From: an uncultured Leifsonia sp.
Lineage (GTDB): Bacteria; Actinomycetota; Actinomycetes; Actinomycetales; Microbacteriaceae
NCBI RefSeq assembly: GCF_945957465.1
Contig: NZ_CAMFLC010000013.1
Span: 1-64,000, forward strand
Direction of reading: 5' to 3'
Length of the DNA: 64,000 nucleotides
The position numbers were made by a program, and so were the translations under genes. The notes beneath the pieces were generated by a model. That model saw nothing but the letters and a program-made list of their open reading frames with translations, was not told where the DNA came from and searched no databases. The first letter of the stretch is position 1. The number at the start of each line of letters is the position of its first letter. This document shows positions 1 through 64,000 of the stretch, one piece after another.

Positions 1-91
1 AGTCGATGGACCCCGCGGTCGACACCAGGGCGACGGTCTGCAGGTCGCCGATCATCCCGTGCTCAGCGATCTCGGGGAATTCCGCCTCCAT
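1..91 (-). CDS. Glycoside hydrolase family 15 protein (glucoamylase/trehalase-like), N-terminal fragment cut by window edge
   Basis: Only the first 30 codons are in the window; the gene continues off the left end. The readable residues contain MIGDLQTVALVSTAGSID, which matches the highly conserved opening of actinobacterial GH15 (glucoamylase- or trehalase-like) proteins, where the string continues into the first catalytic-domain strand. The ATG start at 91 is supported by a strong ribosome site, GGGAGGAG, at positions 105-98. Enzymes of this family cleave alpha-glucosidic bonds of oligosaccharides, usually trehalose or maltodextrins, in the cytoplasm. The specific substrate cannot be told from this fragment. 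The MFS exporter gene lies upstream on the same strand and ends 62 bp before this start. Confidence 0.75.
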   Translation of the reverse strand, partial: MEAEFPEIAEHGMIGDLQTVALVSTAGSID

Positions 92-153
92 GCCGGTCTC
101 CTCCCTCTCGTGCCGGATGCTAGCTCCGGCCGCGCGCGCGGCACCAGACCTGT

Positions 154-1767
154 CTACGTATCCGTGGCCTCCGGCACAGGCTCGGACTCGGGCTCCCGAC
201 CGATGACCTGTTTCGGGAGGTTGCGCGAGAAGAACACCGCCCCGAGCGAGACGATCGCGAGCGTCGTGAACGACAACCGCAGCGCCTCGAGTTGCGCCGC
301 ACTGTAGATCGAGGTCAGCTGACTGCTCTGGTCTGCTGTGAGGCCGGCGTCGCTCGCGATCTTCGGAACATCCGCGACGGGTACCACCGCGACCCCGCCC
401 TTGGTCTCCGACTCGACCTGCTGCTGGACGCTCTCGGGCAGTGTGCTCGCCGCGACGGCACCCGTGAACAGCGTTGTCAGCGACGCGATCATCACCGAGC
501 CGATCAGGGCCGTGCCGAGCGAGGAGCCGAGGTTCTGGAAGACGCCCTGCACGCCACCGGCCTCGCTCAGCTCGTCGTCGCCCACCGCCGACATGGTGAC
601 GTTCCCCAGCTGGGACGCGAGCAGGCCGAGCGCCGCCCCCGCCAGGAACATCCCGGTGCCGAAGATCCAGTTGTTGAGCTTCGTGTCCACCGACCCGAGC
701 AGGACGAGGCTCGCGAGCACCAGCCCGAACTGACCGAGGCGCGCGATCAGCTTGGGCGAGAGCCGACGGGCGAGAGCGGTGCCCAGGATCGAGAACAGCA
801 CCAGCGCGACGGAGAGCGGGAAGATCCGCAGCCCGGTCGCGAGCGCGTCCAAGCCGAGCGAGAGCTGCAGGTAGATCGGCACGACGAAGAACAGTCCGGC
901 GGTCACCGTGTACTGGATGCCGAGGCTGCCCACCCCGGCCCGCAGCTGCCGCAGCCGGAGGATGGCGGTGTTGAGCAGGGGCGCCCTGCCCTGCCGGATC
1001 AGGCTCCGCTGACGGAGGAAGAACCACCAGAGCAGCACGGCGCCGAAGCCGATGATGAACGGCACCGGGGAGATGCCGAGGATGTTGATGTCCTGCTGGG
1101 ACGGCAGGATCCAGCCCCAGGTCTTGGTCTGCAGGAGGCCGAACACGATCAGCACGAGCGCGGCGGCCGAGAGCAGCACCGACAGCACGTCGATGCGGAC
1201 GCGCGACCGTTCGCCGCTGTCCGACACCACGGTGCGGAACAACAGCACGATCGCCATGATGACGACCTCGCCGGCGAAGACATACCGCCAGCTGGCGTAG
1301 GTCGTGAGGAAGCCGCCGATCAGCGGCCCGACCGCGACGGCCACTCCGGAGGACGCTCCGATCACGGCGAACGCCGTCACACGGGCGTGACCGCTGTAGT
1401 TGTCGGCGATCAGCGCCGCGATCGCGGGGATCACGAGCACGGCGCCCAGCCCCTCGATCACCGACCAGCCGAGGAACAGCACGACGATGTTCGGCGCGAG
1501 CGCGGTGGTGCCCGACCCCACCGCGTAGACGATCGACCCGATCACCAGCGCCCGGCGCCGGCCCCAGACGTCTCCGAACTTCGCCCCGAGCAGCATGAAC
1601 GCCGCCATCGTCAGCGTGTAGAAGGTGATGCACGCCTGCATCGCCGAGATCGTGGTGCCGAGGTCTTTCACGACCGTCGAGATGGAGACGTTCATGACGG
1701 TGCTGTCGAGTGTCATCACGAACTGCGCGGCGCCGAGCACGGTCACAGCGCCCCAGCGTCCCGCCAT
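154..1767 (-). CDS. MFS transporter, DHA2 family (EmrB/QacA-like drug exporter)
   Basis: 537 residues with about 14 predicted membrane spans, the size and topology of the DHA2 proton-coupled multidrug exporters. The N-terminal span carries the LDSTVMNVSI motif (DHA2 motif D1) and is followed by the loop GAKFGDVWGRRRAL (motif A, G-x-x-x-D-x-x-G-R-R). The GVAVAVGPLIGG stretch near residue 135 matches antiporter motif C. A large loop near residues 430-490 precedes the last span, and the C-terminal tail is acidic. The ATG at 1767 has GGAGGGAG just upstream. No regulator gene adjoins it, so the substrate is unknown; detergents, dyes or antibiotics are typical. Confidence 0.9.
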   Translation of the reverse strand: MAGRWGAVTVLGAAQFVMTLDSTVMNVSISTVVKDLGTTISAMQACITFYTLTMAAFMLLGAKFGDVWGRRRALVIGSIVYAVGSGTTALAPNIVVLFLGWSVIEGLGAVLVIPAIAALIADNYSGHARVTAFAVIGASSGVAVAVGPLIGGFLTTYASWRYVFAGEVVIMAIVLLFRTVVSDSGERSRVRIDVLSVLLSAAALVLIVFGLLQTKTWGWILPSQQDINILGISPVPFIIGFGAVLLWWFFLRQRSLIRQGRAPLLNTAILRLRQLRAGVGSLGIQYTVTAGLFFVVPIYLQLSLGLDALATGLRIFPLSVALVLFSILGTALARRLSPKLIARLGQFGLVLASLVLLGSVDTKLNNWIFGTGMFLAGAALGLLASQLGNVTMSAVGDDELSEAGGVQGVFQNLGSSLGTALIGSVMIASLTTLFTGAVAASTLPESVQQQVESETKGGVAVVPVADVPKIASDAGLTADQSSQLTSIYSAAQLEALRLSFTTLAIVSLGAVFFSRNLPKQVIGREPESEPVPEATDT

Positions 1768-1863
1768 GCCCGCTCCCTCCGGCGAATCTGCCCGATGGTA
1801 GCCCGCTGCGAGCTCGCCGCACCAGACCCGCCCTCAGCGGTGGGCGCGTCGGTGGTGCACGTG

Positions 1864-2214
1864 TCAGCGCTGCAGGAGGCGCAACTCCTCCGGAGCGGGG
1901 AACGGAAGCGGGTAGTACAGCTGCTCGGCCCCGACGGCGCCGAAGTCGTCCTTCTTCGCCACGATGCGATCGGGCGACACCTCGGCCAGTCGCACCCGCA
2001 GCCATGAGCCGTCCGGCCGGCGCAACTCGTACAGCTCCGCCAGGTAGCCGATGCCCGTGCGCTCGAGCATCTCCTCGGCCTCCAGCCAGTCGACCGGACC
2101 GCTCAACTCCCGGCCGAGGAGGTCGACCGGGACGAACCGGTCGCCCGCCATCCGGATCCAGCCGATCCGCTCGCCGTCGTGGCGGCGATGCTCGATCCAG
2201 TCCGTGCGCTCCAC
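1864..2214 (-). CDS. Hypothetical protein, about 116 aa
   Basis: Small soluble protein rich in charged and aromatic residues (ERTDWIEHRRHDGERIGW near the start, then alternating strands such as LYELRRPDGSWLRVRLAEV). It looks like a compact beta-rich domain, but I do not recognise the family. The reading frame is open upstream to 2298. However, a -10-like TAGGGT at 2227-2222 lies seven bases before the GTG at 2214, which suggests a leaderless transcript starting there. A GTG at 2223 is the alternative. It is divergent from the DUF2252 gene, with only about 100 bp between the two starts, so the two promoters face away from each other. Confidence 0.6.
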   Translation of the reverse strand: MERTDWIEHRRHDGERIGWIRMAGDRFVPVDLLGRELSGPVDWLEAEEMLERTGIGYLAELYELRRPDGSWLRVRLAEVSPDRIVAKKDDFGAVGAEQLYYPLPFPAPEELRLLQR

Positions 2215-2312
2215 GTCGACCACCCTAGCGGGACGGGAATCCCCGCACCCGCAGACGTCTGGCCACTCCGCCCCTGGCGGAGCTACCATGAGCGCCACCC
2301 AGGAGGTGCGTC

Positions 2313-3671
2313 ATGACGGCCATCGCGATCCCGCTCAACGAAGAAGAGCTCTACGACGCGGGCCGGGCGGCCCGCTCCCAGGTGCCGCGTTCCAGCCAGG
2401 CCGACTACACCCCGCCTCCCGGGCGCGACCCGCTCGGGATCCTGCGCCGCCAGCACGAGAACCGGCTGCCGAACCTGGTGAAGCTGCGCGTCGAACGCAT
2501 GGGCTCGTCGGCCTTCGCGTTCTACCGGGGCACCGCAGCCATCCAGGCCGCCGACCTGGCCGCGGGGCCGCGCGCCGGAGCGGACATCGTGATCTGCGGC
2601 GACGCCCACATCAGCAACTTCGGCATCTACCGCTCGCCCGAACGCTCGATGGTGTTCGACATCAACGACTTCGACGAGGCGGCGATCGGTCCGTTCGAGT
2701 GGGACATCAAGCGGATGCTGACCAGCGTCGTGCTCGCCGGTCGATCGCTCGGGCTGGGCGGCTCCACCCTCCGCTCGATCGTGCTCTCGTCGGCGGCGAT
2801 GTACCGCAATTCGCTGCGCAACGCGCTGCAGTCGTCTCTGTACGGACGCTACTTCCGGGTGACCAGCCTGGTCGACAGGCAGATCCTCAGCCCCGACAGC
2901 GAGCGCATGATCAAGCGCACGCTGAAGGAGTCGGAGAAGCGCACCAGCGAGCGGGTCGCGAGCCGCACCCTCGAGGAGGGCGGGGAAGGTCTCCAATTCG
3001 TCGAGAACCCGCCCATCCTCACCCGGTTGGAGCCGGAGGTCCGCGTGCTCGTCGATCAGGTGTTCGAGGCCTACCGCACGACCGTGCCGACGAACATCGC
3101 CCTGATGCTCTCGCAATACGACGTCGTCGATGTCGCCCGCCGGGTCGTCGGCGTGGGCAGCGTCGGCACCCGGTGCTTCATCATCGCGCTGCGCGACGCG
3201 ACCGGGGACATCCTCATCCTCCAGCTGAAGGAGGCCAACGAGTCGGTCGTGTACGAGTTCGGCGGCATGCCGTCGGTCGGCGGCTATCTGGACGCCGCCA
3301 TCCTCGCCGAGCACCAGGGTTATCGTGTGGTCGGCTGCCAGCGCATCCTGCAGGCCGTCTCCGACCCGTTCCTCGGTTACCTGACGGTGGAGGGCCACAG
3401 CTTCTACATGAGGATCTTCCGCAACCGCAACGCGTCCTTCGAGATCGCGGACATGAACACGACCCAGTTCAGCGAGTACTCCCAGGCGTGCGCGATCGTG
3501 CTCGGCCGAGCGCACGCGCGCTCGCCGCAGGCGCAGTTCGTCTCCGGATACATCGGGACCGGCGGTGCGTTCGTGCGCGCGGTCTCGGAGTGGGCGCACG
3601 CGTACGCCGCCCAGGCGGAGGCCGACTACGCGACCTTCGTCGACGCCGCCCGCGCTGGGCACTTCGCGTAG
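2313..3671 (+). CDS. DUF2252 domain-containing protein
   Basis: 452 residues, full length for the DUF2252 family, a kinase-like fold of unknown substrate common in actinobacteria. Family hallmarks visible are AFAFYRGTAAIQAADLA, CGDAHISNFGIY and FDINDFDEA followed by EWDIKRM. These correspond to the nucleotide and metal-binding blocks of aminoglycoside-phosphotransferase-like folds (that relation is family knowledge). The start is fixed by AGGAGGTG placed six to seven bases upstream. No signal peptide or membrane span is seen, so it is cytoplasmic. The downstream end abuts a palindromic repeat at 3678-3740 shared with other loci in this window. Confidence 0.85.
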   Translation: MTAIAIPLNEEELYDAGRAARSQVPRSSQADYTPPPGRDPLGILRRQHENRLPNLVKLRVERMGSSAFAFYRGTAAIQAADLAAGPRAGADIVICGDAHISNFGIYRSPERSMVFDINDFDEAAIGPFEWDIKRMLTSVVLAGRSLGLGGSTLRSIVLSSAAMYRNSLRNALQSSLYGRYFRVTSLVDRQILSPDSERMIKRTLKESEKRTSERVASRTLEEGGEGLQFVENPPILTRLEPEVRVLVDQVFEAYRTTVPTNIALMLSQYDVVDVARRVVGVGSVGTRCFIIALRDATGDILILQLKEANESVVYEFGGMPSVGGYLDAAILAEHQGYRVVGCQRILQAVSDPFLGYLTVEGHSFYMRIFRNRNASFEIADMNTTQFSEYSQACAIVLGRAHARSPQAQFVSGYIGTGGAFVRAVSEWAHAYAAQAEADYATFVDAARAGHFA

Positions 3672-3677
3672 GCGGGC

Positions 3678-3740
3678 CGCCGAGGGGCGCGTAATCGCCC
3701 CCAAAACGCGCATGTGAGGGCGTCAAGGCGCCCCTCGGCG
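3678..3740. repeat. Compound palindrome, family A copy 1
   Basis: Lies between the convergent DUF2252 and FAD-oxidoreductase genes. The outer arms CGCCGAGGGGCGC (3678-3690) and its exact reverse complement (3728-3740) enclose an inner, less perfect hairpin built on CGCCC/GGGCG. Closely related elements sit at 17327-17389, 25845-25903 and 41532-41612. It may act as a bidirectional terminator, although there is no T-tract. Confidence 0.75.
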
Positions 3741-3762
3741 GAGGGCAGAGCGCGAGCGCGGG

Positions 3763-5142
3763 TCAGTCGAGGTCGTGCGCGGTGCGGATGGTGCGCTCGG
3801 GGTCGTACGCCTGCTTGATCGCGCGCAGCCGCTCGAGCGTCGCGTCGTCCCAGAACCGGCCGGGGGCGGCGGCGACCTCGCGGAAGTTGGAGTAGTCTCG
3901 CTCGCTCGTCCACGGCGCGAGCGCCGTGCGCACCGCGGCGACCTCGGCGGTGAGCACCGGCACCAGGGCGGGGTCGGCGAGCAGACCGACCGCGTAGACC
4001 ACGAACCTTCCCGGCAGGTGGTCGACGGCGCCGCCGCCCTCGGCCGGGCGACCCGCCGCGCCGCCGAGGTGACGCAGGTCGACCGCCAGCAGGGCGCTCC
4101 CGGACTCCGGCCCGACGACACCGAGCAGCGCGTCGATCGCGGTTTCGGGGAGGTCGTCGATGATCATCCCGTCGCCGAGGGCCGGCACCGGCTGCGGCGG
4201 GTCCATGTGCACGAGCCCGAGCTGGGATGCCGGGAGCACCCCGAAGGTGTCGATGGCCGGTTCGAGCGCACGCAGCGGCTCGAGGACCGCGGCGGCCTCG
4301 GCTTCTGGCAGGTCGATGGCGCCGTCGACGCCGACGAACGACTGACCGCGCAGGAAGTCGGGCAGGTCGGGCAGCGGCGGAATGCGCAGCAGGCGCACGC
4401 AGGTGGTCGCGTCCTCGGTCAGGTCGCGGGTCCACTCCTCGTACGCCCGCAGGACCTTCCCGGCTCGCGCCAGGGGGAAGAGCAGCATCCCGGCGTAGAC
4501 GGTGGCGACGGGGAACACCCGGAACGTGAACGCGGTGACGATCGCCGTGGTGCCGCCGCCCCCGCGCAGCGCCCAGAACAGGTCGGGCTCGGTCTCCGCG
4601 GTGACGTGCCGCTGCCGACCGTCGGCGGTGACGACGTCGAACGCGGTGACGGCCGAGCAGCCCAGGCCGCGCTTGCGCGCCATCCAGCTGAAACCGGCCC
4701 CGAGGAGGTATCCGGCGACGCCGACGTCCGGTGACGAACCGGCCAGTGCGGCGAGCCCGTACGGCTCGAGCGCCGAGGTGACCTCGCCCCAGACGACGCC
4801 GGCTCCGACGCGGACGGTCTCGGCGGCGGGGTCGACCTCCACGCCGCCCAGCCGGGACGTGTGCAGCAGCACGGTGCCGCTGAGGTCGCCGAGCGGTGCG
4901 GCCAGGTGGCCGGTGCTCTGCGGGACGACGCGCAGTCCGTTGTCGCGGGCGAAGCCGACGACGATGGCGATGTCGGAGGCGTCGACCGGAACGACGACGG
5001 CCTCGGGATGCTGGTCGACGGCGAGGTTCCACGCCTGCCGCTCGGCGTCCCAGTCGGGGTCCGCAGTGGTGACGAGGCGCCCGGTGAGGCGGTCGGCGAG
5101 GTCGCGGAAGCGCTCCGGGACGGCGGTCTCGATAAGAGACAT
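3763..5142 (-). CDS. FAD-binding oxidoreductase (BBE-like, PCMH/FAD_binding_4 family)
   Basis: 459 residues. The N-terminal FAD-binding half (residues about 40-200) shows HPEAVVVPVDASDIAIVVGFARDNGLRVVPQSTGH; the His in TGH occupies the place where related enzymes attach FAD covalently. The second half binds substrate. The C-terminus has the BBE (berberine-bridge) signature, with YSNF near residue 420 and AYDPERTIRTAHDLD at the end. Such enzymes oxidise sugars, alcohols or alkaloid-like compounds with oxygen. The start at 5142 is chosen because AGGAG lies seven bases upstream and the family begins here, although the frame is open to 5301. A perfect 14-bp palindrome at 5261-5274 lies upstream and may be an operator. 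It is monocistronic. Confidence 0.85.
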   Translation of the reverse strand: MSLIETAVPERFRDLADRLTGRLVTTADPDWDAERQAWNLAVDQHPEAVVVPVDASDIAIVVGFARDNGLRVVPQSTGHLAAPLGDLSGTVLLHTSRLGGVEVDPAAETVRVGAGVVWGEVTSALEPYGLAALAGSSPDVGVAGYLLGAGFSWMARKRGLGCSAVTAFDVVTADGRQRHVTAETEPDLFWALRGGGGTTAIVTAFTFRVFPVATVYAGMLLFPLARAGKVLRAYEEWTRDLTEDATTCVRLLRIPPLPDLPDFLRGQSFVGVDGAIDLPEAEAAAVLEPLRALEPAIDTFGVLPASQLGLVHMDPPQPVPALGDGMIIDDLPETAIDALLGVVGPESGSALLAVDLRHLGGAAGRPAEGGGAVDHLPGRFVVYAVGLLADPALVPVLTAEVAAVRTALAPWTSERDYSNFREVAAAPGRFWDDATLERLRAIKQAYDPERTIRTAHDLD

Positions 5143-5260
5143 GGTGGTGCTCCTGTTCGGGTTCTCTGCTGGTTTCTGGTGTGCCGCCGGGCCTCGGGCG
5201 CTCGGCGACGCCCACAGGATGCTGCATCGGACCGGATGCGCACCAGTCTTTGCTGACGAT

Positions 5261-5274
5261 TGCTCACTTGAGCA
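5261..5274. promoter_or_regulatory. Perfect 14-bp palindrome upstream of the FAD oxidoreductase gene
   Basis: TGCTCACTTGAGCA is fully self-complementary and sits about 120 bp upstream of the oxidoreductase start, within the 216-bp gene-free stretch 5143-5358. Its size fits a dimeric helix-turn-helix repressor. No regulator gene is adjacent, so the assignment is only a suggestion. Confidence 0.35.
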
Positions 5275-5358
5275 CGGGTGTGTGCGCACGCGCAACCCCA
5301 AGCCTCCCGACTCATCGCCGAGGGGCTGGTCGTGCCCCTCGGCTGCCGGGAAAGGGGT

Positions 5359-6162
5359 TCAGGGGGTGGCGAGGAAGGCGCGGACGGCGGTCAGCACGGC
5401 GGGGGTGTCGAGATGGAGCCCGTGGCGGGCGTCGAACTCGAGCAGCCGCGCGCGCGGAATCGCCCCGGCCAGCAGCCGGGCCTGCCCGATCGGGGTGAGA
5501 GCGTCCGCACGCCCGTGGACCACCAGGGTCTCGGCGCGGATGCGGCCGAGCACCTCCCGCGCGTCATGGTCGCGGCTCGCGGCGAAGTGGCCGCGCAGCG
5601 CCGGGCGCGATGCGACCCGGTCGAAGAAGCCGGCCACGGCCTCCGGATTCGCCTCGGCCCAGTCGGCGTCGAAGAACAGCGGCAGCATGCGCGCACGGTC
5701 GCCGCTGAGCAAGTCGGCGACCACACGCGGATCGCGGCGCTGCTCCGCCTCCGCCGCCTCCGCCGCCCCCCCGGCGTCCCGCACGCGGTCGCTCGCGGTC
5801 GTGCCGACCAGCACCAGCTTGCGCACCCGGCCGGGATGGTCGGCGGCCAGCCACTGCGCCACGCGTCCTCCCATCGAGTGCCCGATGACATGTGCAGCCG
5901 CCACTCCGGCCGCGTCGAGCACGGCCAGACCGTCGTCGGCGAACAGGCGCGTGCTGTAACGGGCCGGGTCGCCCAGGCCGCTGTCGCCGATGCCGCGGTG
6001 GTCGAACACGATCACACGGTGCTCCGACGCCAGCGCGCGGGCGAACGGCCCCCAGCCGTTCATGCCGGTGGCCTGACCGGCGATCAGGAGGACGGGGACG
6101 CCCGTCCCGCGCTCCTCGAACGCGATCGGCACGCCGTCGTCGGCGGTCGCGAAACGGGGCAC
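5359..6162 (-). CDS. Alpha/beta hydrolase
   Basis: 267 residues, the usual length for single-domain alpha/beta hydrolases. The oxyanion and nucleophile region is intact: VLLIAGQATGMNGW near residue 24 and the nucleophile elbow GHSMGGR near residue 94. Further on are HGRADALTP (acid) near residue 211 and RHGLHLDTP (catalytic His) near residue 245. Substrate class (esterase, lactonase, haloperoxidase-like) cannot be told. The GTG at 6162 is chosen because conserved sequence begins there and TAGACT lies eight bases upstream, as for a leaderless message. The GNAT gene is divergent, with starts 40 bp apart, so the two promoters overlap. Confidence 0.85.
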   Translation of the reverse strand: MPRFATADDGVPIAFEERGTGVPVLLIAGQATGMNGWGPFARALASEHRVIVFDHRGIGDSGLGDPARYSTRLFADDGLAVLDAAGVAAAHVIGHSMGGRVAQWLAADHPGRVRKLVLVGTTASDRVRDAGGAAEAAEAEQRRDPRVVADLLSGDRARMLPLFFDADWAEANPEAVAGFFDRVASRPALRGHFAASRDHDAREVLGRIRAETLVVHGRADALTPIGQARLLAGAIPRARLLEFDARHGLHLDTPAVLTAVRAFLATP

Positions 6163-6201
6163 GGCGTGTGAGTCTAGCGGGCGGCACGCTAGCATCGCGG
6201 C

Positions 6202-6672
6202 ATGCACGTGCGACTCCGCCCGCCGACGGCGGCCGACGCCGATGCCGCCTTCGCGATGATGCGCGACCCCGAGTCGGTGCGGATGGCCGCGTTCACGGCG
6301 GCCGACCCCGACGATCGGGAGGCGTTCGACGCGCGCTGGAGCCGGCATCTGGCCGACTCCGGCATCCTGATGCGCGCCGTCGAGGCGGACGGCGAGTTCG
6401 CCGGGACGGTCGCCGCCTTCACGATCGACGGCGACCGGGAGGTCACCTACTGGATCCGCCGCGCGCTCTGGGGCCGCGGCATCGCGACGGCGGCTCTGAT
6501 GCTGCTGGTCGCGGCGGAGCCGACGCGCCCGCTGCACGCGCGCGTCGCCGAAGCCAACCTCGGTTCGCGGCGCGTGCTGGAACGAGCCGGTTTCACCCGG
6601 GCCGGCAGCGAGACCTCCTATGCAGCCGGTGCGGGGAAGCCCGTGGTGGAGCTACTGCTCGAGCTCCACTGA
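6202..6672 (+). CDS. GNAT family N-acetyltransferase (RimJ/RimL type)
   Basis: 156 residues covering the whole Acetyltransf_3-type fold. Seen are the opening beta-strand LRPPTAADADAAFAMMRDP, the core strand VTYWIRRALWGRGIATAAL carrying the acetyl-CoA binding R-x-x-W-G-R-G loop, and ARVAEANLGSRRVLERAGF, the conserved N-x-x-S-R-x-V-L-E-x-x-G-F block. It transfers an acetyl group from acetyl-CoA to an amine, perhaps a protein N-terminus or small molecule. TAGCAT lies six bases before the ATG, so the message is probably leaderless. It is divergent from the hydrolase gene. Confidence 0.85.
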   Translation: MHVRLRPPTAADADAAFAMMRDPESVRMAAFTAADPDDREAFDARWSRHLADSGILMRAVEADGEFAGTVAAFTIDGDREVTYWIRRALWGRGIATAALMLLVAAEPTRPLHARVAEANLGSRRVLERAGFTRAGSETSYAAGAGKPVVELLLELH

Positions 6673-6696
6673 CGGCCGTCCGGCCGGCCACGCGGG

Positions 6697-7491
6697 TCAG
6701 ACGCGCGCCGAGCGCACCGCCCGGGCGCTCCACCGCCCGTCGGCCCGCTCGACCCGGATCGGATGCTCGAACGCCGTCGTCACGGTCTCGGTGGTCACGG
6801 CCTCCTCGATCGGTCCCGCGGCGACGATCCGGCCGTGGGACAGCAGCAGGGCGTGGGAGGTGGTCTCCGGCAGTTCCTCCAGGTGGTGCGTGACGAGCAC
6901 GCTGGCGAGGTCGGGCGCCGAGGTCGAGAGACCGTCGATCGTCTCCAGCAACTGCTCGCGCGCCGCGACGTCGAGACCGGTGGTGGGCTCGTCGAGCAGC
7001 AGCAGTCGGGGATCGGAGATGAGCGCTCGGGCGATCAGAGCGCGGCCGCGCTCCCCCTGCGAGAGCGTCGGCCAGCGCGCGTCCCGGCGATCGTCGAGGC
7101 CGATGGCCGCGATCAGCTCGCGGGCACGCACCGACTCGCGGGGCGCGGCCTCCCAGCGCAGCGGCGGCTCGAGCGAACCGGTGAGCCCGGTGAGCACCAC
7201 CTCGGTGACCGTCAGCGGCGACCGCACCGGATGCCGCGGATTGACGTGACCGATGTGCCTCCGCAGCTCCTGCAACTCCACCCGGCCGAGCCGCCGGCCG
7301 AGCACGTCGACCGTGCCTGAGGTCGGGAAGGCGACGGCCCCGCAGAAGCCGAGGACGGTGCTCTTGCCCGCGCCGTTCGGACCGAGCAGCGCCCAGTGCT
7401 CGCCTGCCCGCACCTCGAACCGGATGTCGTCGAGGATGTGCCGCCCCTCGCGCCGGAACGTCACGTCGCGCAGCTCCAGCACCGTCTCCAT
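6697..7491 (-). CDS. ABC transporter ATP-binding protein (single-domain)
   Basis: 264 residues forming one nucleotide-binding domain. The Walker A GPNGAGKS is near residue 35, the signature LSQGERGRA is near 144 and the Walker B LLLLDEPTTGLD is near 163. A switch His occurs in LVTHHLEELP. Similar stand-alone proteins resemble ModF/PhnL-type or ABC-2-linked ATPases. No permease gene adjoins it, so its partner is either encoded elsewhere or absent. The start at 7491 is chosen over an upstream GTG/ATG extension because ELRDVTF, the usual N-terminal strand, begins right after it. A short GGAG lies just before the ATG. Confidence 0.85.
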   Translation of the reverse strand: METVLELRDVTFRREGRHILDDIRFEVRAGEHWALLGPNGAGKSTVLGFCGAVAFPTSGTVDVLGRRLGRVELQELRRHIGHVNPRHPVRSPLTVTEVVLTGLTGSLEPPLRWEAAPRESVRARELIAAIGLDDRRDARWPTLSQGERGRALIARALISDPRLLLLDEPTTGLDVAAREQLLETIDGLSTSAPDLASVLVTHHLEELPETTSHALLLSHGRIVAAGPIEEAVTTETVTTAFEHPIRVERADGRWSARAVRSARV

Positions 7492-7588
7492 GGCTCCATA
7501 CTGGCGCAGGTAACGGTTGGGTCTCGCACGGCACTTCGTCACCGGATGCCGAGGAACCGCTCAGGCTCGCTTCGTACGCTCGCCCGCT

Positions 7589-8404
7589 ATGGGGATCCAG
7601 CCGCTCAGAATCGGACCGTTCGCGCGTCGCCGGCTGGAACGTCGCGCCCGGCAGGACGCCGAGGCGACGGGGTCGTCTCGCGACGCGGCGTCGGCAGAGG
7701 GCCTCCCCGCCGTCGCCACTCCCACGATCACCGCACTGCAGGCCCGCGCCAACGCGTATGCGCGCCGCGAGGAGCAGCGCTTCTTCGCCCGCTCCCGCCG
7801 CGACCTCGCCGAACAGCGCGGCCTCGCCCGAGCACTGGCCGCCGACCTGGACGCCTACGACGAGCGGCTCGACGGCCTCCCGCCCGACGAGCGGACGGCC
7901 TCCCGGATCGCCGAGGGCGACGGGGTCGCCTTCCAGGAGCTGCGCCGGCTGCGGCGCAGGATCGCACAGCGCAACGCCCGTGCCGAGCAGCTCGGCGCGA
8001 GCATCAACGCCCGGTTCACCGCCGCGCGCTTGCGGGCGAGCCGGCATTTCGACCGCTCGGACGAGAAGATCGCCGTCTACTGGCGTGCGTACCTGCGTGC
8101 CCTGACGCCGCCGCCCGGTGCCGTTCGAGCCCCCGCGTTGCACCGCGCAGACTCGCTCGTCGGGCGCGAGACCGCCGTGGACAGCTGGCGGCCCATCGAG
8201 CCGGTCGGAAGCGCCGAACCGGTCGCGAGGGCCGAACCGAACGAGCCCGTCGCAACCGTCGAGCACGTCGCAACCGTCGAGCCCGTCGCAACCGCCGAGC
8301 CCGTCGCAACCGTCGAGCCCGTCGCAACCGGCCGTCCCCGCGGAGCGTCGTCCGCACCACCCGTACCGTCCGTCGAACCAGGGAGCCCGAATGCGCGAAC
8401 GTGA
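7589..8404 (+). CDS. Hypothetical coiled-coil protein with C-terminal hexapeptide repeats; first gene of an unrecognised operon
   Basis: 271 residues, no family recognised. Residues about 45-165 are highly charged and helical (ALQARANAYARREEQRF, then LRRLRRRIAQRNARAEQL), typical of a coiled coil. Residues about 200-250 consist of a Pro/Val/Ala hexapeptide repeat (EPVATV/EPVATA) encoded by five tandem 18-bp units at 8243-8332. There is no signal peptide or membrane span, so it is probably cytoplasmic. TACGCT lies eight bases before the ATG, suggesting a nearby promoter. Its end overlaps the next gene by 14 bp. Four genes, 7589-10925, run together and end with an OmpA-like lipoprotein, pointing to a membrane or envelope role. 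Confidence 0.65.
   Translation: MGIQPLRIGPFARRRLERRARQDAEATGSSRDAASAEGLPAVATPTITALQARANAYARREEQRFFARSRRDLAEQRGLARALAADLDAYDERLDGLPPDERTASRIAEGDGVAFQELRRLRRRIAQRNARAEQLGASINARFTAARLRASRHFDRSDEKIAVYWRAYLRALTPPPGAVRAPALHRADSLVGRETAVDSWRPIEPVGSAEPVARAEPNEPVATVEHVATVEPVATAEPVATVEPVATGRPRGASSAPPVPSVEPGSPNART
8243..8332. repeat. Five tandem 18-bp repeats inside a coding region
   Basis: Five head-to-tail 18-bp units of the form GAGCCCGTCGCAACCGTC, differing by at most two bases. They start at 8243, 8261, 8279, 8297 and 8315 and encode the hexapeptide EPVATV/A. Unit number may vary between strains by slippage, in frame. Confidence 0.85.
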
Positions 8405-8744
8405 CAGGATCACCGATTACCGGGTGCCGCCGACCCGCGGGCTGCGGCGCCGCCTGCTGTGGCGGTTGCGGCGCATGCGCGGCGCGGTCGACGTGGAGAC
8501 GCTCGAGGTGTTCGAGCACGAGCTCGCCGCGTTCGAGCGTGCGGGCGTGGCCGACCTGGAGCGCCAGCGCACCCGCAACGTCGCCGCCTGCTCCGCGCGG
8601 CTCGCCGAGGCGCAGTCGCGGGTGGAGCTCGTCCGCCGTGCGCTCGAGCGCGCCGAGGCCGACATCCGCCGCGCCGAGCAGGACGCCGCCCGCCTGGACG
8701 CCAAGCTCGCCGGCGGCGACCCTGAACTGCACAGCTACGCCTAG
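8391..8744 (+). CDS. Hypothetical coiled-coil protein, 117 aa; second gene of the OmpA-lipoprotein operon
   Basis: Short, highly charged helical protein. An Arg-rich N-terminus (LRRRLLWRLRRMRG) is followed by a long amphipathic helix with Ala/Glu/Arg heptads (SARLAEAQSRVELVRRALE). No family is recognised and no membrane span is seen. Its ATG at 8391 lies inside the last codons of the upstream gene (14-bp overlap), which implies translational coupling. Ten bases separate its stop from the next start. With two other proteins of the operon also carrying coiled coils, it may assemble with them. Confidence 0.6.
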   Translation: MRERDRITDYRVPPTRGLRRRLLWRLRRMRGAVDVETLEVFEHELAAFERAGVADLERQRTRNVAACSARLAEAQSRVELVRRALERAEADIRRAEQDAARLDAKLAGGDPELHSYA

Positions 8745-8754
8745 GAGGACCCGT

Positions 8755-9720
8755 ATGCCGAGGGACATCGTCACGAAGCCGCGCCGGGTCCGCCCGAGCG
8801 TCGGCCACCTCTCGCCACTGGCGCACGTGCTCGTGTACGTGCTGCTGGTGGCGATGCTCGCCGTCGACTACATCCTGCTCGCCCAGGCTCTGACGCTGCT
8901 GCTGCGCAACGACAGCCAGTACGGCTCGATCGGTCTGCAGATGTACGTCATCACCCTGGGCATCTCGCTCGCCGTGGTGTCGCTGCCGCACGTGGCCGCG
9001 ATCCTGCTGCGCCGGGTGCAGGCACGCGTGATGCACCGCGGCTGGATCCCCGTCGCCGTGGGGCTGCTGCTGCTGTGGGCCGCCCTGCTCGCCGCGATCA
9101 CGATCGCCCGGATCAAGGCCGGCATCGACGCCGCGGGCGCGGGAGGCCTCACCGGCCTGGTCGGCGGATCGACCTCCGCCGCGCCGGCGTTCTCGTGGTC
9201 GGCTCCGGACACGATCATGGCCTTCCTGATGCTGGGGGTCCTCGCGACCTCCGGAACGATCAGCTTCGTGGTCGCCTGGCTGACCACGCGCCCGCTGCTC
9301 GTCGCCGCCGAGAAGGCGCACGCGCAGGTGGGCCGCCTGCGGACGCATCGCGACCGGCTGCTCGCCGAGGCGGTCAGGGCGGAGGAGGGCGCGCGCCACG
9401 CCGCCGGCCTCGACGCGCAGGATGCGGTGCGCTTCGCCGGCGCCCACGCCACCTTCCACGCGCGGCTCGACGTGATCCGCGCGCGCATCGCCACCCGGCT
9501 GGCCCAGCGGGCACGCGACCCGGAGAGCACCAGCCAGATCATCCGCGAGCTGCGGGCGCGGCGCGTGGTCGAGGCGTCGACGCCGCCGGCGGCCGTGCCG
9601 GGCACCTCGGCGGCCGCTGCCGTCGAGCCGGCGACCGGAGGGCCGCAGCTCCGGGAGCCGGAGACCGTGCAGGCTCCCGCGGTCGACGGGTCGCCGACGA
9701 CCTGGGGGTTCGAGCGGTGA
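8755..9720 (+). CDS. Membrane protein with four TM segments and a cytoplasmic coiled-coil tail; third gene of the operon
   Basis: 321 residues. Four hydrophobic segments are visible at about residues 23-50, 65-85, 98-118 and 150-172. A helical charged tail follows at about 180-270 (AEKAHAQVGRLRTHRDRLL, RAEEGARHAAGLDAQDAVRF), then a Pro/Ala-rich end. I do not recognise the family. A four-TM protein with a long helical tail next to an OmpA-domain partner recalls the MotA/MotB or ZorA/ZorB layout, but I see no MotA signature, so this is only an architectural analogy. AGGAGGA lies six bases upstream of the ATG at 8755. Its TGA overlaps the next gene start (GTGA). Confidence 0.6.
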   Translation: MPRDIVTKPRRVRPSVGHLSPLAHVLVYVLLVAMLAVDYILLAQALTLLLRNDSQYGSIGLQMYVITLGISLAVVSLPHVAAILLRRVQARVMHRGWIPVAVGLLLLWAALLAAITIARIKAGIDAAGAGGLTGLVGGSTSAAPAFSWSAPDTIMAFLMLGVLATSGTISFVVAWLTTRPLLVAAEKAHAQVGRLRTHRDRLLAEAVRAEEGARHAAGLDAQDAVRFAGAHATFHARLDVIRARIATRLAQRARDPESTSQIIRELRARRVVEASTPPAAVPGTSAAAAVEPATGGPQLREPETVQAPAVDGSPTTWGFER

Positions 9721-10925
9721 CCGGCCTCGCGAAGGCGGGTCGAGCCGGTCTGCTGCGCGCGGTGATGGCGGGGGCCGCTGTGCTCGTGGTCGGCGGCGGT
9801 CTCGCCGCCTGCACCTCGGCGACCGCCGCCGGCGGCGCCTGCGACCAGTCGCACAAGCGCAACCTGGGCGTCGTCGCCGGAAGCACCGCGAACGCGCCGG
9901 CGGTCACGGTTCCCGCCAGCGCGTCCGCACAGCTGAAGGCGGTCGGCGAGAGCAACGGCAGCGTGACCGTCGTCATCCCGTCGGGCACCCCGCAGACGAT
10001 GGGGACCACCTCGATCGGGTCGAGCGCACAGGACGCCATCGTCTGCCAGAACGACCAGCGCACCAAGCTCACCCAGATCACGTCGTATCTCTCCGGGCTC
10101 AAGGCCGCGTCGCCGCAGGTCGACTTCCTCGGCGCCATCGACCAGGCCGCACGCGACCTCGGCTCGAATCCGCTCGGGGTGCTCGTCTTCGGCAGCGGCC
10201 TCCAGACGGCCGACCCGCTGAACTTCGCCGGGAGCGGCCTGCTCTACGCCGATCCGGCCCAGGTCGTCTCCGACCTGCGGTCGCGCAACCTGCTGCCGTC
10301 CGATCTGAAGGGCGTCACGGTCTACTGGTCGGGGATGGGAGACACCGCGGGAGCCCAGCAACCGCTGACCGTTCCAGCGCGCAGCAACCTCGCCGCGATC
10401 TGGACGGCCGTCATCAAGGCGGCGGGCGGCACGCTCTCCCTGCTGCCCGAGCCGGCCTCGGGAGGCGCCGAAGCCGGGCTGCCGGCCGTGACGCCGGTGC
10501 CGGTGGAGGCCGTGAGCACCAAGACGGACTGGTCGCGTCCGCTCGTCCTGCGCAACAGCGACCTGCGGTTCGTGAAGGACACGGCGACCTTCGCCGATCC
10601 GGCGGCGGCGCAGCAGCTGCTCGGCTCGCTCGCCCCCTCGATCGAGCAGAGCGGCGGAGTCATCACGATCACGGGCACGGCCTCCAAAGACCAGGCCACC
10701 GACAACACCGCTGACACCGCACTCTCGCTGCGGCGGGCGAACGCGGTCAAGGCCGCCCTGGTGGCGCTGGGCGTCCCGGACGCGAAGCTGGCGACCGCCG
10801 GCGTCGGCTACGAGTGGTGCGGCTTCACCAGCGAGACCGACGCCTCCGGCGCCTACTCGGACGCCCTCGCCGAGCAGAACCGCTCGGTCGTGCTCACCTC
10901 CGCGGGCGTCTCGCTCTGCGGCTGA
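9717..10925 (+). CDS. OmpA-domain lipoprotein, fourth gene of the operon
   Basis: 402 residues. The N-terminus is a lipoprotein signal peptide with lipobox LAAC (Cys near residue 31), so it should be anchored on the outer face of the cell membrane. A middle alpha/beta region, about residues 75-230, resembles a von Willebrand A-like fold (LGVLVFGSGLQTADPL, LKGVTVYWSGMG), but I see no clear metal-ion (MIDAS) motif. Residues about 270-400 match an OmpA/MotB peptidoglycan-binding domain. There, VITITGTASKDQATDN, SLRRANAVKAALVALGV and EQNRSVVLTS correspond to the usual strand, RA-helix and NRRV blocks. The Asp of the usual TD-x-x-G loop is not clearly conserved. The GTG start overlaps the upstream stop by four bases. 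Confidence 0.75.
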   Translation: MTGLAKAGRAGLLRAVMAGAAVLVVGGGLAACTSATAAGGACDQSHKRNLGVVAGSTANAPAVTVPASASAQLKAVGESNGSVTVVIPSGTPQTMGTTSIGSSAQDAIVCQNDQRTKLTQITSYLSGLKAASPQVDFLGAIDQAARDLGSNPLGVLVFGSGLQTADPLNFAGSGLLYADPAQVVSDLRSRNLLPSDLKGVTVYWSGMGDTAGAQQPLTVPARSNLAAIWTAVIKAAGGTLSLLPEPASGGAEAGLPAVTPVPVEAVSTKTDWSRPLVLRNSDLRFVKDTATFADPAAAQQLLGSLAPSIEQSGGVITITGTASKDQATDNTADTALSLRRANAVKAALVALGVPDAKLATAGVGYEWCGFTSETDASGAYSDALAEQNRSVVLTSAGVSLCG

Positions 10926-10951
10926 CGCCGCTCCCCGCGCGACATCGCCGC

Positions 10952-11008
10952 CGAGACGGCGCGAACTCGGCTCGGATCCGCCGGGAGGGTGGAGAATCAG
11001 CCGTCTCG
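10952..11008. other. Possible hairpin between convergent genes
   Basis: CGAGACGGC at 10952-10960 is the exact reverse complement of 11000-11008, with a 39-base loop, between the convergent lipoprotein and DUF5666-like genes. It could form a weak terminator. Nothing else is seen in this gap. Confidence 0.3.
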
Positions 11009-11018
11009 CAGCCGGCGG

Positions 11019-11816
11019 TCACACGGTCGGGGCGGGCGTGGGCACGGGCGTGGAGGTCGTGGAGTGCTTGGCTGCGAGGTGGGCGATGCGCGTAGCGGTC
11101 ACGCTGTCGCCGCTGCGCGCGCCGAGCACCGCGATGCGGTCGCCCACGGCGAACGAGGAGACGGTGGCCGGGCTCTTCGGCGTGCCGTAGGCCGTCGACG
11201 AATCGACCGTCACCGTGATGGTCGCGCCCGCGGCCGACCGGACGGTCCAGGTGTCGCCGGAGATCGCCGTCAGCGTTCCGACCGTGCCCTTGGCGTGCGT
11301 GCGGGCGCCGGCGCCCGTCGCGGCGTGCTTCGCCGTGCCGCGCAGCACCTGGTTCGAGGCGGCGGGGACCGCGGTGTTCGCGGCCGCGACAGCGGCGGAG
11401 ACGCCCCACGCGGTTCCGCCGGCCACCACCACGACCGCGAGGACGGCCGCCGCCACCCCGAGGCCGAGCGTGTGGCGACGGACGAAGGACGGGCGCGTCT
11501 GCGACTCCCCCGCCTTCATTCCGTCGGTGACCGCCATCCCGGGCGCCGGGGTCGTGGGCGCCCAGGTCGTCGGGGCCGGCGTCGGCGCGGGTGCGGCGTG
11601 TTGCTGCGCAGCCGGCCAGGCCAACGGGGTCGTCGGGAGGCCGTCCGGTTCGTGGTGCGCGTCCTGCTCCCACGGCAGCGGGGTCGTCGGGAGGCCGTCC
11701 GGTTCGTCGTGCGCGTCCTGCTCCCACGGCAAGGGCGTCGTCGGCAGGTCGCCGTTGTCGCTGTGGTCCATCTGCTCGCTCTGGTCGTCGCGGTCGCGCG
11801 GCTCGTCGGTGTCCAT
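11019..11816 (-). CDS. Single-pass membrane protein with DUF5666-like extracellular domain
   Basis: 265 residues. The acidic N-terminus contains an 18-residue repeat (DGLPTTPLPWEQDAHDEP) present a little over twice and encoded by 54-bp DNA repeats. A Pro/Thr linker follows, then a TM segment near residues 115-140 (LGLGVAAAVLAVVVVAGGTAWGV). The C-terminal domain (about 170-245) reads GTVGTLTAISGDTWTV, TITVTVDSSTAYG and VGDRIAVLGARSGDSVTATRI, the alternating strands of DUF5666-type OB-like domains. It ends in a Thr/Pro tail. Orientation is probably N-in, C-out. Its role is unknown. It sits directly downstream of the histidine kinase gene on the same strand with a 23-bp gap, so it may share that operon. 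Confidence 0.7.
   Translation of the reverse strand: MDTDEPRDRDDQSEQMDHSDNGDLPTTPLPWEQDAHDEPDGLPTTPLPWEQDAHHEPDGLPTTPLAWPAAQQHAAPAPTPAPTTWAPTTPAPGMAVTDGMKAGESQTRPSFVRRHTLGLGVAAAVLAVVVVAGGTAWGVSAAVAAANTAVPAASNQVLRGTAKHAATGAGARTHAKGTVGTLTAISGDTWTVRSAAGATITVTVDSSTAYGTPKSPATVSSFAVGDRIAVLGARSGDSVTATRIAHLAAKHSTTSTPVPTPAPTV
11625..11752. repeat. 54-bp tandem repeat, about 2.4 copies, within the DUF5666-like gene
   Basis: Two nearly identical 54-bp units (11625-11678 and 11679-11732) plus a partial third encode the 18-residue DGLPTTPLPWEQDAH motif in the cytoplasmic N-terminus of the membrane protein. Confidence 0.8.
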
Positions 11817-11839
11817 GCGCCAACGGTCTCAGCGTCAGA

Positions 11840-13210
11840 TCAGGAGCGCGCTCGGGACATGTCAGAGGAACGTAAAGTCACCCGGAAGACCGCTCCGCCG
11901 CCGTCCGCCGGTCCGGCGTCGATCGTCGCGCCGAGCCGGCCGGCGAGGCTGTGCGCGATCGAGAGTCCGAGCCCGGTGCCTACCGGACGTGCGCCGCGGT
12001 AGCGCGCGTGGAGGGCGCCGCGATCGAACGCCACCGGTGCGTCCTCGGCGCTCAGTCCGGGCCCCCTGTCGCGCACGGACAGCTCGACGAGCCCTGGGAG
12101 GCCGCGCGCGGTCACGACGATCTCCGACTCCGCCGGCGCGACCCGCAGCGCGTTCTCCACCAGCCCGTCGAGAATCTGCCGCAGCCGCATCTCGTCGGTG
12201 AGGACCCCGAGCGGAGCCGGTGGCAGGTCTGCCCGGAGTGCGACTCCGGCCCCGCCGCTCGCGCCCGACCAGGCCCGCAGCACCGCCGCGACGGTGTCGC
12301 GCGCGTCGAACTGCTGCGGCACGATCGTGAAGTCGTCGGCCTCCAGCCGCGCCAGCTCGAGGAGGTCGTCGACGAAGTGCCGCAGTCGCTCCGACTCCGC
12401 CGAGAGCGTCCGCCCGGCCTCCGCGACGCCGTCGGGCGGGATGACCCCGTCGGCGAGCGCCTCCGCGTACCCGCGGATCGCGGTCAGCGGCGTCCGGATC
12501 TCGTGCGAGACCGAGAGCAGGAACTCCCGCTGCCGGTCCTCGCTCGTCGCCAGGGCCGTGTCGAGCGTCCGCAGCGCCTGCGCGATGTCCTCGATCTCAG
12601 CGACCGGCTGCGCGTCGATCGGAACGCGCCGCCGCCCTCCGGCCAGCGCCCTGGCGCCGTCCGCGAGCCGTCGCAGCGGCCGGCCGAGGAGGCGCGCGAG
12701 CAGCACGCCCGCGGCCGTCGCGACCACGAGGCCGATGACCACGGCGAGCAGGATGCCGCGCAGCAGCTCGGCGTCGCCCGCGGCGATGTCGGCCACCTTG
12801 CGCACGCCGACGATGCCGCCGCCGTCCGCGCCCGGGATGCCGACCAGCACCGCGTCCCTGCCGTTCAGCGTCGTGGTCGTGGAGACCGCGCGTCCGGCGC
12901 GCAGCTCGCGCACCACGGCGGGGTCGACGAAGGCGCGCGCAGCGCCTGTGACCGCGCCGTCGGGCGAGACGACCGCGAACCGGTCGCCCACGACCGCCGG
13001 CCGAACGGCACCGGCCCGTCCGGATGCCAGCAGGGCGGCGGCCTGGGTCTTGAGCTGCTGGCGTGCCTGGTTCTCCTCCACGGTCTGCACCACCTGCACC
13101 GCGACGAGCGCCGTCACCAGCACGGCGATCAGCGCCACGGCGAACGTCACCAGCACGAAACGTCCGCTCAGCGAGCCGAGCAGGCGCCGCCGCGGCGCCG
13201 GCCCGGTCAC
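11840..13210 (-). CDS. Sensor histidine kinase of a two-component system
   Basis: 456 residues. One TM segment near residues 15-40 and a second near 155-180 bracket an extracytoplasmic sensor region with no recognised ligand domain. A HAMP linker follows, then HisKA with the phospho-acceptor His in SVSHEIRTPLTAIRGYAEAL (near residue 235). The ATPase domain has LVENALRVAP (N box), VRDRGPGL (G1) and GTGLGLSIAHSLA (G2). The GTG at 13210 overlaps the response-regulator stop by four bases (GTGA), so the pair is translationally coupled. The stimulus is unknown. The secreted DUF1996 gene is divergent from the pair. Confidence 0.88.
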   Translation of the reverse strand: MTGPAPRRRLLGSLSGRFVLVTFAVALIAVLVTALVAVQVVQTVEENQARQQLKTQAAALLASGRAGAVRPAVVGDRFAVVSPDGAVTGAARAFVDPAVVRELRAGRAVSTTTTLNGRDAVLVGIPGADGGGIVGVRKVADIAAGDAELLRGILLAVVIGLVVATAAGVLLARLLGRPLRRLADGARALAGGRRRVPIDAQPVAEIEDIAQALRTLDTALATSEDRQREFLLSVSHEIRTPLTAIRGYAEALADGVIPPDGVAEAGRTLSAESERLRHFVDDLLELARLEADDFTIVPQQFDARDTVAAVLRAWSGASGGAGVALRADLPPAPLGVLTDEMRLRQILDGLVENALRVAPAESEIVVTARGLPGLVELSVRDRGPGLSAEDAPVAFDRGALHARYRGARPVGTGLGLSIAHSLAGRLGATIDAGPADGGGAVFRVTLRSSDMSRARS

Positions 13211-13893
13211 GCTTCGTCCGCGACGCTGTAACCGACCCCGCGCACGGTGCGGACGATGCCTGCGGCGTCGCCGAGCTTGACGCGGAGCTGGGCGATGTGG
13301 ACGTCGACGGTTCGGCTGCTGGAGTAGTCGGCGACCCCCCACACCGACGAGAGCAGCTGCTCCCGGGTGAACACCCGGCCCGGCTGGCTCATCAGCCGGT
13401 CGAGCAGGTCGAACTCGGTCGCGGTGAGATCCACGCGCCCTGCCGCGGTCTCCACCCGCCGCCGGGAACCGTCGAGGTGCACACCGCCCACGCTGCGGGT
13501 CGGGGCCGCGACGGGTCCGGCCGCCCGGCGCACCATCCCCTTGAGCCGGGCGACGAGCTCGCGCGGCGAGAACGGCTTGGTGAGGTAGTCGTCGGCGCCG
13601 AGCTCGAGACCGAGGATCCGGTCGACCTCGTCGTCGCGCGCGGTGACGAAGATGACCGGCGTCCAGTCGTCCCTGGCTCGGAGGGTGCGGCAGACCTCGA
13701 TCCCGTCGAGCCCGGGGATGCCGACGTCGAGCACGATCGCGACCGGCCGCAGGCGGTCGATCGCGGCGAGCGCCTGCCGGCCGTCGGTCTCGACGTGGAC
13801 GCCGAAGCCCGCACCTGTGAGGTACAGCCGCTCCAGTTCCACGATCGCGGCCTCGTCCTCCACGACGAGCACCAGACCTCTCTCCTCGCCCAC
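13207..13893 (-). CDS. Response regulator, OmpR/PhoB family
   Basis: 228 residues. The receiver domain (1-120) has the acidic pair in VVEDE, the phospho-acceptor Asp56 in AIVLDVGIPG, and the conserved Lys in YLTKPFSPREL. The winged-helix DNA-binding domain (about 135-225) shows LTATEFDLLDRLMSQPGRVFTREQLL and the recognition helix SSSRTVDVHIAQLRVKL. It likely activates or represses nearby genes when phosphorylated by the kinase at 11840-13210. CAAGAT lies six bases before the GTG start, suggesting a leaderless transcript from a promoter facing away from the DUF1996 gene. Confidence 0.9.
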   Translation of the reverse strand: MGEERGLVLVVEDEAAIVELERLYLTGAGFGVHVETDGRQALAAIDRLRPVAIVLDVGIPGLDGIEVCRTLRARDDWTPVIFVTARDDEVDRILGLELGADDYLTKPFSPRELVARLKGMVRRAAGPVAAPTRSVGGVHLDGSRRRVETAAGRVDLTATEFDLLDRLMSQPGRVFTREQLLSSVWGVADYSSSRTVDVHIAQLRVKLGDAAGIVRTVRGVGYSVADEA

Positions 13894-14003
13894 CCGTCCA
13901 TCTTGACGGTTCGGGCACCCGCGCCACGCCGTTTCCCTGCCGCCTTACCGATTCTTTACATTCCGCTCTCACACCCCGAACCCGGAGGAGGTCGGATGGG
14001 CGC

Positions 14004-14951
14004 ATGATCTTCTCACTGCGTTCTCCCGCCGGCCTCGCCATCGCCTTCGGTGCGGCGCTCGTGCTCGCCGCCGGCACCGCCGCCGCGACGGCCGCGGGCG
14101 TGGCGGCGTCTGCGCCCGCACGCGTCGACACCGCGGGGTTCCCCTCCGGCGGCGCGAATCCCGGCATCTTCACCGACACCTGCACCCGGTCGAGAACCGC
14201 GCCGGACGATCCGATCATGATGCCGGGGATGACCGGGATGTCGATGCAGCACGACTTCTTCGGCAATCCGGCCGTGCGCGCGTCGTCGACCGCCGCGACG
14301 CTGCGGGGCGGGTCCACGACGTGCTCGACCTCCGCCGACGCCTCGGCCTACTGGACCCCGGTGGTCTTCCAGCACGGCCGGGCGCTCACCCCGCAGCGCA
14401 CGCTGTTGTACTGGCGCTCGCCCGGCCCGATCGCCTCGTCGACGCGCTCGATGCCGGAGGGCATCAGCCTGATCGCGGGGAACGAGACGGCGACCGCGCC
14501 GCAGAGCACCTCGGTCGTGGACTGGACCTGCACGACGACGGCCGGCCAGCGGGCGCCGCGGGGCGATCTGCCGCACGACTGCCCGGCCGGATCGCAGCTG
14601 CGGCTGGTCATCACGTTCCCGGACTGCTGGGACGGGCACACGATGGACGGCCGCGACCGCTCGGGCGCGGTGTACTCGACGGCGTCCGGGTGCCCCGCGT
14701 CGCACCCGGTGCACATCCCGCAGCTCGTGCTGCATGTCAGCTACCCCACGAGCAGCGTTGACGGCATCACCCTCTCGACCGGGCCGCAGACGCAGGGGCC
14801 CCCGGTGACGGGGCATGCCGATTTCGTGAGCGGCTGGCAGCAGGGCCGCATGGATGCCGACACGGCCGCCTGCGTGACCGCTCAGGTGCGCTGCGGCCCG
14901 GTGAGCGGCGCACAGGCCGCGCCGCGCGGCGGCAAGCCCGGCGACCGGTGA
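14004..14951 (+). CDS. Secreted DUF1996 domain-containing protein
   Basis: 315 residues with an N-terminal signal peptide (hydrophobic stretch near residues 10-32, Ala-rich cleavage region). Residues about 60-285 match DUF1996: MPGMTGMSMQHDFFGN, STTCSTSADASAYWTPVVF, LRLVITFPDCWDGH and CPASHPVHIPQLVLHVSYP. His and paired Cys residues are characteristic. The family occurs in fungi and actinobacteria and is secreted. Its role is not established. GGAGGAGG lies 12 bases before the chosen ATG, and a second ATG at 13996 opens only a three-codon frame. It is divergent from the two-component pair, which may control it. Confidence 0.82.
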   Translation: MIFSLRSPAGLAIAFGAALVLAAGTAAATAAGVAASAPARVDTAGFPSGGANPGIFTDTCTRSRTAPDDPIMMPGMTGMSMQHDFFGNPAVRASSTAATLRGGSTTCSTSADASAYWTPVVFQHGRALTPQRTLLYWRSPGPIASSTRSMPEGISLIAGNETATAPQSTSVVDWTCTTTAGQRAPRGDLPHDCPAGSQLRLVITFPDCWDGHTMDGRDRSGAVYSTASGCPASHPVHIPQLVLHVSYPTSSVDGITLSTGPQTQGPPVTGHADFVSGWQQGRMDADTAACVTAQVRCGPVSGAQAAPRGGKPGDR

Positions 14952-15013
14952 GACGGACCCGGAATCCGTCGCACCGAAGTCTGTACATTTCCATAGAAAC
15001 GCAACACAATGAC

Positions 15014-15038
15014 ATTACATGAGCCACCCTCATGTAAT
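15014..15038. promoter_or_regulatory. Perfect hairpin containing the start codon of the DUF4062 gene
   Basis: ATTACATGAG (15014-15023) and CTCATGTAAT (15029-15038) are exact reverse complements separated by CCACC. The gene start codon (15019-15021) lies inside the left arm. The hairpin could mask translation initiation, or the site could be a dimeric operator. The flanking sequence 14975-15015 is unusually AT-rich for this genome. Confidence 0.6.
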
Positions 15039-15813
15039 CCGGACACCCGATCAACGATTACGCATCTTCGTCTCGTCGACGCTGCAGGAGCTCGCCCCCG
15101 AACGCCGCGCCGCCAAGACGGCGATCGAGCGGCTGCACCTCGCCCCGGTGATGTTCGAGCTGGGCGCACGCCCGCACCCGCCCCGCGAGCTCTACCGCGC
15201 CTACCTCCAGCAGTCCGACGTCTTCCTCGGCCTCTACTGGGAGCGCTACGGATGGGTCGCCCCCGACGAGCACGTCTCCGGGCTGGAGGACGAGTACAAC
15301 CTCTGCCCCGACGACGTGCCGCGCCTGCTCTACGTCAAAGCGCCGGCCGAGCGCGACGAGAGGCTCAGCCGGCTGCTGAACCGGATCCGCGACGACGACC
15401 GCGCCGCCTACAAGTACTTCGAGACGCCCCGAGAACTGGCGGAACTCGTGGCGGCCGACCTGGCCACGCTCCTGGCCGAGCGGTTCGACCAGAGCCGGTC
15501 CGACCTCCTCGGCGCCGGCGCGGCGGGAGGCGCGGACGACGCCGGCGGCGCAGGCGGTGCGCCCGCAGCGCTCGCGGAACCGCGCTCGGAGCCCGATCCG
15601 GCGGTCGCCGATCCGGTGCGCCTGCCGACACCGCTCACCGACCTGGTGGGCCGCGAGGCCGACATCGCCGAGCTCCGCAGGCTGCTGAGCTCCGGCGCGC
15701 GCTTCGTCACATCACCGAGAGGTCGAGCCCGCGCGCTTGATAGATGCCCTCGACGACTTCGAAGAGCCCGTGCTTGGCGACCAGCTTCGACTGACGCCAG
15801 AGGCTCGGGTTGA
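15019..15813 (+). pseudogene. Truncated DUF4062 protein gene (STAND-type ATPase, 5' part only)
   Basis: The first about 230 codons are intact. LRIFVSSTLQELAPERRAAK, SDVFLGLYWERYGWV and GLEDEYNLCP mark a DUF4062 domain, a TIR/SIR2-like alpha/beta domain found at the N-terminus of large STAND NTPases. A linker leads to LTDLVGREADIAELRRLL, which in full-length proteins is followed directly by the P-loop of an NB-ARC-like ATPase and then TPR repeats. Here the homology stops at FVT (about 15710). The frame then runs 34 codons through unrelated sequence belonging to the opposite-strand alkyl sulfatase fragment. The ATPase and repeats are missing, so it is probably non-functional. Confidence 0.75.
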
Positions 15814-16021
15814 CCGAGGTGGGAGCATCGCCGTCGACGAAGTCGTACGCCGACGCATCCCAGACCACGGTGCCATCGGCATCGCGGATCACCGGGTCGG
15901 CCAGCGTGCCGAGGAAACCGCGGTCGGCGTCGTCGAAGTCGGCGGTGTCGTCGAACGGCAGCGCGCCGAGAAGCGCGGCGTTGGCCTCGGCGACCGATGG
16001 CGTCGGATCGTTCTGCTTCAT
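15707..16021 (-). pseudogene. Truncated alkyl sulfatase (SdsA/BDS1-type MBL fold) gene, 5' part only
   Basis: The first 104 codons match the N-terminus of alkyl sulfatases: ANAALLGALPFDDTADFDDADRGFLGTL, VVWDASAYDFVDGDAP, PSLWRQSKLVAKHGLFEVVEGIYQARGLDLSVM. In full-length enzymes (about 630-660 residues) the next segment begins the metallo-beta-lactamase domain with its zinc ligands. Here a TGA follows the Met directly, at the junction with the truncated DUF4062 gene. The ATG at 16021 has GGAGGAG upstream. Without the metal site it cannot hydrolyse sulfate esters. Confidence 0.75.
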
Positions 16022-16227
16022 GACGAGCTTCTCCTCCACGTCCACACGGCCCTGCGTCGCACCGTTACCGCAGAGATTTCCGTAGGGGCGGGGGCGGCGT
16101 CAAGACCCCGAGGGCCGCCGGGCAGCAGTGGTCGTCGGCCGGGTCGGTCGACTCGGGATGGGCGGGCAGGCCGGCGGCGTCGAACTGCCGCAGGTTCTGT
16201 GCGAGCAGTCGTTGCCCGACTCCGCGA
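16022..16227. other. Gene-poor stretch with a possible decayed coding remnant
   Basis: 206 bp between the alkyl sulfatase fragment and the isochorismatase-fold gene. On the minus strand one frame stays open with protein-like composition (QRLLAQNLRQFDAAGLPAHP, then DDHCCPAALGVL) to a stop near 16070, but it has no start of its own. It may be the tail of a lost gene, in keeping with the deletion next door. The promoter for the fragment probably lies here too. Confidence 0.3.
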
Positions 16228-16794
16228 TCAGCGGGAGGCGAGCAGCTCCAGGACCTCGCCGGTCGTGCCGAGCTCGCCCAGCTTGGGGAACTGGTAGGCG
16301 ACCGAGGCGTCGTGCGCTTCGGCGACGTCGGTCATCGCGTCGGTGACGAACGCCACGTGGTAGCCGAGCTCGTACGCGGAACGGGCCGTCGACTCGACAC
16401 CGGACGTGGTGGAGACGCCGGTCAGCACGATCTGCGTGGCGCCGGCCTCCCGGAGCCGGGCGTCGAGGTCGGTCGAGCCGAAGGCGCCGAGCGTGCGCTT
16501 GGTCACGGTGATGTCGCTCGGCTGCTGGTCGAGCTCGGGCAGCAGAGCGGTCGCCGCGGCGGGGAGGGTCTGGGCTCCGACCCGGCCGGTCGCCTTGCCG
16601 CGCTCGGTGCGGCCGGGCGCCGTCCCGTCGACGTTCACGAGCACGACGGGGAGGCCTGCGGCGCGGAAAGCGGCGGCGAGCCGGGCCGAGTTCGCGACGA
16701 TCTGCTCGATCGGGTGCGCGGTGGGCTGACCGAGGATGCCGGTCTGCAGGTCGATGACGACGAGGGCGGGGGTCGCTTCGAGTTCGATGCTCAT
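16228..16794 (-). CDS. Isochorismatase-fold hydrolase
   Basis: 188 residues, the full cysteine-hydrolase fold. The catalytic Asp15 is in LVVIDLQTG and Lys99 in VTKRTLGAFGSTDL. The cis-peptide and nucleophile block reads TGVSTTSGVESTARSAYELG, with Gly132 in the position normally held by the nucleophilic Cys. True isochorismatases also have Gly there, whereas amidases of this fold need Cys, so it is probably not a nicotinamidase. AGAGGA precedes the ATG. A MarR-family gene is divergent with a 96-bp gap holding an inverted repeat, so MarR control is likely. Substrate unknown. Confidence 0.85.
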   Translation of the reverse strand: MSIELEATPALVVIDLQTGILGQPTAHPIEQIVANSARLAAAFRAAGLPVVLVNVDGTAPGRTERGKATGRVGAQTLPAAATALLPELDQQPSDITVTKRTLGAFGSTDLDARLREAGATQIVLTGVSTTSGVESTARSAYELGYHVAFVTDAMTDVAEAHDASVAYQFPKLGELGTTGEVLELLASR

Positions 16795-16850
16795 GATGGG
16801 TCCTCTGCGGTGATGCGTCCAGCGGGATGCGAACGTCAGTGGCCATAATA

Positions 16851-16865
16851 ATCAGCTCAACTGAT
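16851..16865. promoter_or_regulatory. Inverted repeat between the isochorismatase-fold and MarR genes, likely MarR operator
   Basis: ATCAGCTCAACTGAT has perfect 5-bp arms around a 5-bp centre. It lies just upstream of TATGAT (16879-16884), itself six bases before the marR start codon. Binding there would block the marR promoter and could affect the divergent gene. Confidence 0.5.
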
Positions 16866-16890
16866 GGTTTGCTCACGCTATGATCGGCGC

Positions 16891-17343
16891 ATGACCAGCA
16901 CGACGCCCCCGGCCGCCGAGCCACTCGGCCCGCTCGTGAAGAAGGTGCACCTGAGGCTGCTGGAGCTCTCCGACGAGGCGCTCGCCCCGTCCGGGTTCGA
17001 CCGGCGCGAGTACGCCGTGCTGCGCGCCCTCATCCCCCACGAGCCGCTGTCGCAGCAGGCCCTGGCGGCGCTGCTCGGCGTCGACCAGACGACGATGGTC
17101 GCCGTCATCGACTCCCTGGAGGCGAAGCAGGCCGTCACCCGCCGACCCGACCCCGCCGACCGCAGGCGCAACGCCATCGAGGCGACGCCGGCCGGCCGCG
17201 CGGCGTTCCGCCGTGCCGAGCACGACTTCCTGGCCGCCGAGCGCGCGTTCCTCGCGCCGCTGGGCGATGCCGGCGCCGAACGCTTCCGCGCGGCCCTCCA
17301 CACCCTCCTCGAGAGTACTCCCGCCGCGCCGAAGGGCGCGTAA
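16891..17343 (+). CDS. MarR family transcriptional regulator
   Basis: 150 residues. The winged helix is clear: FDRREYAVLRALIPHEPLS, QQALAALLGVDQTTMVAVIDSL (recognition helix) and TRRPDPADRRRNAIEATPAG (wing with the D-x-R-R motif). The ATG at 16891 follows TATGAT by six bases, so the message is probably leaderless; an in-frame ATG at 16864 lies upstream of that promoter. The last codons (APKGA and stop) are formed by the left arm of palindrome family A copy 2. It is divergent from the isochorismatase-fold gene, its likely target. Confidence 0.88.
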   Translation: MTSTTPPAAEPLGPLVKKVHLRLLELSDEALAPSGFDRREYAVLRALIPHEPLSQQALAALLGVDQTTMVAVIDSLEAKQAVTRRPDPADRRRNAIEATPAGRAAFRRAEHDFLAAERAFLAPLGDAGAERFRAALHTLLESTPAAPKGA

Positions 17344-17389
17344 ACGCCCCTAAAACGGCGTTTTAGGGGCGATAAGGCGCCCCTCGGCG
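17327..17389. repeat. Compound palindrome, family A copy 2
   Basis: The outer arms at 17327-17339 and 17377-17389 match with one G-U-type mismatch. The inner hairpin is perfect: a 12-bp arm CGCCCCTAAAAC (17345-17356), a three-base loop, and its reverse complement (17360-17371). It lies between the convergent marR and YdeI-family genes and includes the marR stop codon. Further CGGCCCCTCGG-like short repeats follow to about 17416. Confidence 0.85.
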
Positions 17390-17417
17390 GCCCCTCGGCG
17401 GCCCTTCGGCGGCCCCT

Positions 17418-17987
17418 CTACTGCGGGTGCGGCGTCTCCCCGCGTTCGAGCATCGCGATGAGCTTCGCGAGGCGGTTGCCGCGGCTGATCGCGCTCGGTG
17501 CGGTCATCAGACGATGCAGCACCGAGTACCGATTGGCCGCGTTCAGTGTGGCGAATGCGGCGGCGGCCGCCTCCGACACCTCGAGCGCGGCGGTCAGGTC
17601 GTCCGGGATCTCCGCGGTGCGCGGGCTCGCGTAGGCGCGCTCCCACCGGCCGTCGGCCTTCGCGCGCTCGATCTCGGCGTGGCCGCGTTCACGCATCCGG
17701 CCCTCGGCGATCAGTGCCTCCACGAGCCCGATGTTGCGCTGCGACCAGAGCGAGGCCGCCCGCCGCGGTGTGAACCGCTCCAGGAACGTGGTCTCGTCGC
17801 GGCTGCGTTTCTGCCCGTCGATCCACCCGCTGCACAACGATTCGTCGACCGCCTGCGCATAGCTGAGGGAGGTCGGCTGAGTCGTGCCCTTCTTGGCCAG
17901 CACCAGCCACACGCCGTCGGAGCTGTCTTCGTGCTCGTCGAGCCAGGCACGCCAGGCGGCGGCGTCCGCCACGATCAGTTCGTCCAA
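17418..17987 (-). CDS. YdeI/OmpD-associated family protein
   Basis: 189 residues. Recognised from WLDEHEDSSDGVWLVLAKKG, SYAQAVDESLCSGWIDGQKR and FLERFTPRRAASLWSQRN near the N-terminal half, and from IPDDLTAALE near residue 140. Together these are typical of the YdeI/OmpD-associated (bacteriocin-protection) family. The family is linked to antimicrobial peptide tolerance in enterobacteria, but its role in actinobacteria is not established. The start appears to be a TTG at 17987 with GGGGAG upstream, an uncommon start codon. It is monocistronic and convergent with marR. Confidence 0.8.
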   Translation of the reverse strand: MDELIVADAAAWRAWLDEHEDSSDGVWLVLAKKGTTQPTSLSYAQAVDESLCSGWIDGQKRSRDETTFLERFTPRRAASLWSQRNIGLVEALIAEGRMRERGHAEIERAKADGRWERAYASPRTAEIPDDLTAALEVSEAAAAAFATLNAANRYSVLHRLMTAPSAISRGNRLAKLIAMLERGETPHPQ

Positions 17988-18086
17988 GCCCGGCTCCCCG
18001 CGTCGATCCCCATGCCCGAACCCTAGCGTCGGCGACCGACACCCGGCGGGCGGACACCATCATGCACGTCGGCGCACCGCCCGGCC

Positions 18087-18287
18087 TCACACGTGCAGCA
18101 GCACCAGCACGTGGTACACGACGAACGCCGGCCAGACGATCGCCTGCAACAAGCCCCAGACGACGCCCCAGAACGAGCCGTCGGAGACCGAGACGAAGTA
18201 CACGGCCGCGCCGATGTACGCGATGAAGAAGAAGAACCCCCACTGCGCCGATTGCACGACCACTCTGCCACGACCGCTGTCACCCAT
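18087..18287 (-). CDS. Small membrane protein, 66 aa
   Basis: Two hydrophobic segments (WGFFFFIAYIGAAVYFVSV and VVWGLLQAIVWPAFVVYHVLVLLHV) joined by a short polar turn, in a protein of 66 residues starting at the ATG at 18287. GGGAGG sits six bases upstream. A second, longer start at 18356 is possible but lacks a ribosome site. The layout is typical of actinobacterial small hairpin membrane proteins of unknown role. Confidence 0.65.
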   Translation of the reverse strand: MGDSGRGRVVVQSAQWGFFFFIAYIGAAVYFVSVSDGSFWGVVWGLLQAIVWPAFVVYHVLVLLHV

Positions 18288-18405
18288 GCCGCCTCCCCGA
18301 TCCCGGGCTCCCCGGCCCGTGCCGCCAGGGTAGCGAGCGGAGGCCGAAGCGGCCACACCCCTGCGAGGCGACCGGGTCGCTGCGCGAAACGCGCAGGCTC
18401 GCGGA

Positions 18406-18432
18406 TGTCACAGAGCACGCGGCTGCGTCGTC
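18406..18432 (+). promoter_or_regulatory. Candidate ECF41 sigma-factor promoter
   Basis: TGTCACA at 18406-18412 followed by CGTC at 18429-18432 (16-base spacer) matches the published ECF41 promoter elements. The same TGTCACA could pair with the CGTC at 18426-18429. It lies 40 bases upstream of the epimerase start codon and would drive the epimerase-sigma operon, giving autoregulation. Confidence 0.7.
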
Positions 18433-18471
18433 TGACGGTGTGACATCAGGCCAGACGGAAAGGGGCAGACG

Positions 18472-19404
18472 ATGCGGGTACTCGTAGCGGGAGGAAGCGG
18501 CGTTCTCGGGAGGCGGCTGGTTCCTCAGCTCGTGCGCAACGGCCACGCCGTGACGGCCACGACGACGAGCGCGGCGAAGCTGCCGACGATCGAGGCGATG
18601 GGAGCCGAGGGCGTCGTCATGGACGGACTGGACGCGGCGTCGGTCGGCGGCGCTGTGGCGTCGGCGGAGCCGGAGGCGATCATCCACCAGATGACGGCGA
18701 TCAACCCGGCGCACGCCGGCGATCCCGACCTCAAGCATCCCGACCGGTGGTTCGCCGACACGAACCGGCTGCGCACCGAGGGCACCGACCATCTACTGGC
18801 CGCCGCGCAGGCCCAGGGCGTGACGCGCTTCCTCGCGCAGGGCTACGCCAGCTGGAACGGCATCCGCGAGGGCGGCTGGGTCAAGACCGAGGAGGATCCG
18901 CTCGACACGTTCGCGGGCACGCCGACCGCCCCGGTCATGGCTGCGATGAAGCACGTCGAGGATGCGGTGACGGCCTACGGCGGCACCGTGCTGCGCTACG
19001 GCGCGCTCTACGGCCCGGGCGCGACGGACGACCAGGTGGAGATGGTCCGCAAGCGGCAGTATCCCCTCGTCGGCCGCGCGCAGGGCTACAGCTCGTGGAT
19101 CCACCTGGACGACGCGGCGTCGGCCACCGTCCTCGCACTCGAGAAGGGCGCGACCGGGGTCTTCGACATCGTCGACGACGAACCGGCGCCCGCCAGCGAG
19201 TGGCTGCCGTACCTGGCGAAGGTCGCCGGCGCCAAGCCGCCCCGCCGCGTCCCGGTCTGGCTCGCCCGTGTCGCCGCTGGCGATCAAGCCGTCATGATGA
19301 TGACGGAGGGTCGCGGCTTCTCCAATGCCAAGGCGAAGCGCGAGCTCGGCTGGACGCTGCGGTACCCGTCGTGGCGGCAGGGGTTCGAGGAGGGACTGCG
19401 ATGA
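18472..19404 (+). CDS. NAD(P)-dependent epimerase/dehydratase family protein, partner of ECF41
   Basis: 310 residues with an N-terminal Rossmann fold, VAGGSGVLGRRL (G-x-x-G-x-x-G), followed by DGLDAASV and an extended-SDR body. The active-site Tyr-x-x-x-Lys is not clearly present; instead APVMAAMKHVEDAV occupies that region, so catalysis may differ. LRYGALYGPG and WIHLDDAASATVLALE are typical NAD-dependent epimerase motifs. ECF41 sigma genes are characteristically paired with carboxymuconolactone decarboxylase, oxidoreductase or epimerase genes, and this is that partner. GAAAGGGG precedes the start. The stop overlaps the sigma-factor start (ATGA). Confidence 0.85.
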   Translation: MRVLVAGGSGVLGRRLVPQLVRNGHAVTATTTSAAKLPTIEAMGAEGVVMDGLDAASVGGAVASAEPEAIIHQMTAINPAHAGDPDLKHPDRWFADTNRLRTEGTDHLLAAAQAQGVTRFLAQGYASWNGIREGGWVKTEEDPLDTFAGTPTAPVMAAMKHVEDAVTAYGGTVLRYGALYGPGATDDQVEMVRKRQYPLVGRAQGYSSWIHLDDAASATVLALEKGATGVFDIVDDEPAPASEWLPYLAKVAGAKPPRRVPVWLARVAAGDQAVMMMTEGRGFSNAKAKRELGWTLRYPSWRQGFEEGLR

Positions 19405-20369
19405 CACGGCCGGACGAGAGTTTCGAGGACCTGCGGCCGCTGCTGTTCTCGATCGCCTACCGCATCCTCGGCAGTGTGACGGAGGCCGAGGACGCCGTGC
19501 AGGAGACCTGGCTGCGGTACGAAGCGGCCGGCGTGCGGCCGGCGTCGCTCAAGGCCTACCTCTCGACGATCGTCACGCGCGTGTCCATCGACGTCCTGGG
19601 GTCGGCCCGGGTGCGGCGGGAGACGTACGTCGGTCCGTGGTTCCCCGAGCCGCTGCTGTCCGATCCGTACCAGGATCCCGAGCGCGCAGCCGAGCTCTCC
19701 GACTCCCTCTCGATGGCGGCGCTCCTCCTGCTGGAGCGGCTCACCCCGCTCGAGCGGGCCGTCTTCGTGCTGCGCGAGGTCTTCGCGTTCGACTTCCCGG
19801 AGATCGCTGCGGCGGTCGGCCGGTCGGAGGCGGCGTGCCGCCAGCTCGCTGTGCGCGCACGACGGCACATGGACGAGGGCCGGCCGCGCTTCGACGCCGA
19901 CCGTGCCGAGCGGGAGGCCCTGGCCGGCCGGTTCTTCGACGCGTTCCGCGCCGGAGACGTCGAGGCTCTGCGCGCCCTCCTCGTCGCGGACGTCGACATG
20001 GTGGGCGACGGGGGCGGCAAGGCTCCGCAGTGGGCGCAGCGGATCGTCGGCATCGAGAACGTCGCCCAGGTGCTGGTGGCGATGTCGGGACCGTTCCTCA
20101 CGATCGGCGGCACCGTCGAGCCGACCACGATCAACGGCCAGCCGGGCGCCGTGTTCCGCGACCGCGACGGCGGCGTCATCAACGCGATGACGCTCGACAT
20201 CGTCCCGGAGGGCATCCAGACCATCCGCAGCGTGATCAACCCGGACAAGCTGAGTCACGTCGGAGCCGTGGGCGACGCCTGGTCGGTGGTGCGGGAGGCC
20301 AATCGAGCCAGGCTCGCCGCCGGCGGCGACCCCCTGCCTCCGCTGGCGAAGCGACGCGTCTCGGAGTGA
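19401..20369 (+). CDS. ECF41-family RNA polymerase sigma factor (SigJ-like) with C-terminal SnoaL-like domain
   Basis: 322 residues. Sigma region 2 is at about 8-75 (LLFSIAYRILGSVTEAEDAVQET), region 4 at about 110-165 (LTPLERAVFVLREVFAFDFPEIA, then RQLAVRARRHM). The extra C-terminal domain, about 180-300, has a SnoaL_2/NTF2-like fold that regulates sigma activity in this group. ECF41 marks are WFPEPLL in the linker, DGGGKAP and the late NPDKLS. No anti-sigma factor gene is present, as expected when the C-terminal domain serves as the switch. Translation is coupled to the upstream epimerase by a four-base overlap. Confidence 0.9.
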   Translation: MTRPDESFEDLRPLLFSIAYRILGSVTEAEDAVQETWLRYEAAGVRPASLKAYLSTIVTRVSIDVLGSARVRRETYVGPWFPEPLLSDPYQDPERAAELSDSLSMAALLLLERLTPLERAVFVLREVFAFDFPEIAAAVGRSEAACRQLAVRARRHMDEGRPRFDADRAEREALAGRFFDAFRAGDVEALRALLVADVDMVGDGGGKAPQWAQRIVGIENVAQVLVAMSGPFLTIGGTVEPTTINGQPGAVFRDRDGGVINAMTLDIVPEGIQTIRSVINPDKLSHVGAVGDAWSVVREANRARLAAGGDPLPPLAKRRVSE

Positions 20370-20443
20370 GCCCGGCACGATCCCGCCACGAACGCTGGCG
20401 TGGGTCGTTCCGCCCGGACCGCTGCCCCCGCTACTCTCGCCTC

Positions 20444-21295
20444 ATGGCCTCCGTACCGCTCTCCGACGCCCAAGTGCGCGAGCTGCGCGAGAAGTACGCG
20501 TCCGGTGCGCGGCAGGTGCAGCTGGCAGAGGAGTACGGCGTGCGCCAGAACACCGTCTCGAGCCTGGTCACGGGCCGGTCGCGGCTGGAGGCCGGCGGTC
20601 CGATCCTTCCGGGCAAGTCGCGCAAGGTGACCAGCGAGGAGGTCGTCGCGATCCGGGAGGCCGTGGCCGCCGGCAACCCCCGTTCCGAGGTCGCGGCACT
20701 CTACGGGATCTCGCATCAGATGGTGTCGAACATCGCCTCCGGCCGCGCTTTCGCCGACGTCGGCGGTCCGCTCACGAGCGCGACACCCTCCCGGGCGCGG
20801 CCGCTGACGGTCGACCAGGTCGAGGCGATCCGCGAGCGGCTGGCCGCGGGCGACGACCGCGCGGAGGTGGCGAAGGCGTTCGGCGTCTCGCACTGGACCA
20901 TCTCGTCGGTGGTGCGGGGCGCCACGACGGGGGTGACCGAGACCACCGACGACGACGTCGTGCAGATGCGCAGGCTGCACTCCGAGGGCGTCTCGCAGAC
21001 CGAGATCGCCCGGCGGTTCGGCACGAGCCAGCAACGGGTCAGCCTCATCGTCCGCGGGAGCAGTCACGCGGCACACGGCGGCCCCATCGCCGAGGCGCAC
21101 CGCCGCCGGCTCGGCGACGACGAGGTGCGGAGCATCCGCGAGGCGTACGCGTCGGGTGCGTCGCTGGCCGAGCTGGCCGAGCGGTACGACGTGGCCGCCG
21201 CGCTGCTGCGTTTGGTGGTCACCGGCCGCACCTACGCCGACCGTCCCGGTCCGATCGCTCCCGCCGAGCGCCCGCCCGAGGCCGGGCGGCGATGA
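20444..21295 (+). CDS. Protein of five tandem helix-turn-helix repeats
   Basis: 283 residues made almost wholly of five units of about 48-55 residues. Each reads roughly V-x-x-I-R, A-x-G, V-A-x-x-Y-G-V-S, V-S-x-I-V-x-G-R and ends in GGP or PGP. They begin near residues 5, 61, 114, 164 and 220; the third unit is shorter at its end. Each unit resembles a small HTH such as those of resolvases or Mor-like proteins. No catalytic domain is seen, so it may bind repeated or long DNA sites. TACTCT lies six bases before the ATG, suggesting a leaderless message. The stop overlaps the LysM lipoprotein start (ATGA). Confidence 0.7.
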   Translation: MASVPLSDAQVRELREKYASGARQVQLAEEYGVRQNTVSSLVTGRSRLEAGGPILPGKSRKVTSEEVVAIREAVAAGNPRSEVAALYGISHQMVSNIASGRAFADVGGPLTSATPSRARPLTVDQVEAIRERLAAGDDRAEVAKAFGVSHWTISSVVRGATTGVTETTDDDVVQMRRLHSEGVSQTEIARRFGTSQQRVSLIVRGSSHAAHGGPIAEAHRRRLGDDEVRSIREAYASGASLAELAERYDVAAALLRLVVTGRTYADRPGPIAPAERPPEAGRR

Positions 21296-22131
21296 TCGCG
21301 GGCTCCCGCGCAACGCGTTCAGGCGGCTGGACGCTGCCGCTGCTGCTCGGCGGCGCGCTGCTGCTGACGGGGTGCACGGGGACGACGGCACCCCGGGCGA
21401 CGGCCGAGGCGAAGGAGGTGGCGGGCACGAGCCACCGGGCCGCTCCGGTGTCCCCCGCCCGGACCACCCCCGCGGCACCGCCGACCGCGAGCGCCTTCGC
21501 CGACGCGTTCCAGTACCTCCCGCCCGCCGGCACCGTCATGGGCACGGGAACGCTCACCGACGTCGACGGCCACGCCCGCGGCGATGTCACGGTGAGCGTC
21601 GCCGCCGACCTGCGCTTCCAGGTCTCGATCGACGGCTTCGCCACGACCTCCGGTCCGGGCCTGGTCGTGGCGCTGAGCGTCGACCGGTTCGGGCCCGCGG
21701 CCGGGGAGCCGACCGTGCCGGCGGTCGATGATCCCGTGGGAACGCTGCAGGCGACGTCCGGCGACCAGGTGCTCCCGTTCGACTCCAGCGGTCGGCGCGA
21801 CCGCGGTGACCTGTCGTACTTCAACAGCGTCGAGCTGGTGAGCGACGGCGACGTCATCGCGGAGGCGCCCATCGCGTGGACGATCCCCGCCTTCTACCCG
21901 GGACTCACGCTGAAGGACTCCGGGCCGGCGCCGTACGCGCGCGGCACGGTCACCTCGTTCGACGGCCTGCCGGCGAGCTACACGGTGTGGGGGAACGACA
22001 ACTCGCAGGCGGTGGCCACGCGGTTCGGGATCACCCTCGATCAGCTCTTCTACCTCAACCCGCAGCTGCGGCGCGGCGACACGGAGCTCCTGCGGGACAC
22101 CCGCCTCAACCTCAGCGTCGCCTACCGCTGA
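21292..22131 (+). CDS. LysM-domain lipoprotein
   Basis: 279 residues. The signal peptide ends in lipobox LLTGC (Cys near 25). A Thr/Ala/Pro-rich linker leads to a beta-rich middle domain at about 70-215 (GTGTLTDVDGHARGDVTVSV, FQVSIDGFATTSGPGLVVAL), resembling an electron-transfer DM13-like fold. A C-terminal LysM follows, YTVWGNDNSQAVATRFGIT then LFYLNPQL (about 228-275), expected to bind peptidoglycan. So it should be membrane-anchored and contact the wall. The gene overlaps the HTH-repeat gene by four bases, an odd pairing of a DNA-binding and a cell-surface protein in one transcript. Confidence 0.75.
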   Translation: MIAGSRATRSGGWTLPLLLGGALLLTGCTGTTAPRATAEAKEVAGTSHRAAPVSPARTTPAAPPTASAFADAFQYLPPAGTVMGTGTLTDVDGHARGDVTVSVAADLRFQVSIDGFATTSGPGLVVALSVDRFGPAAGEPTVPAVDDPVGTLQATSGDQVLPFDSSGRRDRGDLSYFNSVELVSDGDVIAEAPIAWTIPAFYPGLTLKDSGPAPYARGTVTSFDGLPASYTVWGNDNSQAVATRFGITLDQLFYLNPQLRRGDTELLRDTRLNLSVAYR

Positions 22132-22237
22132 ACACGCATGAAGCACGGTACCGCCGATCGAGCGGCTCAGCGAGCGGCCGGCGGGGAGACCACCGCCCGC
22201 GCTCGGCGGTCATGCGGCCGACGCTCCTGCGTCCGCG

Positions 22238-24199
22238 TCACGGATTCGCGTCGCGGTTCCTGATCGTGAAGACCAGTTGCGCGGACGGTCCGAAGACCGG
22301 GAGCGCACGCGCGGCCGCGGGAAGCGGCAGCACCGCCCGGATGACGTCGCGGTCCGCCGGATCGGGGCTCAGGGTGAGTTCGTCCGTCATCTGCCCGAGC
22401 TGGTTGATCGCGCCCGGCACGGCGCTGTTCCAGCCGGTCCACGCCCCGAACCGGCCGTCGGCCGACCGGCCGATGTCGACGATGAGCACGTCCTGCCAGT
22501 CGCCGACCTGCTCCAGGTTGCTGCTGAAGTCGAACACGCCGTTGCGGGTGATGACCTGGTAGACGCGCAGGGTGAGGGCGTAGCGGGAGAGGCCTTCGCT
22601 GAGCTTCGCGTACTCGCTGCCGTCGCCGGCGTGCGCGGCGGCGGTAGCGAGGTCGTGGGCGACCGACGCGACCGTCGCCGCGGCGACGTCGGGCAGTGTG
22701 GGATCGAGCGGGTTCTGCAGGGATCCGTCCATAGAGCCGCCGGAGGCCGTCCCAGCGCGCTCCTCGTCGCCCGCGCCGAACGACTCCACGAAGCGCTGCC
22801 ACCACCCGGCGTGCGCCGGCCGGAACGCTGGGTCGCCGTCCCGTGACTCGGCCGGCCCGATCGGGGTCGCGGCCGCCGGAACCGGGTCGTCGCCCACTCC
22901 CGGGGTCACGTTCGTCGGCGGGAGGTCGCTCGGCGGCTCTTTCGAGAACAGGAACGTCCCCACCAGCGGGATCGGGGCATCGACGGTGTCGTCGCCGGGC
23001 GCCCCCGGCGCGTGCTGGGCGATCTCCGCGTTGAGCTGCACCGGGTTGTAGTGCGCCGCCTTCTGCTCGGTGATCAGCACCGACAGGCCGCGGATCGCGA
23101 GCTGGAGGTCGGCCTGCCAGGCGATATCCGGGTGCGCGGCGATCGCCGATGCCGGAGGGAGCCCGCTCAGCTCCACCTGCACCGACCAGTGCCCGAACAG
23201 GAACCGGGCCAGGTTCTGGTAGCCCTCCTCCGAGTTGACCTCGCCGTACGGGCCGGAGTGCGATTTGTAGACGAAGGCGCGATGGGCCCCTTTGACGTAG
23301 GCGTTCTCGATGAGCACGAGGCCGTCGCTGCGCGGTCCGACACCGAGCTTGGCCAGGTTGTAGTCGGCAGAGTCGGTTCCGATGATGCAGAACACGTCGT
23401 CGACGTCGAACACCTCCGGTGGGATGACGCGCGGGTCCCAGGTCTTCCCGATCGGCCGGTCGCCGAACGTCTTGCCCGGCGTCAGGTAGCCGTACATCTT
23501 AGGCGGCGAGAAGATGTCCGACCCGGCCGGACCGAACGTCTCCATCAGCCAGTTCAACAAGCCGCCCGTGAAGACGATGCCGCCGTGCGGTGTGGCGTAG
23601 GTGCAGAACTTGGCGACCAGCTCCCTGGCCGGGATGCGGCCGTCCTCCTGGCAGACCTTCTGCATCATGCAGCGCGCCACCAGCCCGCCCATCGAGTGCG
23701 CGACCAGGAAGACCTTCGGCGCGCCGGTCTTCTCACGCACCTGGAGGACCAGGTCGTAGAGCTCCCGCGCCGCCTGCTCGATGTCGAACCCTTGCGCGCT
23801 GGTGTGCTCGCGCACGAGATCCTCCGTCCACGCGATCGCCCGGTCGAACAAGCTCCCGGTGCGGGGCGTCGGGGCTGCATAGGTGGTCGCGGCCTCGTCG
23901 TAGAAGCGATGGATCCAGATCGACTTCTGCGGCAGTGTCCCGTCGGGAGCCGTCGCGAGAAGCTCCTTCTGGCTGCCGCGCACCAGCACTCGGTAGTCGC
24001 GCTCGCCCAGGAGCCGCAGCAGCGGCCCCTCGAACTGGTAGAACTTGGGGTCGCCGTCGCCGTTGACGCGGGTGTGGGTGGCGCCTTCGTTGAAGCCGTA
24101 GAAGGGATCGTTGACCGTGGAGTCGATCTGACTGGTCGGGCCGGCATACCCGCGGCAGTAGACGATCGGAAGCTCGTTCACGGTGTCACTGTCGCGCAC
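22238..24199 (-). CDS. Lipase-like alpha/beta hydrolase, 653 aa
   Basis: The N-terminal half is a lipase/DUF676-like alpha/beta hydrolase. The first strand is [12 protein letters not shown], the nucleophile elbow [17 protein letters not shown] (Ser near 175), and a His-bearing region [17 protein letters not shown] lies near 310. The C-terminal half (about 350-650) has no recognised family; it includes two beta-rich segments such as [17 protein letters not shown]-like strands. No signal peptide is seen, so it is probably cytoplasmic. The GTG at 24199 gives the longest frame. A GTG at 24181, six bases after GACAGT, is an alternative start. A cluster of three palindromic boxes lies 53-105 bp upstream. 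Confidence 0.7.
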
Positions 24200-24251
24200 G
24201 GCGCCCGCCGCGGCAAGACCACGCCGTCCACCACCCCTCCCTCGCGACGGG

Positions 24252-24304
24252 ATTCGTCACGAATGTCGACATTCGTGGCACGAAACGTGAGATTCGTGAC
24301 GAAT
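24252..24304. promoter_or_regulatory. Cluster of three palindromic boxes upstream of the lipase-like gene
   Basis: Boxes ATTCGTCACGAAT (24252-24264), ATTCGTGGCACGAA (24271-24284) and ATTCGTGACGAAT (24292-24304) repeat with spacings of 19 and 21 bp, about two helical turns. Boxes one and three are also reverse complements, so 24249-24264 and 24292-24307 form a 16-bp perfect inverted repeat. CACGAATGTCGACATTCGTG at 24258-24277 is a perfect 20-bp palindrome. It could be a multi-site operator for the gene downstream or a terminator for the dehydrogenase upstream. Confidence 0.6.
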
Positions 24305-24322
24305 CCCGCGCGAGAGGGCGGC

Positions 24323-25690
24323 TCAGCCGCCGATGCGGATGAGCTTCTTGTTGACGAACTCGTCGGCGCCGAAGCGACCGAGCTCGCGGCCGGAGCCGGA
24401 GCGCTTCACGCCGCCGAAGGGCAGCTCTGCGCCGTCGGCGAGGACGACGTTGACGAAGACCATGCCGGCTTCGATCTGGTCGGCGACCCGCAGCGCCTGC
24501 TCCTCGTCGGTGGTGTAGAGGTACGAGCCGAGACCGAACGGGGTGTCGTTCGCGATCCGCACGGCGTCCGCCTCGTCCTTCGCACGGAAGACCTGAGCGA
24601 CCGGGCCGAAGAACTCCTCCTTGGAGGCCGGGTTGTCCGGCGTCACGTCGGTGAGCACGGTGGTCTCGAAGAACGCGCCGTTGCGGCCGCCGCCGCGCAC
24701 GAGGGTCGCGCCGGCCGCGACGGCCCGCTTGACCTGGTCGTCGAGACCTTCGGCCGCCTTCAGCGACGACAGGGGGCCGAGCGCCGAGCTCTCGCTCGTC
24801 GGGTCGCCGGCCTCCACTTCTGCGAGCTTGGCGGTGAACTTCGCCAGGAACGAGTCGTAGAGCTCGTCGGCGATCACGAACCGCTTGGCGGCGTTGCAGG
24901 ACTGGCCGCTGTTGTCGAGCCGCGCGTCGACCGCGTTCTGCACGGTGGCGTCGAGGTCGTCGGTCGACAGCAGGATGAACGGGTCGGAACCGCCCAGCTC
25001 CAGCACGACCTTCTTGAGGTTGCGGCCGGCGATCTCGGCGACCTTCGCACCGGCACGCTCGGAGCCGGTGAGCGAGACCCCCTGGACGCGCGGGTCGGCG
25101 ATGACCGTCTCGATCTGGTCGTGCGACGCGTAGATGTTGACGTAGGCGCCCTCCGGGAACCCGGCGTCGAGGAACATCTTCTCGATCGCGGCGGCCGACT
25201 CCGGGCACTGCTCGGCGTGCTTGAGCAGGATGGTGTTGCCGATGATCAGGTTGGGGCCGGCGAAGCGGGCCACCTGGTAGTACGGGAAGTTCCACGGCAT
25301 GACCCCGAGCAGCACGCCCAGGCCCGAACGGCGGACGATCGCGGAGCCGGTGCCGTCGAGCAGCTGGATCGGCTCGTCCTTGAGGAACTCGGTCGCGTTG
25401 TCGGCGTAGTACTCGTAGATCGCTCCGGCGAAGTCGACCTCGCCCAGCGCCTGCTCGACCGGCTTGCCCATCTCGCGCACGATGATGTCGGCCAGCTCCT
25501 GGCGACGCTCGACGTGCAGCTGACCGACCCGGCGCACCAGGGCAGCGCGCTCCTCGACCGTGGTCTTCTTCGACCAGGTGCGGTAGGCGTGGTCGGCCGA
25601 CGCGATCGCTGCTTCGAGATCGGCGTCGGTGATGGTGTCGAAGGTCTTGACCGTCTCGCCCGTGGCGGGATTGGTCACGGCGTAGCTCAT
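24323..25690 (-). CDS. gabD: NAD(P)-dependent succinate-semialdehyde dehydrogenase
   Basis: 455 residues, the length of the GabD/Sad group. The cofactor site is in [17 protein letters not shown]; the general-base Glu is in [14 protein letters not shown]; the catalytic Cys is in [14 protein letters not shown] near residue 260; and [15 protein letters not shown] ends the fold. It oxidises succinate semialdehyde to succinate, the last step of GABA breakdown. No GABA transaminase gene adjoins it, so other short aldehydes are possible substrates. AAGGAG lies five bases before the ATG at 25690. Confidence 0.85.
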
Positions 25691-25992
25691 GTTGCTCCTT
25701 ATTCCTACAGTGACGGGGTCGTGGCCCTGGGTGATCGTGGTGGGAGGCCCTCGGGAGAGTGCCCCGTAAAGACCCTACGGGTCCGCCGCGGCTCGCGCTA
25801 CGAGGGGCGTCCCCTCACCGGAAGATCCACGTGACCAACGCGGATCGAAGGGCGCGTAAACGCCCCAAAAAGGGCGCTTTAGGGGCCCCAACTCGCCCTT
25901 CGAGGGCAGTATGCGGCCCTCACGTCAGATCCGGGTGCCGCGGCGACAGGGGTGGGAGGCCGCGGCACCCGTGGTCGGTGGCCGGACGCCGG
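25691..25992. other. 302-bp intergenic region: promoter of the dehydrogenase gene plus palindrome
   Basis: Contains the ribosome site and presumably the promoter of the dehydrogenase gene on the left. A short hairpin GAGGGGCGTCCCCTC is at 25802-25816 and palindrome family A copy 3 at 25845-25903. No open frame here looks like a gene. Confidence 0.5.
25845..25903. repeat. Compound palindrome, family A copy 3
   Basis: The outer arms TCGAAGGGCG (25845-25854) and CGCCCTTCGA (25894-25903) are exact reverse complements. The inner hairpin pairs GCCCCAAA with TTTAGGGGC with one base bulged. Here the flanking genes are in the same direction (both minus), unlike the other copies. Confidence 0.75.
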
Positions 25993-26373
25993 CTAACCGA
26001 GCGCTCGGGCCTTCAGATGGTCGAACTCCTGCTGCGTGATCGCTCCGGAGGACAGCAGCTGCTGCGCTTTGGCGATCTCGTCCGCCGGGCTGGTCGACGA
26101 CGTCACATCGCGGATGTGCGCGTCGACGGCGGCCTGGGTGTCGGCGGCCTCCTTCATGTTGCGCTCCGCCATCCCGCGTCCGCGGGCGATGAGGTAGACC
26201 AGCGCGGTGAGGAACGGCACGAAGACCAGGAAGATGATCCACACCGCCTTCCACCAGCCATTGAGCTTGTGGTCACGGAACAGGTCGCCGATGATCGCGA
26301 ACAGCGCGAACAGATACGCGACGAACGCGAAGCACCAGAAGAACGTCCACACCACGCTCCAGAAGTTGTTCAT
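25993..26373 (-). CDS. PLDc_N/SHOCT domain membrane protein
   Basis: 126 residues. Two TM segments at about 5-30 (WSVVWTFFWCFAFVAYLFALFAII) and 40-62 (WWKAVWIIFLVFVPFLTALVYLIA) form the phospholipase D N-terminal-like (PLDc_N) hairpin, which ends in RGRGMAERN. A C-terminal SHOCT helix pair (about 96-125) reads DEIAKAQQLLSSGAITQQEFDHLKARAL. It is a common actinobacterial membrane protein of unknown role. The ATG at 26373 is chosen over one five codons earlier because GGAGGG lies six bases upstream of it. Confidence 0.82.
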   Translation of the reverse strand: MNNFWSVVWTFFWCFAFVAYLFALFAIIGDLFRDHKLNGWWKAVWIIFLVFVPFLTALVYLIARGRGMAERNMKEAADTQAAVDAHIRDVTSSTSPADEIAKAQQLLSSGAITQQEFDHLKARALG

Positions 26374-26506
26374 GATGGCCCTCCCCACTGCGGCCGGCCA
26401 ACTGCCGGCGACGGGAATGTAACTCCTCGGCCCACCGTCTGGCTACACCCGATCGCGTGGAGCATCCTGTTCGCCTGTCCGACCCGGCCGGCGGTAGCTT
26501 TGGACC

Positions 26507-26800
26507 ATGGCCGACCTGCCCGACGCGCTCCCCGCCGATTACGATCCCGCGCACGTCTTCCGCGTCGTGGCGATGCCCGTCGAACGCGGCTGGGGCATCT
26601 GGCTCCGGGCCGCCGACGACGGCATCATCCACAGCTTCGGGCTGGGGGTACCGCCGGAGAAGCCGTTCCGGCCGGATGTGCTCGACGTCCTGGGGCCGAT
26701 CCTCAACCTGCAGTACCGCCTCGCCTACATGGACGACGCGGCGTGGGATGAGATCGACAACCACTGGTCGGCGGTCGTGTACGAGTACACCCCGCGCTGA
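26507..26800 (+). CDS. Hypothetical protein, 97 aa
   Basis: Small soluble protein of unknown family, rich in Trp, Tyr and Asp (DYDPAHVFRVVAMPVERGWG, LQYRLAYMDDAAWDEIDNHW). The composition and lack of gaps suggest a real gene. TAGCTT sits six bases before the ATG, fitting a leaderless transcript. It ends 55 bp before the SDR gene on the same strand, which has its own ribosome site. Confidence 0.65.
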   Translation: MADLPDALPADYDPAHVFRVVAMPVERGWGIWLRAADDGIIHSFGLGVPPEKPFRPDVLDVLGPILNLQYRLAYMDDAAWDEIDNHWSAVVYEYTPR

Positions 26801-26855
26801 GGCGCGTCAGTCGACCCACCTGCGAAGGGCAGGCGGCGAGTGGGAGGATGACACC

Positions 26856-27707
26856 GTGACCGAATCGATCCTCCTCATCACCGGCACCTCGTCCGGCATC
26901 GGCCTGGCCTCGGCCGTGGCCGCCGCCCGCGCCGGGTTCACCGTCGTCGCCACCATGCGCGATCCCGACCGCTCCGACGCCCTGCGCACCGCGGCCTCCG
27001 CCGCCGGTGTGACGCTCGACATCCAGCCGCTGGATGTCACCGATCCGGCCTCCGTCGCGGCGGCCGTCGACTATGCGGCCTCGACGTACGGCCGGTTGGA
27101 CGCCCTGCTCAACAACGCGGGGGCCGGTCATCTCGGCACCATCGAGCTCGAGTCGGTGGACGACGTGCGCGGCGTCATGGAGGTCAACTTCTTCGGCGTC
27201 GTCGCGATGACCCGCGCCGCCATGCCGCTGCTGCGCGCGAGCGGCGGCCGGGTGCTCACCGTGTCCAGTGTGGGTGGCGTGGTCGGCCAGCCGTTCAACG
27301 AGGCGTACTGCGCGGCGAAGTTCGCCGTCGAGGGCTTCATGGAGTCGCTGGCCCCCGTCGCGGCGACGGTCGGCGTGCGGGTGAGCGTGATCGAGCCGGG
27401 CGCGGTGACGACCGAGTTCGTCGCGAACGTCGGCGGCCGCCGCTCGGTCGAGGGCACACCGTACGCGGGCGCCCTCGACGCCTACCTGGAGCGCACCGCT
27501 GCCGCGTTCGACCCCGCGAACGCCCAGACGCCCGAGGGGGTGGCCGACGTCGTCGTGGAGGTGCTGACCTCTGCGAACCCGCCTGCCCGCGTGCAGACGT
27601 CGGAGGCCGCGCGGCGGTTCGCGGGTGTGAAGCTCGCGGATCTCGACGGTGCGCACGTGCAGGCGGTCACCCGGCACTGGGTGAGCCCCGAGCCGAGCAG
27701 CGCCTGA
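26856..27707 (+). CDS. SDR family oxidoreductase
   Basis: 283 residues, classical short-chain dehydrogenase/reductase. The N-terminal nucleotide motif is TGTSSGIGLASA, the structural NNAG is in ALLNNAGAGHLG, the catalytic Ser is in LTVSSVGG and the Y-x-x-x-K in EAYCAAKFAVEGF. After TMRDP there is Arg rather than Asp at the cofactor-selecting loop, hinting at NADP. The GTG at 26856 has GGGAGGA upstream. The gene converges on the ABC1 kinase gene, and an 11-bp hairpin at 27720-27742 lies at the junction. Confidence 0.88.
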   Translation: MTESILLITGTSSGIGLASAVAAARAGFTVVATMRDPDRSDALRTAASAAGVTLDIQPLDVTDPASVAAAVDYAASTYGRLDALLNNAGAGHLGTIELESVDDVRGVMEVNFFGVVAMTRAAMPLLRASGGRVLTVSSVGGVVGQPFNEAYCAAKFAVEGFMESLAPVAATVGVRVSVIEPGAVTTEFVANVGGRRSVEGTPYAGALDAYLERTAAAFDPANAQTPEGVADVVVEVLTSANPPARVQTSEAARRFAGVKLADLDGAHVQAVTRHWVSPEPSSA

Positions 27708-27719
27708 ACACCCCGGGAC

Positions 27720-27742
27720 CCGGCGGCGGTCACCGCCGCCGG
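27720..27742. terminator. GC-rich hairpin between convergent SDR and ABC1-kinase genes
   Basis: CCGGCGGCGGT (27720-27730) and its reverse complement (27732-27742) form a perfect stem around one central base. The kinase stop codon lies within it. It may terminate transcription from both sides, though it lacks a T-run. Confidence 0.45.
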
Positions 27743-29454
27743 CCGCCGAACAGGGTGTAGAGCAGAGGCAGCACCGACACGCTCATGAGTACGATCGCGA
27801 GCGGCGGCACCGTCGGCAGCAGCACTGAGCCCGCGACGAGCAACGCACTGAACAGCACCGCCCCGATCAGCCGGCGCGTCACCCGTTCCAGCCGCGCGAT
27901 GCGGCGGTCGAGGTCGGGCGTCTTGACCGCGAAGTCGCCCTCTTCGATGCGCGTGATGACGTTGTCCAGCCGTTTCGGAAGCCGCACGGCGACGCCCGCG
28001 ATCGAGACGGCCTCCTTCAGCGCATCCTGCACCACGTTGCCGCTCTCGTCGCGCAGCAGCTGCGACGCGTAGGGCTCGATCGAGTCCCACAGGTTGAAGT
28101 CGGGGTCGAGCGCACTGCACACCCCGGAGGTCAGCGACATCGCCCGGATGATGAGCAGGAAGTGCTCGGGCAGCTGGAACGGCAGCGACCGGATCACGTC
28201 GCCGAACTGCACCGCGAAGTCGCGGAACTCGCGTTGGTCGACCTCCCTCAGCTCGGCGAAGCCCATCCCGCCGAACCGTGCGAACAGCTGCGTCATCGCC
28301 CGTTCGAGCTCGCTCGTGTCGGAGCTCGGCAGCAGCACCCCCACGTCCCGCATGGCGTCGACCAGGCCTTTGCCGTTGCGGGAGGCCGCCGCGATGAGGA
28401 GCTTGCGCAGCCCGCTGCGGGTGCTGTCGGGCACCTCCCCCATCATCCCGAAGTCGATGAACGTGAGCTTCCACGGGTGCGCTGTGCTCGCATCCATCGC
28501 CTCGGCGGGGTCGGCGACGTGGGGTGTGACGAAGATGTTGCCCGGGTGCGGGTCGGCGTGGAAGAACCCGTTCGTGAACAGCTGGTCGAACATCACCGAG
28601 GCGAAGACGGGCGCCACGTGCGCCGGGTCGATGCCGGCGGCGCGCAGCGCGGCCGCGTCGGTGATCTTGATCGCCGTCACATCCTCGAGCGTCAGCACCC
28701 GGCGCGTGGTGCGCTCCCACACCACCTCCGGGTTGGCGACACGAGGATCGTGCGCGAAATCGTCGGCGAACCGCGCGCAGCTGCGAGCCTCATGGAGGTA
28801 GTCGATCTCCTCCAGGCAGGTCACCGAGAACTCCTCGACGAGCGCCGGCATGTCGACGCGGTCGGCCACCACGCGCACCCGCCGGAGCCAGCCGCCCACG
28901 CGGCGGAGCGCCGCCAGGTCCACGTCGACGATCGCGTCGATCCCGGGCCGCTGCACCTTGACGACGACCGTCTCGAGCCCGGTGTCGTCCCTGTCGCCCT
29001 GTGCGAGCCTCGCCCGGTGCGCCTGACCGAGGGAGGCCGCCGCGAGCGGGACCGGGTCGATGCTCTCGAACACGCGGTCCAGCGGCATCCCAAGTTCGCG
29101 TTCCGCCAGTGCCCGGATGGCCTCGAACGGGACGGCGGGCACCTCGTCCTGCAGCCCTTCGAGCTCTTTCGTGATCTCCGGGGGCAGCACGTCGAGCCGG
29201 CTCGACATGAACTGCCCCACCTTGATCATCAGGCCGCCGAGGTCGACCGCGAGGTCGTGGAACCGCCGCGCGAACGCCGTGAGCCGCTTGGTGCGCCCGC
29301 GCTCGCTGAACCGGGCGAGCCCGATCCGCGGCAAGAAGAGGTCGTACCACCAGATGTGCAGGAGGTTCCGCGCTGCGAAGCGCAAGATGCGGCGGTAGCG
29401 GGCGCGGGTGTTCCCCGCGCCCGCCGTATCGTGGTGCGCTTTCGGCGACGCCAC
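27730..29454 (-). CDS. ABC1/AarF/UbiB family atypical protein kinase
   Basis: 574 residues. Family motifs are in order: KVGQFMSSRLDVLPPEI (K-x-G-Q) near 80-97, AAASLGQAHRA (Ala-rich loop) near 138, VVVKVQRPGID (ATP-site Lys), EIDYLHEARS, FFHADPHPGNIF (catalytic loop) near 298 and FIDFGMMG (D-F-G-like) near 330. Two TM segments close the C-terminus (about 528-565). UbiB-type proteins bind ATP and affect isoprenoid quinone or lipid handling at membranes. The gene follows the PadR regulator by four bases, so it is the second gene of that operon and a likely target. Confidence 0.9.
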   Translation of the reverse strand: MASPKAHHDTAGAGNTRARYRRILRFAARNLLHIWWYDLFLPRIGLARFSERGRTKRLTAFARRFHDLAVDLGGLMIKVGQFMSSRLDVLPPEITKELEGLQDEVPAVPFEAIRALAERELGMPLDRVFESIDPVPLAAASLGQAHRARLAQGDRDDTGLETVVVKVQRPGIDAIVDVDLAALRRVGGWLRRVRVVADRVDMPALVEEFSVTCLEEIDYLHEARSCARFADDFAHDPRVANPEVVWERTTRRVLTLEDVTAIKITDAAALRAAGIDPAHVAPVFASVMFDQLFTNGFFHADPHPGNIFVTPHVADPAEAMDASTAHPWKLTFIDFGMMGEVPDSTRSGLRKLLIAAASRNGKGLVDAMRDVGVLLPSSDTSELERAMTQLFARFGGMGFAELREVDQREFRDFAVQFGDVIRSLPFQLPEHFLLIIRAMSLTSGVCSALDPDFNLWDSIEPYASQLLRDESGNVVQDALKEAVSIAGVAVRLPKRLDNVITRIEEGDFAVKTPDLDRRIARLERVTRRLIGAVLFSALLVAGSVLLPTVPPLAIVLMSVSVLPLLYTLFGGRRR

Positions 29455-29458
29455 CCGC

Positions 29459-30040
29459 TCAGTCCTGGGCGAGGATCGAGTAGAGCTTGCGGCGGGCGTC
29501 GTCGAGGACGGTCACCGCCTCCTTGATCTGCTCGGGCGTGCCCGTGCGCCGCACTTGCGCGGCCGCCTGGGCGAGAGCCATCCCGGCCTTCGGGAGGTCG
29601 CCGTCGAACGGGTTGTGGCCTCCGAACGGGCCGCGGTTGCTGCCGGCTCCGCTCGTGTCGGCGTCCGAGTCCCACGGCGCCGGCCCGGCCTCTTCGGCCG
29701 CAGCCCTGCCCTCCTCGGTGAGCGCGTAGGTCTTGCGCCCATTGGACTCCTCGGCCGAGATCAGCCCCTCATCGGCGAGCAGCTGCAGGGTCGGATAGAC
29801 GGACCCTGCCGACGGCTTCCAGCTGCCGCCGCTGCGCTCCTCGATCTCGCGGATGATCTGGTAGCCGTGCATCGGCTTCTCGGCGAGCAAGGCGAGAACG
29901 GCCGACCGGACGTCGCCCCGCCCCATCCGCGTGCCGACCTTCTTCTCGAACTGCGACCGCAGCTGATCGAACGCCTGCCACAGATTGTCGGGGTTCATGT
30001 TGGCGCCCCAGCCGCCACCACCACTGAAAGTTCCGCTCAT
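29459..30040 (-). CDS. PadR family transcriptional regulator
   Basis: 193 residues. After a Gly-rich N-terminus, the winged helix (about 42-115) reads VRSAVLALLAEKPMHGYQIIREIEERSGG, followed by PSAGSVYPTLQLLADEGLI and KTYALTEEG, all PadR hallmarks. The C-terminal part, with a helical TPEQIKEAVTVLDDARRKL, is the dimerisation region. A perfect palindrome (30077-30088) and a wider inverted repeat lie 26-50 bp upstream and likely bind the protein itself. GAGGAGG precedes the ATG at 30040. The ABC1 kinase gene follows after four bases. Confidence 0.9.
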   Translation of the reverse strand: MSGTFSGGGGWGANMNPDNLWQAFDQLRSQFEKKVGTRMGRGDVRSAVLALLAEKPMHGYQIIREIEERSGGSWKPSAGSVYPTLQLLADEGLISAEESNGRKTYALTEEGRAAAEEAGPAPWDSDADTSGAGSNRGPFGGHNPFDGDLPKAGMALAQAAAQVRRTGTPEQIKEAVTVLDDARRKLYSILAQD

Positions 30041-30065
30041 GATGTCCTCCTCGGGAGAAGCGGTA

Positions 30066-30089
30066 AACGATAGTTCACGATATATCGTT
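30066..30089. promoter_or_regulatory. Probable PadR operator
   Basis: AACGATA (30066-30072) and TATCGTT (30083-30089) form an inverted repeat with a 10-bp spacer. The overlapping ACGATATATCGT (30077-30088) is a perfect 12-bp palindrome. It lies in the promoter region of the padR-kinase operon and is strikingly AT-rich for this genome. Confidence 0.6.
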
Positions 30090-30156
30090 CGTGGCCGGGG
30101 TGGGAGAGGGTCGGGGAATTCGCAGGGAGGTTTGAGGAGGGTGACATGTTTCGCCC

Positions 30157-30384
30157 TCAGGCAGAGACGCGGACCCGGCGCCCCTCGAACTCGACGACGT
30201 CGCCGACCTGCAGCTGCCGCCCGCGGCGGCGGTCGACCTCGCCGTTCACGGTGACGTAGCCGTCGATGATCGCCTCTTTGACGTCGCCTCCGGAGTCGAG
30301 GAGTCCGGCGAACTTCACGAACTGACCGAGACGGATGCCCTCGCCCCCGATGGGGACGTCTTCGATCGGAGCGGAGTCGGCCAT
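30157..30384 (-). CDS. RNA-binding S4 domain protein (YbcJ-like)
   Basis: 75 residues, almost all one S4 domain: IRLGQFVKFAGLLDSGGDVKEAI, then DGYVTVNGEVDRRRGRQL and GDVVEFEGRRVRV. YbcJ-type proteins bind structured RNA and are tied to ribosome function. TACGAT lies six bases before the ATG, consistent with a leaderless message. It has a separate promoter from the PadR operon, which lies 117 bp further on the same strand. Confidence 0.85.
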   Translation of the reverse strand: MADSAPIEDVPIGGEGIRLGQFVKFAGLLDSGGDVKEAIIDGYVTVNGEVDRRRGRQLQVGDVVEFEGRRVRVSA

Positions 30385-30443
30385 TCCGAAATCGTAGTAC
30401 GGTCCGGGGAGGACGCTCCGCGTGAATCGAAGGAGAGAGCGCG

Positions 30444-31004
30444 ATGAGACCGCTTCGCTACGCCATCAATGTCACGCTCGACGGGTGCGTCCACCACGAG
30501 GCCGGGCTCGCTCCCGACGAGGAGTCGATGCGCTTCTGGACCGCCGAGTTGCAGCGTCCCGATGCGCTGATCTTCGGGCGCGTCACCTACGGCATGATGG
30601 AGGCGGCCTGGCGCAGACCGGCCTCCGGCCTCTGGCCCGAGTGGATGGACGAGCCGCAGTCCGCTTTCGCCGAGGCCATCGACGGGGCGAAGAAGTACGT
30701 GGTCTCCAACACGCTGAGCGGCGTCGACTGGAACGCCGAGCTGCTACGTGGCGATGTGGGCGAAGCCGTGCGGCGGCTGAAGCAACAGGCGGGCGGGAGC
30801 CTGTACGTCGGCGGCGTCACGCTCCCGCTGGCTCTGGCGGAACTCGGGCTGATCGACGAGTACCTGTTCGTCGTGCATCCCGTCCTGGCCGGTCACGGGC
30901 CGACGCTGCTGGCCGGCCTGCGCGAGCGCATCCGACTCGAACTCGTCCATCGTCAGGAGTTCTCGGCGGGAGCGACAGCGCTGTTGTTCCGGCCCAGCGC
31001 GTAG
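30444..31004 (+). CDS. Dihydrofolate reductase family protein (RibD C-terminal-like)
   Basis: 186 residues with a DHFR-like fold of the RibD_C group: LRYAINVTLDGCVHHE at the N-terminus, LIFGRVTYGMMEAAW, KKYVVSNTLSGVDWNAE, GGSLYVGGVTLPLALAELGLIDEYLF and a final strand. These proteins are predicted NADPH-dependent reductases, and stand-alone members are not true folate enzymes. AAGGAGAG lies six bases upstream. It is a paralogue of the gene at 34660-35256. It is convergent with the DUF1269 remnant, with a GC hairpin between. Confidence 0.85.
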   Translation: MRPLRYAINVTLDGCVHHEAGLAPDEESMRFWTAELQRPDALIFGRVTYGMMEAAWRRPASGLWPEWMDEPQSAFAEAIDGAKKYVVSNTLSGVDWNAELLRGDVGEAVRRLKQQAGGSLYVGGVTLPLALAELGLIDEYLFVVHPVLAGHGPTLLAGLRERIRLELVHRQEFSAGATALLFRPSA

Positions 31005-31029
31005 CCGTCACGATCGAACAGACGGCGCT

Positions 31030-31054
31030 CGGGGAGGCGGGCCGCGCCTCCCCG
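31030..31054. terminator. GC-rich hairpin after the DHFR-like gene
   Basis: A perfect 10-bp stem CGGGGAGGCG/CGCCTCCCCG with a five-base loop, 26 bp after the DHFR-like stop and 15 bp before the DUF1269 remnant end. It is probably a bidirectional terminator; no T-run follows. Confidence 0.6.
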
Positions 31055-31068
31055 AAACCGGATCGGGC

Positions 31069-31400
31069 TCAGGCCGTCGCAGTCGCGCTGGTGTCGCTCA
31101 TCTGTTCGAAGGCGGATTCGAGCGCATCGTGCTCGGCGTCCTTCTCATCCGTGACCCCGGTCTTCACGACCTTCTTCTCGGCTCTCGTCAGTAGCGCACC
31201 GATGTCCAGCCCCTTCGGATCCACGGCGATGATCAGGAGGCCGGCCTGACCGGCGGTCAGCGTCGCCCCCATCTCCTCGACGGTCTCCTTGGGCACGTTG
31301 CGATAGAAGTGACCGATGATCGGGCCGAAGGTCCCTCCTCGTCGGACGGGAACCACAGCCCGGCGACGGTGGCTCCGAGCGCGACGAGGCGTGCGTTGCC
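31069..31400 (-). pseudogene. Remnant of a DUF1269 family membrane protein gene
   Basis: The C-terminal 90 residues are readable (TFGPIIGHFYRNVPKETVEEM, AGQAGLLIIAVDPKGLDIGALLTRAEKKV) and match the end of DUF1269 proteins. Upstream, ARLVALGATVAGLWFPSDEEG, which resembles the Gly/Ala membrane segment just before, is in another frame, so a frameshift lies near 31340. The N-terminal half is missing altogether. The apparent start at 31356 would not give a full protein. I conclude the gene has decayed. No function is expected unless a programmed shift exists. Confidence 0.6.
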
Positions 31401-31505
31401 GGGCGCGCGCCCAGGGGACGTTCGGCCTTGAGCCGCGGCCCTTTCGCGTTCTAGCGTCGTGAGCCCAGCAGCACGCAACAGGAGTTCGGCGACAGGAGCG
31501 CGACC

Positions 31506-32261
31506 ATGACGAATCCCGCGTCGGCCACGGCGCCGGCCCTCTCCGTGGTCATCCCCTGCCTGAACGACGCCCCGATGCTCTCGCAGTGTCTGGAGGCGCT
31601 CGCCGCCCAGACCGTGAAGGCTGCCGAGGTGATCGTGGTCGACGGCGGCAGCTCCGACGACAGCCGCGACGTCGCGGCGCGGGGCGGCGCCCGCATCGTC
31701 ACCGCGACAGGAGGGATACCCGACGCGACGGCCGCCGGACTCGATTCCGCCCGCGGCGACATCCTGGCCCGCATCGACGCGGACTCGCGCCCGTCGCCCG
31801 ACTGGTCGCAGCGCCTGGTGGACGACTTCGCGTCGGGTCCGTGGAGCGCGGTCACCGGAACCGGCCGCTTCTACGGAACAAACGCCCTTCTCGCCTGGGC
31901 CGGCCGGACCCTGTACCTGGGCGGGTATTTCCATGCGGTCGGCCTGATGCTGGGCCACCCGCCCCTGTTCGGCTCGAACTTCGCGATCCGCCGCGCCGCA
32001 TGGTCGCGGATGAGCCCGCTGGTCCACCGCGACCGGAGCGACATCCACGACGACTCCGACCTGAGCATCCAGCTCGCCCCCGACATGAGCGTGCTCTACG
32101 ACCCGACCCTCGTCGTCGGGGTGTCGGGGCGCCAGCTCACCTCGTGGTCGTCATTTCGGCGACACATCGCGTGGTCCGTCAACACGTTCGCGCTCAACCG
32201 CACGGAGCTGACGCTCCGAGAGCGACGCCGGAGGCGGCGTGCGTTGCAGCGGGGGCAGTGA
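31506..32261 (+). CDS. Glycosyltransferase family 2
   Basis: 251 residues. The GT-A fold is clear: LSVVIPCLNDAPMLSQCLEAL, AAEVIVVDGGSSDDS, ILARIDADSRPSPDW (the D-x-D metal and nucleotide-sugar site), GSNFAIRRAAW and DIHDDSDLSIQL. It lacks the C-terminal membrane spans of many GT2 enzymes. The basic C-terminus (RERRRRRRALQRGQ) could contact membrane lipid. Acceptor and sugar are unknown, and no other cell-envelope sugar genes adjoin. CAGGAGCG lies upstream of the ATG. Confidence 0.88.
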   Translation: MTNPASATAPALSVVIPCLNDAPMLSQCLEALAAQTVKAAEVIVVDGGSSDDSRDVAARGGARIVTATGGIPDATAAGLDSARGDILARIDADSRPSPDWSQRLVDDFASGPWSAVTGTGRFYGTNALLAWAGRTLYLGGYFHAVGLMLGHPPLFGSNFAIRRAAWSRMSPLVHRDRSDIHDDSDLSIQLAPDMSVLYDPTLVVGVSGRQLTSWSSFRRHIAWSVNTFALNRTELTLRERRRRRRALQRGQ

Positions 32262-32304
32262 CGCTCCGGCGCCTTCCTGAGTCCCGCGACGCGCAGCGCC
32301 CGGG

Positions 32305-32979
32305 TCAGCCGACGGCCGGCACGTTGACGCTGAACGGCACGCGCAGCGTGTCGGCGAAACGCTGGAACAGCGCGGGATCCCCCTCGAGCTGGACAGCGCC
32401 GGTCGCGATCGCCGTCGGCGCGTCCAGCTCGCCCGCGAGCACGTCGCGGATATGCGGCCCTGCCGCGATGACCAGGTCCGGCTTTTCCACGGGTCCGGCT
32501 CCGACGACGATGACGCCGTCGGACATGATCACGTGCGCCGTCACGTCGCCGACGCGCACCTCGTACGTGGTGTCCCAGTCGTCCGGAACGACACCGTCGC
32601 CGGCCGCCACCCGCAGTGCGGCAGTGATGGATGCAGTGGTGACGATCTCGCCCGCGCGAGGCGTGCGCATGCCGCCCGCTCCCCACCGGGAGAGGGCGTC
32701 GAGCGCCGGGCCGAGCTCCTCGCCGCGCGGCGTGAGCGCGTAGACGGTGGAGCGTTCGGCGCCGGAGGGGAGCGTTCGTTCGACGATGCCCTGGTCCTCG
32801 AGCTCCTTGAGTCGCGAGGCCAGGGTGCCCGTCGGGATGCCGGGAAGGCCCGCGACCAGCTCCGAGTAGCGCCGTGGACCGACGCTCAGGTCTCGCAGGA
32901 TCAGCAGCGTCCATCGCTGCCCCACGATCTCCGCGGCACGAGCGAGGCCGCAGAACTGCCCGTAGTGCTGGTTCGTCAT
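32305..32979 (-). CDS. HxlR family transcriptional regulator with C-terminal SCP2-like domain
   Basis: 224 residues. The HxlR winged helix (about 8-100) reads QFCGLARAAEIVGQRWTLLILR, LSVGPRRYSELVAGLPGIPTGTLASRL and YALTPRGEELGP, including the conserved Cys. The second half (about 118-220) has SCP2 sterol-carrier-like strands (YEVRVGDVTAHVIMSDG, AGELDAPTAIATGAVQLEGD), a known fusion that probably senses a hydrophobic ligand. TAATCT lies seven bases before the ATG, so the message is likely leaderless. The divergent MFS gene, with paired direct repeats between them, is the likely target. Confidence 0.88.
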   Translation of the reverse strand: MTNQHYGQFCGLARAAEIVGQRWTLLILRDLSVGPRRYSELVAGLPGIPTGTLASRLKELEDQGIVERTLPSGAERSTVYALTPRGEELGPALDALSRWGAGGMRTPRAGEIVTTASITAALRVAAGDGVVPDDWDTTYEVRVGDVTAHVIMSDGVIVVGAGPVEKPDLVIAAGPHIRDVLAGELDAPTAIATGAVQLEGDPALFQRFADTLRVPFSVNVPAVG

Positions 32980-32996
32980 GGATCACAGATTAGCAC

Positions 32997-33057
32997 TTGA
33001 CTTCATTAATTGCAGTGTGCTTTATTTTGTGAAGCAGCCCCACTTCATTTTTTGCAG
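32997..33057 (+). promoter_or_regulatory. Promoter of the MFS gene with 15-bp direct repeats
   Basis: TTGACT (32997-33002) and TTTATT (33021-33026), 18 bp apart, form a sigma-70-like promoter. The repeats CTTCATTAATTGCAG (33001-33015) and CTTCATTTTTTGCAG (33043-33057) match at 13 of 15 bases and start 42 bp apart (four helical turns). The first overlaps the promoter and lies next to the hxlR promoter, as expected for HxlR operators. Confidence 0.6.
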
Positions 33058-33080
33058 CGACTCCGATGAAGGAGAAGGAC

Positions 33081-34631
33081 ATGACCGACACCATCGCTCG
33101 AAACGCGGCGGACATCGCGGCCGACATTCCGGCCGACATTCCGGCCGACATCCGGGCCGACGCCGAGCAGACGAACGCCGAGCCCGTCGCCGACCGGCCG
33201 GCACGCGGGCTCGAGAGCCGCAACCGCACCGCCCTCCGGCTCCTGCTCGCTGCCGTCTTCGTCGTCTTCCTGAACGAGACGATGATGGCCGTCGCGCTCC
33301 CCCGCATCCAGGAGTCCCTGCACATCGACGCGACCAAGGGCCAATGGCTGACGACGGCGTTCGCGCTCACGATGGCGGTCGTCATCCCGATCACCGGATG
33401 GCTGATGCAGCGCCTGCAGACCCGCACGGTCTTCACCATCGCGATGTCGAGCTTCGTGGCCGGCACCCTGATCGCCGCTCTGTCGCCGGTGTTCGAGGTG
33501 CTCGTCGCCGGACGCGTGGTCCAGGCCGTCGGCACCGCGATCATGATGCCGCTCATGATGACGACGGTGATGACGATCGTGCCCGCGGAGGAGCGCGGGC
33601 GGGTGATGGGCCGGGTGTCCATCGTCATGTCCGTGGCGCCTGCGGTCGGCCCGATCGTCTCCGGCGCGCTCATCCAGGTGCTGCCGTGGCAGGGGCTGTT
33701 CTGGGTGATGCTCCCGATCGGCCTCACGATGCTCATGATCGGGATGCGCCGGGTGCCGAACGTCTCGGAGACCCGGAGGGTTCCGCTGGACACGGCCTCC
33801 GTCATCATGTCGGCTCTCGGCTTCTCGGCTCTCATCTTCGGGCTCAGTCAGATCGGCGCGGCCGCGGTGGGCGAGGCGGCGGTCCAGCCGTGGATCCCGG
33901 TGGCGGTCGGACTCGCGACGCTCGGGCTCTTCGTGTGGCGGCAGCGCGTGCTGCAGCGGACGGACTCGGCACTGCTCGACCTGCGCACGTTCCTCTCGCG
34001 GGACTTCGCCGTCTCGGTCGGGATGATGACGATGGCCATGATCGCCCTGTTCGGCACGTTCATCGTGCTGCCGCAGTTCGCCCGCTACACCCTCGGCCTC
34101 GACCCGCTCTGGGTCGGCGCGATCCTGCTTCCGGGCGGCCTGCTCATGGGGCTCGCCGGGCCGACCGTCGGGCGGCTGTTCGACCGCTTCGGCCCGCGCC
34201 CGCTGGTCGTCCCCGGCTCGATCGGCATGGCGGTGGCGCTGTGGACCATGGCACTCGGCCTCGGCGAAGGATCCTCGTGGATGGTGCTGCTCGCCGCGCA
34301 CATCCTCCTGATGCTGTCGCTCGCGTTCTTGTTCACGCCCGCGTTCAGCGCCTCGCTCGGCTCTCTGCCTCAGCGTCTGTACTCGCACGGCAGCGCGACC
34401 ATCGCCACGCTGCAGCAGGTCGCCGGCGCGGCGGGCACCGCGATCTTCATCGCCCTCTATGCGGCAGGCGTCGCGTCGATCGGCGCCGCGAACCCCGACT
34501 TGCCGTCGCCGGCCGCGGCCGCGGCGGGTGCCCACCTCGCGTTCCTCGCCGGGGGCATCCTGTCGCTGGCCGTCATCGTCCTCGCGGTGTTCGTGCGGAA
34601 GCCGCCGGCGCCCGCCGACTCGTCACACTGA
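33081..34631 (+). CDS. MFS transporter, DHA2 family multidrug exporter
   Basis: 516 residues with about 14 membrane spans. LNETMMAVALPRIQESLHI (motif D1), TGWLMQRLQTRTVF (motif A region), GRVMGRVSIVMSVAPAVGPIVSG (motif C, G-x-x-x-G-P-x-x-G) and the hydrophobic core match DHA2 exporters. The cytoplasmic N-terminus has a short ADIPADIPADI repeat encoded by 12-bp tandem units near 33118-33160. The ATG at 33081 is preferred over 33066 because AAGGAGAAGG lies between them. It is divergent from hxlR and probably repressed by it. A DHFR-like gene follows 28 bp later, perhaps co-transcribed. Confidence 0.9.
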   Translation: MTDTIARNAADIAADIPADIPADIRADAEQTNAEPVADRPARGLESRNRTALRLLLAAVFVVFLNETMMAVALPRIQESLHIDATKGQWLTTAFALTMAVVIPITGWLMQRLQTRTVFTIAMSSFVAGTLIAALSPVFEVLVAGRVVQAVGTAIMMPLMMTTVMTIVPAEERGRVMGRVSIVMSVAPAVGPIVSGALIQVLPWQGLFWVMLPIGLTMLMIGMRRVPNVSETRRVPLDTASVIMSALGFSALIFGLSQIGAAAVGEAAVQPWIPVAVGLATLGLFVWRQRVLQRTDSALLDLRTFLSRDFAVSVGMMTMAMIALFGTFIVLPQFARYTLGLDPLWVGAILLPGGLLMGLAGPTVGRLFDRFGPRPLVVPGSIGMAVALWTMALGLGEGSSWMVLLAAHILLMLSLAFLFTPAFSASLGSLPQRLYSHGSATIATLQQVAGAAGTAIFIALYAAGVASIGAANPDLPSPAAAAAGAHLAFLAGGILSLAVIVLAVFVRKPPAPADSSH

Positions 34632-34659
34632 AACGAAGAAACGAAGGAGGGGACACGAT

Positions 34660-35256
34660 ATGAAACTCACCATCAGCCTGCAGGTCACCGTCGACGGCGT
34701 CGCCCAGGCGAACGGCGGCAACAATGAGGAGCTGGACCCGGGCTTCACCCGCGGTGGCTGGGCGATCGGCGTCGGGGACACCGAGGCCGGCCGCTACATC
34801 CTCGACACCTGGCGACGACCCGATGCGTTCCTGCTCGGACGCAGCACTTTCGATCTGTTCGCAACCTACTGGGGCGCGCGCAGCGACGACGGCGGCTTCG
34901 GGGAGGCGATCAGCTCGAAACCCAAGTACGTCGTATCGAACACCCTGACCGAGACGACCTGGGAGCATTCGACGGTCATCTCGGGAGACCTCGCAGCACG
35001 GATCCGTGAGGTGAAGGCGGGGGCCGACGGAGAACTGCTGCTCGTCGGCAGCGTCGCCCTTGCACGCTGGCTCCTCGAGAACGAGCTCGTGGATGAACTG
35101 AATATGATCCAGTTCCCCGTCATCGTGGGGCAGGGTGAGTCGTTCCTCCCGCGCACCGGTCGCGACTTCGCCCTCGACCTCCGGGACTCGCGCGTCTTCC
35201 CGAGCGGGATCGTGGCCCTGAACTATGCGGTCGGCGGCCGACCGCAGTACGCATGA
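34660..35256 (+). CDS. Dihydrofolate reductase family protein (RibD C-terminal-like)
   Basis: 198 residues, DHFR/RibD_C fold: KLTISLQVTVDGVAQANGG, AFLLGRSTFDLFATYW, KPKYVVSNTLTETTWEHS, GELLLVGSVALARWLLENELVDEL and a final LNYAVGGR strand. It is related to the protein at 30444-31004 but distinct in sequence. It lies 28 bp after the MFS exporter on the same strand with AAGGAGGGG before its ATG, so it probably belongs to the HxlR-controlled transcript. Substrate unknown. Confidence 0.85.
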   Translation: MKLTISLQVTVDGVAQANGGNNEELDPGFTRGGWAIGVGDTEAGRYILDTWRRPDAFLLGRSTFDLFATYWGARSDDGGFGEAISSKPKYVVSNTLTETTWEHSTVISGDLAARIREVKAGADGELLLVGSVALARWLLENELVDELNMIQFPVIVGQGESFLPRTGRDFALDLRDSRVFPSGIVALNYAVGGRPQYA

Positions 35257-35419
35257 ACGACTCATCCGCTCAGACGGAGTAGCGATGCCAACGGTGTGGG
35301 TGCTGCGCGCCCGAGCGGCGACCACACCCCAATACAGGTGCACTCGCCACCCAAAGCTTACGATTCGGTAACGATGGCGATAGCCTCAGGCAACCCGAAT
35401 GTTCTCGACGAGGAGCCCG

Positions 35420-35854
35420 ATGAGCCAGTTGCCGCCTCCCGGCTGGTACCCCGACGCCGACAGCCGCTACCAGCGGTGGTGGGACGGGCAGCGGTGGACG
35501 GAGTCGCTGCAGGCGATTCCCTCGCACGCGCCCGTGCTGCTCGCGCAGAGCAACGGCCTTGCGACGGCGGCGCTGGGCGGCGGCATCACCTCCGCCGCCA
35601 TCGCGGCACTCGCGCTCATCACGGCGATCGGAATCGACCCGCTGCTGATGTTGCTGATGGTGGCGGGAACGGCGACCTCCGTCGCGTCCGGCATCCCCGC
35701 GCTCGTCCGCGCGAACCGGATGCAGCCGCACGTCGGCAAGGCACGCGCGGTCTGGGGCGTCGTCCTCGGGGGCGGTTCGCTCGTGGTGGTGGCCGCGGTC
35801 GTCACCCTCGCGCTGCTCACGTCGACCGGTGGCACGACCGTGACCGGCGCCTGA
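35420..35854 (+). CDS. DUF2510 domain membrane protein
   Basis: 144 residues. The N-terminal DUF2510 motif PPPGWYPDADSRYQRWWDGQRWTE binds no known ligand but marks many actinobacterial membrane proteins. Two TM-rich segments follow (about 60-95 and 118-140) with a short NRMQPHVGKARAVWGVVLGG loop, resembling DUF4190 hairpins. GAGGAG five bases upstream supports the ATG at 35420 rather than one seven codons earlier. It converges on the next gene with a 14-bp gap. Confidence 0.8.
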   Translation: MSQLPPPGWYPDADSRYQRWWDGQRWTESLQAIPSHAPVLLAQSNGLATAALGGGITSAAIAALALITAIGIDPLLMLLMVAGTATSVASGIPALVRANRMQPHVGKARAVWGVVLGGGSLVVVAAVVTLALLTSTGGTTVTGA

Positions 35855-35868
35855 CGATCCGATCGGCC

Positions 35869-36795
35869 TCAGTACCCGATCACCCCGGTGAAGTCCGGCG
35901 ACCCGTCGGGCTTGGCGGGAAGCGGCGTGCCGTTGATGTAGCGCGGCCACTCGAGGCGGAGGCCTCCCGTCGATGTGGCGACGTTCGGGTAGGCGGAGGG
36001 CGGAGCAGCGGGCGTGAAACCAGCAGGCGCAGCAGGAGGCGCGTACGCCGCCACAGTGACGCCGGCCCCTGCAACTCCGGTCGCAGCACCGGATGCACCC
36101 GCCGGCGCCACCGGCGACGCGTACTCCGGCAAGCCGGCTCGCTGCGCCTTCGGCCCCCGCGCCTCCTTCGGCCCGAACAGCGTGTACGTCAACGGGATGA
36201 GGATGGTCCCCAGCGCGTCCAGAATGGCGATCGCCCCGACGAACCTCCAATACCCCTCGGTGAAGTCGGCCGCGGTGAACACGAGCGGCGCGGCCAGCGC
36301 GACGGTCAGCACGCCGACCAGGATCAGCGTCACCAGGGTCACCTTCGACATGATCGGCCCGGTGAACCGGCGCTGCGTGTTCAGCACCAGGTGGAGGTGG
36401 AGGAGGCCGAGCCGCGTGACGGCCACGAGCAGAATCCACGAGAAGAAGCCCCACGATGCGACGCCGGAATCGTGCGGGGCGTCGACCGTGGGCGACCAGA
36501 TCTTCCAGAGCCCGTCCAGCAGCAGGAACGCGGACAGCGCGACCGACACCGCGCCGAACCAGGGGGCGCGCCGGGCGGACACGTCGGCGTCGTACCAGGA
36601 GACGAGCGAGAAGAACACCAGCAGCACGATCGTGCCGATCAGCCGCCAGCAGGTCTCGTCCCACCGGCCGATGATCACCGCGTAGACGCCCACCAGAGCC
36701 GCGGCGATCAGTGCTCCGATGACGATGCGCGGCAGCAGCTTGCGCACCCAGCCGAAGCGGTTGAAACCGGGTGCGGGCACGGTGGCCTCCGACAT
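35869..36795 (-). CDS. Multi-pass membrane protein, 308 aa
   Basis: Six TM segments in the first 215 residues (first near 23-45, IVIGALIAAALVGVYAVII; others near 52-70, 82-98, 118-135, 150-175 and 185-208). A Pro/Ala-rich cytoplasmic tail follows and ends in RYINGTPLPAKPDGSPDFTG. I do not recognise a named family. GGAGAG lies before the ATG at 36795. The tail composition suggests a flexible region for protein contact. Confidence 0.7.
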   Translation of the reverse strand: MSEATVPAPGFNRFGWVRKLLPRIVIGALIAAALVGVYAVIIGRWDETCWRLIGTIVLLVFFSLVSWYDADVSARRAPWFGAVSVALSAFLLLDGLWKIWSPTVDAPHDSGVASWGFFSWILLVAVTRLGLLHLHLVLNTQRRFTGPIMSKVTLVTLILVGVLTVALAAPLVFTAADFTEGYWRFVGAIAILDALGTILIPLTYTLFGPKEARGPKAQRAGLPEYASPVAPAGASGAATGVAGAGVTVAAYAPPAAPAGFTPAAPPSAYPNVATSTGGLRLEWPRYINGTPLPAKPDGSPDFTGVIGY

Positions 36796-36906
36796 GACTC
36801 TCCGATCCGTACGTCAGCGGCGTTCGCCGGCAGCCCCTCGGGATGGAGCCGCACTTCGCACGCTATCGGCGCCGTCGCGGGCGCAAATCCGTGGAGATAC
36901 GGATTC

Positions 36907-37146
36907 TCAGACCGACGCGGGAGGCATGCTCGGCCCCTCCCGGCGCAGGGAGCGCCGTCCGATCGCGAACCACAGGATCGCACCCACGAGCGGGATGAGC
37001 GTCACGATGACGACCCACGCCACTACGGGGCCGGCAGCCGCCTTCGACTGGGCGATCTGCACGAGCGCGATCACCCACAGCACGAAGGGCACGACCCAGA
37101 ACGACAGCAGGATCAGCACGTGCCAGCCGGCGAGTCCGAAGAACAT
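36907..37146 (-). CDS. PLDc_N family membrane protein, 79 aa
   Basis: Two TM segments (LAGWHVLILLSFWVVPFVLWVIALV and GPVVAWVVIVTLIPLVGAILWFAIG) ending in FAIGRRSLRREGP, the PLDc_N hairpin also seen at 25993-26373 and 59198-59557. The ATG at 37146 is chosen because TATGGT lies seven bases upstream, in leaderless layout; an ATG four codons earlier would overlap that hexamer. Role unknown. Confidence 0.75.
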   Translation of the reverse strand: MFFGLAGWHVLILLSFWVVPFVLWVIALVQIAQSKAAAGPVVAWVVIVTLIPLVGAILWFAIGRRSLRREGPSMPPASV

Positions 37147-37242
37147 GTCTGACACCATACCGTCCGGTCGGCTCCAGCCTGTGGGGTGCGGGTTGCGGGA
37201 GGCCGCAATCGTGGGAGGCCGCAATCGTGGCACGCTGGACGT

Positions 37243-37857
37243 GTGGCCCTCACTCCCCCGCCTCCCGCCGCGATCGTCATCGCGGGTGGGCGTTCGACGC
37301 GGTTCGGCAGCGACAAGCTTCTCGCCGAGGTCGGCGGTCGCACCCTCCTCGAGCGCACGATGCGGGCCGTGAGCGCCTGCGCCCCGATCGTGCTGGTCTC
37401 GGGGGCGGACGCGAGCGTGACGAGCGGCGTCGTCGCGGTGTCCGAGTACCCCCGCTGGGGCGGACCGTGCGCGGCGATCGCCGCCGGGCTGGCGCCGCTC
37501 GGTTCGGATGTGGACGACGCGCTCATCCTCGCGGCCGACCTGGCGCATCCGGAGGCCGCGGTCGCCGCACTGCTGGCGATCGGGTCCGGTGTGCTCGCCG
37601 ATCGGAGCGGGCAGCCGCAGTGGCTGCTGGCGCGCACCCCGGTGGCCGCACTGCGCGACCGCGTCGCCGAGTTGGAGGCCGCGGGCGGGGCGGCCGGAAG
37701 GCCCGCGCGCGCGATCATCGGTGAGCTGGGCCTCCGGCTCGTCGCCGCGGACGCCGACGCGATCGCGGACATCGACGTACCGGACGACCTCGACCAGACG
37801 GCGCAGACCGGACGACGCCGACCAGATGACGCCGACCAGATGACCTCGACAGAATGA
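37243..37857 (+). CDS. MobA-like NTP transferase (molybdenum cofactor guanylyltransferase family)
   Basis: 204 residues. The nucleotide-binding signature is AIVIAGGRSTRFGSDKLL (G-G-x-S-x-R-x-G-x-D-K), followed by TLLERTMRAV, ALILAADLAHPEA (metal-binding D) and a C-terminal DIDVPDDLDQ like the usual N-x-N/D-T-P-E-D-L. MobA attaches GMP to molybdopterin to form the cofactor of molybdoenzymes. No other moa/moe genes are here. The GTG at 37243 follows CACGCT by six bases. A 16-bp duplication lies just upstream near 37197-37228. The DUF6457 gene follows after ten bases, a pairing common in actinobacteria. Confidence 0.82.
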   Translation: MALTPPPPAAIVIAGGRSTRFGSDKLLAEVGGRTLLERTMRAVSACAPIVLVSGADASVTSGVVAVSEYPRWGGPCAAIAAGLAPLGSDVDDALILAADLAHPEAAVAALLAIGSGVLADRSGQPQWLLARTPVAALRDRVAELEAAGGAAGRPARAIIGELGLRLVAADADAIADIDVPDDLDQTAQTGRRRPDDADQMTSTE

Positions 37858-37867
37858 AGGAGCCCCG

Positions 37868-38113
37868 ATGACCCCCGAAGAACTCGACACCTGGGCGGGA
37901 GCCGCCGCACGACGCCTCGGAGTGACGCTCGAGCCCGGGGACGTGGCGGCTCTGCTCGACCTCGCGAAAGACGCCGCGCACGGCGTCACGCGCCCGGCCG
38001 CGCCGCTCACCGCGTACATCGCGGGTATGGCCGTCGGCAGCGGGCGCACGCTCGACGATGTCTCGCGCGAGCTGCGAGCGGCGATCGCCGAGGCGGAGCC
38101 CGGCGAGGCGTGA
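37868..38113 (+). CDS. DUF6457 domain-containing protein, 81 aa
   Basis: Helical protein: TPEELDTWAGAAARRLGV, LLDLAKDAAHGVTRPAAPLTAYIAGMAVG and SRELRAAIAE. The region RPAAPLTAYIAG is the DUF6457 hallmark. Genes of this family regularly follow MobA-like genes and probably assist molybdenum cofactor handling, but no activity is known. AAGGAGC lies six bases before the ATG. Immediately downstream is a long perfect palindrome. Confidence 0.8.
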   Translation: MTPEELDTWAGAAARRLGVTLEPGDVAALLDLAKDAAHGVTRPAAPLTAYIAGMAVGSGRTLDDVSRELRAAIAEAEPGEA

Positions 38114-38156
38114 GTAATCGCGGGAATCCGGGCTCGGATTCCCGCGATTACTCACG
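38109..38156. repeat. Perfect 21-bp inverted repeat, family B copy 1
   Basis: Arms 38109-38129 and 38136-38156 are exact reverse complements around a six-base loop. The core is GTGAGTAATCGCGGGAAT. The same core arms recur at 56684-56741. It lies between convergent genes and overlaps the last codon and stop of the DUF6457 gene. Confidence 0.85.
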
Positions 38157-38179
38157 TCTCGGCGCTCCCGTTTCAGCGC

Positions 38180-38710
38180 TCACATGGCGCACATGAGGAG
38201 GACTCCGACGGCCATGCCGGCGACCTCCCCGATGCCGCGGAGGTCGCGAGCGCGGCTGCGCGCGCGACCGGAGGCAGCGGCCGGGCGCCGGTTGCGCGCC
38301 ATGGCGACCAGCAGCCAGGCGCTGTAGCCGAGGTACCCGACGACGAACGCGACGGCGATCGCCACCAGCGGCACGCCGTGCGCGTGCCCGGACACCGCGC
38401 CCGCACGCCCCGTCGCCGCCATCCCGAGCGACAGCGAGACGAGCGCCGCCATCGTCACCCCGCCGAGCGCTCGATGGAGCGTCATCGGGGAGACCCGCCC
38501 GTCGCGCCGCTGGAGGGCGAACCCCGCCGAGGCCAGCGACAGCACGATCGAGAGCAGGCCGAGACCGGGCGCGACGGACGCCAGCACGCAGCCGAGCATC
38601 GCCAGGACCATGAGCGCGGCCGAGATCCACACCCGGCGCGGACGCGGCGAGCCGAGCAGGCAGCACGCGGAGACCGTGGAGGCTCCGAGCGCGCCCACGT
38701 CGAGCATCAT
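38180..38710 (-). CDS. Membrane protein of unknown function, linked to the amine oxidase gene
   Basis: 176 residues, about five TM segments (near 28-45, 47-65, 88-108, 115-135 and 160-175). Sequence includes LSLGMAATGRAGAVSGHAHGV and PLVAIAVAFVVGYLGYSAWLL. I do not recognise the family with certainty; it resembles DUF5134-type integral membrane proteins. Its ATG at 38710 shares a base with the amine oxidase stop (TGATG), so the two are translationally coupled. It may aid copper supply or membrane placement of the oxidase, but nothing in the sequence proves this. Confidence 0.65.
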   Translation of the reverse strand: MMLDVGALGASTVSACCLLGSPRPRRVWISAALMVLAMLGCVLASVAPGLGLLSIVLSLASAGFALQRRDGRVSPMTLHRALGGVTMAALVSLSLGMAATGRAGAVSGHAHGVPLVAIAVAFVVGYLGYSAWLLVAMARNRRPAAASGRARSRARDLRGIGEVAGMAVGVLLMCAM

Positions 38711-40716
38711 CAGTGCCCGCAGGTGCAATCCGGGCCACAGGCGGCGGCCGCGCCAGCACCCGAGGCGTCCACACCCGAGGCGTCCGCACCCGACGTGTGG
38801 CAGGACGACGCCGACCGCGGCAGGTCCAGCGTCGGGTTCCGGTCGAAGAACCCGTAGGGCTTGAGCGAGAAACCCGCGTAATCCACGGGCATGATCGGCC
38901 AGTCCTCCAAGCGCGGGAAGTGCGTCAGCCCGAACGTGTGCCAGACGACGATGTCCTCGCCGTCGATCGGCCGGTCCTGGGCGACGTATGCAGGCAGGCC
39001 GGCGCCACCCGGGTGGAGGTTGACGGCGTAGCCGGCCGCCCAGAGCTCGGAGGGCTCGTACTGCGTCACCCACAGGTGGTGCGCGGCGAACCCGGCCCTG
39101 CGGCGCTGGTGCGCCTCCTCGGCGCTGAACAACGCCGGAGCCGACTCGGGGTGCAGCACGTACGAGGTCGGGCGCCCGACCCGGTTGGTCCGCTCGGCGC
39201 TGCTGATGCTCCAGACACGGCCGACGCTCCCGTCGGCATCGCGCACGGCGCCGCCCTCCGTCTCGAGCCGCGTGATCGTCCGGCCGATGGCGCTCCCCCA
39301 CGGGTTGGCGTCCGACACCGGCACCCGGGCGACGTCGATCTCGTCGACGCTGTTCGCGACGCCGTCGACGGTCATGTCGAGACGCGCGCAGAACATGTGC
39401 TGATGCACCGGAGCGCCGAGGCCGGGAGCGAGCGGCGTGGAGTACGGGTCGTCGCCGCCGTCGTGCGCGCCGGTGAAGACGATGCCGGTGGCTTTGGCCT
39501 CCACCTCGAACGTGCCGTCGAGGTAGAAGTAGAAGTAGAAACCGTAGTCGTAGTTGCCGACCGTCGTGAAGAACGAGACGACCAGGCGGCGCTGGCGGCG
39601 CGCCTCCGACGTGTGGCTGAACTCGTCGGTGTGCTTCCAGAGGATGCCGTAATCCTCCTCGTGGATGCAGATCGCGTTGGTGATCGTGCGCGGGCGGCCG
39701 AAATCGTCGGCCACGACGGCGTCGAGGTAGAAGATCTCGCCCAGGCAGTCGCAGCCGAGCTCGAGGGAGTTGGCGAGGCGGCCGAACTGGTACTCGCCCG
39801 CGTCGTAGTAGTTCTGCCAGCCGTGGATCGGCGTCGGGTCGGCGTAGTTGACGACCATCTCGGAGATGGAGGCCCGGTAGAGGATGGGGCGGCGTTCCTG
39901 CTGGTACGTGAACGCGACGTCGTGCAGGGTCAGGCCCTCGCGGCCGTTGAAACCGACGCGGAGGTCCCAGTTCTCCCAGCGCAGCACGCCGTCGTCGTAT
40001 GTGAAGCTGACGCCCTCCGGCTGGCGGATCTCGATGGGCTTGAGGGAGGTGCGCAGCGGCCCCGTCAGCTCAGGGTCGAGGTAGTCGCCGGACTCCATCG
40101 GGACCGTGTCGATCGGCGTCTCCACGAGGCGGATGACCGAACGCGACAGGGTGTCGACGTGGGCGACGATGCCGTCGATCGGGTGCGCCCAGGCGAGATC
40201 GGCCTGATCGGCCTGGTAGAAGGCGAGCACCCGGAACATCCGGCGCCCCTCCTCGTCGTCGTAGCCGAAGTGCCCGGCGGTGAGCGGGCAGGTGCGCACG
40301 TTCTCGATGTCGTGGATGCCGCGGCGAGCGAGCGCGGCCGCCCAGCCGGCGTCGGCCTTGACGATCTCGTCCACGAGCGCGAACTCCTCGTCGAGCACAG
40401 GCGCGGTGCCGTCGGTGACGGGGTCGAGCTCGCGCGTGCTGACGACGTCGCCGTCGGTCACATCCACGACCACCTGCGTGACCGCGCCCGTCGAGAAGTC
40501 GAGCAGCAGCGTCTCCACCTGGCGGTGCAGACCGGCCGCACGCTCGGGGTCGAGCACGTCGCGCTTGTGCGGCTCGCGCAGCAGCACATAGGTGAAGCGC
40601 GTGTGCTCGGTGACCAGACCGGCTGCGGTGATGATTTCGCGCGCGCGGTCGATCTCGGCGCCGGTGAGCGCGGCGAGCGGATGGGTCGTCGTGGCGGTGG
40701 GTGCGGTCAGGGACAT
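38710..40716 (-). CDS. Copper-containing primary-amine oxidase (TPQ type)
   Basis: 668 residues, full length. The TPQ precursor Tyr lies in TVGNYDYGF (N-Y-D/E) near residue 390; YYDAGEYQFG contains the probable catalytic-base Asp; HQHMF supplies two copper His; NPWGSAIG and the C-terminal HTFGLTHFPRLEDWPIMP complete the catalytic domain. It oxidises R-CH2-NH2 to aldehyde, ammonia and H2O2. No signal peptide is seen. The C-terminus has extra Ala/Ser repeats and ends CGPDCTCGH, a possible metal-binding tail. AAGGAG lies before the ATG. The divergent TetR gene and a palindrome at 40751-40766 suggest repression. Confidence 0.93.
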   Translation of the reverse strand: MSLTAPTATTTHPLAALTGAEIDRAREIITAAGLVTEHTRFTYVLLREPHKRDVLDPERAAGLHRQVETLLLDFSTGAVTQVVVDVTDGDVVSTRELDPVTDGTAPVLDEEFALVDEIVKADAGWAAALARRGIHDIENVRTCPLTAGHFGYDDEEGRRMFRVLAFYQADQADLAWAHPIDGIVAHVDTLSRSVIRLVETPIDTVPMESGDYLDPELTGPLRTSLKPIEIRQPEGVSFTYDDGVLRWENWDLRVGFNGREGLTLHDVAFTYQQERRPILYRASISEMVVNYADPTPIHGWQNYYDAGEYQFGRLANSLELGCDCLGEIFYLDAVVADDFGRPRTITNAICIHEEDYGILWKHTDEFSHTSEARRQRRLVVSFFTTVGNYDYGFYFYFYLDGTFEVEAKATGIVFTGAHDGGDDPYSTPLAPGLGAPVHQHMFCARLDMTVDGVANSVDEIDVARVPVSDANPWGSAIGRTITRLETEGGAVRDADGSVGRVWSISSAERTNRVGRPTSYVLHPESAPALFSAEEAHQRRRAGFAAHHLWVTQYEPSELWAAGYAVNLHPGGAGLPAYVAQDRPIDGEDIVVWHTFGLTHFPRLEDWPIMPVDYAGFSLKPYGFFDRNPTLDLPRSASSCHTSGADASGVDASGAGAAAACGPDCTCGH

Positions 40717-40750
40717 TCCAAAACTCCTTCGTCGGCGTTCCCGATGGTTA

Positions 40751-40766
40751 TTGACTCTAGCGTCAA
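40751..40766. promoter_or_regulatory. Probable TetR operator between tetR and the amine oxidase gene
   Basis: TTGACTCTAGCGTCAA is a 16-bp palindrome of half-sites TTGAC-T/G-CT with one mismatch. It lies 35 bp upstream of the amine oxidase start and 88 bp from the tetR start, in a 137-bp divergent region. One TTGAC could also serve as a -35 element. Confidence 0.6.
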
Positions 40767-40853
40767 AATCCGGCAGGCGGAAGAGCGAGTTGCATACGGA
40801 GCGGATCTCCTCCGCTACCGGCGACCGCGAGAACGTCGGGCAAGATGGAGGGC

Positions 40854-41486
40854 GTGCCCAAGATCGTCGATCACGACCAGCGCCGCCGCGACATCGTCGA
40901 GGCGTACCTGCGCGTCCTCGCGCGCTCGGGCGTCGCGGGCACGCACGGCAGGTCGGTCGCGGCCGAGCTCGGTGTCGTGCCGGGCACACTGTGGCACTAC
41001 TTCGACTCCGTCGAGCAGATCGCGGAGGCTGCGGCCCAGCGGGGTATCGAGCGCACGCTGGCGCGCATCGACGAGCGCGCGGGCGACCTCCGCGGGCTCG
41101 CCGCGCTGCTCGCGATCGCCGAGGAGATCCTCCCGACCACAGAGGTCACCCGGGAGGAGGCACGCGTCGTCGTGGCCTTCTGGGGCCAGGTGCTGCCCGA
41201 CGCGGCCACGCGCTCCGCGTTCGGCCGGCCGCGCGAGTTCACCGACCGTACGCGCGTTGCCCTGACCGACGCGGTCGCCGACGGCGACCTGCTCGCGGAC
41301 ACACCGATCGAGCCGCTGGTCCGCCTCCTCGACTCCGTCTACGCGGGCGAGCAGGTCATCTGGGCCGCCGAGTCCGTCGACGACGACCCCCGCCAGGCCC
41401 GCCGCTCGTTCGCGACCGCTGTCGCCCCCTGGCTCGGCGCGGCCGCCTCCCCCGCCGCCGACACCCTCCGCACCTGGCTCAGCTGA
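40854..41486 (+). CDS. TetR family transcriptional regulator
   Basis: 210 residues. The N-terminal HTH is PKIVDHDQRRRDIVEAYLRVL, then SGVAGTHGRSVAAELGVVPGTLWHYFDSV (recognition helix G-T-L-W-H-Y-F). The ligand domain is helical and includes a BetI/TetR_C-like stretch. The GTG at 40854 is preferred over the ATG at 40845: PKIVDHDQRR is a normal TetR N-terminus, and CAAGAT lies seven bases before it. It is divergent from the amine oxidase gene and probably represses it, possibly sensing an amine or aldehyde. Confidence 0.87.
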   Translation: MPKIVDHDQRRRDIVEAYLRVLARSGVAGTHGRSVAAELGVVPGTLWHYFDSVEQIAEAAAQRGIERTLARIDERAGDLRGLAALLAIAEEILPTTEVTREEARVVVAFWGQVLPDAATRSAFGRPREFTDRTRVALTDAVADGDLLADTPIEPLVRLLDSVYAGEQVIWAAESVDDDPRQARRSFATAVAPWLGAAASPAADTLRTWLS

Positions 41487-41531
41487 GCCCCGCGCCGCCG
41501 AGCCCCCTCGCCCGAGCGCGCCGAAGGGCAA

Positions 41532-41612
41532 GCGAAGGGCAGCCGAAGGGCGCCTTGAAGCCCCTAAGATCCGCATTTGAGGGCGTCTACTCGCCCCTCG
41601 CCCGCCCTTCGC
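41532..41612. repeat. Compound palindrome, family A copy 4
   Basis: Outer arms GCGAAGGGC (41532-41540) and GCCCTTCGC (41604-41612) match exactly. A second pair at 41544-41552 and 41592-41600 has one mismatch, and an inner GCCC/GGGC hairpin lies within. It is between the convergent tetR and aspartase genes, and the last codons and stop of aspA (41587-41612) lie within it. Confidence 0.75.
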
Positions 41613-43035
41613 GATCCCGCCTTCGGGGTCTGGCGGAGGGAGCGGCGGTGCCGGTGAGGAGGCGCGGGTCGGTGATCGCGTCGTACTCCTCGGCGCTGAG
41701 GAGGCCGCGGCCGACGATCGCGGTGCGCACGTCGCACCCGGTCTCCAGCGCCTCGTGCGCGATCTGCGCCGCGGTCGAGTAGCCGATCCGTGGCGTCAGC
41801 GCCGTGACCAGGCCGATCGACGACGCGACGCGCGTGCGCAGCAGCTCGGCGTCGGCCCGGATGCCGTCGATGCAGTTCACCCGCAGCGTGCGGCACGCGT
41901 TGGTCAGCCAGGTGATCCCCTGCAGCAGCGAGCTCGCGATCAGCGGCTCGAAGGCGTTCAACTGGAGCTGGCCGTTGTCGGCGGCCATCGTGATGGACAC
42001 GTCGGCCCCCGCGATCGCGAACGCCACTTGGTTGACGACCTCCGGAATCACCGGATTGACTTTGCCCGGCATGATGGACGACCCGGCCTGGCGGGGCGGG
42101 AGGTGCAGCTCCCCGAACCCGAACTGCGGGCCGCTGGCGAGCAGCCGCAGATCCGATGCGATCTTGGACAGCTTGATCGCGGCGCGTTTCAGCGCGGCAG
42201 AGACCAGCATGAACACTCCGGTGTCCGAGGTCGCCTCGATCAGGTCGGCGGCCGTGACCAGCGGGAGGCCGGTCGCCGTCGCGAGGTGACGCACGACGGC
42301 GGCGGCGTACCCGGGTGACGCGGTGATACCGGTGCCGATCGCGGTGGCGCCGAGGTTGATCTCGGCGAGCAGCGGGATGGTCTCCCCGAGCCGGAGGCCG
42401 TCCTCCTCCATCGTCACCGCGAACGCCGTGAACTCCTGCCCGAGCGTCATCGGCACGGCGTCCTGCAGTTGCGTGCGCCCGATCTTCACGTGGTCGCGGA
42501 ACTCCGCGCCCTTCGACCGGAACGCCGCAGCGAGCAGCGCGTGCTCGGCGATCAGCCGCTGCAACCCGGTGGTGAGCGCGAGTTTCACGGCGGTCGGATA
42601 CACGTCGTTGGTGCTCTGGCTGCGGTTGACATGGTCGAGCGGGTGGATCACGTCGTAGCGACCGTGCGCACGCCCGAGGCGCTCGAGCGTGCGGTTGGCG
42701 ATGACCTCGTTCGCGTTCATGTTCGTCGAGGTGCCGGCGCCGCCCTGGATCAGGTCGACGACGAACTGGTCGTGCAGGCTCCCGTCGGCGATCTCCTGGC
42801 AGGTCGCGTCGATCTCGGCGGCGATCGCGGGGTCGAGCACGCCGATCTCGGCGTTCGCCCGGGCTGCCGCTTGCTTGACGAGCGCGAGCGCCGCGACGAG
42901 TTCGGGGTACGTCCCGATCCCGCGTCCGGAGATCGGGAAGTTCTCGAGCGCACGCTGCGTGTTCGCGCCCCAGTAGGCGTCGGCCGGCACTTCGACGGGG
43001 CCGAGGGAGTCGTGCTCGACGCGGGTCGCGCTCAC
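41587..43035 (-). CDS. aspA: Aspartate ammonia-lyase
   Basis: 482 residues of the aspartase/fumarase superfamily. Signature GSSIMPGKVNP holds the catalytic Ser loop; SLHDQFVVDLIQGGAGTSTNMNANEVIANR and HVNRSQSTNDVYPTA form the substrate pocket. It deaminates L-aspartate to fumarate and ammonia; fumarase activity cannot be fully excluded. The GTG at 43035 overlaps the M20 gene stop by four bases (GTGA), and it is the last gene of a five-gene operon. Its Arg-rich C-terminal tail (RPRRRDREGRARGE) is encoded by palindrome family A copy 4. Confidence 0.87.
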   Translation of the reverse strand: MSATRVEHDSLGPVEVPADAYWGANTQRALENFPISGRGIGTYPELVAALALVKQAAARANAEIGVLDPAIAAEIDATCQEIADGSLHDQFVVDLIQGGAGTSTNMNANEVIANRTLERLGRAHGRYDVIHPLDHVNRSQSTNDVYPTAVKLALTTGLQRLIAEHALLAAAFRSKGAEFRDHVKIGRTQLQDAVPMTLGQEFTAFAVTMEEDGLRLGETIPLLAEINLGATAIGTGITASPGYAAAVVRHLATATGLPLVTAADLIEATSDTGVFMLVSAALKRAAIKLSKIASDLRLLASGPQFGFGELHLPPRQAGSSIMPGKVNPVIPEVVNQVAFAIAGADVSITMAADNGQLQLNAFEPLIASSLLQGITWLTNACRTLRVNCIDGIRADAELLRTRVASSIGLVTALTPRIGYSTAAQIAHEALETGCDVRTAIVGRGLLSAEEYDAITDPRLLTGTAAPSARPRRRDREGRARGE

Positions 43036-44189
43036 GACGAAGCCCGAACGACGTCGACGACGGTCTGCGCGAGCGCGACCGCGGCATCCCGCAGCGCCTT
43101 CTCGGCGTGGGGCCCGACGCACGCGGCCGCGAACTCCGGCTGGTGGTTGGTGGCCGGGAGGCTGTTCACGCCGATGTAGGGGTGGATGGCCGGTACGACC
43201 TGCGACACGTTCCCCATATCGGTGGATGCACGATTCATCGCGCCCGAACCCGACGTGTCGAACACCCGCCCGAGCGCGCCGGCGTTGGCGCGGTAGAAGG
43301 CGAGCGCCCGCTCGTCGTTGCGGAACTCGGAGTAGGGCTTGCTCTCGGGCGTGATGGTGAGCGCGGCTCCGGAGGCGAGAGCGCCCGCTTCGAAGCACCG
43401 GTTCACCTTCTCCTCGATGCCGGCCAGCTCCGCCAGCGTCTCGGCGCGCACGTACCAGCGTCCTTCCGTGCGGTCGGGGATGGCGTTGGGAGCCTGCCCT
43501 CCGACGGTCTGGATGCCGTGCACGCGCGCCGAGTGCGGCAGCTGCTGGCGCAGCAGTCCGATCGCGACCTGGGCGACGACGAACGCGTCGTTCGCGTTGA
43601 CGCCCTCCTCGGGGTACGCGCCGGCGTGCGCGGCCTTGCCGTCGTACCGCACGTGGGTGTGCGCGACGGCGAACGGGCGCGCCTCGGCGACGTCGACCGG
43701 CCCCGGATGCGCCATGACCGCGAGATCGAGGCCGGCGAAGGCGCCGCGGTCGAGCAGTTCGATCTTTCCGCCGCCGCCCTCCTCCGCGGGAGTGCCGTAG
43801 ACCTCCAGCGTGATGCCGAGCCGGTCGGCCACCGGAGCGAGCGCCGAGGCGACGCCGACGGCGATCGCGGCGATCAGATTGTGGCCGCAGGCATGCCCGA
43901 GCCCGGGCAGCGCGTCGTACTCGGCGCACACCCCGATGCGCACCGGGCCGGAGCCGGCGGTCGCCAGGAACGCGGTTTCGAATCCCAGATAGCGGGGCGT
44001 CACCGCCAGGCCGCGGTCGGCGAGGGCATCGCAGAGCCGGGCGGCCGAGCGATGCTCGTCCCACGCGGTCTCGGGGTCGGCGTGCAGTGCCTCCGACAGG
44101 GCGACGAGCCGCGGGAGGTCGCCGTCGACGAGCTCCCGCACGCGTTCCTTCAGCGCCGTGACGTCCGAGACGGCGGGCGGCTCACTCAT
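43032..44189 (-). CDS. M20 family amidohydrolase (M20D, IAA-amino acid hydrolase-like)
   Basis: 385 residues. Metal-binding motifs are GVCAEYDALPGLGHACGHN (Asp/His pair) and GTPAEEGGGGKIELLDRG (Glu-Glu), with MAHPGPVD and the late GNVSQVVPAIHPYI. M20D enzymes cleave acyl-amino acid bonds, including plant auxin conjugates such as indoleacetyl-aspartate and N-acyl or aminobenzoyl amides. Its coupling to aspartase suggests that aspartate is a product. The ATG at 44189 is preferred; a GTG four codons earlier is possible. It overlaps the DUF1028 gene by eight bases. Confidence 0.88.
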   Translation of the reverse strand: MSEPPAVSDVTALKERVRELVDGDLPRLVALSEALHADPETAWDEHRSAARLCDALADRGLAVTPRYLGFETAFLATAGSGPVRIGVCAEYDALPGLGHACGHNLIAAIAVGVASALAPVADRLGITLEVYGTPAEEGGGGKIELLDRGAFAGLDLAVMAHPGPVDVAEARPFAVAHTHVRYDGKAAHAGAYPEEGVNANDAFVVAQVAIGLLRQQLPHSARVHGIQTVGGQAPNAIPDRTEGRWYVRAETLAELAGIEEKVNRCFEAGALASGAALTITPESKPYSEFRNDERALAFYRANAGALGRVFDTSGSGAMNRASTDMGNVSQVVPAIHPYIGVNSLPATNHQPEFAAACVGPHAEKALRDAAVALAQTVVDVVRASS

Positions 44190-44853
44190 CGCCGGGCACA
44201 CCGTAGCTGGGCGCGCCGGCCGGCATCAGACCGCGCATGACGTACGCGTCGCGCTGCGGCAGCCAGGTCTCGACGAGGATCTCGTCGAGCAGCGCCACGG
44301 GATCGTCGGCCCAGTCGACGCGCAGGTCGGTGACCCGCCAGCCGGCGTCGCGCACGACCGCGACGCCGGCCGAGTGCACCGGGCCCTCCTCGCCGCCCGC
44401 GGCGACGGCGGCCTTCAGCGCGGCCAGCAGGCGCACCTCCAGGTCGCCCTCGGCCGCCTCCAGCGCATCCACCATCAGCTGCGGGAGGTCGGCTCGCGCG
44501 AGCATGTTCCCGGCGGCGACCGCGTGCGCGGACTGCGCCTGGCCGTGCTCGCCGAGCACGTGTGAGCCCGAGTGGATGGCGGAGCGGCCGTCGCGGTCGA
44601 TCACCAGGAGCTGGCGGTAGTCGATGTCGGGCGTGGAATCCACGACCCACGCGAGGACCTCCTCGACCGGGCGCCCGTCGCGCAGCCCGTCGACGAGCCG
44701 GGGGCCGAGGCGGGGATCGGTGACGTTCTGCGAGTGAGCGCCGCCCACGCCGTCGGCGAGGGTGACGCAGCGTGCGGCGACGGCCGGCGACGAGGAGCAG
44801 ATGGCGGAGCCGATGGCGCCGCTGTCGTCGACGGCGAGGATGGAGAAGGTCAT
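44182..44853 (-). CDS. DUF1028 domain-containing protein
   Basis: 223 residues. TFSILAVDDSGAIGSAICSS opens the Ntn-hydrolase-like DUF1028 fold; GVGGAHSQNVTDPRLG and DYRQLLVIDRDG are further marks, and GHVLGEHG-like NML follows near residue 115. The family is linked by gene context to peptide or amide hydrolysis, but no activity is proven. It overlaps the RidA gene by four bases upstream (ATGA) and the M20 gene by eight bases downstream. Translation is therefore coupled throughout. Confidence 0.85.
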   Translation of the reverse strand: MTFSILAVDDSGAIGSAICSSSPAVAARCVTLADGVGGAHSQNVTDPRLGPRLVDGLRDGRPVEEVLAWVVDSTPDIDYRQLLVIDRDGRSAIHSGSHVLGEHGQAQSAHAVAAGNMLARADLPQLMVDALEAAEGDLEVRLLAALKAAVAAGGEEGPVHSAGVAVVRDAGWRVTDLRVDWADDPVALLDEILVETWLPQRDAYVMRGLMPAGAPSYGVPGDE

Positions 44854-45302
44854 CGCGACGCCTCCGAGCCCGCGGCCGACGAGCGCGCCTCCGAAGAGAT
44901 CACGGCCGTCGCGTCGATCTCCACCAGCCACTCCGGTCGGGCGAGCGCCGAGACGACGAGGCCCGTGGAGACCGGGAAGACGCCTTTCAGCCAGCGTCCG
45001 ACGACCCGGTAGACGGGCTCCCGGTAGCGCGGATCGATGAGGTAGATCACGACCTTGACGATGTCGTCGAGGCTCGAACCGGCCTCCTCCAGCAGCATCG
45101 CGATGTTCGCCATCGCCTTCTCGGCCTGGGCCTCCACGTCGCCGACGCCGACGGACTCGCGGGTCTCCAGGTCTTGCCCGATCTGGCCGCGGAGGTAGAC
45201 GACGCCGTTCGCGACGACGGCTTGGCAGAGGTCGTTGTCGAGCTTCTGCTCAGGGTAGGTGTCCTTGGTGTTGAACGGGCGGATCCGGGTGTGGGTGGGC
45301 AT
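44850..45302 (-). CDS. RidA family protein (reactive intermediate/imine deaminase)
   Basis: 150 residues, slightly longer than the usual 130. Motifs are VVANGVVYLRGQIGQDL, VEAQAEKAMANIAMLLEEAG, LDDIVKVVIYLIDPRYREPVYRVV and PEWLVEIDATAVI. The Arg that fixes substrate carboxylates in canonical RidA (within I-D-P-R or similar) may be present. RidA-fold proteins hydrolyse enamine or imine intermediates that arise in amino acid and amine oxidation, which fits an operon with a flavin monooxygenase. The ATG shares a base with the upstream stop (TGATG). Confidence 0.86.
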   Translation of the reverse strand: MPTHTRIRPFNTKDTYPEQKLDNDLCQAVVANGVVYLRGQIGQDLETRESVGVGDVEAQAEKAMANIAMLLEEAGSSLDDIVKVVIYLIDPRYREPVYRVVGRWLKGVFPVSTGLVVSALARPEWLVEIDATAVISSEARSSAAGSEASR

Positions 45303-46582
45303 CAGAGGACTGCTCCTTCCGCCGCGAGCGCGGCCTGCTGGTCGTAGGCGAGGTAGCCCCGCTGGATCTGGATCTGGTCGGCGATGTGGCGGGCGTCGTG
45401 CCAGACGCCCCAGATGAAGCTGGAGCCGCGGCGCGACTGCCACGGGAGGCCGAGGAAGTAGACGCCGGGCTCGGTGGAGACGCCGCGCTGGTGGGCGGGC
45501 CTGCCGTCCTCGTCGAACGCGTCGACCTGCAGCCAGCTGTAGTCGGTGCGGAAGCCGGTGGCCCACACGATCGTCGAGATGCCGGCAGCTGTCAGGTCGA
45601 GCTCCCGGATAGGGTCGGTGAGGCTCGCGGGGTCGGCGCCGAGGAGGCGCGCCTCGGGCTCCTCGGGGAGGTCCAGGCCGTTGCGGGCGACGTAGGCGTC
45701 GGCCTCGTCGAGCAGCGCGAACAGGTTGGCGTCGCCCGCGGCGACGTTGCGGGCGAGGTCGGCCGCGAATCGCATCCGCCCGTCGGCGAACGCGTCGGTG
45801 CGGCCGACGAGGGTGATCCCGCCGGCTGCGAGTTCGCGGAAGTCGACCGTGCGGCCGCCGTCGGCGCCGCTCACCGCGATGGTGACGTGCTCGGCGCCCT
45901 GCGGGGGCGCGGCGAGGTCCCACTTGCCGAGCACGCCCAGCCACCAGACGAAGTCGCGACCGCGATAGCGACGCGGTGGTCGGTCGTGCGGTCCGACGGA
46001 CAGCCAGACCTCGCGTCCGGAGTGGCGCAGCTCGTCGGCGATCTGCACACCGGACGATCCGGCACCCACCACCAGCACGCCGCCGTCCGGCAGCTGTGCC
46101 GGGTTGCGGTAGTCGCTGGAGTGCAGCTGGGTCACGCCGGCGTCGTGCGGGACGATCGCGGGGATGACCGGCACCTGGAACGGCCCGGTCGCGGCGACGA
46201 CGTAGCGGGCCTGGTATTCGCCGTCGGAGGTCTCGACCGTGAAGCCGGGCCGGTCGCTGTTCCTCACGACGCGGGTGACCTCCACCCCGGTGCGGATGGG
46301 CGCGTCGATGAGTTTCGTGTATGCGACGAAATAGTCGGCCACGTCCTCCTTGGGTGCGAAGTCGTCGGCGCCGACGGTTTCGAACTCGAGTTTGGGGAAG
46401 CGGTCGTGCCAGGCGGGGCCGTTGGCGACCAGCGAGTCCCAGCGCCCCGAGCGCCAGCGCTCGGCGATCCGGCCCTTCTCGAGCACCAGGTGCGGGATGC
46501 CGCGGTCGGTCAGATGATCGCTCATCGCCACACCGGCCTGGCCCGCCCCGACGACGAGGACCTCGATTTCCTGGCTCGACAT
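45302..46582 (-). CDS. Flavin-containing monooxygenase (YUCCA/Baeyer-Villiger-like), first gene of a five-gene operon
   Basis: 426 residues. FAD motif VLVVGAGQAGVAMSDHL (G-x-G-x-x-G) near 8-25; NADP motif GVLVVGAGSSGVQIADEL near 165; the linker YVVAATGPFQVP and IVWATGFRTDYSWL near 345 match single-component flavoprotein monooxygenases. Such enzymes oxygenate amines, sulfides, ketones or indole-3-pyruvate. AAGGAG lies five bases before the ATG at 46582. It is divergent from the aldehyde dehydrogenase gene across a 247-bp regulatory region and leads the operon FMO-RidA-DUF1028-M20-aspA. Confidence 0.88.
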   Translation of the reverse strand: MSSQEIEVLVVGAGQAGVAMSDHLTDRGIPHLVLEKGRIAERWRSGRWDSLVANGPAWHDRFPKLEFETVGADDFAPKEDVADYFVAYTKLIDAPIRTGVEVTRVVRNSDRPGFTVETSDGEYQARYVVAATGPFQVPVIPAIVPHDAGVTQLHSSDYRNPAQLPDGGVLVVGAGSSGVQIADELRHSGREVWLSVGPHDRPPRRYRGRDFVWWLGVLGKWDLAAPPQGAEHVTIAVSGADGGRTVDFRELAAGGITLVGRTDAFADGRMRFAADLARNVAAGDANLFALLDEADAYVARNGLDLPEEPEARLLGADPASLTDPIRELDLTAAGISTIVWATGFRTDYSWLQVDAFDEDGRPAHQRGVSTEPGVYFLGLPWQSRRGSSFIWGVWHDARHIADQIQIQRGYLAYDQQAALAAEGAVL

Positions 46583-46829
46583 GCTGATCTCCTTCGCTGA
46601 TCCGTGAGCGGTCCAGCCATTGTCGGCAGCGCCGCCCGGATCTGTAAAACAATGAGAATCGCCGAATTGAATCTGTTGAAGTGATGCTTCGCGTGCGTTT
46701 CGCGCGTGTGAACATTTCTTGCATTGATCACTCTTGCGTCGCGCGAGAATCCATAAATCACATGATTCGATGCACTTCAACGCTTTTCTCCGCTCGTTTC
46801 GATGCACAGGTGATGCGTACTCTTCCGGC
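46583..46829. promoter_or_regulatory. Divergent regulatory region between two catabolic operons
   Basis: 247 bp, AT-rich for this genome. It holds GTTGAAGTG (46675-46683) and its reverse complement CACTTCAAC (46773-46781). TTCGATGCAC also occurs twice, at 46766-46775 and 46798-46807, in direct orientation and 32 bp apart (three helical turns). These could bind the LysR protein or another regulator and set both operons together. No open frame here looks real. Confidence 0.55.
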
Positions 46830-48293
46830 ATGACGATCGACACAACCGTCCGCATCGACGGCAGGGCACTCATCGACGGCGACCGGGTCGGCGCCCGCTC
46901 GGGCGAGACCTTCGTCACGGTCAACCCGGCGACCGGCGCGCCACTCGCCGAGGTCGCCCGAGGCGGCCCAGCCGACGTCGACCACGCCGTGGCCGCCGCC
47001 CGCTCGGCCTACGAGCGCCGGGCCTGGAGCGGCCTCGGCGCGGCCGACCGCGGCGCGGTGCTCCGCCGCCTCGCCGACCTGATCGAGCGCGACGCCGAGG
47101 AGCTCGCGCTCCTCGAGTCGCTCGACATGGGCAAGCCGCTCTCGCAGACGCGCGCCGTGGACGTGCCCGGCACCGCGGCGACCTTCCGCTGGTACGGCGA
47201 GCTGGCGGACAAGCTGAGCGACGAGGTGCCGGCCACTCCCCCGGGCTCGACCGCGATCGTCCGTCGCGTCGCGCTGGGCGTCGTCGCGGCCATCGTCCCC
47301 TGGAACTACCCGCTCGACATCGCCGCCTGGAAGCTCGCACCCGCGCTGGTCGCCGGCAACAGCGTCGTGCTCAAGCCCGCAGAGACGACGAGCCTCACGG
47401 CCCTCCGGCTCGGCGAGCTGGCCCTGGAGGCCGGGCTCCCCGCCGGCGTGCTGAACGTCGTCCCCGGGCCGGGCTCCGTGATCGGCCGCGCGCTCGGACT
47501 CCACCCGGACGTCGACGCGCTCACCTTCACCGGATCGACCACGGTGGCCAAGAAGCTGCTGACCTACGCCGGCGAATCCAACATGAAGCGGCTCAGCCTG
47601 GAGGCGGGCGGCAAGAGCTCCAACCTCGTCTTCGCCGACGTGGCGGACCTCGCCCTCGCCGCGGAGAAGGCCGCTTTCGGCGCGTTCTACAACCAGGGCG
47701 AGGTCTGCTCGGCCAACTCGCGCATCTTCGTCGAGCGACCGGTCTACGACGAGTTCGTCGGGCTCCTCACCGCCTCCGCGCAGGCCTACCGGTCGGGCGA
47801 CCCGCTCGATCCGGCGAGCGGCAACGGTGCGCTGGTCTCGGAGTCGCACGCCGACGCCGTCGCCGAGGCGATCGCGACGGCGGCCCGCGACGGCGAACTG
47901 ATCGGGGGCGAGCGTCGCGAGCGCGACGGCTCGACGGCGTTCATCGACCCGGCGATCGTCGCCGGCCTCCCGCTGTCGCACCCGCTGCACCGCGACGAGA
48001 TCTTCGGGCCGCTGGTCGTGGTCCAGGCGTTCGACCGGGAGGACGACGCCGTCCACGCCGCCAACGCGACCGACTACGGACTCGCCGCGTCGGTCTGGAC
48101 CTCGAACCTGTCGCGCGCCCACCGCGTCTCCGAGCGGCTCGTCGCCGGCACCGTCTCGGTGAACACCGTGGACGCGCTCGGCTCGACCACGCCGTTCGGC
48201 GGGTTCAAGCAGTCGGGCTTCGGCCGCGACCTGTCCCGGCACGCCATCGACAACTACGTCGGCCTCAAGACCACGTGGTTCCAGCACGACTAG
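46830..48293 (+). CDS. Aldehyde dehydrogenase (PuuC-like)
   Basis: 487 residues, full-length ALDH. VVAAIVPWNYPLDIAAWK, VLKPAETTSLTALRL and FTGSTTVAKKLL form the NAD site; the general-base Glu is in LEAGGKSSNLVF and the catalytic Cys in NQGEVCSANSRIF near 293; PFGGFKQSGFGRDLS closes the fold. It resembles gamma-glutamyl-gamma-aminobutyraldehyde dehydrogenases and related amine-pathway enzymes. It could oxidise the aldehyde made by the nearby amine oxidase. The ATG at 46830 is where homology starts, although the frame is open to 46734. The lyase-like gene follows by ten bases. Confidence 0.88.
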   Translation: MTIDTTVRIDGRALIDGDRVGARSGETFVTVNPATGAPLAEVARGGPADVDHAVAAARSAYERRAWSGLGAADRGAVLRRLADLIERDAEELALLESLDMGKPLSQTRAVDVPGTAATFRWYGELADKLSDEVPATPPGSTAIVRRVALGVVAAIVPWNYPLDIAAWKLAPALVAGNSVVLKPAETTSLTALRLGELALEAGLPAGVLNVVPGPGSVIGRALGLHPDVDALTFTGSTTVAKKLLTYAGESNMKRLSLEAGGKSSNLVFADVADLALAAEKAAFGAFYNQGEVCSANSRIFVERPVYDEFVGLLTASAQAYRSGDPLDPASGNGALVSESHADAVAEAIATAARDGELIGGERRERDGSTAFIDPAIVAGLPLSHPLHRDEIFGPLVVVQAFDREDDAVHAANATDYGLAASVWTSNLSRAHRVSERLVAGTVSVNTVDALGSTTPFGGFKQSGFGRDLSRHAIDNYVGLKTTWFQHD

Positions 48294-48303
48294 GAGCACG
48301 GCG

Positions 48304-49191
48304 ATGACCCTGCAGCTCGACCTCCCCGCCGCCGGGGCCCGCGTCCCGGCGGACGTCGCCCGAACCTGGCTGCTGATCTCGGCGGCGCGACTCGACGCGG
48401 TCGCCGTGACCGGTTCCAGCGCGGACGCCGTCGTCATCGACCTGGAGGACGCGATCGACGCCTCCCGCAAGGCCGTCGAGCGCGAGCGCGTCGCGCGCTT
48501 CCTCGAGACCGGTGGCGAGGCCTGGGTGCGCATCAACGACCGCACGACGCCGTTCTGGCAGGACGACATCGATCGGCTTCGCGGCCTCCTCGGCCTGCTG
48601 GGCGTTGTGCTCGCGAAGACCGAGGAGGCCGCGCACGCGGCCGAGACGGCCGAGCGGCTCGGCGGTCGGACCCCTGTCGTCGCGCTCATCGAGTCGGCCC
48701 TCGGCGTGGAGAACGCCGCTGCGATCGCCCAGGCCCCTGGAGTCTTCCGGCTCGCATTCGGCAGCGGCGACTACCGCCGCGACACGGGCGTCGCGGGCAG
48801 CGAGCTCGCCCTCGCCTACCCGCGCTCGCGGCTCGTCGTCGCCAGCCGGGTCGGCGGCCTCCCCGGTCCGATCGACGGGCCGTCCGTCGTCGACGGCGTG
48901 CCGGTCGTCACCGAGCAGTCCCGTTCGGCAGCGGCGCTCGGCCTCACCGGTCGCCTGTGCCTGCGCGAGGCGCAGGTGGCGATCGTCAACGAGGTGATGG
49001 CGCCCTCGGCCGAGGAGGTCTCGTGGGCGAGCGGCTTCCTGGAGGAGTTCGACCGAGCGGGCCGTGTGGTCCGCGACGGCAGCGACCTCCCCCGCCTCGG
49101 CCGGGCCGAGCGGATCATGCACCTCGACCGCACGTTCAGCCCGTCATCCCACCCCACCCCACACGAATGCAGGACGAAGGAGTCCCGATGA
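48304..49191 (+). CDS. HpcH/HpaI aldolase/citrate lyase family protein (CitE-like CoA ester lyase)
   Basis: 295 residues of TIM-barrel form. SADAVVIDLEDAIDASRKAVER carries an Asp/Glu pair; AWVRINDRTTPFWQDDI the substrate Arg; TPVVALIESALGVENAAAIA the metal-binding Glu; and RLAFGSGDYRRDTGV the second acidic ligand. CitE-like enzymes cleave or form C-C bonds of acyl-CoA or keto acids. The true reaction is not evident. It sits between an aldehyde dehydrogenase gene (ten bases upstream) and an APC permease gene whose start overlaps its stop (ATGA), so all three are co-transcribed. Confidence 0.84.
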   Translation: MTLQLDLPAAGARVPADVARTWLLISAARLDAVAVTGSSADAVVIDLEDAIDASRKAVERERVARFLETGGEAWVRINDRTTPFWQDDIDRLRGLLGLLGVVLAKTEEAAHAAETAERLGGRTPVVALIESALGVENAAAIAQAPGVFRLAFGSGDYRRDTGVAGSELALAYPRSRLVVASRVGGLPGPIDGPSVVDGVPVVTEQSRSAAALGLTGRLCLREAQVAIVNEVMAPSAEEVSWASGFLEEFDRAGRVVRDGSDLPRLGRAERIMHLDRTFSPSSHPTPHECRTKESR

Positions 49192-50711
49192 GTTCATCCA
49201 CCCGGAACGACGCGAAGCTCGCGACGTCGAGCATCCGCGCCCAGCGCTTCCACAAGACGCTCGGCCGCCTCGACATCGTCTTCCTCTCGATCGGCGCCGT
49301 CATCTCCATCGACACCGTGGCGCAGATCGCGGCAGGCGGCGGCGCCGAAGCGTTCACCTGGACCGCCGTGATCGGCATCACCTTCCTGTTCCCCTACGCG
49401 CTCGTCATCTCCGAGCTCGGCAGCACCTTCCACGACGAAGGCGGTCCCTTCGTCTGGGTGCGGCTCGCGTTCGGCAAGCTGACCGGGGCGATCGCGACGC
49501 TGTTCTACTGGATCACCAACCCGCTCTGGATGGGCGGCTCGCTGGTGTTCATCTCCGCTGCGACCTGGGGCGCCTACATCGCGCCGCTGCCGGAGGGCAG
49601 CGCGGGCGACATCGTCTTCAAGCTGGTGTTCATCTGGCTGGCCATCGGCACCGCGATCATCGGCCTCCAGTACGGCAAGCACATCGTCGCGGCGGGTGCG
49701 GTCGTGAAGATCGCGCTGTTGCTGGTCTTCGTCGTCACCGTGGTCGTCTACGCGCTCAAGAACGGCGTGCACGGCTACGCCGCAGGCGCCTTCTCGCCGA
49801 CGCTCGGCGGCTTCCTCGCGGTGACGCCGGTCATCCTCTTCGCGGTCGTCGGTTTCGAGGCGCCCAACGGCGCGGCGGAAGAGATGCGCAATCCGCAGAA
49901 GGACGTCCCGAAGGCGATCACCTCCTCGGGCATCATCTCGATCCTGTGCTACCTCGTCCCGATCTTCGCCATCCTCGCCGTGCTCCCCGCCGACAAGGTG
50001 CAGGGCGCCAGCGGCCTGCTCGACGCGTTCAAGGAAGTGTTCTCCGTCTACGGCATCGCGACAGGGCCGGTGATGTTCATCGCAGCCCTGCTGTTCGTGT
50101 TCGTGGTGCTGACGCAGGCGAGCGCGTGGATGATCGCCTCCGACCGCGTGCAGGCCGCCGCCGGCGCCGACGGCGCGTTCTTCCGCTACTTCGGCGTGTT
50201 CTCGAAGAGGTTCGGCACTCCGGTGCGCATGAACCTGCTGTCGGGGATCGTCGCGACGGTCTTCTGCATCGCTGCGACGCTGCTGCTGAAGGGCAGCACC
50301 GCCGCGGTGTTCACGGTCGTGCTGACGGTCGCGATCTCGACCCTGCTGCTGTCGTACCTGGTGATCTTCCCGTCGATCATCCGCCTGCGCCGCAAGTACC
50401 CGGACATCGAGCGCCCGTTCCGTGTCCCCGGCGGCAAGGCCGGTCTGTGGACGGCCGTCGTCGTCATCTACGCCTGGGTGCTGCTCGGCTCGTGGGTGGC
50501 GGTGTTCCCTGGCACGCTGGAGTCGCTGCTCGGCCTCAGGTACGACTTCGTCGACACCTGGGGCGTCGACCGCGCGACCTTCGAAGGCTTCACGGTCGGG
50601 ACGCTCATCGTCATCACGATCCTGGCGCTGGCGGGCTACTTCTGGCAGCAGGCGCGCGACCGCCGCATCGCTCCGGAGCCCGAGCAGCTGCTGGAGCCGG
50701 TGCGTGACTAG
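49188..50711 (+). CDS. APC family amino acid/amine permease
   Basis: 507 residues with about 12 membrane spans. The first span with GRLDIVFLSIGAVISIDTVAQIA and the GFEAPNGAAEEMRNPQKDVPKAI loop between spans are typical of the APC superfamily (glutamate/GABA and polyamine antiporter-like, AGT/GltC branches). It probably brings in the amine or amino acid processed by the operon. The start overlaps the lyase-like gene, with AAGGAG upstream. A 22-bp palindrome follows nine bases after the stop. Confidence 0.88.
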   Translation: MSSSTRNDAKLATSSIRAQRFHKTLGRLDIVFLSIGAVISIDTVAQIAAGGGAEAFTWTAVIGITFLFPYALVISELGSTFHDEGGPFVWVRLAFGKLTGAIATLFYWITNPLWMGGSLVFISAATWGAYIAPLPEGSAGDIVFKLVFIWLAIGTAIIGLQYGKHIVAAGAVVKIALLLVFVVTVVVYALKNGVHGYAAGAFSPTLGGFLAVTPVILFAVVGFEAPNGAAEEMRNPQKDVPKAITSSGIISILCYLVPIFAILAVLPADKVQGASGLLDAFKEVFSVYGIATGPVMFIAALLFVFVVLTQASAWMIASDRVQAAAGADGAFFRYFGVFSKRFGTPVRMNLLSGIVATVFCIAATLLLKGSTAAVFTVVLTVAISTLLLSYLVIFPSIIRLRRKYPDIERPFRVPGGKAGLWTAVVVIYAWVLLGSWVAVFPGTLESLLGLRYDFVDTWGVDRATFEGFTVGTLIVITILALAGYFWQQARDRRIAPEPEQLLEPVRD

Positions 50712-50719
50712 CGCTCGCT

Positions 50720-50768
50720 GTTAACGGAGGAGATCCCGGCCCACCAGGCCGGGATCTCCTCCGTTAAC
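50720..50768. terminator. Perfect 22-bp inverted repeat between convergent permease and GMC genes
   Basis: Arms 50720-50741 and 50747-50768 are exact reverse complements around CACCA. The core is AACGGAGGAGATCCCGG. It would form a very stable RNA hairpin in either direction, though it lacks a T-run. I find no second copy in the window. Confidence 0.75.
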
Positions 50769-50780
50769 CGCGATTTCGGA

Positions 50781-52373
50781 CTAGGCGACAGCGAATCTCC
50801 GCCGTTGCCCACTCGCCGCGATCAGCTCCGCCGCCCGCTCCGCGACCATCATCACCGTGATGACCGGGTTCACCGAGGTCAGCGTCGGGAACACCGACGC
50901 GTCCGCGATCCGCAGCCCCTCGATCCCGCGCACGCGCAGCGACGGGTCGACCACCGCGAGCTCGTCGTCCGGCGCGCCCATCCGGCAGGTGCCGCTCACG
51001 TGGTAGACGGTCTGATGGATGCCGCGCTGCACCGCCGACAGCTCCTCGTCCGTCTGCACCTCCGGGCCGGGGAAGATCTCCCGCACCAGGTGCCGGCGCA
51101 TCGGTTCGGCCTCGGCGATCCGCCGGGCCAGACGCACGCCGGCGACGAGCATCCGCTCGTCGTGGCCCGCGGCGTCGGTGAAGTAGCGGTAATCGATCAC
51201 CGGCGGCTCGGCCGGGTCGGCGGAGGCGATCGTGACGCGGCCGCGGCTGTGCGGCTTCGCGACGTTGGGGGCGATGGCCACGATGTTCGGCGGAAAGCCG
51301 ACCCCGCGCGCCCGCGGGTGGTCCACGACCGGCACGACCGGGAAGTGCATGAGCACATCCGCCTTGGCCGGGTCGCCGTCGACGCCGACCATCGCGCCGG
51401 CGTCCCAGCCGGAGGCCGAGATCGCGGGCGGGGCCGACACGGCCTCCCACACCACGAGACCTTCGGCGTGGTCTTGGAGGTTCTCGCCGACACCCGGCAG
51501 CTCGACGACGGGCTCGATCCCGGCGGCCTCGAGCACATCGACAGGGCCGATCCCCGAGAGCAGCAGCAGCCGCGGCGTGTCGATCGCCCCGCACGCCAGC
51601 ACGATCTCCTGCCGCGCGCGCACGGTGCGGACGACGCCGTCGTCGGAACGGCAGACCACGGCGACCGCCCGGCCGTCCTCCACGACGAGGCGCTCGGCGC
51701 GCGCACCGGTGATCACCTCGAGCGATTCCCGGGAGTCCATCACGTCGTGGAGGTAGTGGATCGAACTCGACCCGCGCACGTTGGTCTCAGGGTCGTAGCC
51801 CACCTCGAAGAACCCTACGCCGCGGGCGAGAGTGTCGGTGCGGCCGTCGTTCCAGCGCTCCTGCAGCGGGAGGTCCAAAGCGGCGGCCGCGGCGGCGACG
51901 ACGTCTGCGACGAACGGATTGCGATCGGCGGGGGCGACGGGGTGGATGGGGATCCGCAGCCGGTCGAAGTACGGCTGGAAGCTCGCGGCGTCCCACCCGG
52001 CCGCTCCGGCCGCCACCCACTCGTCGAGATCGGCGGCCGGCGGACGCCAGGCGATCATCGTGTTGGCCGTCGAGCACCCGCCGAGGATGCGCATGCGCGA
52101 TTGCCGGATGCTCGAGTTACCGCGCTCCTGCGGAACGCTGCGGTAGTCGAGGTCGTACTCGCTCTCGATCATCTCCTCCCACCGGCGGATCGAACGCGCA
52201 CGGCCCTCGTCGCGATCGCTCGGCCCCCACTCCAGGAGGCCGACCGTGACGTCCGGGTTCTCGGAGAGGCGCGCGGCGACGATTCCACCAGCGGTGCCGC
52301 CGCCGACCACGACATAGTCGTACTCGGCGGCGGCAGCGGCGGTGCTGAGGGTGTCGGCGGTGCTGTCGGTCAT
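50781..52373 (-). CDS. GMC family oxidoreductase (choline dehydrogenase-like)
   Basis: 530 residues. The N-terminal FAD motif VVGGGTAGGIVAARL, RILGGCSTANTMIAWR (GMC signature 1 region), GAIDTPRLLLLSGIGP (signature 2) and C-terminal YHVSGTCRMGAPDD, then VFPTLTSVNPVITVMMVAER are all in place. The active-site His of VSGTCRMG-type enzymes is the H in YHVSG. GMC enzymes oxidise alcohols such as choline, glucose or aryl alcohols. The gene overlaps the NCS1 permease stop by four bases, so the permease probably supplies its substrate. Confidence 0.88.
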   Translation of the reverse strand: MTDSTADTLSTAAAAAEYDYVVVGGGTAGGIVAARLSENPDVTVGLLEWGPSDRDEGRARSIRRWEEMIESEYDLDYRSVPQERGNSSIRQSRMRILGGCSTANTMIAWRPPAADLDEWVAAGAAGWDAASFQPYFDRLRIPIHPVAPADRNPFVADVVAAAAAALDLPLQERWNDGRTDTLARGVGFFEVGYDPETNVRGSSSIHYLHDVMDSRESLEVITGARAERLVVEDGRAVAVVCRSDDGVVRTVRARQEIVLACGAIDTPRLLLLSGIGPVDVLEAAGIEPVVELPGVGENLQDHAEGLVVWEAVSAPPAISASGWDAGAMVGVDGDPAKADVLMHFPVVPVVDHPRARGVGFPPNIVAIAPNVAKPHSRGRVTIASADPAEPPVIDYRYFTDAAGHDERMLVAGVRLARRIAEAEPMRRHLVREIFPGPEVQTDEELSAVQRGIHQTVYHVSGTCRMGAPDDELAVVDPSLRVRGIEGLRIADASVFPTLTSVNPVITVMMVAERAAELIAASGQRRRFAVA

Positions 52374-53821
52374 TCTGCTCCTGCGGTCGGGATGGAGGTG
52401 GCCAACGGGCCGGCAGCCGACTCGGCGAGCGCCGGCGGCTTCGACGGCGCCCACTTCATGAGCGCGTAGTAGAGCGGGCAGATCACGGCAAGGCCGACGA
52501 TCCAGGAGATGTCGACCCCGCCGAGCGCGGTGGCGATCGGACCCGTGTAGAAGGCGGTGTTGAGGAACGGCAGTTGCACCAGGATGCCGAGCACGTAGCA
52601 GATCACCGCGTTGCGGTTGACGCGGCCGTAGATGCCGCCGTCCTGACGGAACAGCGAGGCGATGTCGTATTTGCCGTGCTTCACCGCGTAGTAGTCGACC
52701 AGGTTGACGGCGGTCCACGGGATGAGCACGCACAGCAGCAGGATCATCAGGTTCGACAGGTTGACCAGGAAGTTGGCCGAGAAGGCGAAGCCGAGGACGA
52801 GCGCGACGAGGAACAGGAGGACCGCGATGGCCCCGCGCGTGACCGCCCGCGGGATCCACTTCGGGAACAGCGTCTGGCCGATGGTGATGATCGCGAGACT
52901 GCCGCAGTAGAGGTTCATCCCATTGCTGACGCTGATGCCGACGCCGAAGACCAGCATCGCGAGCCCCGCGATGCCGGGGACGAGGGCGCTCAGGCCGGTC
53001 GCCACGTCGTCTTTCGGAAAGGCGGCCCCCACGATCGATCCGAGCACCATCGGGATCACCGAGCCGAGCACGCAGCCGGCGAAGGTCGCCCAGAACGCGG
53101 CGCGCACGCCGGTGTCCTTGGGCATGTAGCGCGTGTAGTCCGAGACGTAGGGCGCGTAGGCGATCTGCCAGAGCGCGGCGACCGAGATGGTGCCCATGAT
53201 GCCGGTGGCGGTCACCGAGCCGTAGCCGAGCGCACTTGCGGGCAGCGTTCCGGCCGCGAAGATGTAGACGAAGACGAGCGCGATGGTGAGGCCGGCGACG
53301 ACGCTCATCACCGTGCCGAAGACGTGCAGCAGGCGGTAGCCGAAGACGGCGCCGAAGACGCTGATGAGGCCCACGATCACCGTCGACCAGAAGTCGCCCA
53401 GGTGGGTCAGCGAGTCGAGGGCCTGGCCTCCCAGGATGACGTTGGACGCGAAGAACGCCACGTACATCCCGACCACGATGACGACGACCAGCAGGCTGCC
53501 GTAGGAGCCGAACTGGGCGCGGGTCTGCAGCATCTGCGGCACGCCCATCTGCGGGCCCTGCGCGGCGTGCAGCGCCATCACGACGCCGCCGACCAGGTTG
53601 CCGACGACGAGCGCGAGGATCGCGGCCCAGATCGGGAGGCCGTAGACGGCCGTCGCGAGCAGCCCGGTCGCGATCGACAGCATCATGATGTTGCCGCCGA
53701 ACCAGATCGTGAACAGGTTGCGGGCTTTGCCGTGCCGTTCGTTCTCGGGGATGTGGTCGATGGTGCGGGTCTCGACGCCGAGGGCGTCGCTGCGGGGCTC
53801 GGTGCGGGCCGCTGTGCTCAT
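52370..53821 (-). CDS. NCS1 family nucleobase/cation symporter (purine-cytosine permease family)
   Basis: 483 residues with about 12 spans. RNLFTIWFGGNIMMLSIATG, ALHAAQGPQMGVPQMLQTRAQFG and QIAYAPYVSDYTRYMP (the Y-x-x-D-Y-x-R-Y motif) mark NCS1 symporters, which import cytosine, purines, allantoin, hydantoins or thiamine-like compounds. AGGAG lies before the ATG at 53821. The GMC oxidoreductase gene is coupled by ATGA. The divergent LysR gene is the likely regulator. It suggests that the locus handles an N-containing heterocycle or quaternary amine. Confidence 0.88.
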   Translation of the reverse strand: MSTAARTEPRSDALGVETRTIDHIPENERHGKARNLFTIWFGGNIMMLSIATGLLATAVYGLPIWAAILALVVGNLVGGVVMALHAAQGPQMGVPQMLQTRAQFGSYGSLLVVVIVVGMYVAFFASNVILGGQALDSLTHLGDFWSTVIVGLISVFGAVFGYRLLHVFGTVMSVVAGLTIALVFVYIFAAGTLPASALGYGSVTATGIMGTISVAALWQIAYAPYVSDYTRYMPKDTGVRAAFWATFAGCVLGSVIPMVLGSIVGAAFPKDDVATGLSALVPGIAGLAMLVFGVGISVSNGMNLYCGSLAIITIGQTLFPKWIPRAVTRGAIAVLLFLVALVLGFAFSANFLVNLSNLMILLLCVLIPWTAVNLVDYYAVKHGKYDIASLFRQDGGIYGRVNRNAVICYVLGILVQLPFLNTAFYTGPIATALGGVDISWIVGLAVICPLYYALMKWAPSKPPALAESAAGPLATSIPTAGAE

Positions 53822-53969
53822 GGGTGTGCTCCTCGTTCGTCGCTTGGCATAGAAGCTTCTGCCCCTTTTCCGCATCGATCAACTAAGGTTGCCTGAACCA
53901 CTGCATCACTTCGGCAGATACCGCGCCGGAGGAAACAGAGCCGAAACACGGCCGTAACCGAGGGGCTGG
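53822..53969. promoter_or_regulatory. Divergent promoter region of the NCS1 permease and LysR genes
   Basis: 148 bp. It contains the perfect palindrome AGAAGCTTCT at 53851-53860, 30 bp from the permease start, and AT-rich stretches on either side (for example ATCAACTAAGG near 53877). LysR proteins usually bind such a region to regulate both themselves and the divergent gene. Confidence 0.45.
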
Positions 53970-54905
53970 ATGAGCAAGAAGCCGGACGTCACACTCGCGC
54001 AGTTGCGCTACTTCATCGAAGCGGCCACCCACCTGTCGATGACGCGCGCCGCGGAGGAGCTCTTCGTCGCACAGTCGGCCGTGTCGTCGGCCATCGCGCA
54101 GCTGGAGCAGCAGGTCGGCGCACAGCTGTTCATCCGTCAGCGCTCGCGCGGTCTGACGCTCACGCCGTCCGGGCAGCAGTTCCTCGGCGACGCCCGCGCG
54201 CTCCTGCTCAACCTCGAGGAGGCGCTCGACACCGCGCGCGGCATCGACAACCAGGTGCGTGGCACCATCCGCATCGGCTGTTTCGTCACGCTGGCGCCGT
54301 TCATCCTGCCGGCCATCGTCAGCCGGGTGCGCGCCGAGCACCCCTACCTCGACATCGAAGTGGACGAGCTCGACACCGACGGCGCCAGGGCGGCGCTGCG
54401 CAGCGGGCGCGTGGAACTGCTGATCGGCTACGACTTCGGCTTCGGCAACGACATCCGCACCGCCGTGCTGTCGGACGCTCCACCGCACGTCATCCTGCCG
54501 GCCGACCATCCGCTGGCCGCCTCGTCTCAGGTCTTCCTGCGCGAGCTTGCGCGGGAGCCGATGATCCTGCTCGATCTGCCGCACAGCCGCGAGTACTTCC
54601 TCGGCATCCTCGCCGGAGCCGGCCTGCAGCCGGAGATCCGGCATCGCTCGCTCAACTATGAGACGGTGCGCGCCTTCGTCGCCCACGGCCACGGGTTCTC
54701 CATCCTCAACCAGTGCCCGCAGCACGATCTCAGCTACGACGGCGAGCGGGTGGCCGCCCTCCCGATCGCCGACAGCGTGCCCGCGCTGCCGGTGGTGCTC
54801 GCCGCGATGCGATCGGTGCGGGCGACCGCCCGTGCACGGGCGGTCGGCGACATCGCCGCACAGGTGGTGGCGGAGGCATTGAACCCGGAGCCGTCGCGCG
54901 GCTGA
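53970..54905 (+). CDS. LysR family transcriptional regulator
   Basis: 311 residues. The N-terminal HTH is VTLAQLRYFIEAATHLSMTRAAEELFVAQSAVSSAIAQLE (residues about 7-47) followed by QLFIRQRSRGLTLTPSG. The effector domain (about 95-300) has the PBP2 fold. It is divergent from the NCS1 permease-GMC operon and upstream of the amidohydrolase gene on its own strand. It probably senses a substrate of this cluster. No Shine-Dalgarno stronger than GAGGGG is seen before the ATG. Confidence 0.9.
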   Translation: MSKKPDVTLAQLRYFIEAATHLSMTRAAEELFVAQSAVSSAIAQLEQQVGAQLFIRQRSRGLTLTPSGQQFLGDARALLLNLEEALDTARGIDNQVRGTIRIGCFVTLAPFILPAIVSRVRAEHPYLDIEVDELDTDGARAALRSGRVELLIGYDFGFGNDIRTAVLSDAPPHVILPADHPLAASSQVFLRELAREPMILLDLPHSREYFLGILAGAGLQPEIRHRSLNYETVRAFVAHGHGFSILNQCPQHDLSYDGERVAALPIADSVPALPVVLAAMRSVRATARARAVGDIAAQVVAEALNPEPSRG

Positions 54906-55036
54906 CCGGGTACCGGATGACGGCCGTGTTTCGCGCAGATGTCATATCGAACGTACTGATGAAGTGATGAACCTGAAGCTATTTGCGTGATCCGACGCCC
55001 TCGACGGAGACTGGTCGGACACGCGAAGGGACGCCG

Positions 55037-56677
55037 ATGACGAGTCTGCACATCACGAACGCCCGCCTCTACCTCGGTGAGGGTCGCTGGGAGGACGGCG
55101 GCGTGCTCGTCCGCGACGGCGTCATCGCGGCGATCGGCCCCGACACCGGGCTCGCCGGGCGGCGCGAGGCCGGAACGGTCGTTCGCGACGCGGGCGGCGC
55201 CTCCCTGCTCCCCGGCTTCCACGACACGCACGTGCACCCGCCGATGGCGGGAGGCTCCCTGCTGGGCATCGACCTGATGCCGGTGCACGACGCCGACGAG
55301 TACCTGCGGATCATCGCCGACTACGCAGCGGCGCATCCGGAGCTCGACACGATCATGGGCGTCGGCTGGTACGGCGATGTCTTCCCCGGCGGCTTCCCGA
55401 CGCGTTCGCTGCTCGACGCGGTCGTGCCCGACCGGCCGGTGATCCTCACCAGCCACGACGGTCACGGGGTCTGGGTCAACTCCCGGGCCCTGCAGGCTGC
55501 CGGAGTCGCCCCCGATACCGCCGACCCGTCCGGCGGCCGCTTCGTGCGCGACGAGCGCGGCACGCTCACGGGTGTGCTGCTCGACAGCGCGATGCAGGCG
55601 CTGAACCCCATCATCCCGGCGCCGGAGCCCGGCTTCGTGGAGACCGCCATCCTCGCCGCCCAGCGCCGCCTCCACTCGGTCGGTGTGACCACCTGGCACG
55701 ACGCGGCCGTCGGCACGAGCGAGCTCGGACCGGACTCGCTCGACGCCTATCTGTCCCTGGAGCGCCAGGGCGCGCTGACCGCGCGCGTGGTGCTCTGCCA
55801 GTGGTGGGACCGTGACCGCGGCCTCGAGCAGGTCGGCGAGCTGGAGGCGCGACGCGAGCGGGTGGCCGCGCAGACCGCTCGGATCGACGCCGGGACGGTG
55901 AAGATCATGCAGGACGGCATGATCGAGAACCACACCGCCGCCCTCCTCGACGACTACTCCGACCGGGCGGGGTTCCGCGGGGACTCGTTCATCCCGCCGG
56001 AACAGCTCGCGACGATCGTCGCCGAGCTCGACGCGCGCGGTTTCGACGTGCACCTGCACGCCGTCGGCGACCGCGCGGTGCGCGAATGCCTCGATGCGGT
56101 CGCCCACGCCCGCTCCCTCAACGGGCCGACGGGAGGCCGCCACCAGCTCGCGCATCTCGACGTCGTCGACACCGCCGACTTCGGCCGCTTCGCGGAGCTC
56201 GGCGTCACGGTGAATGCGCAGCTGCTGTGGGCCCGCACCGATGTCGAGATCGTCGAGCGCAAGCTGCCGATGATGGGCGCCGATCGCGCACGTCGGCACT
56301 TCCCGTTCGAGACGCTGCGGACGCACGGCGCACGAATCGTCGCCGGCAGCGACTGGCCGGTCTCCGACCCGAACCCGCTCTGGGCCATGCACACGGGGAC
56401 GACCCGGCTGGCGCCCGCCGCCGACCCGCACGCGACCGGCCTCGCGCTCACCGAGCCGCTGCTCGCCTCCGAGGCGCTGCCGCCCGCGGCGGTCCTCGAC
56501 GCGTACACCGGAACAGCGGCGTGGATCGGTCGGCTGGAGGCTACGACCGGTCGGCTGCGACCCGGGTTGGCGGCCGACCTCGTCCTCCTCGACCGCGACG
56601 TCTCCGACGGCGCGTCGTTCGACGCCGCGCACGTCGCCGAGACCCTCGTAGACGGCCGCACCGTCTACCGCGCCTGA
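55037..56677 (+). CDS. Amidohydrolase (YtcJ-like, amidohydrolase_3)
   Basis: 546 residues. N-terminal LHITNARLYLGEGRWEDG strand, metal motif LPGFHDTHVHPPMAG, the Lys in DAGTVKIMQDGMIENHT, HLHAVGDRAVRECLDAV, QLAHLDVVD and GSDWPVSDPNPLWAMHTG. This is the full YtcJ set. The YtcJ group hydrolyses amide or cyclic amide bonds; the N-terminal metal pocket is intact, so it should be active. AAGGGA lies seven bases before the ATG. It lies 131 bp after lysR and may be regulated by it. A 27-bp palindrome follows. Confidence 0.88.
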   Translation: MTSLHITNARLYLGEGRWEDGGVLVRDGVIAAIGPDTGLAGRREAGTVVRDAGGASLLPGFHDTHVHPPMAGGSLLGIDLMPVHDADEYLRIIADYAAAHPELDTIMGVGWYGDVFPGGFPTRSLLDAVVPDRPVILTSHDGHGVWVNSRALQAAGVAPDTADPSGGRFVRDERGTLTGVLLDSAMQALNPIIPAPEPGFVETAILAAQRRLHSVGVTTWHDAAVGTSELGPDSLDAYLSLERQGALTARVVLCQWWDRDRGLEQVGELEARRERVAAQTARIDAGTVKIMQDGMIENHTAALLDDYSDRAGFRGDSFIPPEQLATIVAELDARGFDVHLHAVGDRAVRECLDAVAHARSLNGPTGGRHQLAHLDVVDTADFGRFAELGVTVNAQLLWARTDVEIVERKLPMMGADRARRHFPFETLRTHGARIVAGSDWPVSDPNPLWAMHTGTTRLAPAADPHATGLALTEPLLASEALPPAAVLDAYTGTAAWIGRLEATTGRLRPGLAADLVLLDRDVSDGASFDAAHVAETLVDGRTVYRA

Positions 56678-56683
56678 GACGCG

Positions 56684-56741
56684 CGAGACGTGAGTAATCG
56701 CGGGAATCCCGACCGGGATTCCCGCGATTACTCACGTCTCG
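56684..56741. repeat. Perfect 27-bp inverted repeat, family B copy 2
   Basis: Arms 56684-56710 and 56715-56741 are exact reverse complements around a four-base loop. The core GTGAGTAATCGCGGGAAT is identical to copy 1 at 38109-38156. It lies between the convergent amidohydrolase and SDR genes. Confidence 0.88.
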
Positions 56742-56751
56742 GCGGCGACGC

Positions 56752-57618
56752 TCAGAGGATCGGCCGGCCTCCGGTGACCGCGATCCGGGCTCCGGAGACG
56801 TAGGAGCCCTCGTCGGAGGCGAGGAGCACGTAGACCGGGGCGAGTTCGGCCGGCTGGCCCGGGCGGCCGAGCGGGGTGTCCCCGCCGAACTGGGCGACCT
56901 TTTCTTCGGGCATCGTCGAGGGGATGAGCGGAGTCCAGATCGGGCCGGGGGCCACACTGTTCGCGCGGATCCCCCGCTCCCCGAGCAGTTGCGCCAGCGA
57001 TGCGGTGAAGTTGGCGATGGCCGCCTTCGTCGCCGCGTATGGCGCCAAGGTCGGCGACGGCATGTCGGAGTTGACCGACGACGAGCCGATGATGCTCGCG
57101 CCCGGCTTCATGTGCGGCACGGCCGCCTTGGCCAGGTGGAAGTAGGCCGACAGGTTCGTGGCGAGCGTGTGATCCCACTCGTCGTCGGGGGTCTCCTCGA
57201 GCGAGTCGTGCGTCATCTGGAAGGCGGCGTTGCTGACAAGGATGTCGATGCCGCCGAGTTCCTCGACCGTCCGCGCCACGAGCTCGCGGCAGTGCTGCGG
57301 GTCGGAGACGTCTCCCGGCAGCAGCACCGCTTTCTGCCCGGCCTCCCGCACCCAGTTCGCGGTGTCCTCGGCGTCGTCGTCCTCGCTCAGGTACGAGATG
57401 GCGACATCCGCGCCCTCGCGGGCGTACGCGATCGCGACCGCTTTGCCGATGCCGCTGTCGGCGCCGGTGATCAGTGCCCTCTTGCCGGCGAGACGGCCGC
57501 CGCCGCGGTAGCTCTGCTCGCCGTGGTCGGGCCGCGGGTCGAGCGCGTCCGTCGAACCGGGAGGGGTCTGCTGCTGGGCCGGTTGCTGCTGCTCGCTCTG
57601 CGGGTCAGAAGGGGACAT
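56752..57618 (-). CDS. SDR family oxidoreductase (YhdF/YghA-like)
   Basis: 288 residues with the Gln/Pro-rich N-terminus (EQQQPAQQQTPPGSTDALDP, then HGEQSYRG) characteristic of the YghA/YhdF group. The cofactor motif is ALITGADSGIGKAVAIA, the NNAG-equivalent is VSNAAFQ, Ser lies in SIIGSSSVNSD and Y-x-x-x-K in APYAATKAAIANF. Members reduce aldehydes or oxidise alcohols in stress responses. GGAGGTAA lies before the ATG at 57618. It converges on the amidohydrolase gene across palindrome family B copy 2. Confidence 0.87.
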   Translation of the reverse strand: MSPSDPQSEQQQPAQQQTPPGSTDALDPRPDHGEQSYRGGGRLAGKRALITGADSGIGKAVAIAYAREGADVAISYLSEDDDAEDTANWVREAGQKAVLLPGDVSDPQHCRELVARTVEELGGIDILVSNAAFQMTHDSLEETPDDEWDHTLATNLSAYFHLAKAAVPHMKPGASIIGSSSVNSDMPSPTLAPYAATKAAIANFTASLAQLLGERGIRANSVAPGPIWTPLIPSTMPEEKVAQFGGDTPLGRPGQPAELAPVYVLLASDEGSYVSGARIAVTGGRPIL

Positions 57619-57721
57619 GCGTTACCTCCGTTTCGTCCGCCTCCATACAACCCCGCGGTGCGGTGCGCAGCAGGGGCTTGGAGGCGCGCCGTAGGGCGCG
57701 TATCGTGCGAGCGCTCGCCCG

Positions 57722-58798
57722 TCAGGCAGCGAGTTCGGCCGCCCCGCTGCCGAGCGTCGCCGTGCGACCGGTCCGCCGGACGTGCTGCGCGACCAGCAGC
57801 CAGGTGATGCCGCTGGCGACGACGAAGACGAACTCGAAGATCAACAGCAGGCCGCCTCGCTCCGCGGCGGGCATCGGGGCGTTCTGCATGAAGCCGATGA
57901 ACCCGTCGAAGCCGCCGTGCGCGGCGACGACGCCGAGGTACGCCAGCACGGCGCCGAGGGACAGCCGGTAACGCCCCTCCTTCGCCGCGGCGAACACCGC
58001 GGCTGCGACCAGCGCCGAGAACACCGGGTGCAGGAACGGCCCGGTGAGCTGCCGGCCGATCGTCACCACGATGAAGTAGCCGATCCCGTTGCCGCCCGCC
58101 TCCTGGCCGCGCGCGAACGCGTCGAGCAGGTAACCGACGTTCTCGATGACGCTGAAGCCGATCCCCACCGCTCCGCCGACGAAGAGGCCGATCCTGGCAT
58201 CCTTCACCGGCAGCTTCATCGCCAGGAGGAGCACCGCGGCCAGCTTGACGGTCTCCTCCACCACGCCGGCCGTCAGCAGCGCCAGTTCGCTCGGGTGGGC
58301 GGACGTCCCGCCGCTTACGACGTCGATGAGCGCGTTGGCGGGCGCAGCGACGAGAGCGGCCGCGAGCCCGCCGACGCCGCCGATCAGCAGGAGGCGTGGG
58401 GCAGAGAGCTCGTCGTCCGGACGCAGCTTGTAGGCCATCGTGTAGAGCAGCGCGACGGCCACCGTCGCCGCGCCGCTGAGCAGCAGGAACGTGGGGACCA
58501 CGCTCGGGCCGCCGTCGCGTGCGTGCGGCGCGATCGCCGCGAGCAGGAAGCTGAAGCCGAACACCCACAGCCAGATGCCCGCGCTGACACCGGCGATGAT
58601 CCAGCCGCCGAACCGGCCGAGCCACTTGCGCGGCGCACGGCGCTTCCGCGGCGCGCGAGGCTCCTGAGGAGCGGCGGCCGGCGCGACGGGATAGGTGTAC
58701 CCGGTCCACTCGACACCGCTCCACCAGCGCAGCAACCCCGGATCGTAGGGGTCGGGATACCAGCCGCTCGGCGGCAGCATCGACGGTGCATAGGTCAC
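57722..58798 (-). CDS. PrsW-like intramembrane metalloprotease with N-terminal DUF2510
   Basis: 358 residues. DUF2510 (PPSGWYPDPYDPGLLRWWSG) at the N-terminus is followed by about eight membrane spans. The PrsW motifs are seen: AGVVEETVKLAAVLL (E-E-x-x-K), GFSVIENVGYLLDA (F-x-x-x-E-N-x-x-Y), RQLTGPFLHPVFSAL (H) and VAAHGGFDGF (H-x-x-x-D). PrsW cleaves the anti-sigma factor RsiW in Bacillus; the substrate here is unknown. The GTG at 58798 lies six bases after TAGGCT, a leaderless layout. Codon use fits its neighbours. Confidence 0.87.
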   Translation of the reverse strand: MTYAPSMLPPSGWYPDPYDPGLLRWWSGVEWTGYTYPVAPAAAPQEPRAPRKRRAPRKWLGRFGGWIIAGVSAGIWLWVFGFSFLLAAIAPHARDGGPSVVPTFLLLSGAATVAVALLYTMAYKLRPDDELSAPRLLLIGGVGGLAAALVAAPANALIDVVSGGTSAHPSELALLTAGVVEETVKLAAVLLLAMKLPVKDARIGLFVGGAVGIGFSVIENVGYLLDAFARGQEAGGNGIGYFIVVTIGRQLTGPFLHPVFSALVAAAVFAAAKEGRYRLSLGAVLAYLGVVAAHGGFDGFIGFMQNAPMPAAERGGLLLIFEFVFVVASGITWLLVAQHVRRTGRTATLGSGAAELAA

Positions 58799-58983
58799 CC
58801 GGTCAGCCTACGTTCGCACGGGCGAACGCGCGCTCCTCCCGAACTGGCGACACGCGGCAGGCGGGACGCGGCAGCCGGGACGGCGCGAACGCGTGCCGCC
58901 CGCGCGCGCCGGTGCAGCGACGATCTCGCACTCCCGCCGCGTGGCCCGCATTCGGGGGGCACGCGCGGGGTTACCGTGTGCTC

Positions 58984-59178
58984 ATGGCGATCAGGATCGA
59001 ATTGCGTTCGGCCAGCTGCCCGATCTGCGGAAAGCGCATGGACGGCACGGTCAAGATGCTCGGCACCCCCGGTCAGGCGGGCTTCCGCACGGCGCCCCAG
59101 GACGTGCACTGCGCGTCCGGTTGCGAGCGTGCCCTCGGCGACAACCGCGAGCGGATGCTGGGGGTGTTCCAGGAGTAG
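58984..59178 (+). CDS. Small zinc-ribbon-like protein, 64 aa
   Basis: Starts at ATG 58984, where ASCPICGKRM and later DVHCASGCERALGDNRE give the Cys pairs (C-x-x-C and C-x-x-x-C) of a possible zinc-binding knuckle. There is no known family name. TACCGT lies six bases before the ATG, a leaderless layout. Its small size, paired cysteines and promoter suggest it is real. It converges on the next gene with a 19-bp gap. Confidence 0.65.
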   Translation: MAIRIELRSASCPICGKRMDGTVKMLGTPGQAGFRTAPQDVHCASGCERALGDNRERMLGVFQE

Positions 59179-59197
59179 GAGGCGAGGCTGAAACGCC

Positions 59198-59557
59198 CTA
59201 CGCCGTCTCACCCTCCGACTGGCGTCGCACCTGCTCTTCGAGTTCCCGGATGCGCTTGTCGCGCTCCGCGAGCTCGATCTCGCGCTCGAGCGCGGCGAGT
59301 TGCGCCTCCGTGCTGGAGGCGTAGGGCGCGTGGCGGGGAGCCTCGGCCGCCGGCCGCATCACCGGGCGCGGACGCGGGGACGACGGGTACTCCCGCCCGA
59401 CCGCGAACCAGAGGATCGCACCGATGAGCGGCAGCAGGATCACGATGAACACCCACGCGATCTTCGGAAGGTGCTTGATCTGGTCGTCCCGGCGCATGAT
59501 CACATCCAGGAGCGCCACGACGAACAGCACGAATGCCATCAGCGACAAGACGAACAT
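59198..59557 (-). CDS. PLDc_N membrane protein with coiled-coil tail, 119 aa
   Basis: TM segments near 1-20 (LSLMAFVLFVVALLDVIM) and 30-52 (IAWVFIVILLPLIGAILWFAVG) end in WFAVGREY, a PLDc_N hairpin. A cytoplasmic tail (about 80-115) is a charged coiled coil (STEAQLAALEREIELAERDK, then RIRELEEQVRRQ). It is related to the protein at 36907-37146 but with an added tail. TAGACT lies seven bases before the ATG, in leaderless layout. Role unknown. Confidence 0.8.
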   Translation of the reverse strand: MFVLSLMAFVLFVVALLDVIMRRDDQIKHLPKIAWVFIVILLPLIGAILWFAVGREYPSSPRPRPVMRPAAEAPRHAPYASSTEAQLAALEREIELAERDKRIRELEEQVRRQSEGETA

Positions 59558-59667
59558 GCGCTCGAGTCTATGAGGTCGCTGTGCGGGATGTCGCGCGTCC
59601 GTCGAGAACGCACGGCGCTGGGCCGGCGGCAGAACCGCATCGACCTCCCGGAGCCGACCCGCGTGAC

Positions 59668-60027
59668 TCAGTCCTTGCGGCGCATCCAGTGCTCACGCAG
59701 GAACATGCGCCCGAACCATGCGCTCAGGCCGTTGCCGCCGTACTCGTCGGGGTCGGCGTCGAACACCTCGTCACCCTGCGGCTCCGGGAGCGAACGCGCG
59801 TCGTCCTCGCTGAGGGTGGTGTGCACGGCCGAGGTCGTGATGCGGTCGACACGGTTCGCGTCGACGAACCGCAGGCCGTCGTGGGTTTTCACCGCGAGGC
59901 CGTCGAACAGGTCGAGCGACGGGTCTTGCAGCACGTGTTCGACCCTGCCGATCTCGACGCCTCCGGAGGTGAAGACGGGGGTGCCGTTCGGGAGGGCGGT
60001 GTAGGCGATGGGGGCGTCGTCGGTCAC
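59668..60027 (-). CDS. PRC-barrel-like domain protein, 119 aa
   Basis: A single beta-barrel-like unit: PNGTPVFTSGGVEIGRVEHVL, LFDGLAVKTHDGLRFVDANRVDRITT, then SEDDARSLPEPQGDEVF and a basic end MFLREHWMRRKD. This resembles PRC-barrel proteins that bind other proteins or RNA. TACAGT lies seven bases before the GTG at 60027, so the start is placed there; the frame is open to the ATG at 60081. Role unknown. Confidence 0.65.
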   Translation of the reverse strand: MTDDAPIAYTALPNGTPVFTSGGVEIGRVEHVLQDPSLDLFDGLAVKTHDGLRFVDANRVDRITTSAVHTTLSEDDARSLPEPQGDEVFDADPDEYGGNGLSAWFGRMFLREHWMRRKD

Positions 60028-60192
60028 GACCGTCACTGTACGCGCGAGATCCGAAATCGGGGACGGGAAGAACGAAGACATCGGTGAGTCGATCTCGCTG
60101 CCGGAGAACGATCCCCGGACGCCGCACCAGGACGTCGCCGCAGCATGCCGGTGGTACTTCCGGGCCGCCGAAATCGCTACGCTGTGACGCAC

Positions 60193-60441
60193 ATGCAGTT
60201 GGTCGCAGAACTCCGCCTCTACACCGCCGGGGTCTTTCCCTACGACGTCGCGCCGCCGAAACGCGAAGAGCATCTGGTGACCAAGGTCAACCAGATCATC
60301 ACCCTCGAGACGAACTCGCGGGCAAACCTTATGGGTCCCGAGTCGGAGAACGGCGACCGGCATCCACCGGGCCGCGACCACGACACGGCGAACGGGAATG
60401 ATCGGCGCGACGGCGAAGCCGGGATCGGGGAGCACACATGA
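60193..60441 (+). CDS. Hypothetical protein, 82 aa
   Basis: The N-terminal half, QLVAELRLYTAGVFPYDVAPP, looks structured; the C-terminal half is polar and low in complexity (GDRHPPGRDHDTANGNDRR). TACGCT lies nine bases before the ATG at 60193. An in-frame GTG at 60184 directly abuts that hexamer and is less likely to be the start. Its stop overlaps the DUF1801 gene start (ATGA), so the two are probably co-transcribed. Family not recognised. Confidence 0.5.
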   Translation: MQLVAELRLYTAGVFPYDVAPPKREEHLVTKVNQIITLETNSRANLMGPESENGDRHPPGRDHDTANGNDRRDGEAGIGEHT

Positions 60442-60899
60442 CGAAGACGAACGACGCGGGAGGCTTCTCCGCCGAGGAACGCGCCGCTATCGCGCAGCGG
60501 GCGGCCGAGCTGAGGGCGGAGGCCAAACGCGCGAAGGGCGCGGAGAAGGCCGCCGAGAAGGCCGCTGCCGAGGCTGCGGACGTCGCCGCGAAGATCGCGA
60601 GCATGCCCGACGGCGACCGCGAGCTGGCGGAGCGCCTGCACGCCATCGTCGCGGAGGTCGCGCCCGACCTCTCCCCCAAGCTGTACTACGGCCAGCCCGG
60701 CTACGCCCGCGGAGGCAAGGTGGTCGTCTTCTTCCGCAGCGGGCAGCAGGACAAGACCCGCTACTCGACCTTCGGCGCGAGCACGGAGGCGGCGCTGGAT
60801 GACCCGAGCGGGTTCTGGCCGACGTCGTACGCGCTCAGCGACCCGACCGAGGAGGCGTGGGAGCGCGTGCGAGAGGTGGTCCGGCGGGCGGCGGGTTAG
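60438..60899 (+). CDS. DUF1801 family protein (YdhG-like)
   Basis: 153 residues. An Ala/Lys/Glu-rich N-terminal helix (about 10-50) precedes the DUF1801 domain: MPDGDRELAERLHAIVAEVAP, LSPKLYYGQPGYARGGKVVVFF and TRYSTFGAS. Such proteins have been called iron chaperone-like because of similarity to frataxin-type folds, but the role is not settled. It overlaps the small upstream gene by four bases. Confidence 0.78.
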   Translation: MTKTNDAGGFSAEERAAIAQRAAELRAEAKRAKGAEKAAEKAAAEAADVAAKIASMPDGDRELAERLHAIVAEVAPDLSPKLYYGQPGYARGGKVVVFFRSGQQDKTRYSTFGASTEAALDDPSGFWPTSYALSDPTEEAWERVREVVRRAAG

Positions 60900-60936
60900 C
60901 CGAGAGATCGGCCGGGCAGCGCGTCGGTGCCGACGA

Positions 60937-61203
60937 TCAGCGCGCGTTGTCCTCGATCACGTTGCGGACGGCCGCGACCGCGAGATGGAGCATCCCGCCG
61001 AGGACGAACACCGCCCCGATCGCGTTGCCGAACAGGAAGTACCCGGCGGCCCCGCGCGGATCGCTGCCGAGCGTCGCGATGCCGATGAAGTACAGCACGA
61101 TGGCGGCGACCAACGCGACGACGTAGATCGCGGTGAGAACCGTCAACGGGAGGTTGGGGCCGCGGCGGGTGCGGGCGGAGGGTCTGGGCGCGCGATCGGA
61201 CAT
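60937..61203 (-). CDS. Small membrane protein, 88 aa
   Basis: Two TM segments (about 18-42, LPLTVLTAIYVVALVAAIVLYF, and 55-76, YFLFGNAIGAVFVLGGMLHLAV) after a basic Arg/Pro N-terminus. Family unknown. TACCAT lies six bases before the ATG at 61203, in leaderless layout. Confidence 0.65.
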   Translation of the reverse strand: MSDRAPRPSARTRRGPNLPLTVLTAIYVVALVAAIVLYFIGIATLGSDPRGAAGYFLFGNAIGAVFVLGGMLHLAVAAVRNVIEDNAR

Positions 61204-61317
61204 GGCTGGATGGTACTGGGTCGGGAGCGGGCCGGGAACTCCTCGGGTGGGGTGGCTGCGACGGTCGAGTACGGCGCGCAGCTGCTTCGGCCAGGCCGCG
61301 CTCCGGCCGATGTGCGC

Positions 61318-61836
61318 CTAGGCTGCGGCCTCCCCCAGCCCGACCGCGGCGGCGACGCGAAGGGCGATGGTCTCGGGCTCCGCACCGATGTCGACGGTGA
61401 CACTCGTTTCGTCCCGCTGCGGCGGTTCGAGCGTGCGCAGCTGAGAGTCGAGCATGCCGGCTTTCATGAAGTGGCCGTTCCGCGCGGCGATGCGCTGTTC
61501 GAGCAGCTCACGGGTTCCGCTGAGGTGTGCGAAGACGACCCCGTCGGCCCGGAGCACGTCACGGTACCGGCGCGCGAGCGCCGAGCACGCGACGACGAGC
61601 GGGCGCCCGGCTGCCCGATGCTCGTGCATGCGGGCCGCCACGAGCGCGAGCCAGGGAGCACGATCGTCGTCGTCCAACGGGATGCCCGCCTGCATGCGTT
61701 CGACGTTGCGTGCCGGGTGGAGGCTGTCGCCCTCCAGGAGCTCCCAGCCCAGCCGCTCCGCGAGGAGGGACGCCACCGTCGACTTTCCGCAGCCGGCGAC
61801 CCCCATGACGACGATCGCGCTCACCTGGGGCGCCAT
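61318..61836 (-). CDS. gntK: Gluconokinase
   Basis: 172 residues, the normal size of GntK-type gluconokinases. VMGVAGCGKSTVASLLAERLG is the Walker A loop; LEGDSLHPARNVERMQAGIPLDDDDRAPWL is the gluconate site; VVACSALARRYRDVLR and RNGHFMKAGMLDSQLRTLE follow. It phosphorylates gluconate to 6-phosphogluconate, which enters the pentose phosphate pathway. It starts one base after the gntP stop region ends, so it is the second gene of the gntP-gntK pair in transcription order. Confidence 0.9.
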   Translation of the reverse strand: MAPQVSAIVVMGVAGCGKSTVASLLAERLGWELLEGDSLHPARNVERMQAGIPLDDDDRAPWLALVAARMHEHRAAGRPLVVACSALARRYRDVLRADGVVFAHLSGTRELLEQRIAARNGHFMKAGMLDSQLRTLEPPQRDETSVTVDIGAEPETIALRVAAAVGLGEAAA

Positions 61837-61837
61837 G

Positions 61838-63277
61838 TCAGCCTCCGATGACGAGGGCGATCACCAGGGTTCCGGCGAGGCCGACCACCGAGGCGATGCA
61901 CTCCAGCACGGTCCAGCTGCGGAGGGTCTGCGGGATGCTGAGCCCGAGGTACTCCTTGACCAGCCAGAAGCCGGCGTCGTTGACGTGCGAGAGGAACAGC
62001 GATCCCGAGCCGATCGCGAGCACCAGCAGCGACACCATCGGGGTCGACAGGTGCGCGGTGAGCGGCACCAGGATGCCGGCGGCGGTGACGGTCGCGACGG
62101 TGGCCGATCCGGTGGCGACGCGGATGAGCGCCGCGATGAACCAGGCGAGCAGCAGGATGCCGATGCCGTTGCTGCCGCTGGCGAACGACGCGATGACCTG
62201 GCCGATGCCCGTGTCGACGAGCACCTGCTTGAAGCCGCCGCCCGCACCGACGATCAAGAGGATGCCGGCGATCGGCGGAAGGGCACTGGTCATGCTCGCC
62301 GCCAGCGTCTTGCGGTTCATGCCGCCGGGGATGCCGAGGAGGAAGAAGCCCGCGAGAACCGCGATGGTCAGGGCGATGGCGGGCGTGCCGAGGAAGTCGA
62401 GGATCACCTTCCACTCGGCGGTCGAGTTCTGGGCGACGATGTCGGCCAGCGCCTTGCCGAGCATGAGCACGACGGGCAGCAGGATGCTGATCAGCGCGAG
62501 GGCGAACGCAGGGCGCTTGCGCTCGACCTCCGTCGTGCGGCCGGCCTCGGCCTCCTCACCGTTCTCGAGGAACAGCGTGGGGACGTCGACGGGCACCCAC
62601 TTGGCCGCCCACCGGCTGAAGACCGGGCCGGCGAGGATGATCGTGGGGATGGCGACGAGCACGCCGAAGGCGAGCGTGACCCCGAGGTTGGCGCCGAGCG
62701 CGGCGATCGCGACCAGCGGTCCCGGGTGGGGAGGCACGAGGCCGTGCATGGCGGACAGGCCGGCGATGGTCGGCAGCGCGATGCGCATGAGCGGCAGACC
62801 GGAGCGCTTGGTGACCAGGATGATGACCGGGATGAGCAGCACCAGCCCGATCTCGAAGAACATCGGCAGGCCGATGATGGCGCCGACGAGGCCCATCACC
62901 CACGGCAGCGCGCGCACGCTGGTGCGCGACACCAGCGTGTCGACGATGCGGTCGGCTCCCCCGGAGTCGGCGAGCAGCTTGCCGTACATCGCACCGAGGG
63001 CGATGAGGATGCCGACGCTGCCTTCGGTCGCGCCGAAGCCGTTGATGAAGCTCGCGGTCGCGGCGTCGGCGCCCATCCCGGCGACCAGGCCGGTGATGAG
63101 TGCACCGAGCAGGAGGGAGAGGAAGGGGTGGATCTTGAGCCAGGTGATGAGCACGACGATGAGCGCGACGCCGACGACGGCGGCGACGATCAGCTGAGGC
63201 TCGGAGGCGCTGGGGTGGGGTGCGGGCGGGGCTGCGGCTGAGACGACACGCAGCGCGCCGAACAGGGTGGGGATCAT
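61838..63277 (-). CDS. gntP: Gluconate:H+ symporter, GntP family
   Basis: 479 residues, about 12-13 spans. VALIVVLITWLKIHPFLSLLLGALITGLVAGM, FGATEGSVGILIALGAMYGKLLADSGGA, GLPMFFEIGLVLLIPVI and GLVPPHPGPLVAIAALGANLG are GntP family signatures. It imports gluconate with protons. The ATG at 63277 is chosen since AAGGA lies six bases upstream; an ATG at 63283 is possible. It is transcribed divergently from the GntR regulator gene across a 142-bp AT-rich region that likely holds the operator. Confidence 0.9.
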   Translation of the reverse strand: MIPTLFGALRVVSAAAPPAPHPSASEPQLIVAAVVGVALIVVLITWLKIHPFLSLLLGALITGLVAGMGADAATASFINGFGATEGSVGILIALGAMYGKLLADSGGADRIVDTLVSRTSVRALPWVMGLVGAIIGLPMFFEIGLVLLIPVIILVTKRSGLPLMRIALPTIAGLSAMHGLVPPHPGPLVAIAALGANLGVTLAFGVLVAIPTIILAGPVFSRWAAKWVPVDVPTLFLENGEEAEAGRTTEVERKRPAFALALISILLPVVLMLGKALADIVAQNSTAEWKVILDFLGTPAIALTIAVLAGFFLLGIPGGMNRKTLAASMTSALPPIAGILLIVGAGGGFKQVLVDTGIGQVIASFASGSNGIGILLLAWFIAALIRVATGSATVATVTAAGILVPLTAHLSTPMVSLLVLAIGSGSLFLSHVNDAGFWLVKEYLGLSIPQTLRSWTVLECIASVVGLAGTLVIALVIGG

Positions 63278-63419
63278 GAGCATCCTTGGTCGTGATGGGA
63301 ATGTGCGACGCCACCCTACAAATAAATCTGATTAAATGCGAACTCTGTAGATTTTCATACGCTTTATTCGGCACCGGGTTGAGTTTTGTCTGCACAGGCG
63401 CGAACCTCGATAATGAGGC
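63278..63419. promoter_or_regulatory. Divergent gnt promoter region
   Basis: An AT-rich core (63318-63368) separates gntP from gntR. On the plus strand TTGTCT (63386-63391) and GATAAT (63409-63414) with a 17-base spacer form a promoter whose start would fall on or near the gntR ATG at 63420, giving a leaderless message. I could not single out a clear palindromic operator. Confidence 0.5.
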
Positions 63420-64000
63420 ATGGTGTCAACGGAGTCCCTCCACGAGCAGGCTCTCGAGTCGGTCGGCAGCCGCATCGTCTCGGGTGAGATCCCGCCCGGC
63501 TCGGTGCTCACACCCGAGGGCCTCGGCATCTCCCGCACGGTTCTGCGGGAGTGCCTCCGCGTGCTCGAAGCCCTGGGCCTGGTGCAGGCGCGACGCCGCC
63601 GCGGCACGGTCGTGCAAGACAGAAGCGAGTGGCAGGTCCTCGACCCGCGCGTCATCGCCTGGCGCCTGGCCGGGCCCGACCGGATCGCCGCCCTCGGCAA
63701 CCTCAGCGAGCTCCGCATGGCGATCGAGCCGGTCGCTGCCCGGCTCGCCAGCACCCGGGCCACGCCCGAGCAGTGCGGGGCGCTCACGGAGGCGATCGTC
63801 GGAATGGCCGCCACACAGCGCGCGGCCGACCACGGTGAATATCTCGCCTACGACCAGGCGTTCCACCGCACACTCCTGGAGGCCTCGGGCAACCCGGGGT
63901 TCCGCGCCCTCAGCCGCGCTGTGGTCGAGGCCTTGTCAGGCCGGACGGTGCACGCGCTGATGCCGCACACGGCCAACCCCGAGGCCATCCGGCTGCACGA
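63420..64000 (+). CDS. GntR family regulator with FCD domain, cut by window end
   Basis: 193 codons are visible and no stop is reached. The start reads VSTESLHEQALESVGSRIVSG, then GSVLTPEGLGISRTVLRECLRVLEALGLVQARRRRGTVV, the winged helix. In comparison with common FadR-type HTH regions, the segment between LTPE and ISRT looks about five residues short. The FCD ligand domain begins near residue 95 (LSELRMAIEPVAARLAS) with HGEYLAYDQAFHRTLLEASGN (metal-binding D/H). It likely represses gntP-gntK in the absence of gluconate. Confidence 0.85.
   Translation, partial: MVSTESLHEQALESVGSRIVSGEIPPGSVLTPEGLGISRTVLRECLRVLEALGLVQARRRRGTVVQDRSEWQVLDPRVIAWRLAGPDRIAALGNLSELRMAIEPVAARLASTRATPEQCGALTEAIVGMAATQRAADHGEYLAYDQAFHRTLLEASGNPGFRALSRAVVEALSGRTVHALMPHTANPEAIRLH

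Follow-up and report, generated by a model that had tools for sequence, protein, structure and literature searches.

A very probable recent deletion between a DUF4062 STAND-type gene and a convergent alkyl sulfatase gene in a Leifsonia genome

A 2026 preprint assigns the DUF4062 domain to a family of TIR-like NADases and describes an antiphage system of this family, Swarozyc (PMC13174449). In KpSwz, the Swarozyc protein described there, the domain is joined to an auxiliary winged/HTH part with which the protein binds the phage portal, and the authors of the preprint liken animal DUF4062-STAND proteins to APAF-1 (PMC13174449). By membership of this family, the label "immune-type" is plausible for the bacterial DUF4062 gene considered here (PMC13174449). 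The counterpart of that gene at the same locus in Leifsonia sp. Leaf336 (L004:8001-10667) encodes a DUF4062-NB-ARC-TPR protein of the STAND, NLR-like kind, which carries NB-ARC and TPR parts instead of the winged/HTH domain of KpSwz; it has nearly the same upstream block as our copy and 87% identity to it over the retained part. Our copy shares a Pfam domain and a weak sequence match (E 0.05, residues 11-86) with KpSwz, and differs from it in lacking any Pfam match beyond DUF4062. For the event that shortened it, the nearest described likeness is the set of nonhomologous end-joining (NHEJ) scars of Streptomyces, which are kilobase deletions with micro-homologies of 1-6 nt in 50% and nucleotide addition in 40% (PMC5869714); those breaks were experimentally induced, whereas a single scar of natural origin is the basis for the mechanism suggested here.

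The window, by which we mean the whole 64,000-nucleotide stretch of DNA that was analysed, takes up the first 64 kb of its contig (76 kb), part of a 4.06-Mb genome whose nearest named relatives are Leifsonia. Leaf336 (contig L004; G011 in the genome set) served as the main reference, and presence and absence were counted over 28 genomes, the window genome and 27 others. Window positions 11784-15710 align with L004 4753-8665 and positions 15709-16085 with L004 12252-12625, collinear on either side of the junction. In the BLASTN comparison, 15601-15710 falls on L004 8556-8665 and the next match begins at 15709, so that the two sides overlap by 2 bases, in keeping with an initial annotation that had placed two broken gene ends within about five bases of each other. 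Reckoned from the alignment end points, 3,588 bp of Leaf336 are absent from the window, and they hold residues 222-888 of the 888-aa DUF4062-NB-ARC-TPR protein, a 25-bp intergenic stretch and everything from residue 105 onward in the 623-aa alkyl sulfatase. The features around the junction are as follows.

14980..15018, plus strand: conserved block just 5' of the DUF4062 start codon, perhaps a promoter (on conservation only); 2 of 39 bases differ from Leaf336
15019..15708, plus strand: 5' remnant of the DUF4062-NB-ARC-TPR (STAND) gene; 230 codons that include the entire DUF4062 domain and stop short of the expected P-loop
15709..15813, plus strand: new 3' end of the DUF4062 open reading frame, opposite the sulfatase remnant; stop at 15811-15813; mostly low pLDDT
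15708..15711, no strand: deletion junction, with AC (15709-15710) common to its two sides
15707..16021, minus strand: 5' remnant of the alkyl sulfatase gene; 104 of 623 codons, stop TGA made by the junction, frame readable from 16045

The plus-strand frame 15019-15813 (264 aa) matches PF13271 (DUF4062) at residues 15-94 with a Pfam E-value of 2.7e-19, and Pfam gave no match beyond it, neither NB-ARC nor TPR; this is the sole DUF4062 match of its genome. It tracks the 888-aa Leaf336 protein as far as RFV(T), at 15708-15710, where Leaf336 continues with LVGPGGIGKS, the P-loop. The gene had been called recognisable up to FVT at about 15710 with a P-loop expected next, and the Leaf336 sequence bears this out: the window copy lacks the P-loop, the TPR part and, but for its first residues, the NB-ARC match (210-394). 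A predicted structure of the 264-aa frame (mean pLDDT 74.5, pTM 0.62) has a complete domain at residues 14-169 and lower confidence beyond it, and the predicted DUF4062 domain is a complete alternating beta-alpha, TIR-like or nucleoside deoxyribosyltransferase fold. In fold comparison the model matched Rcl/DNPH1 and TIR chains and, somewhat less, flavodiiron chains; KpSwz was absent from the matches in the library, which ran to April 2026. Residue E92, at the start of the third helix, is invariant in all 37 aligned sequences (the window and 36 of 77 related loci), and may correspond to the catalytic glutamate E97 of KpSwz. In a 2023 copy of PADLOC, which is older than the 2026 DUF4062 preprint, the intact Leaf336 protein matched weakly, through TPR, whereas neither the sulfatase nor the window stub had a match, and a literature search on the name Swarozyc returned no match, which the accented letters of the name in print may explain.

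The 39-base block upstream of the start codon is much the same in the related loci L117, L118 and L119 as well, and a sigma-70 consensus scan found no site. Across the start codon, at 15014-15038, lies a perfect 10-bp inverted repeat (ATTACATGAG, a 5-bp loop, CTCATGTAAT), which could be an operator or a start-site hairpin. It is identical in Leaf336, has arms of 7-8 bp in L117, L118, L119, L006 and L012, and was not found at that place in the other 6 of the 13 sequences tested. A separate irregularity was seen at a related locus of Microbacterium sp. Leaf288 (L064 8001-10900), where a second, partial copy in another frame overlaps and follows a DUF4062 start and a third start lies at the end of the contig, a pattern that suggests recombination between tandem copies.

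On the minus strand, the frame 15707-16045 tracks the Leaf336 alkyl sulfatase (L004:10693-12564; PF00753, PF14863, PF14864) with an N-terminus that matches at about 90%, down to LSVM at residue 104, and ends in a TGA at 15707-15709 that the junction created. The Lactamase_B match in the Leaf336 protein spans residues 100-321, and so the claim that the sulfatase is recognisable up to SVM, at the start of its metal-binding domain, also stands: only the first few metallo-beta-lactamase residues are left, and both later domains are gone with residues 105-623. Pfam found no family on the 112-aa stub frame, nor the metallo-beta-lactamase catalytic domain. Of the 28 genomes, 18 have a sulfatase homologue of full length (49-100% identity); of the remainder, the window genome has the stub, G020 has the gene split in two frames, G025 has only a relative at 31%, and seven have none at the threshold used. 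In G020 (C1:189101-190968) the split falls around residues 273-281.

The initial annotation had explained the paired truncation by a single deletion with both ends inside the two genes, and had proposed comparison with closely related genomes. That comparison supports the deletion through the 3,588-bp gap, the collinear flanks and four relatives, Leaf336 (G011), G006, G007 and G021, that keep the convergent pair intact; in the last three the same two genes lie in the same order, with no internal stops and with the DUF1996 and GNAT neighbours of Leaf336. A 301-bp query over the junction placed the break points about 3.5-3.6 kb apart in these four, and among the matches listed the two sides adjoined in none of the 27 other genomes. 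A short pair conserved among relatives, which the annotation had named as evidence against a deletion, was therefore rejected. The full-length DUF4062 gene has a homologue in 19 of the 28 genomes, and the window genome has nothing but the fragment.

The annotation's alternative, in which an assembler or a chimeric read joined two ends while the real chromosome carries the intact pair, draws on the draft state of the assembly, which is in 112 contigs. That assembly is nevertheless rated 99.75% complete, and the absent 3.6-kb segment was not found elsewhere in it among the 40 of 648 first-look candidates that were scored, which speaks against a misjoin; beyond the two window ends, those candidates yielded no more than three short matches, of 30-162 bases at 70-93% identity, on contig C19, where two long genes look by eye like genes for P-loop/LuxR-type proteins. 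An assembler cannot join contigs on a 2-base overlap, and the overlap here is far below the length of assembly k-mers. Neighbours, order and orientation on both sides are, moreover, those that a deletion would leave, and the adjoining GNAT gene is also cut. We therefore regard a misjoin as unlikely. Transfer of the segment to another place in the genome was considered and set aside on the same search, and the genome has no second DUF4062 match.

What remains, a real, recent and lineage-private deletion of 3,588 bp (in Leaf336 coordinates) between two convergent genes, is very probably correct. A tree built from three neighbouring genes places the window near Leaf336, G017 and G008, with a support of only 70 for grouping Leaf336 with G017 and G008, and shows the intact pair in an outgroup clade (G021, G007, G006) and in Leaf336. 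On this distribution the long pair is ancestral and the window lineage lost DNA. The reverse polarity, an ancestral short pair to which the relatives added long genes, found nothing in its favour; it would have to account for proteins cut mid-frame at domain edges, for full genes at the same place in Leaf336 and the outgroup clade, and for full-length homologues that are common in the genus, and it can be given almost no credence. G017 and G008 keep the sulfatase and have no DUF4062 gene at the locus, and the neighbouring DUF1996 gene is a stub in G008, with none shown in G017. Because these two genomes lost their copies in their own way, the DUF4062 gene, judged by this gene content, is lost at least twice, in the window and in G017/G008 separately. 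G017 has a different DUF4062 match elsewhere in its genome, on a 420-aa frame.

The annotation had also noted short shared sequence, TCAC/CACAT, at the junction, and this did not hold. The bases common to both sides are AC (2 bp, 15709-15710) in the window or GAC (3 bp) in the relatives, which is within chance: when pairs of points separated by 3.0-4.2 kb were drawn at random from the Leaf336 locus, at least 2 bp were shared in 22% and at least 3 bp in 8.6%. The left side of the junction reads GTGAC in four of four intact relatives and the right side GAC in six of six, against CAC in the window, whose C at 15708 stands where relatives have G on both sides and needs an extra change. The join may thus have had AC in common, or GAC before a change, or one base changed or added. 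Strong microhomology was rejected (Leaf336 has GTGACC on the left and GACATCACC on the right), and since 2-3 common bases are not above chance, they are no proof of a microhomology mechanism and leave the join mechanism weakly supported. End joining is plausible as the route because the genome has Ku and LigD-polymerase genes (Ku lies on contig C10, with one of the four LigD-polymerase matches next to it) and because the junction resembles the Streptomyces scars. As in an end-joining deletion scar, its flanks are collinear, the loss is private, the common bases are few and the genome has Ku and LigD-polymerase genes.

The sequence of events that we propose is that one deletion end fell in the DUF4062-NB-ARC-TPR gene just before the P-loop and the other in the alkyl sulfatase gene, right where its metallo-beta-lactamase domain begins, and that end joining, by Ku/LigD or by another route, would have closed the double-strand break with 2-3 bp in common or one base changed. 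Both genes probably lost their function as a result. The plus-strand stub could still be produced as a DUF4062 domain on its own, which, having neither the ATPase nor the TPR parts, should not respond to its normal signal.

Decay of the two stubs was looked for and not seen: neither has internal stops or frameshifts, and their dN/dS values are like those of intact copies. For the DUF4062 part, dN/dS is 0.17 on the window branch (95% CI 0.10-0.31, from 200 codon resamplings, as for all these intervals) and 0.13 (0.06-0.23) on the Leaf336 branch; for the sulfatase part it is 0.10 (0.02-0.23) on the window branch and 0.18 (0.05-0.60) on that of Leaf336, and for both stubs the interval of the difference includes zero. 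Because the frames are unspoilt and these values resemble those of intact copies, the deletion is probably recent. If the stubs have been free of constraint from the deletion onward, the time elapsed makes up a small share of the branch, no more than about a fifth by arithmetic on the upper bound of dN/dS.

Continued selection on the stubs would look the same in dN/dS, which leads to the reading that the plus-strand stub still works as a short gene, its DUF4062 domain standing alone and kept under selection after loss of the ATPase and TPR parts. The whole predicted TIR-like fold, the kept E92, the conserved upstream block and the dN/dS of 0.17 on the window branch would all suit it, but a recent deletion predicts the same dN/dS, and the new tail lies opposite the sulfatase stub in a mostly low-confidence part of the prediction. 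No such short form was seen in other genomes either: among 29 DUF4062 matches in the 28 genomes only that of the window lies on an open frame below 400 aa, and the 77 related loci comprise 70 whose open frame is 807-925 codons long, three that run off their contig and four that are frame-broken with STAND sequence following. A selected short form is for these reasons very unlikely, and a fresh remnant is the simple answer.

The main junction is followed within 1.7 kb by three further junctions relative to the relatives.

16109..16124, no strand: second junction; GNAT 3' end absent, in a loss that measures about 80 bp against G017 and 117 bp against G008
16128..16226, minus strand: GNAT acetyltransferase stub; residues 148-180 of 213, 33 codons, 70% identity
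16222..16226, no strand: third junction; about 447 bp with the GNAT 5' part absent before the isochorismatase gene
17343..17418, no strand: fourth junction (against Leaf336 and G017), whose SDR and TetR genes are absent here

The GNAT gene is whole in Leaf336, G006, G007, G021, G017 and G008 and has lost both ends in the window, where 16128-17418 holds its stub and then intact isochorismatase and MarR genes. At the third junction the two alignments overlap by 5 bases (5/5 and 4/5 matching). No SDR/TetR match was found at this spot in G006, G007 and G021 either, and the difference may therefore be a gain in Leaf336 and G017 rather than a loss in the window. Since these junctions crowd into 1.7 kb, against gaps of at most 220 bases between Leaf336-aligned blocks from position 1 to 15.7 kb, the main deletion, as comparison with relatives places it, is in a locally variable stretch where genes are being cut. 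At the same spot G008 (L122) has stubs of an SDR gene (6981-7070, 30 residues) and of the DUF1996 gene (10901-11257, 119 residues). Farther along the window, at 25804-26840, collinearity with Leaf336 breaks again, with 12.8 kb and 18.5 kb of Leaf336 lying between matches that adjoin in the window.

The event is ordinary gene loss, caught early, and a clear example of a chromosome losing a probable immune-type gene, in which one cut removed most of two genes and left readable stubs. In this clade the DUF4062 gene seems dispensable or costly, because a sister pair of genomes lost it another way. As the stub retains the whole predicted domain, E92 and the nearly unchanged 39 bases upstream, a lone DUF4062 domain may be made from it. 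There is a slim chance that the deletion thereby made a natural effector-only allele, with a predicted folded TIR-like NADase domain and its upstream control block and without the ATPase/TPR switch; were that so, the cell would either tolerate it as inert alone or use it, and either outcome would tell whether the switch part turns the enzyme on or holds it off. Because the cut falls between the DUF4062 domain and the P-loop of the ATPase switch, the stub is a ready natural construct for testing the domain alone.
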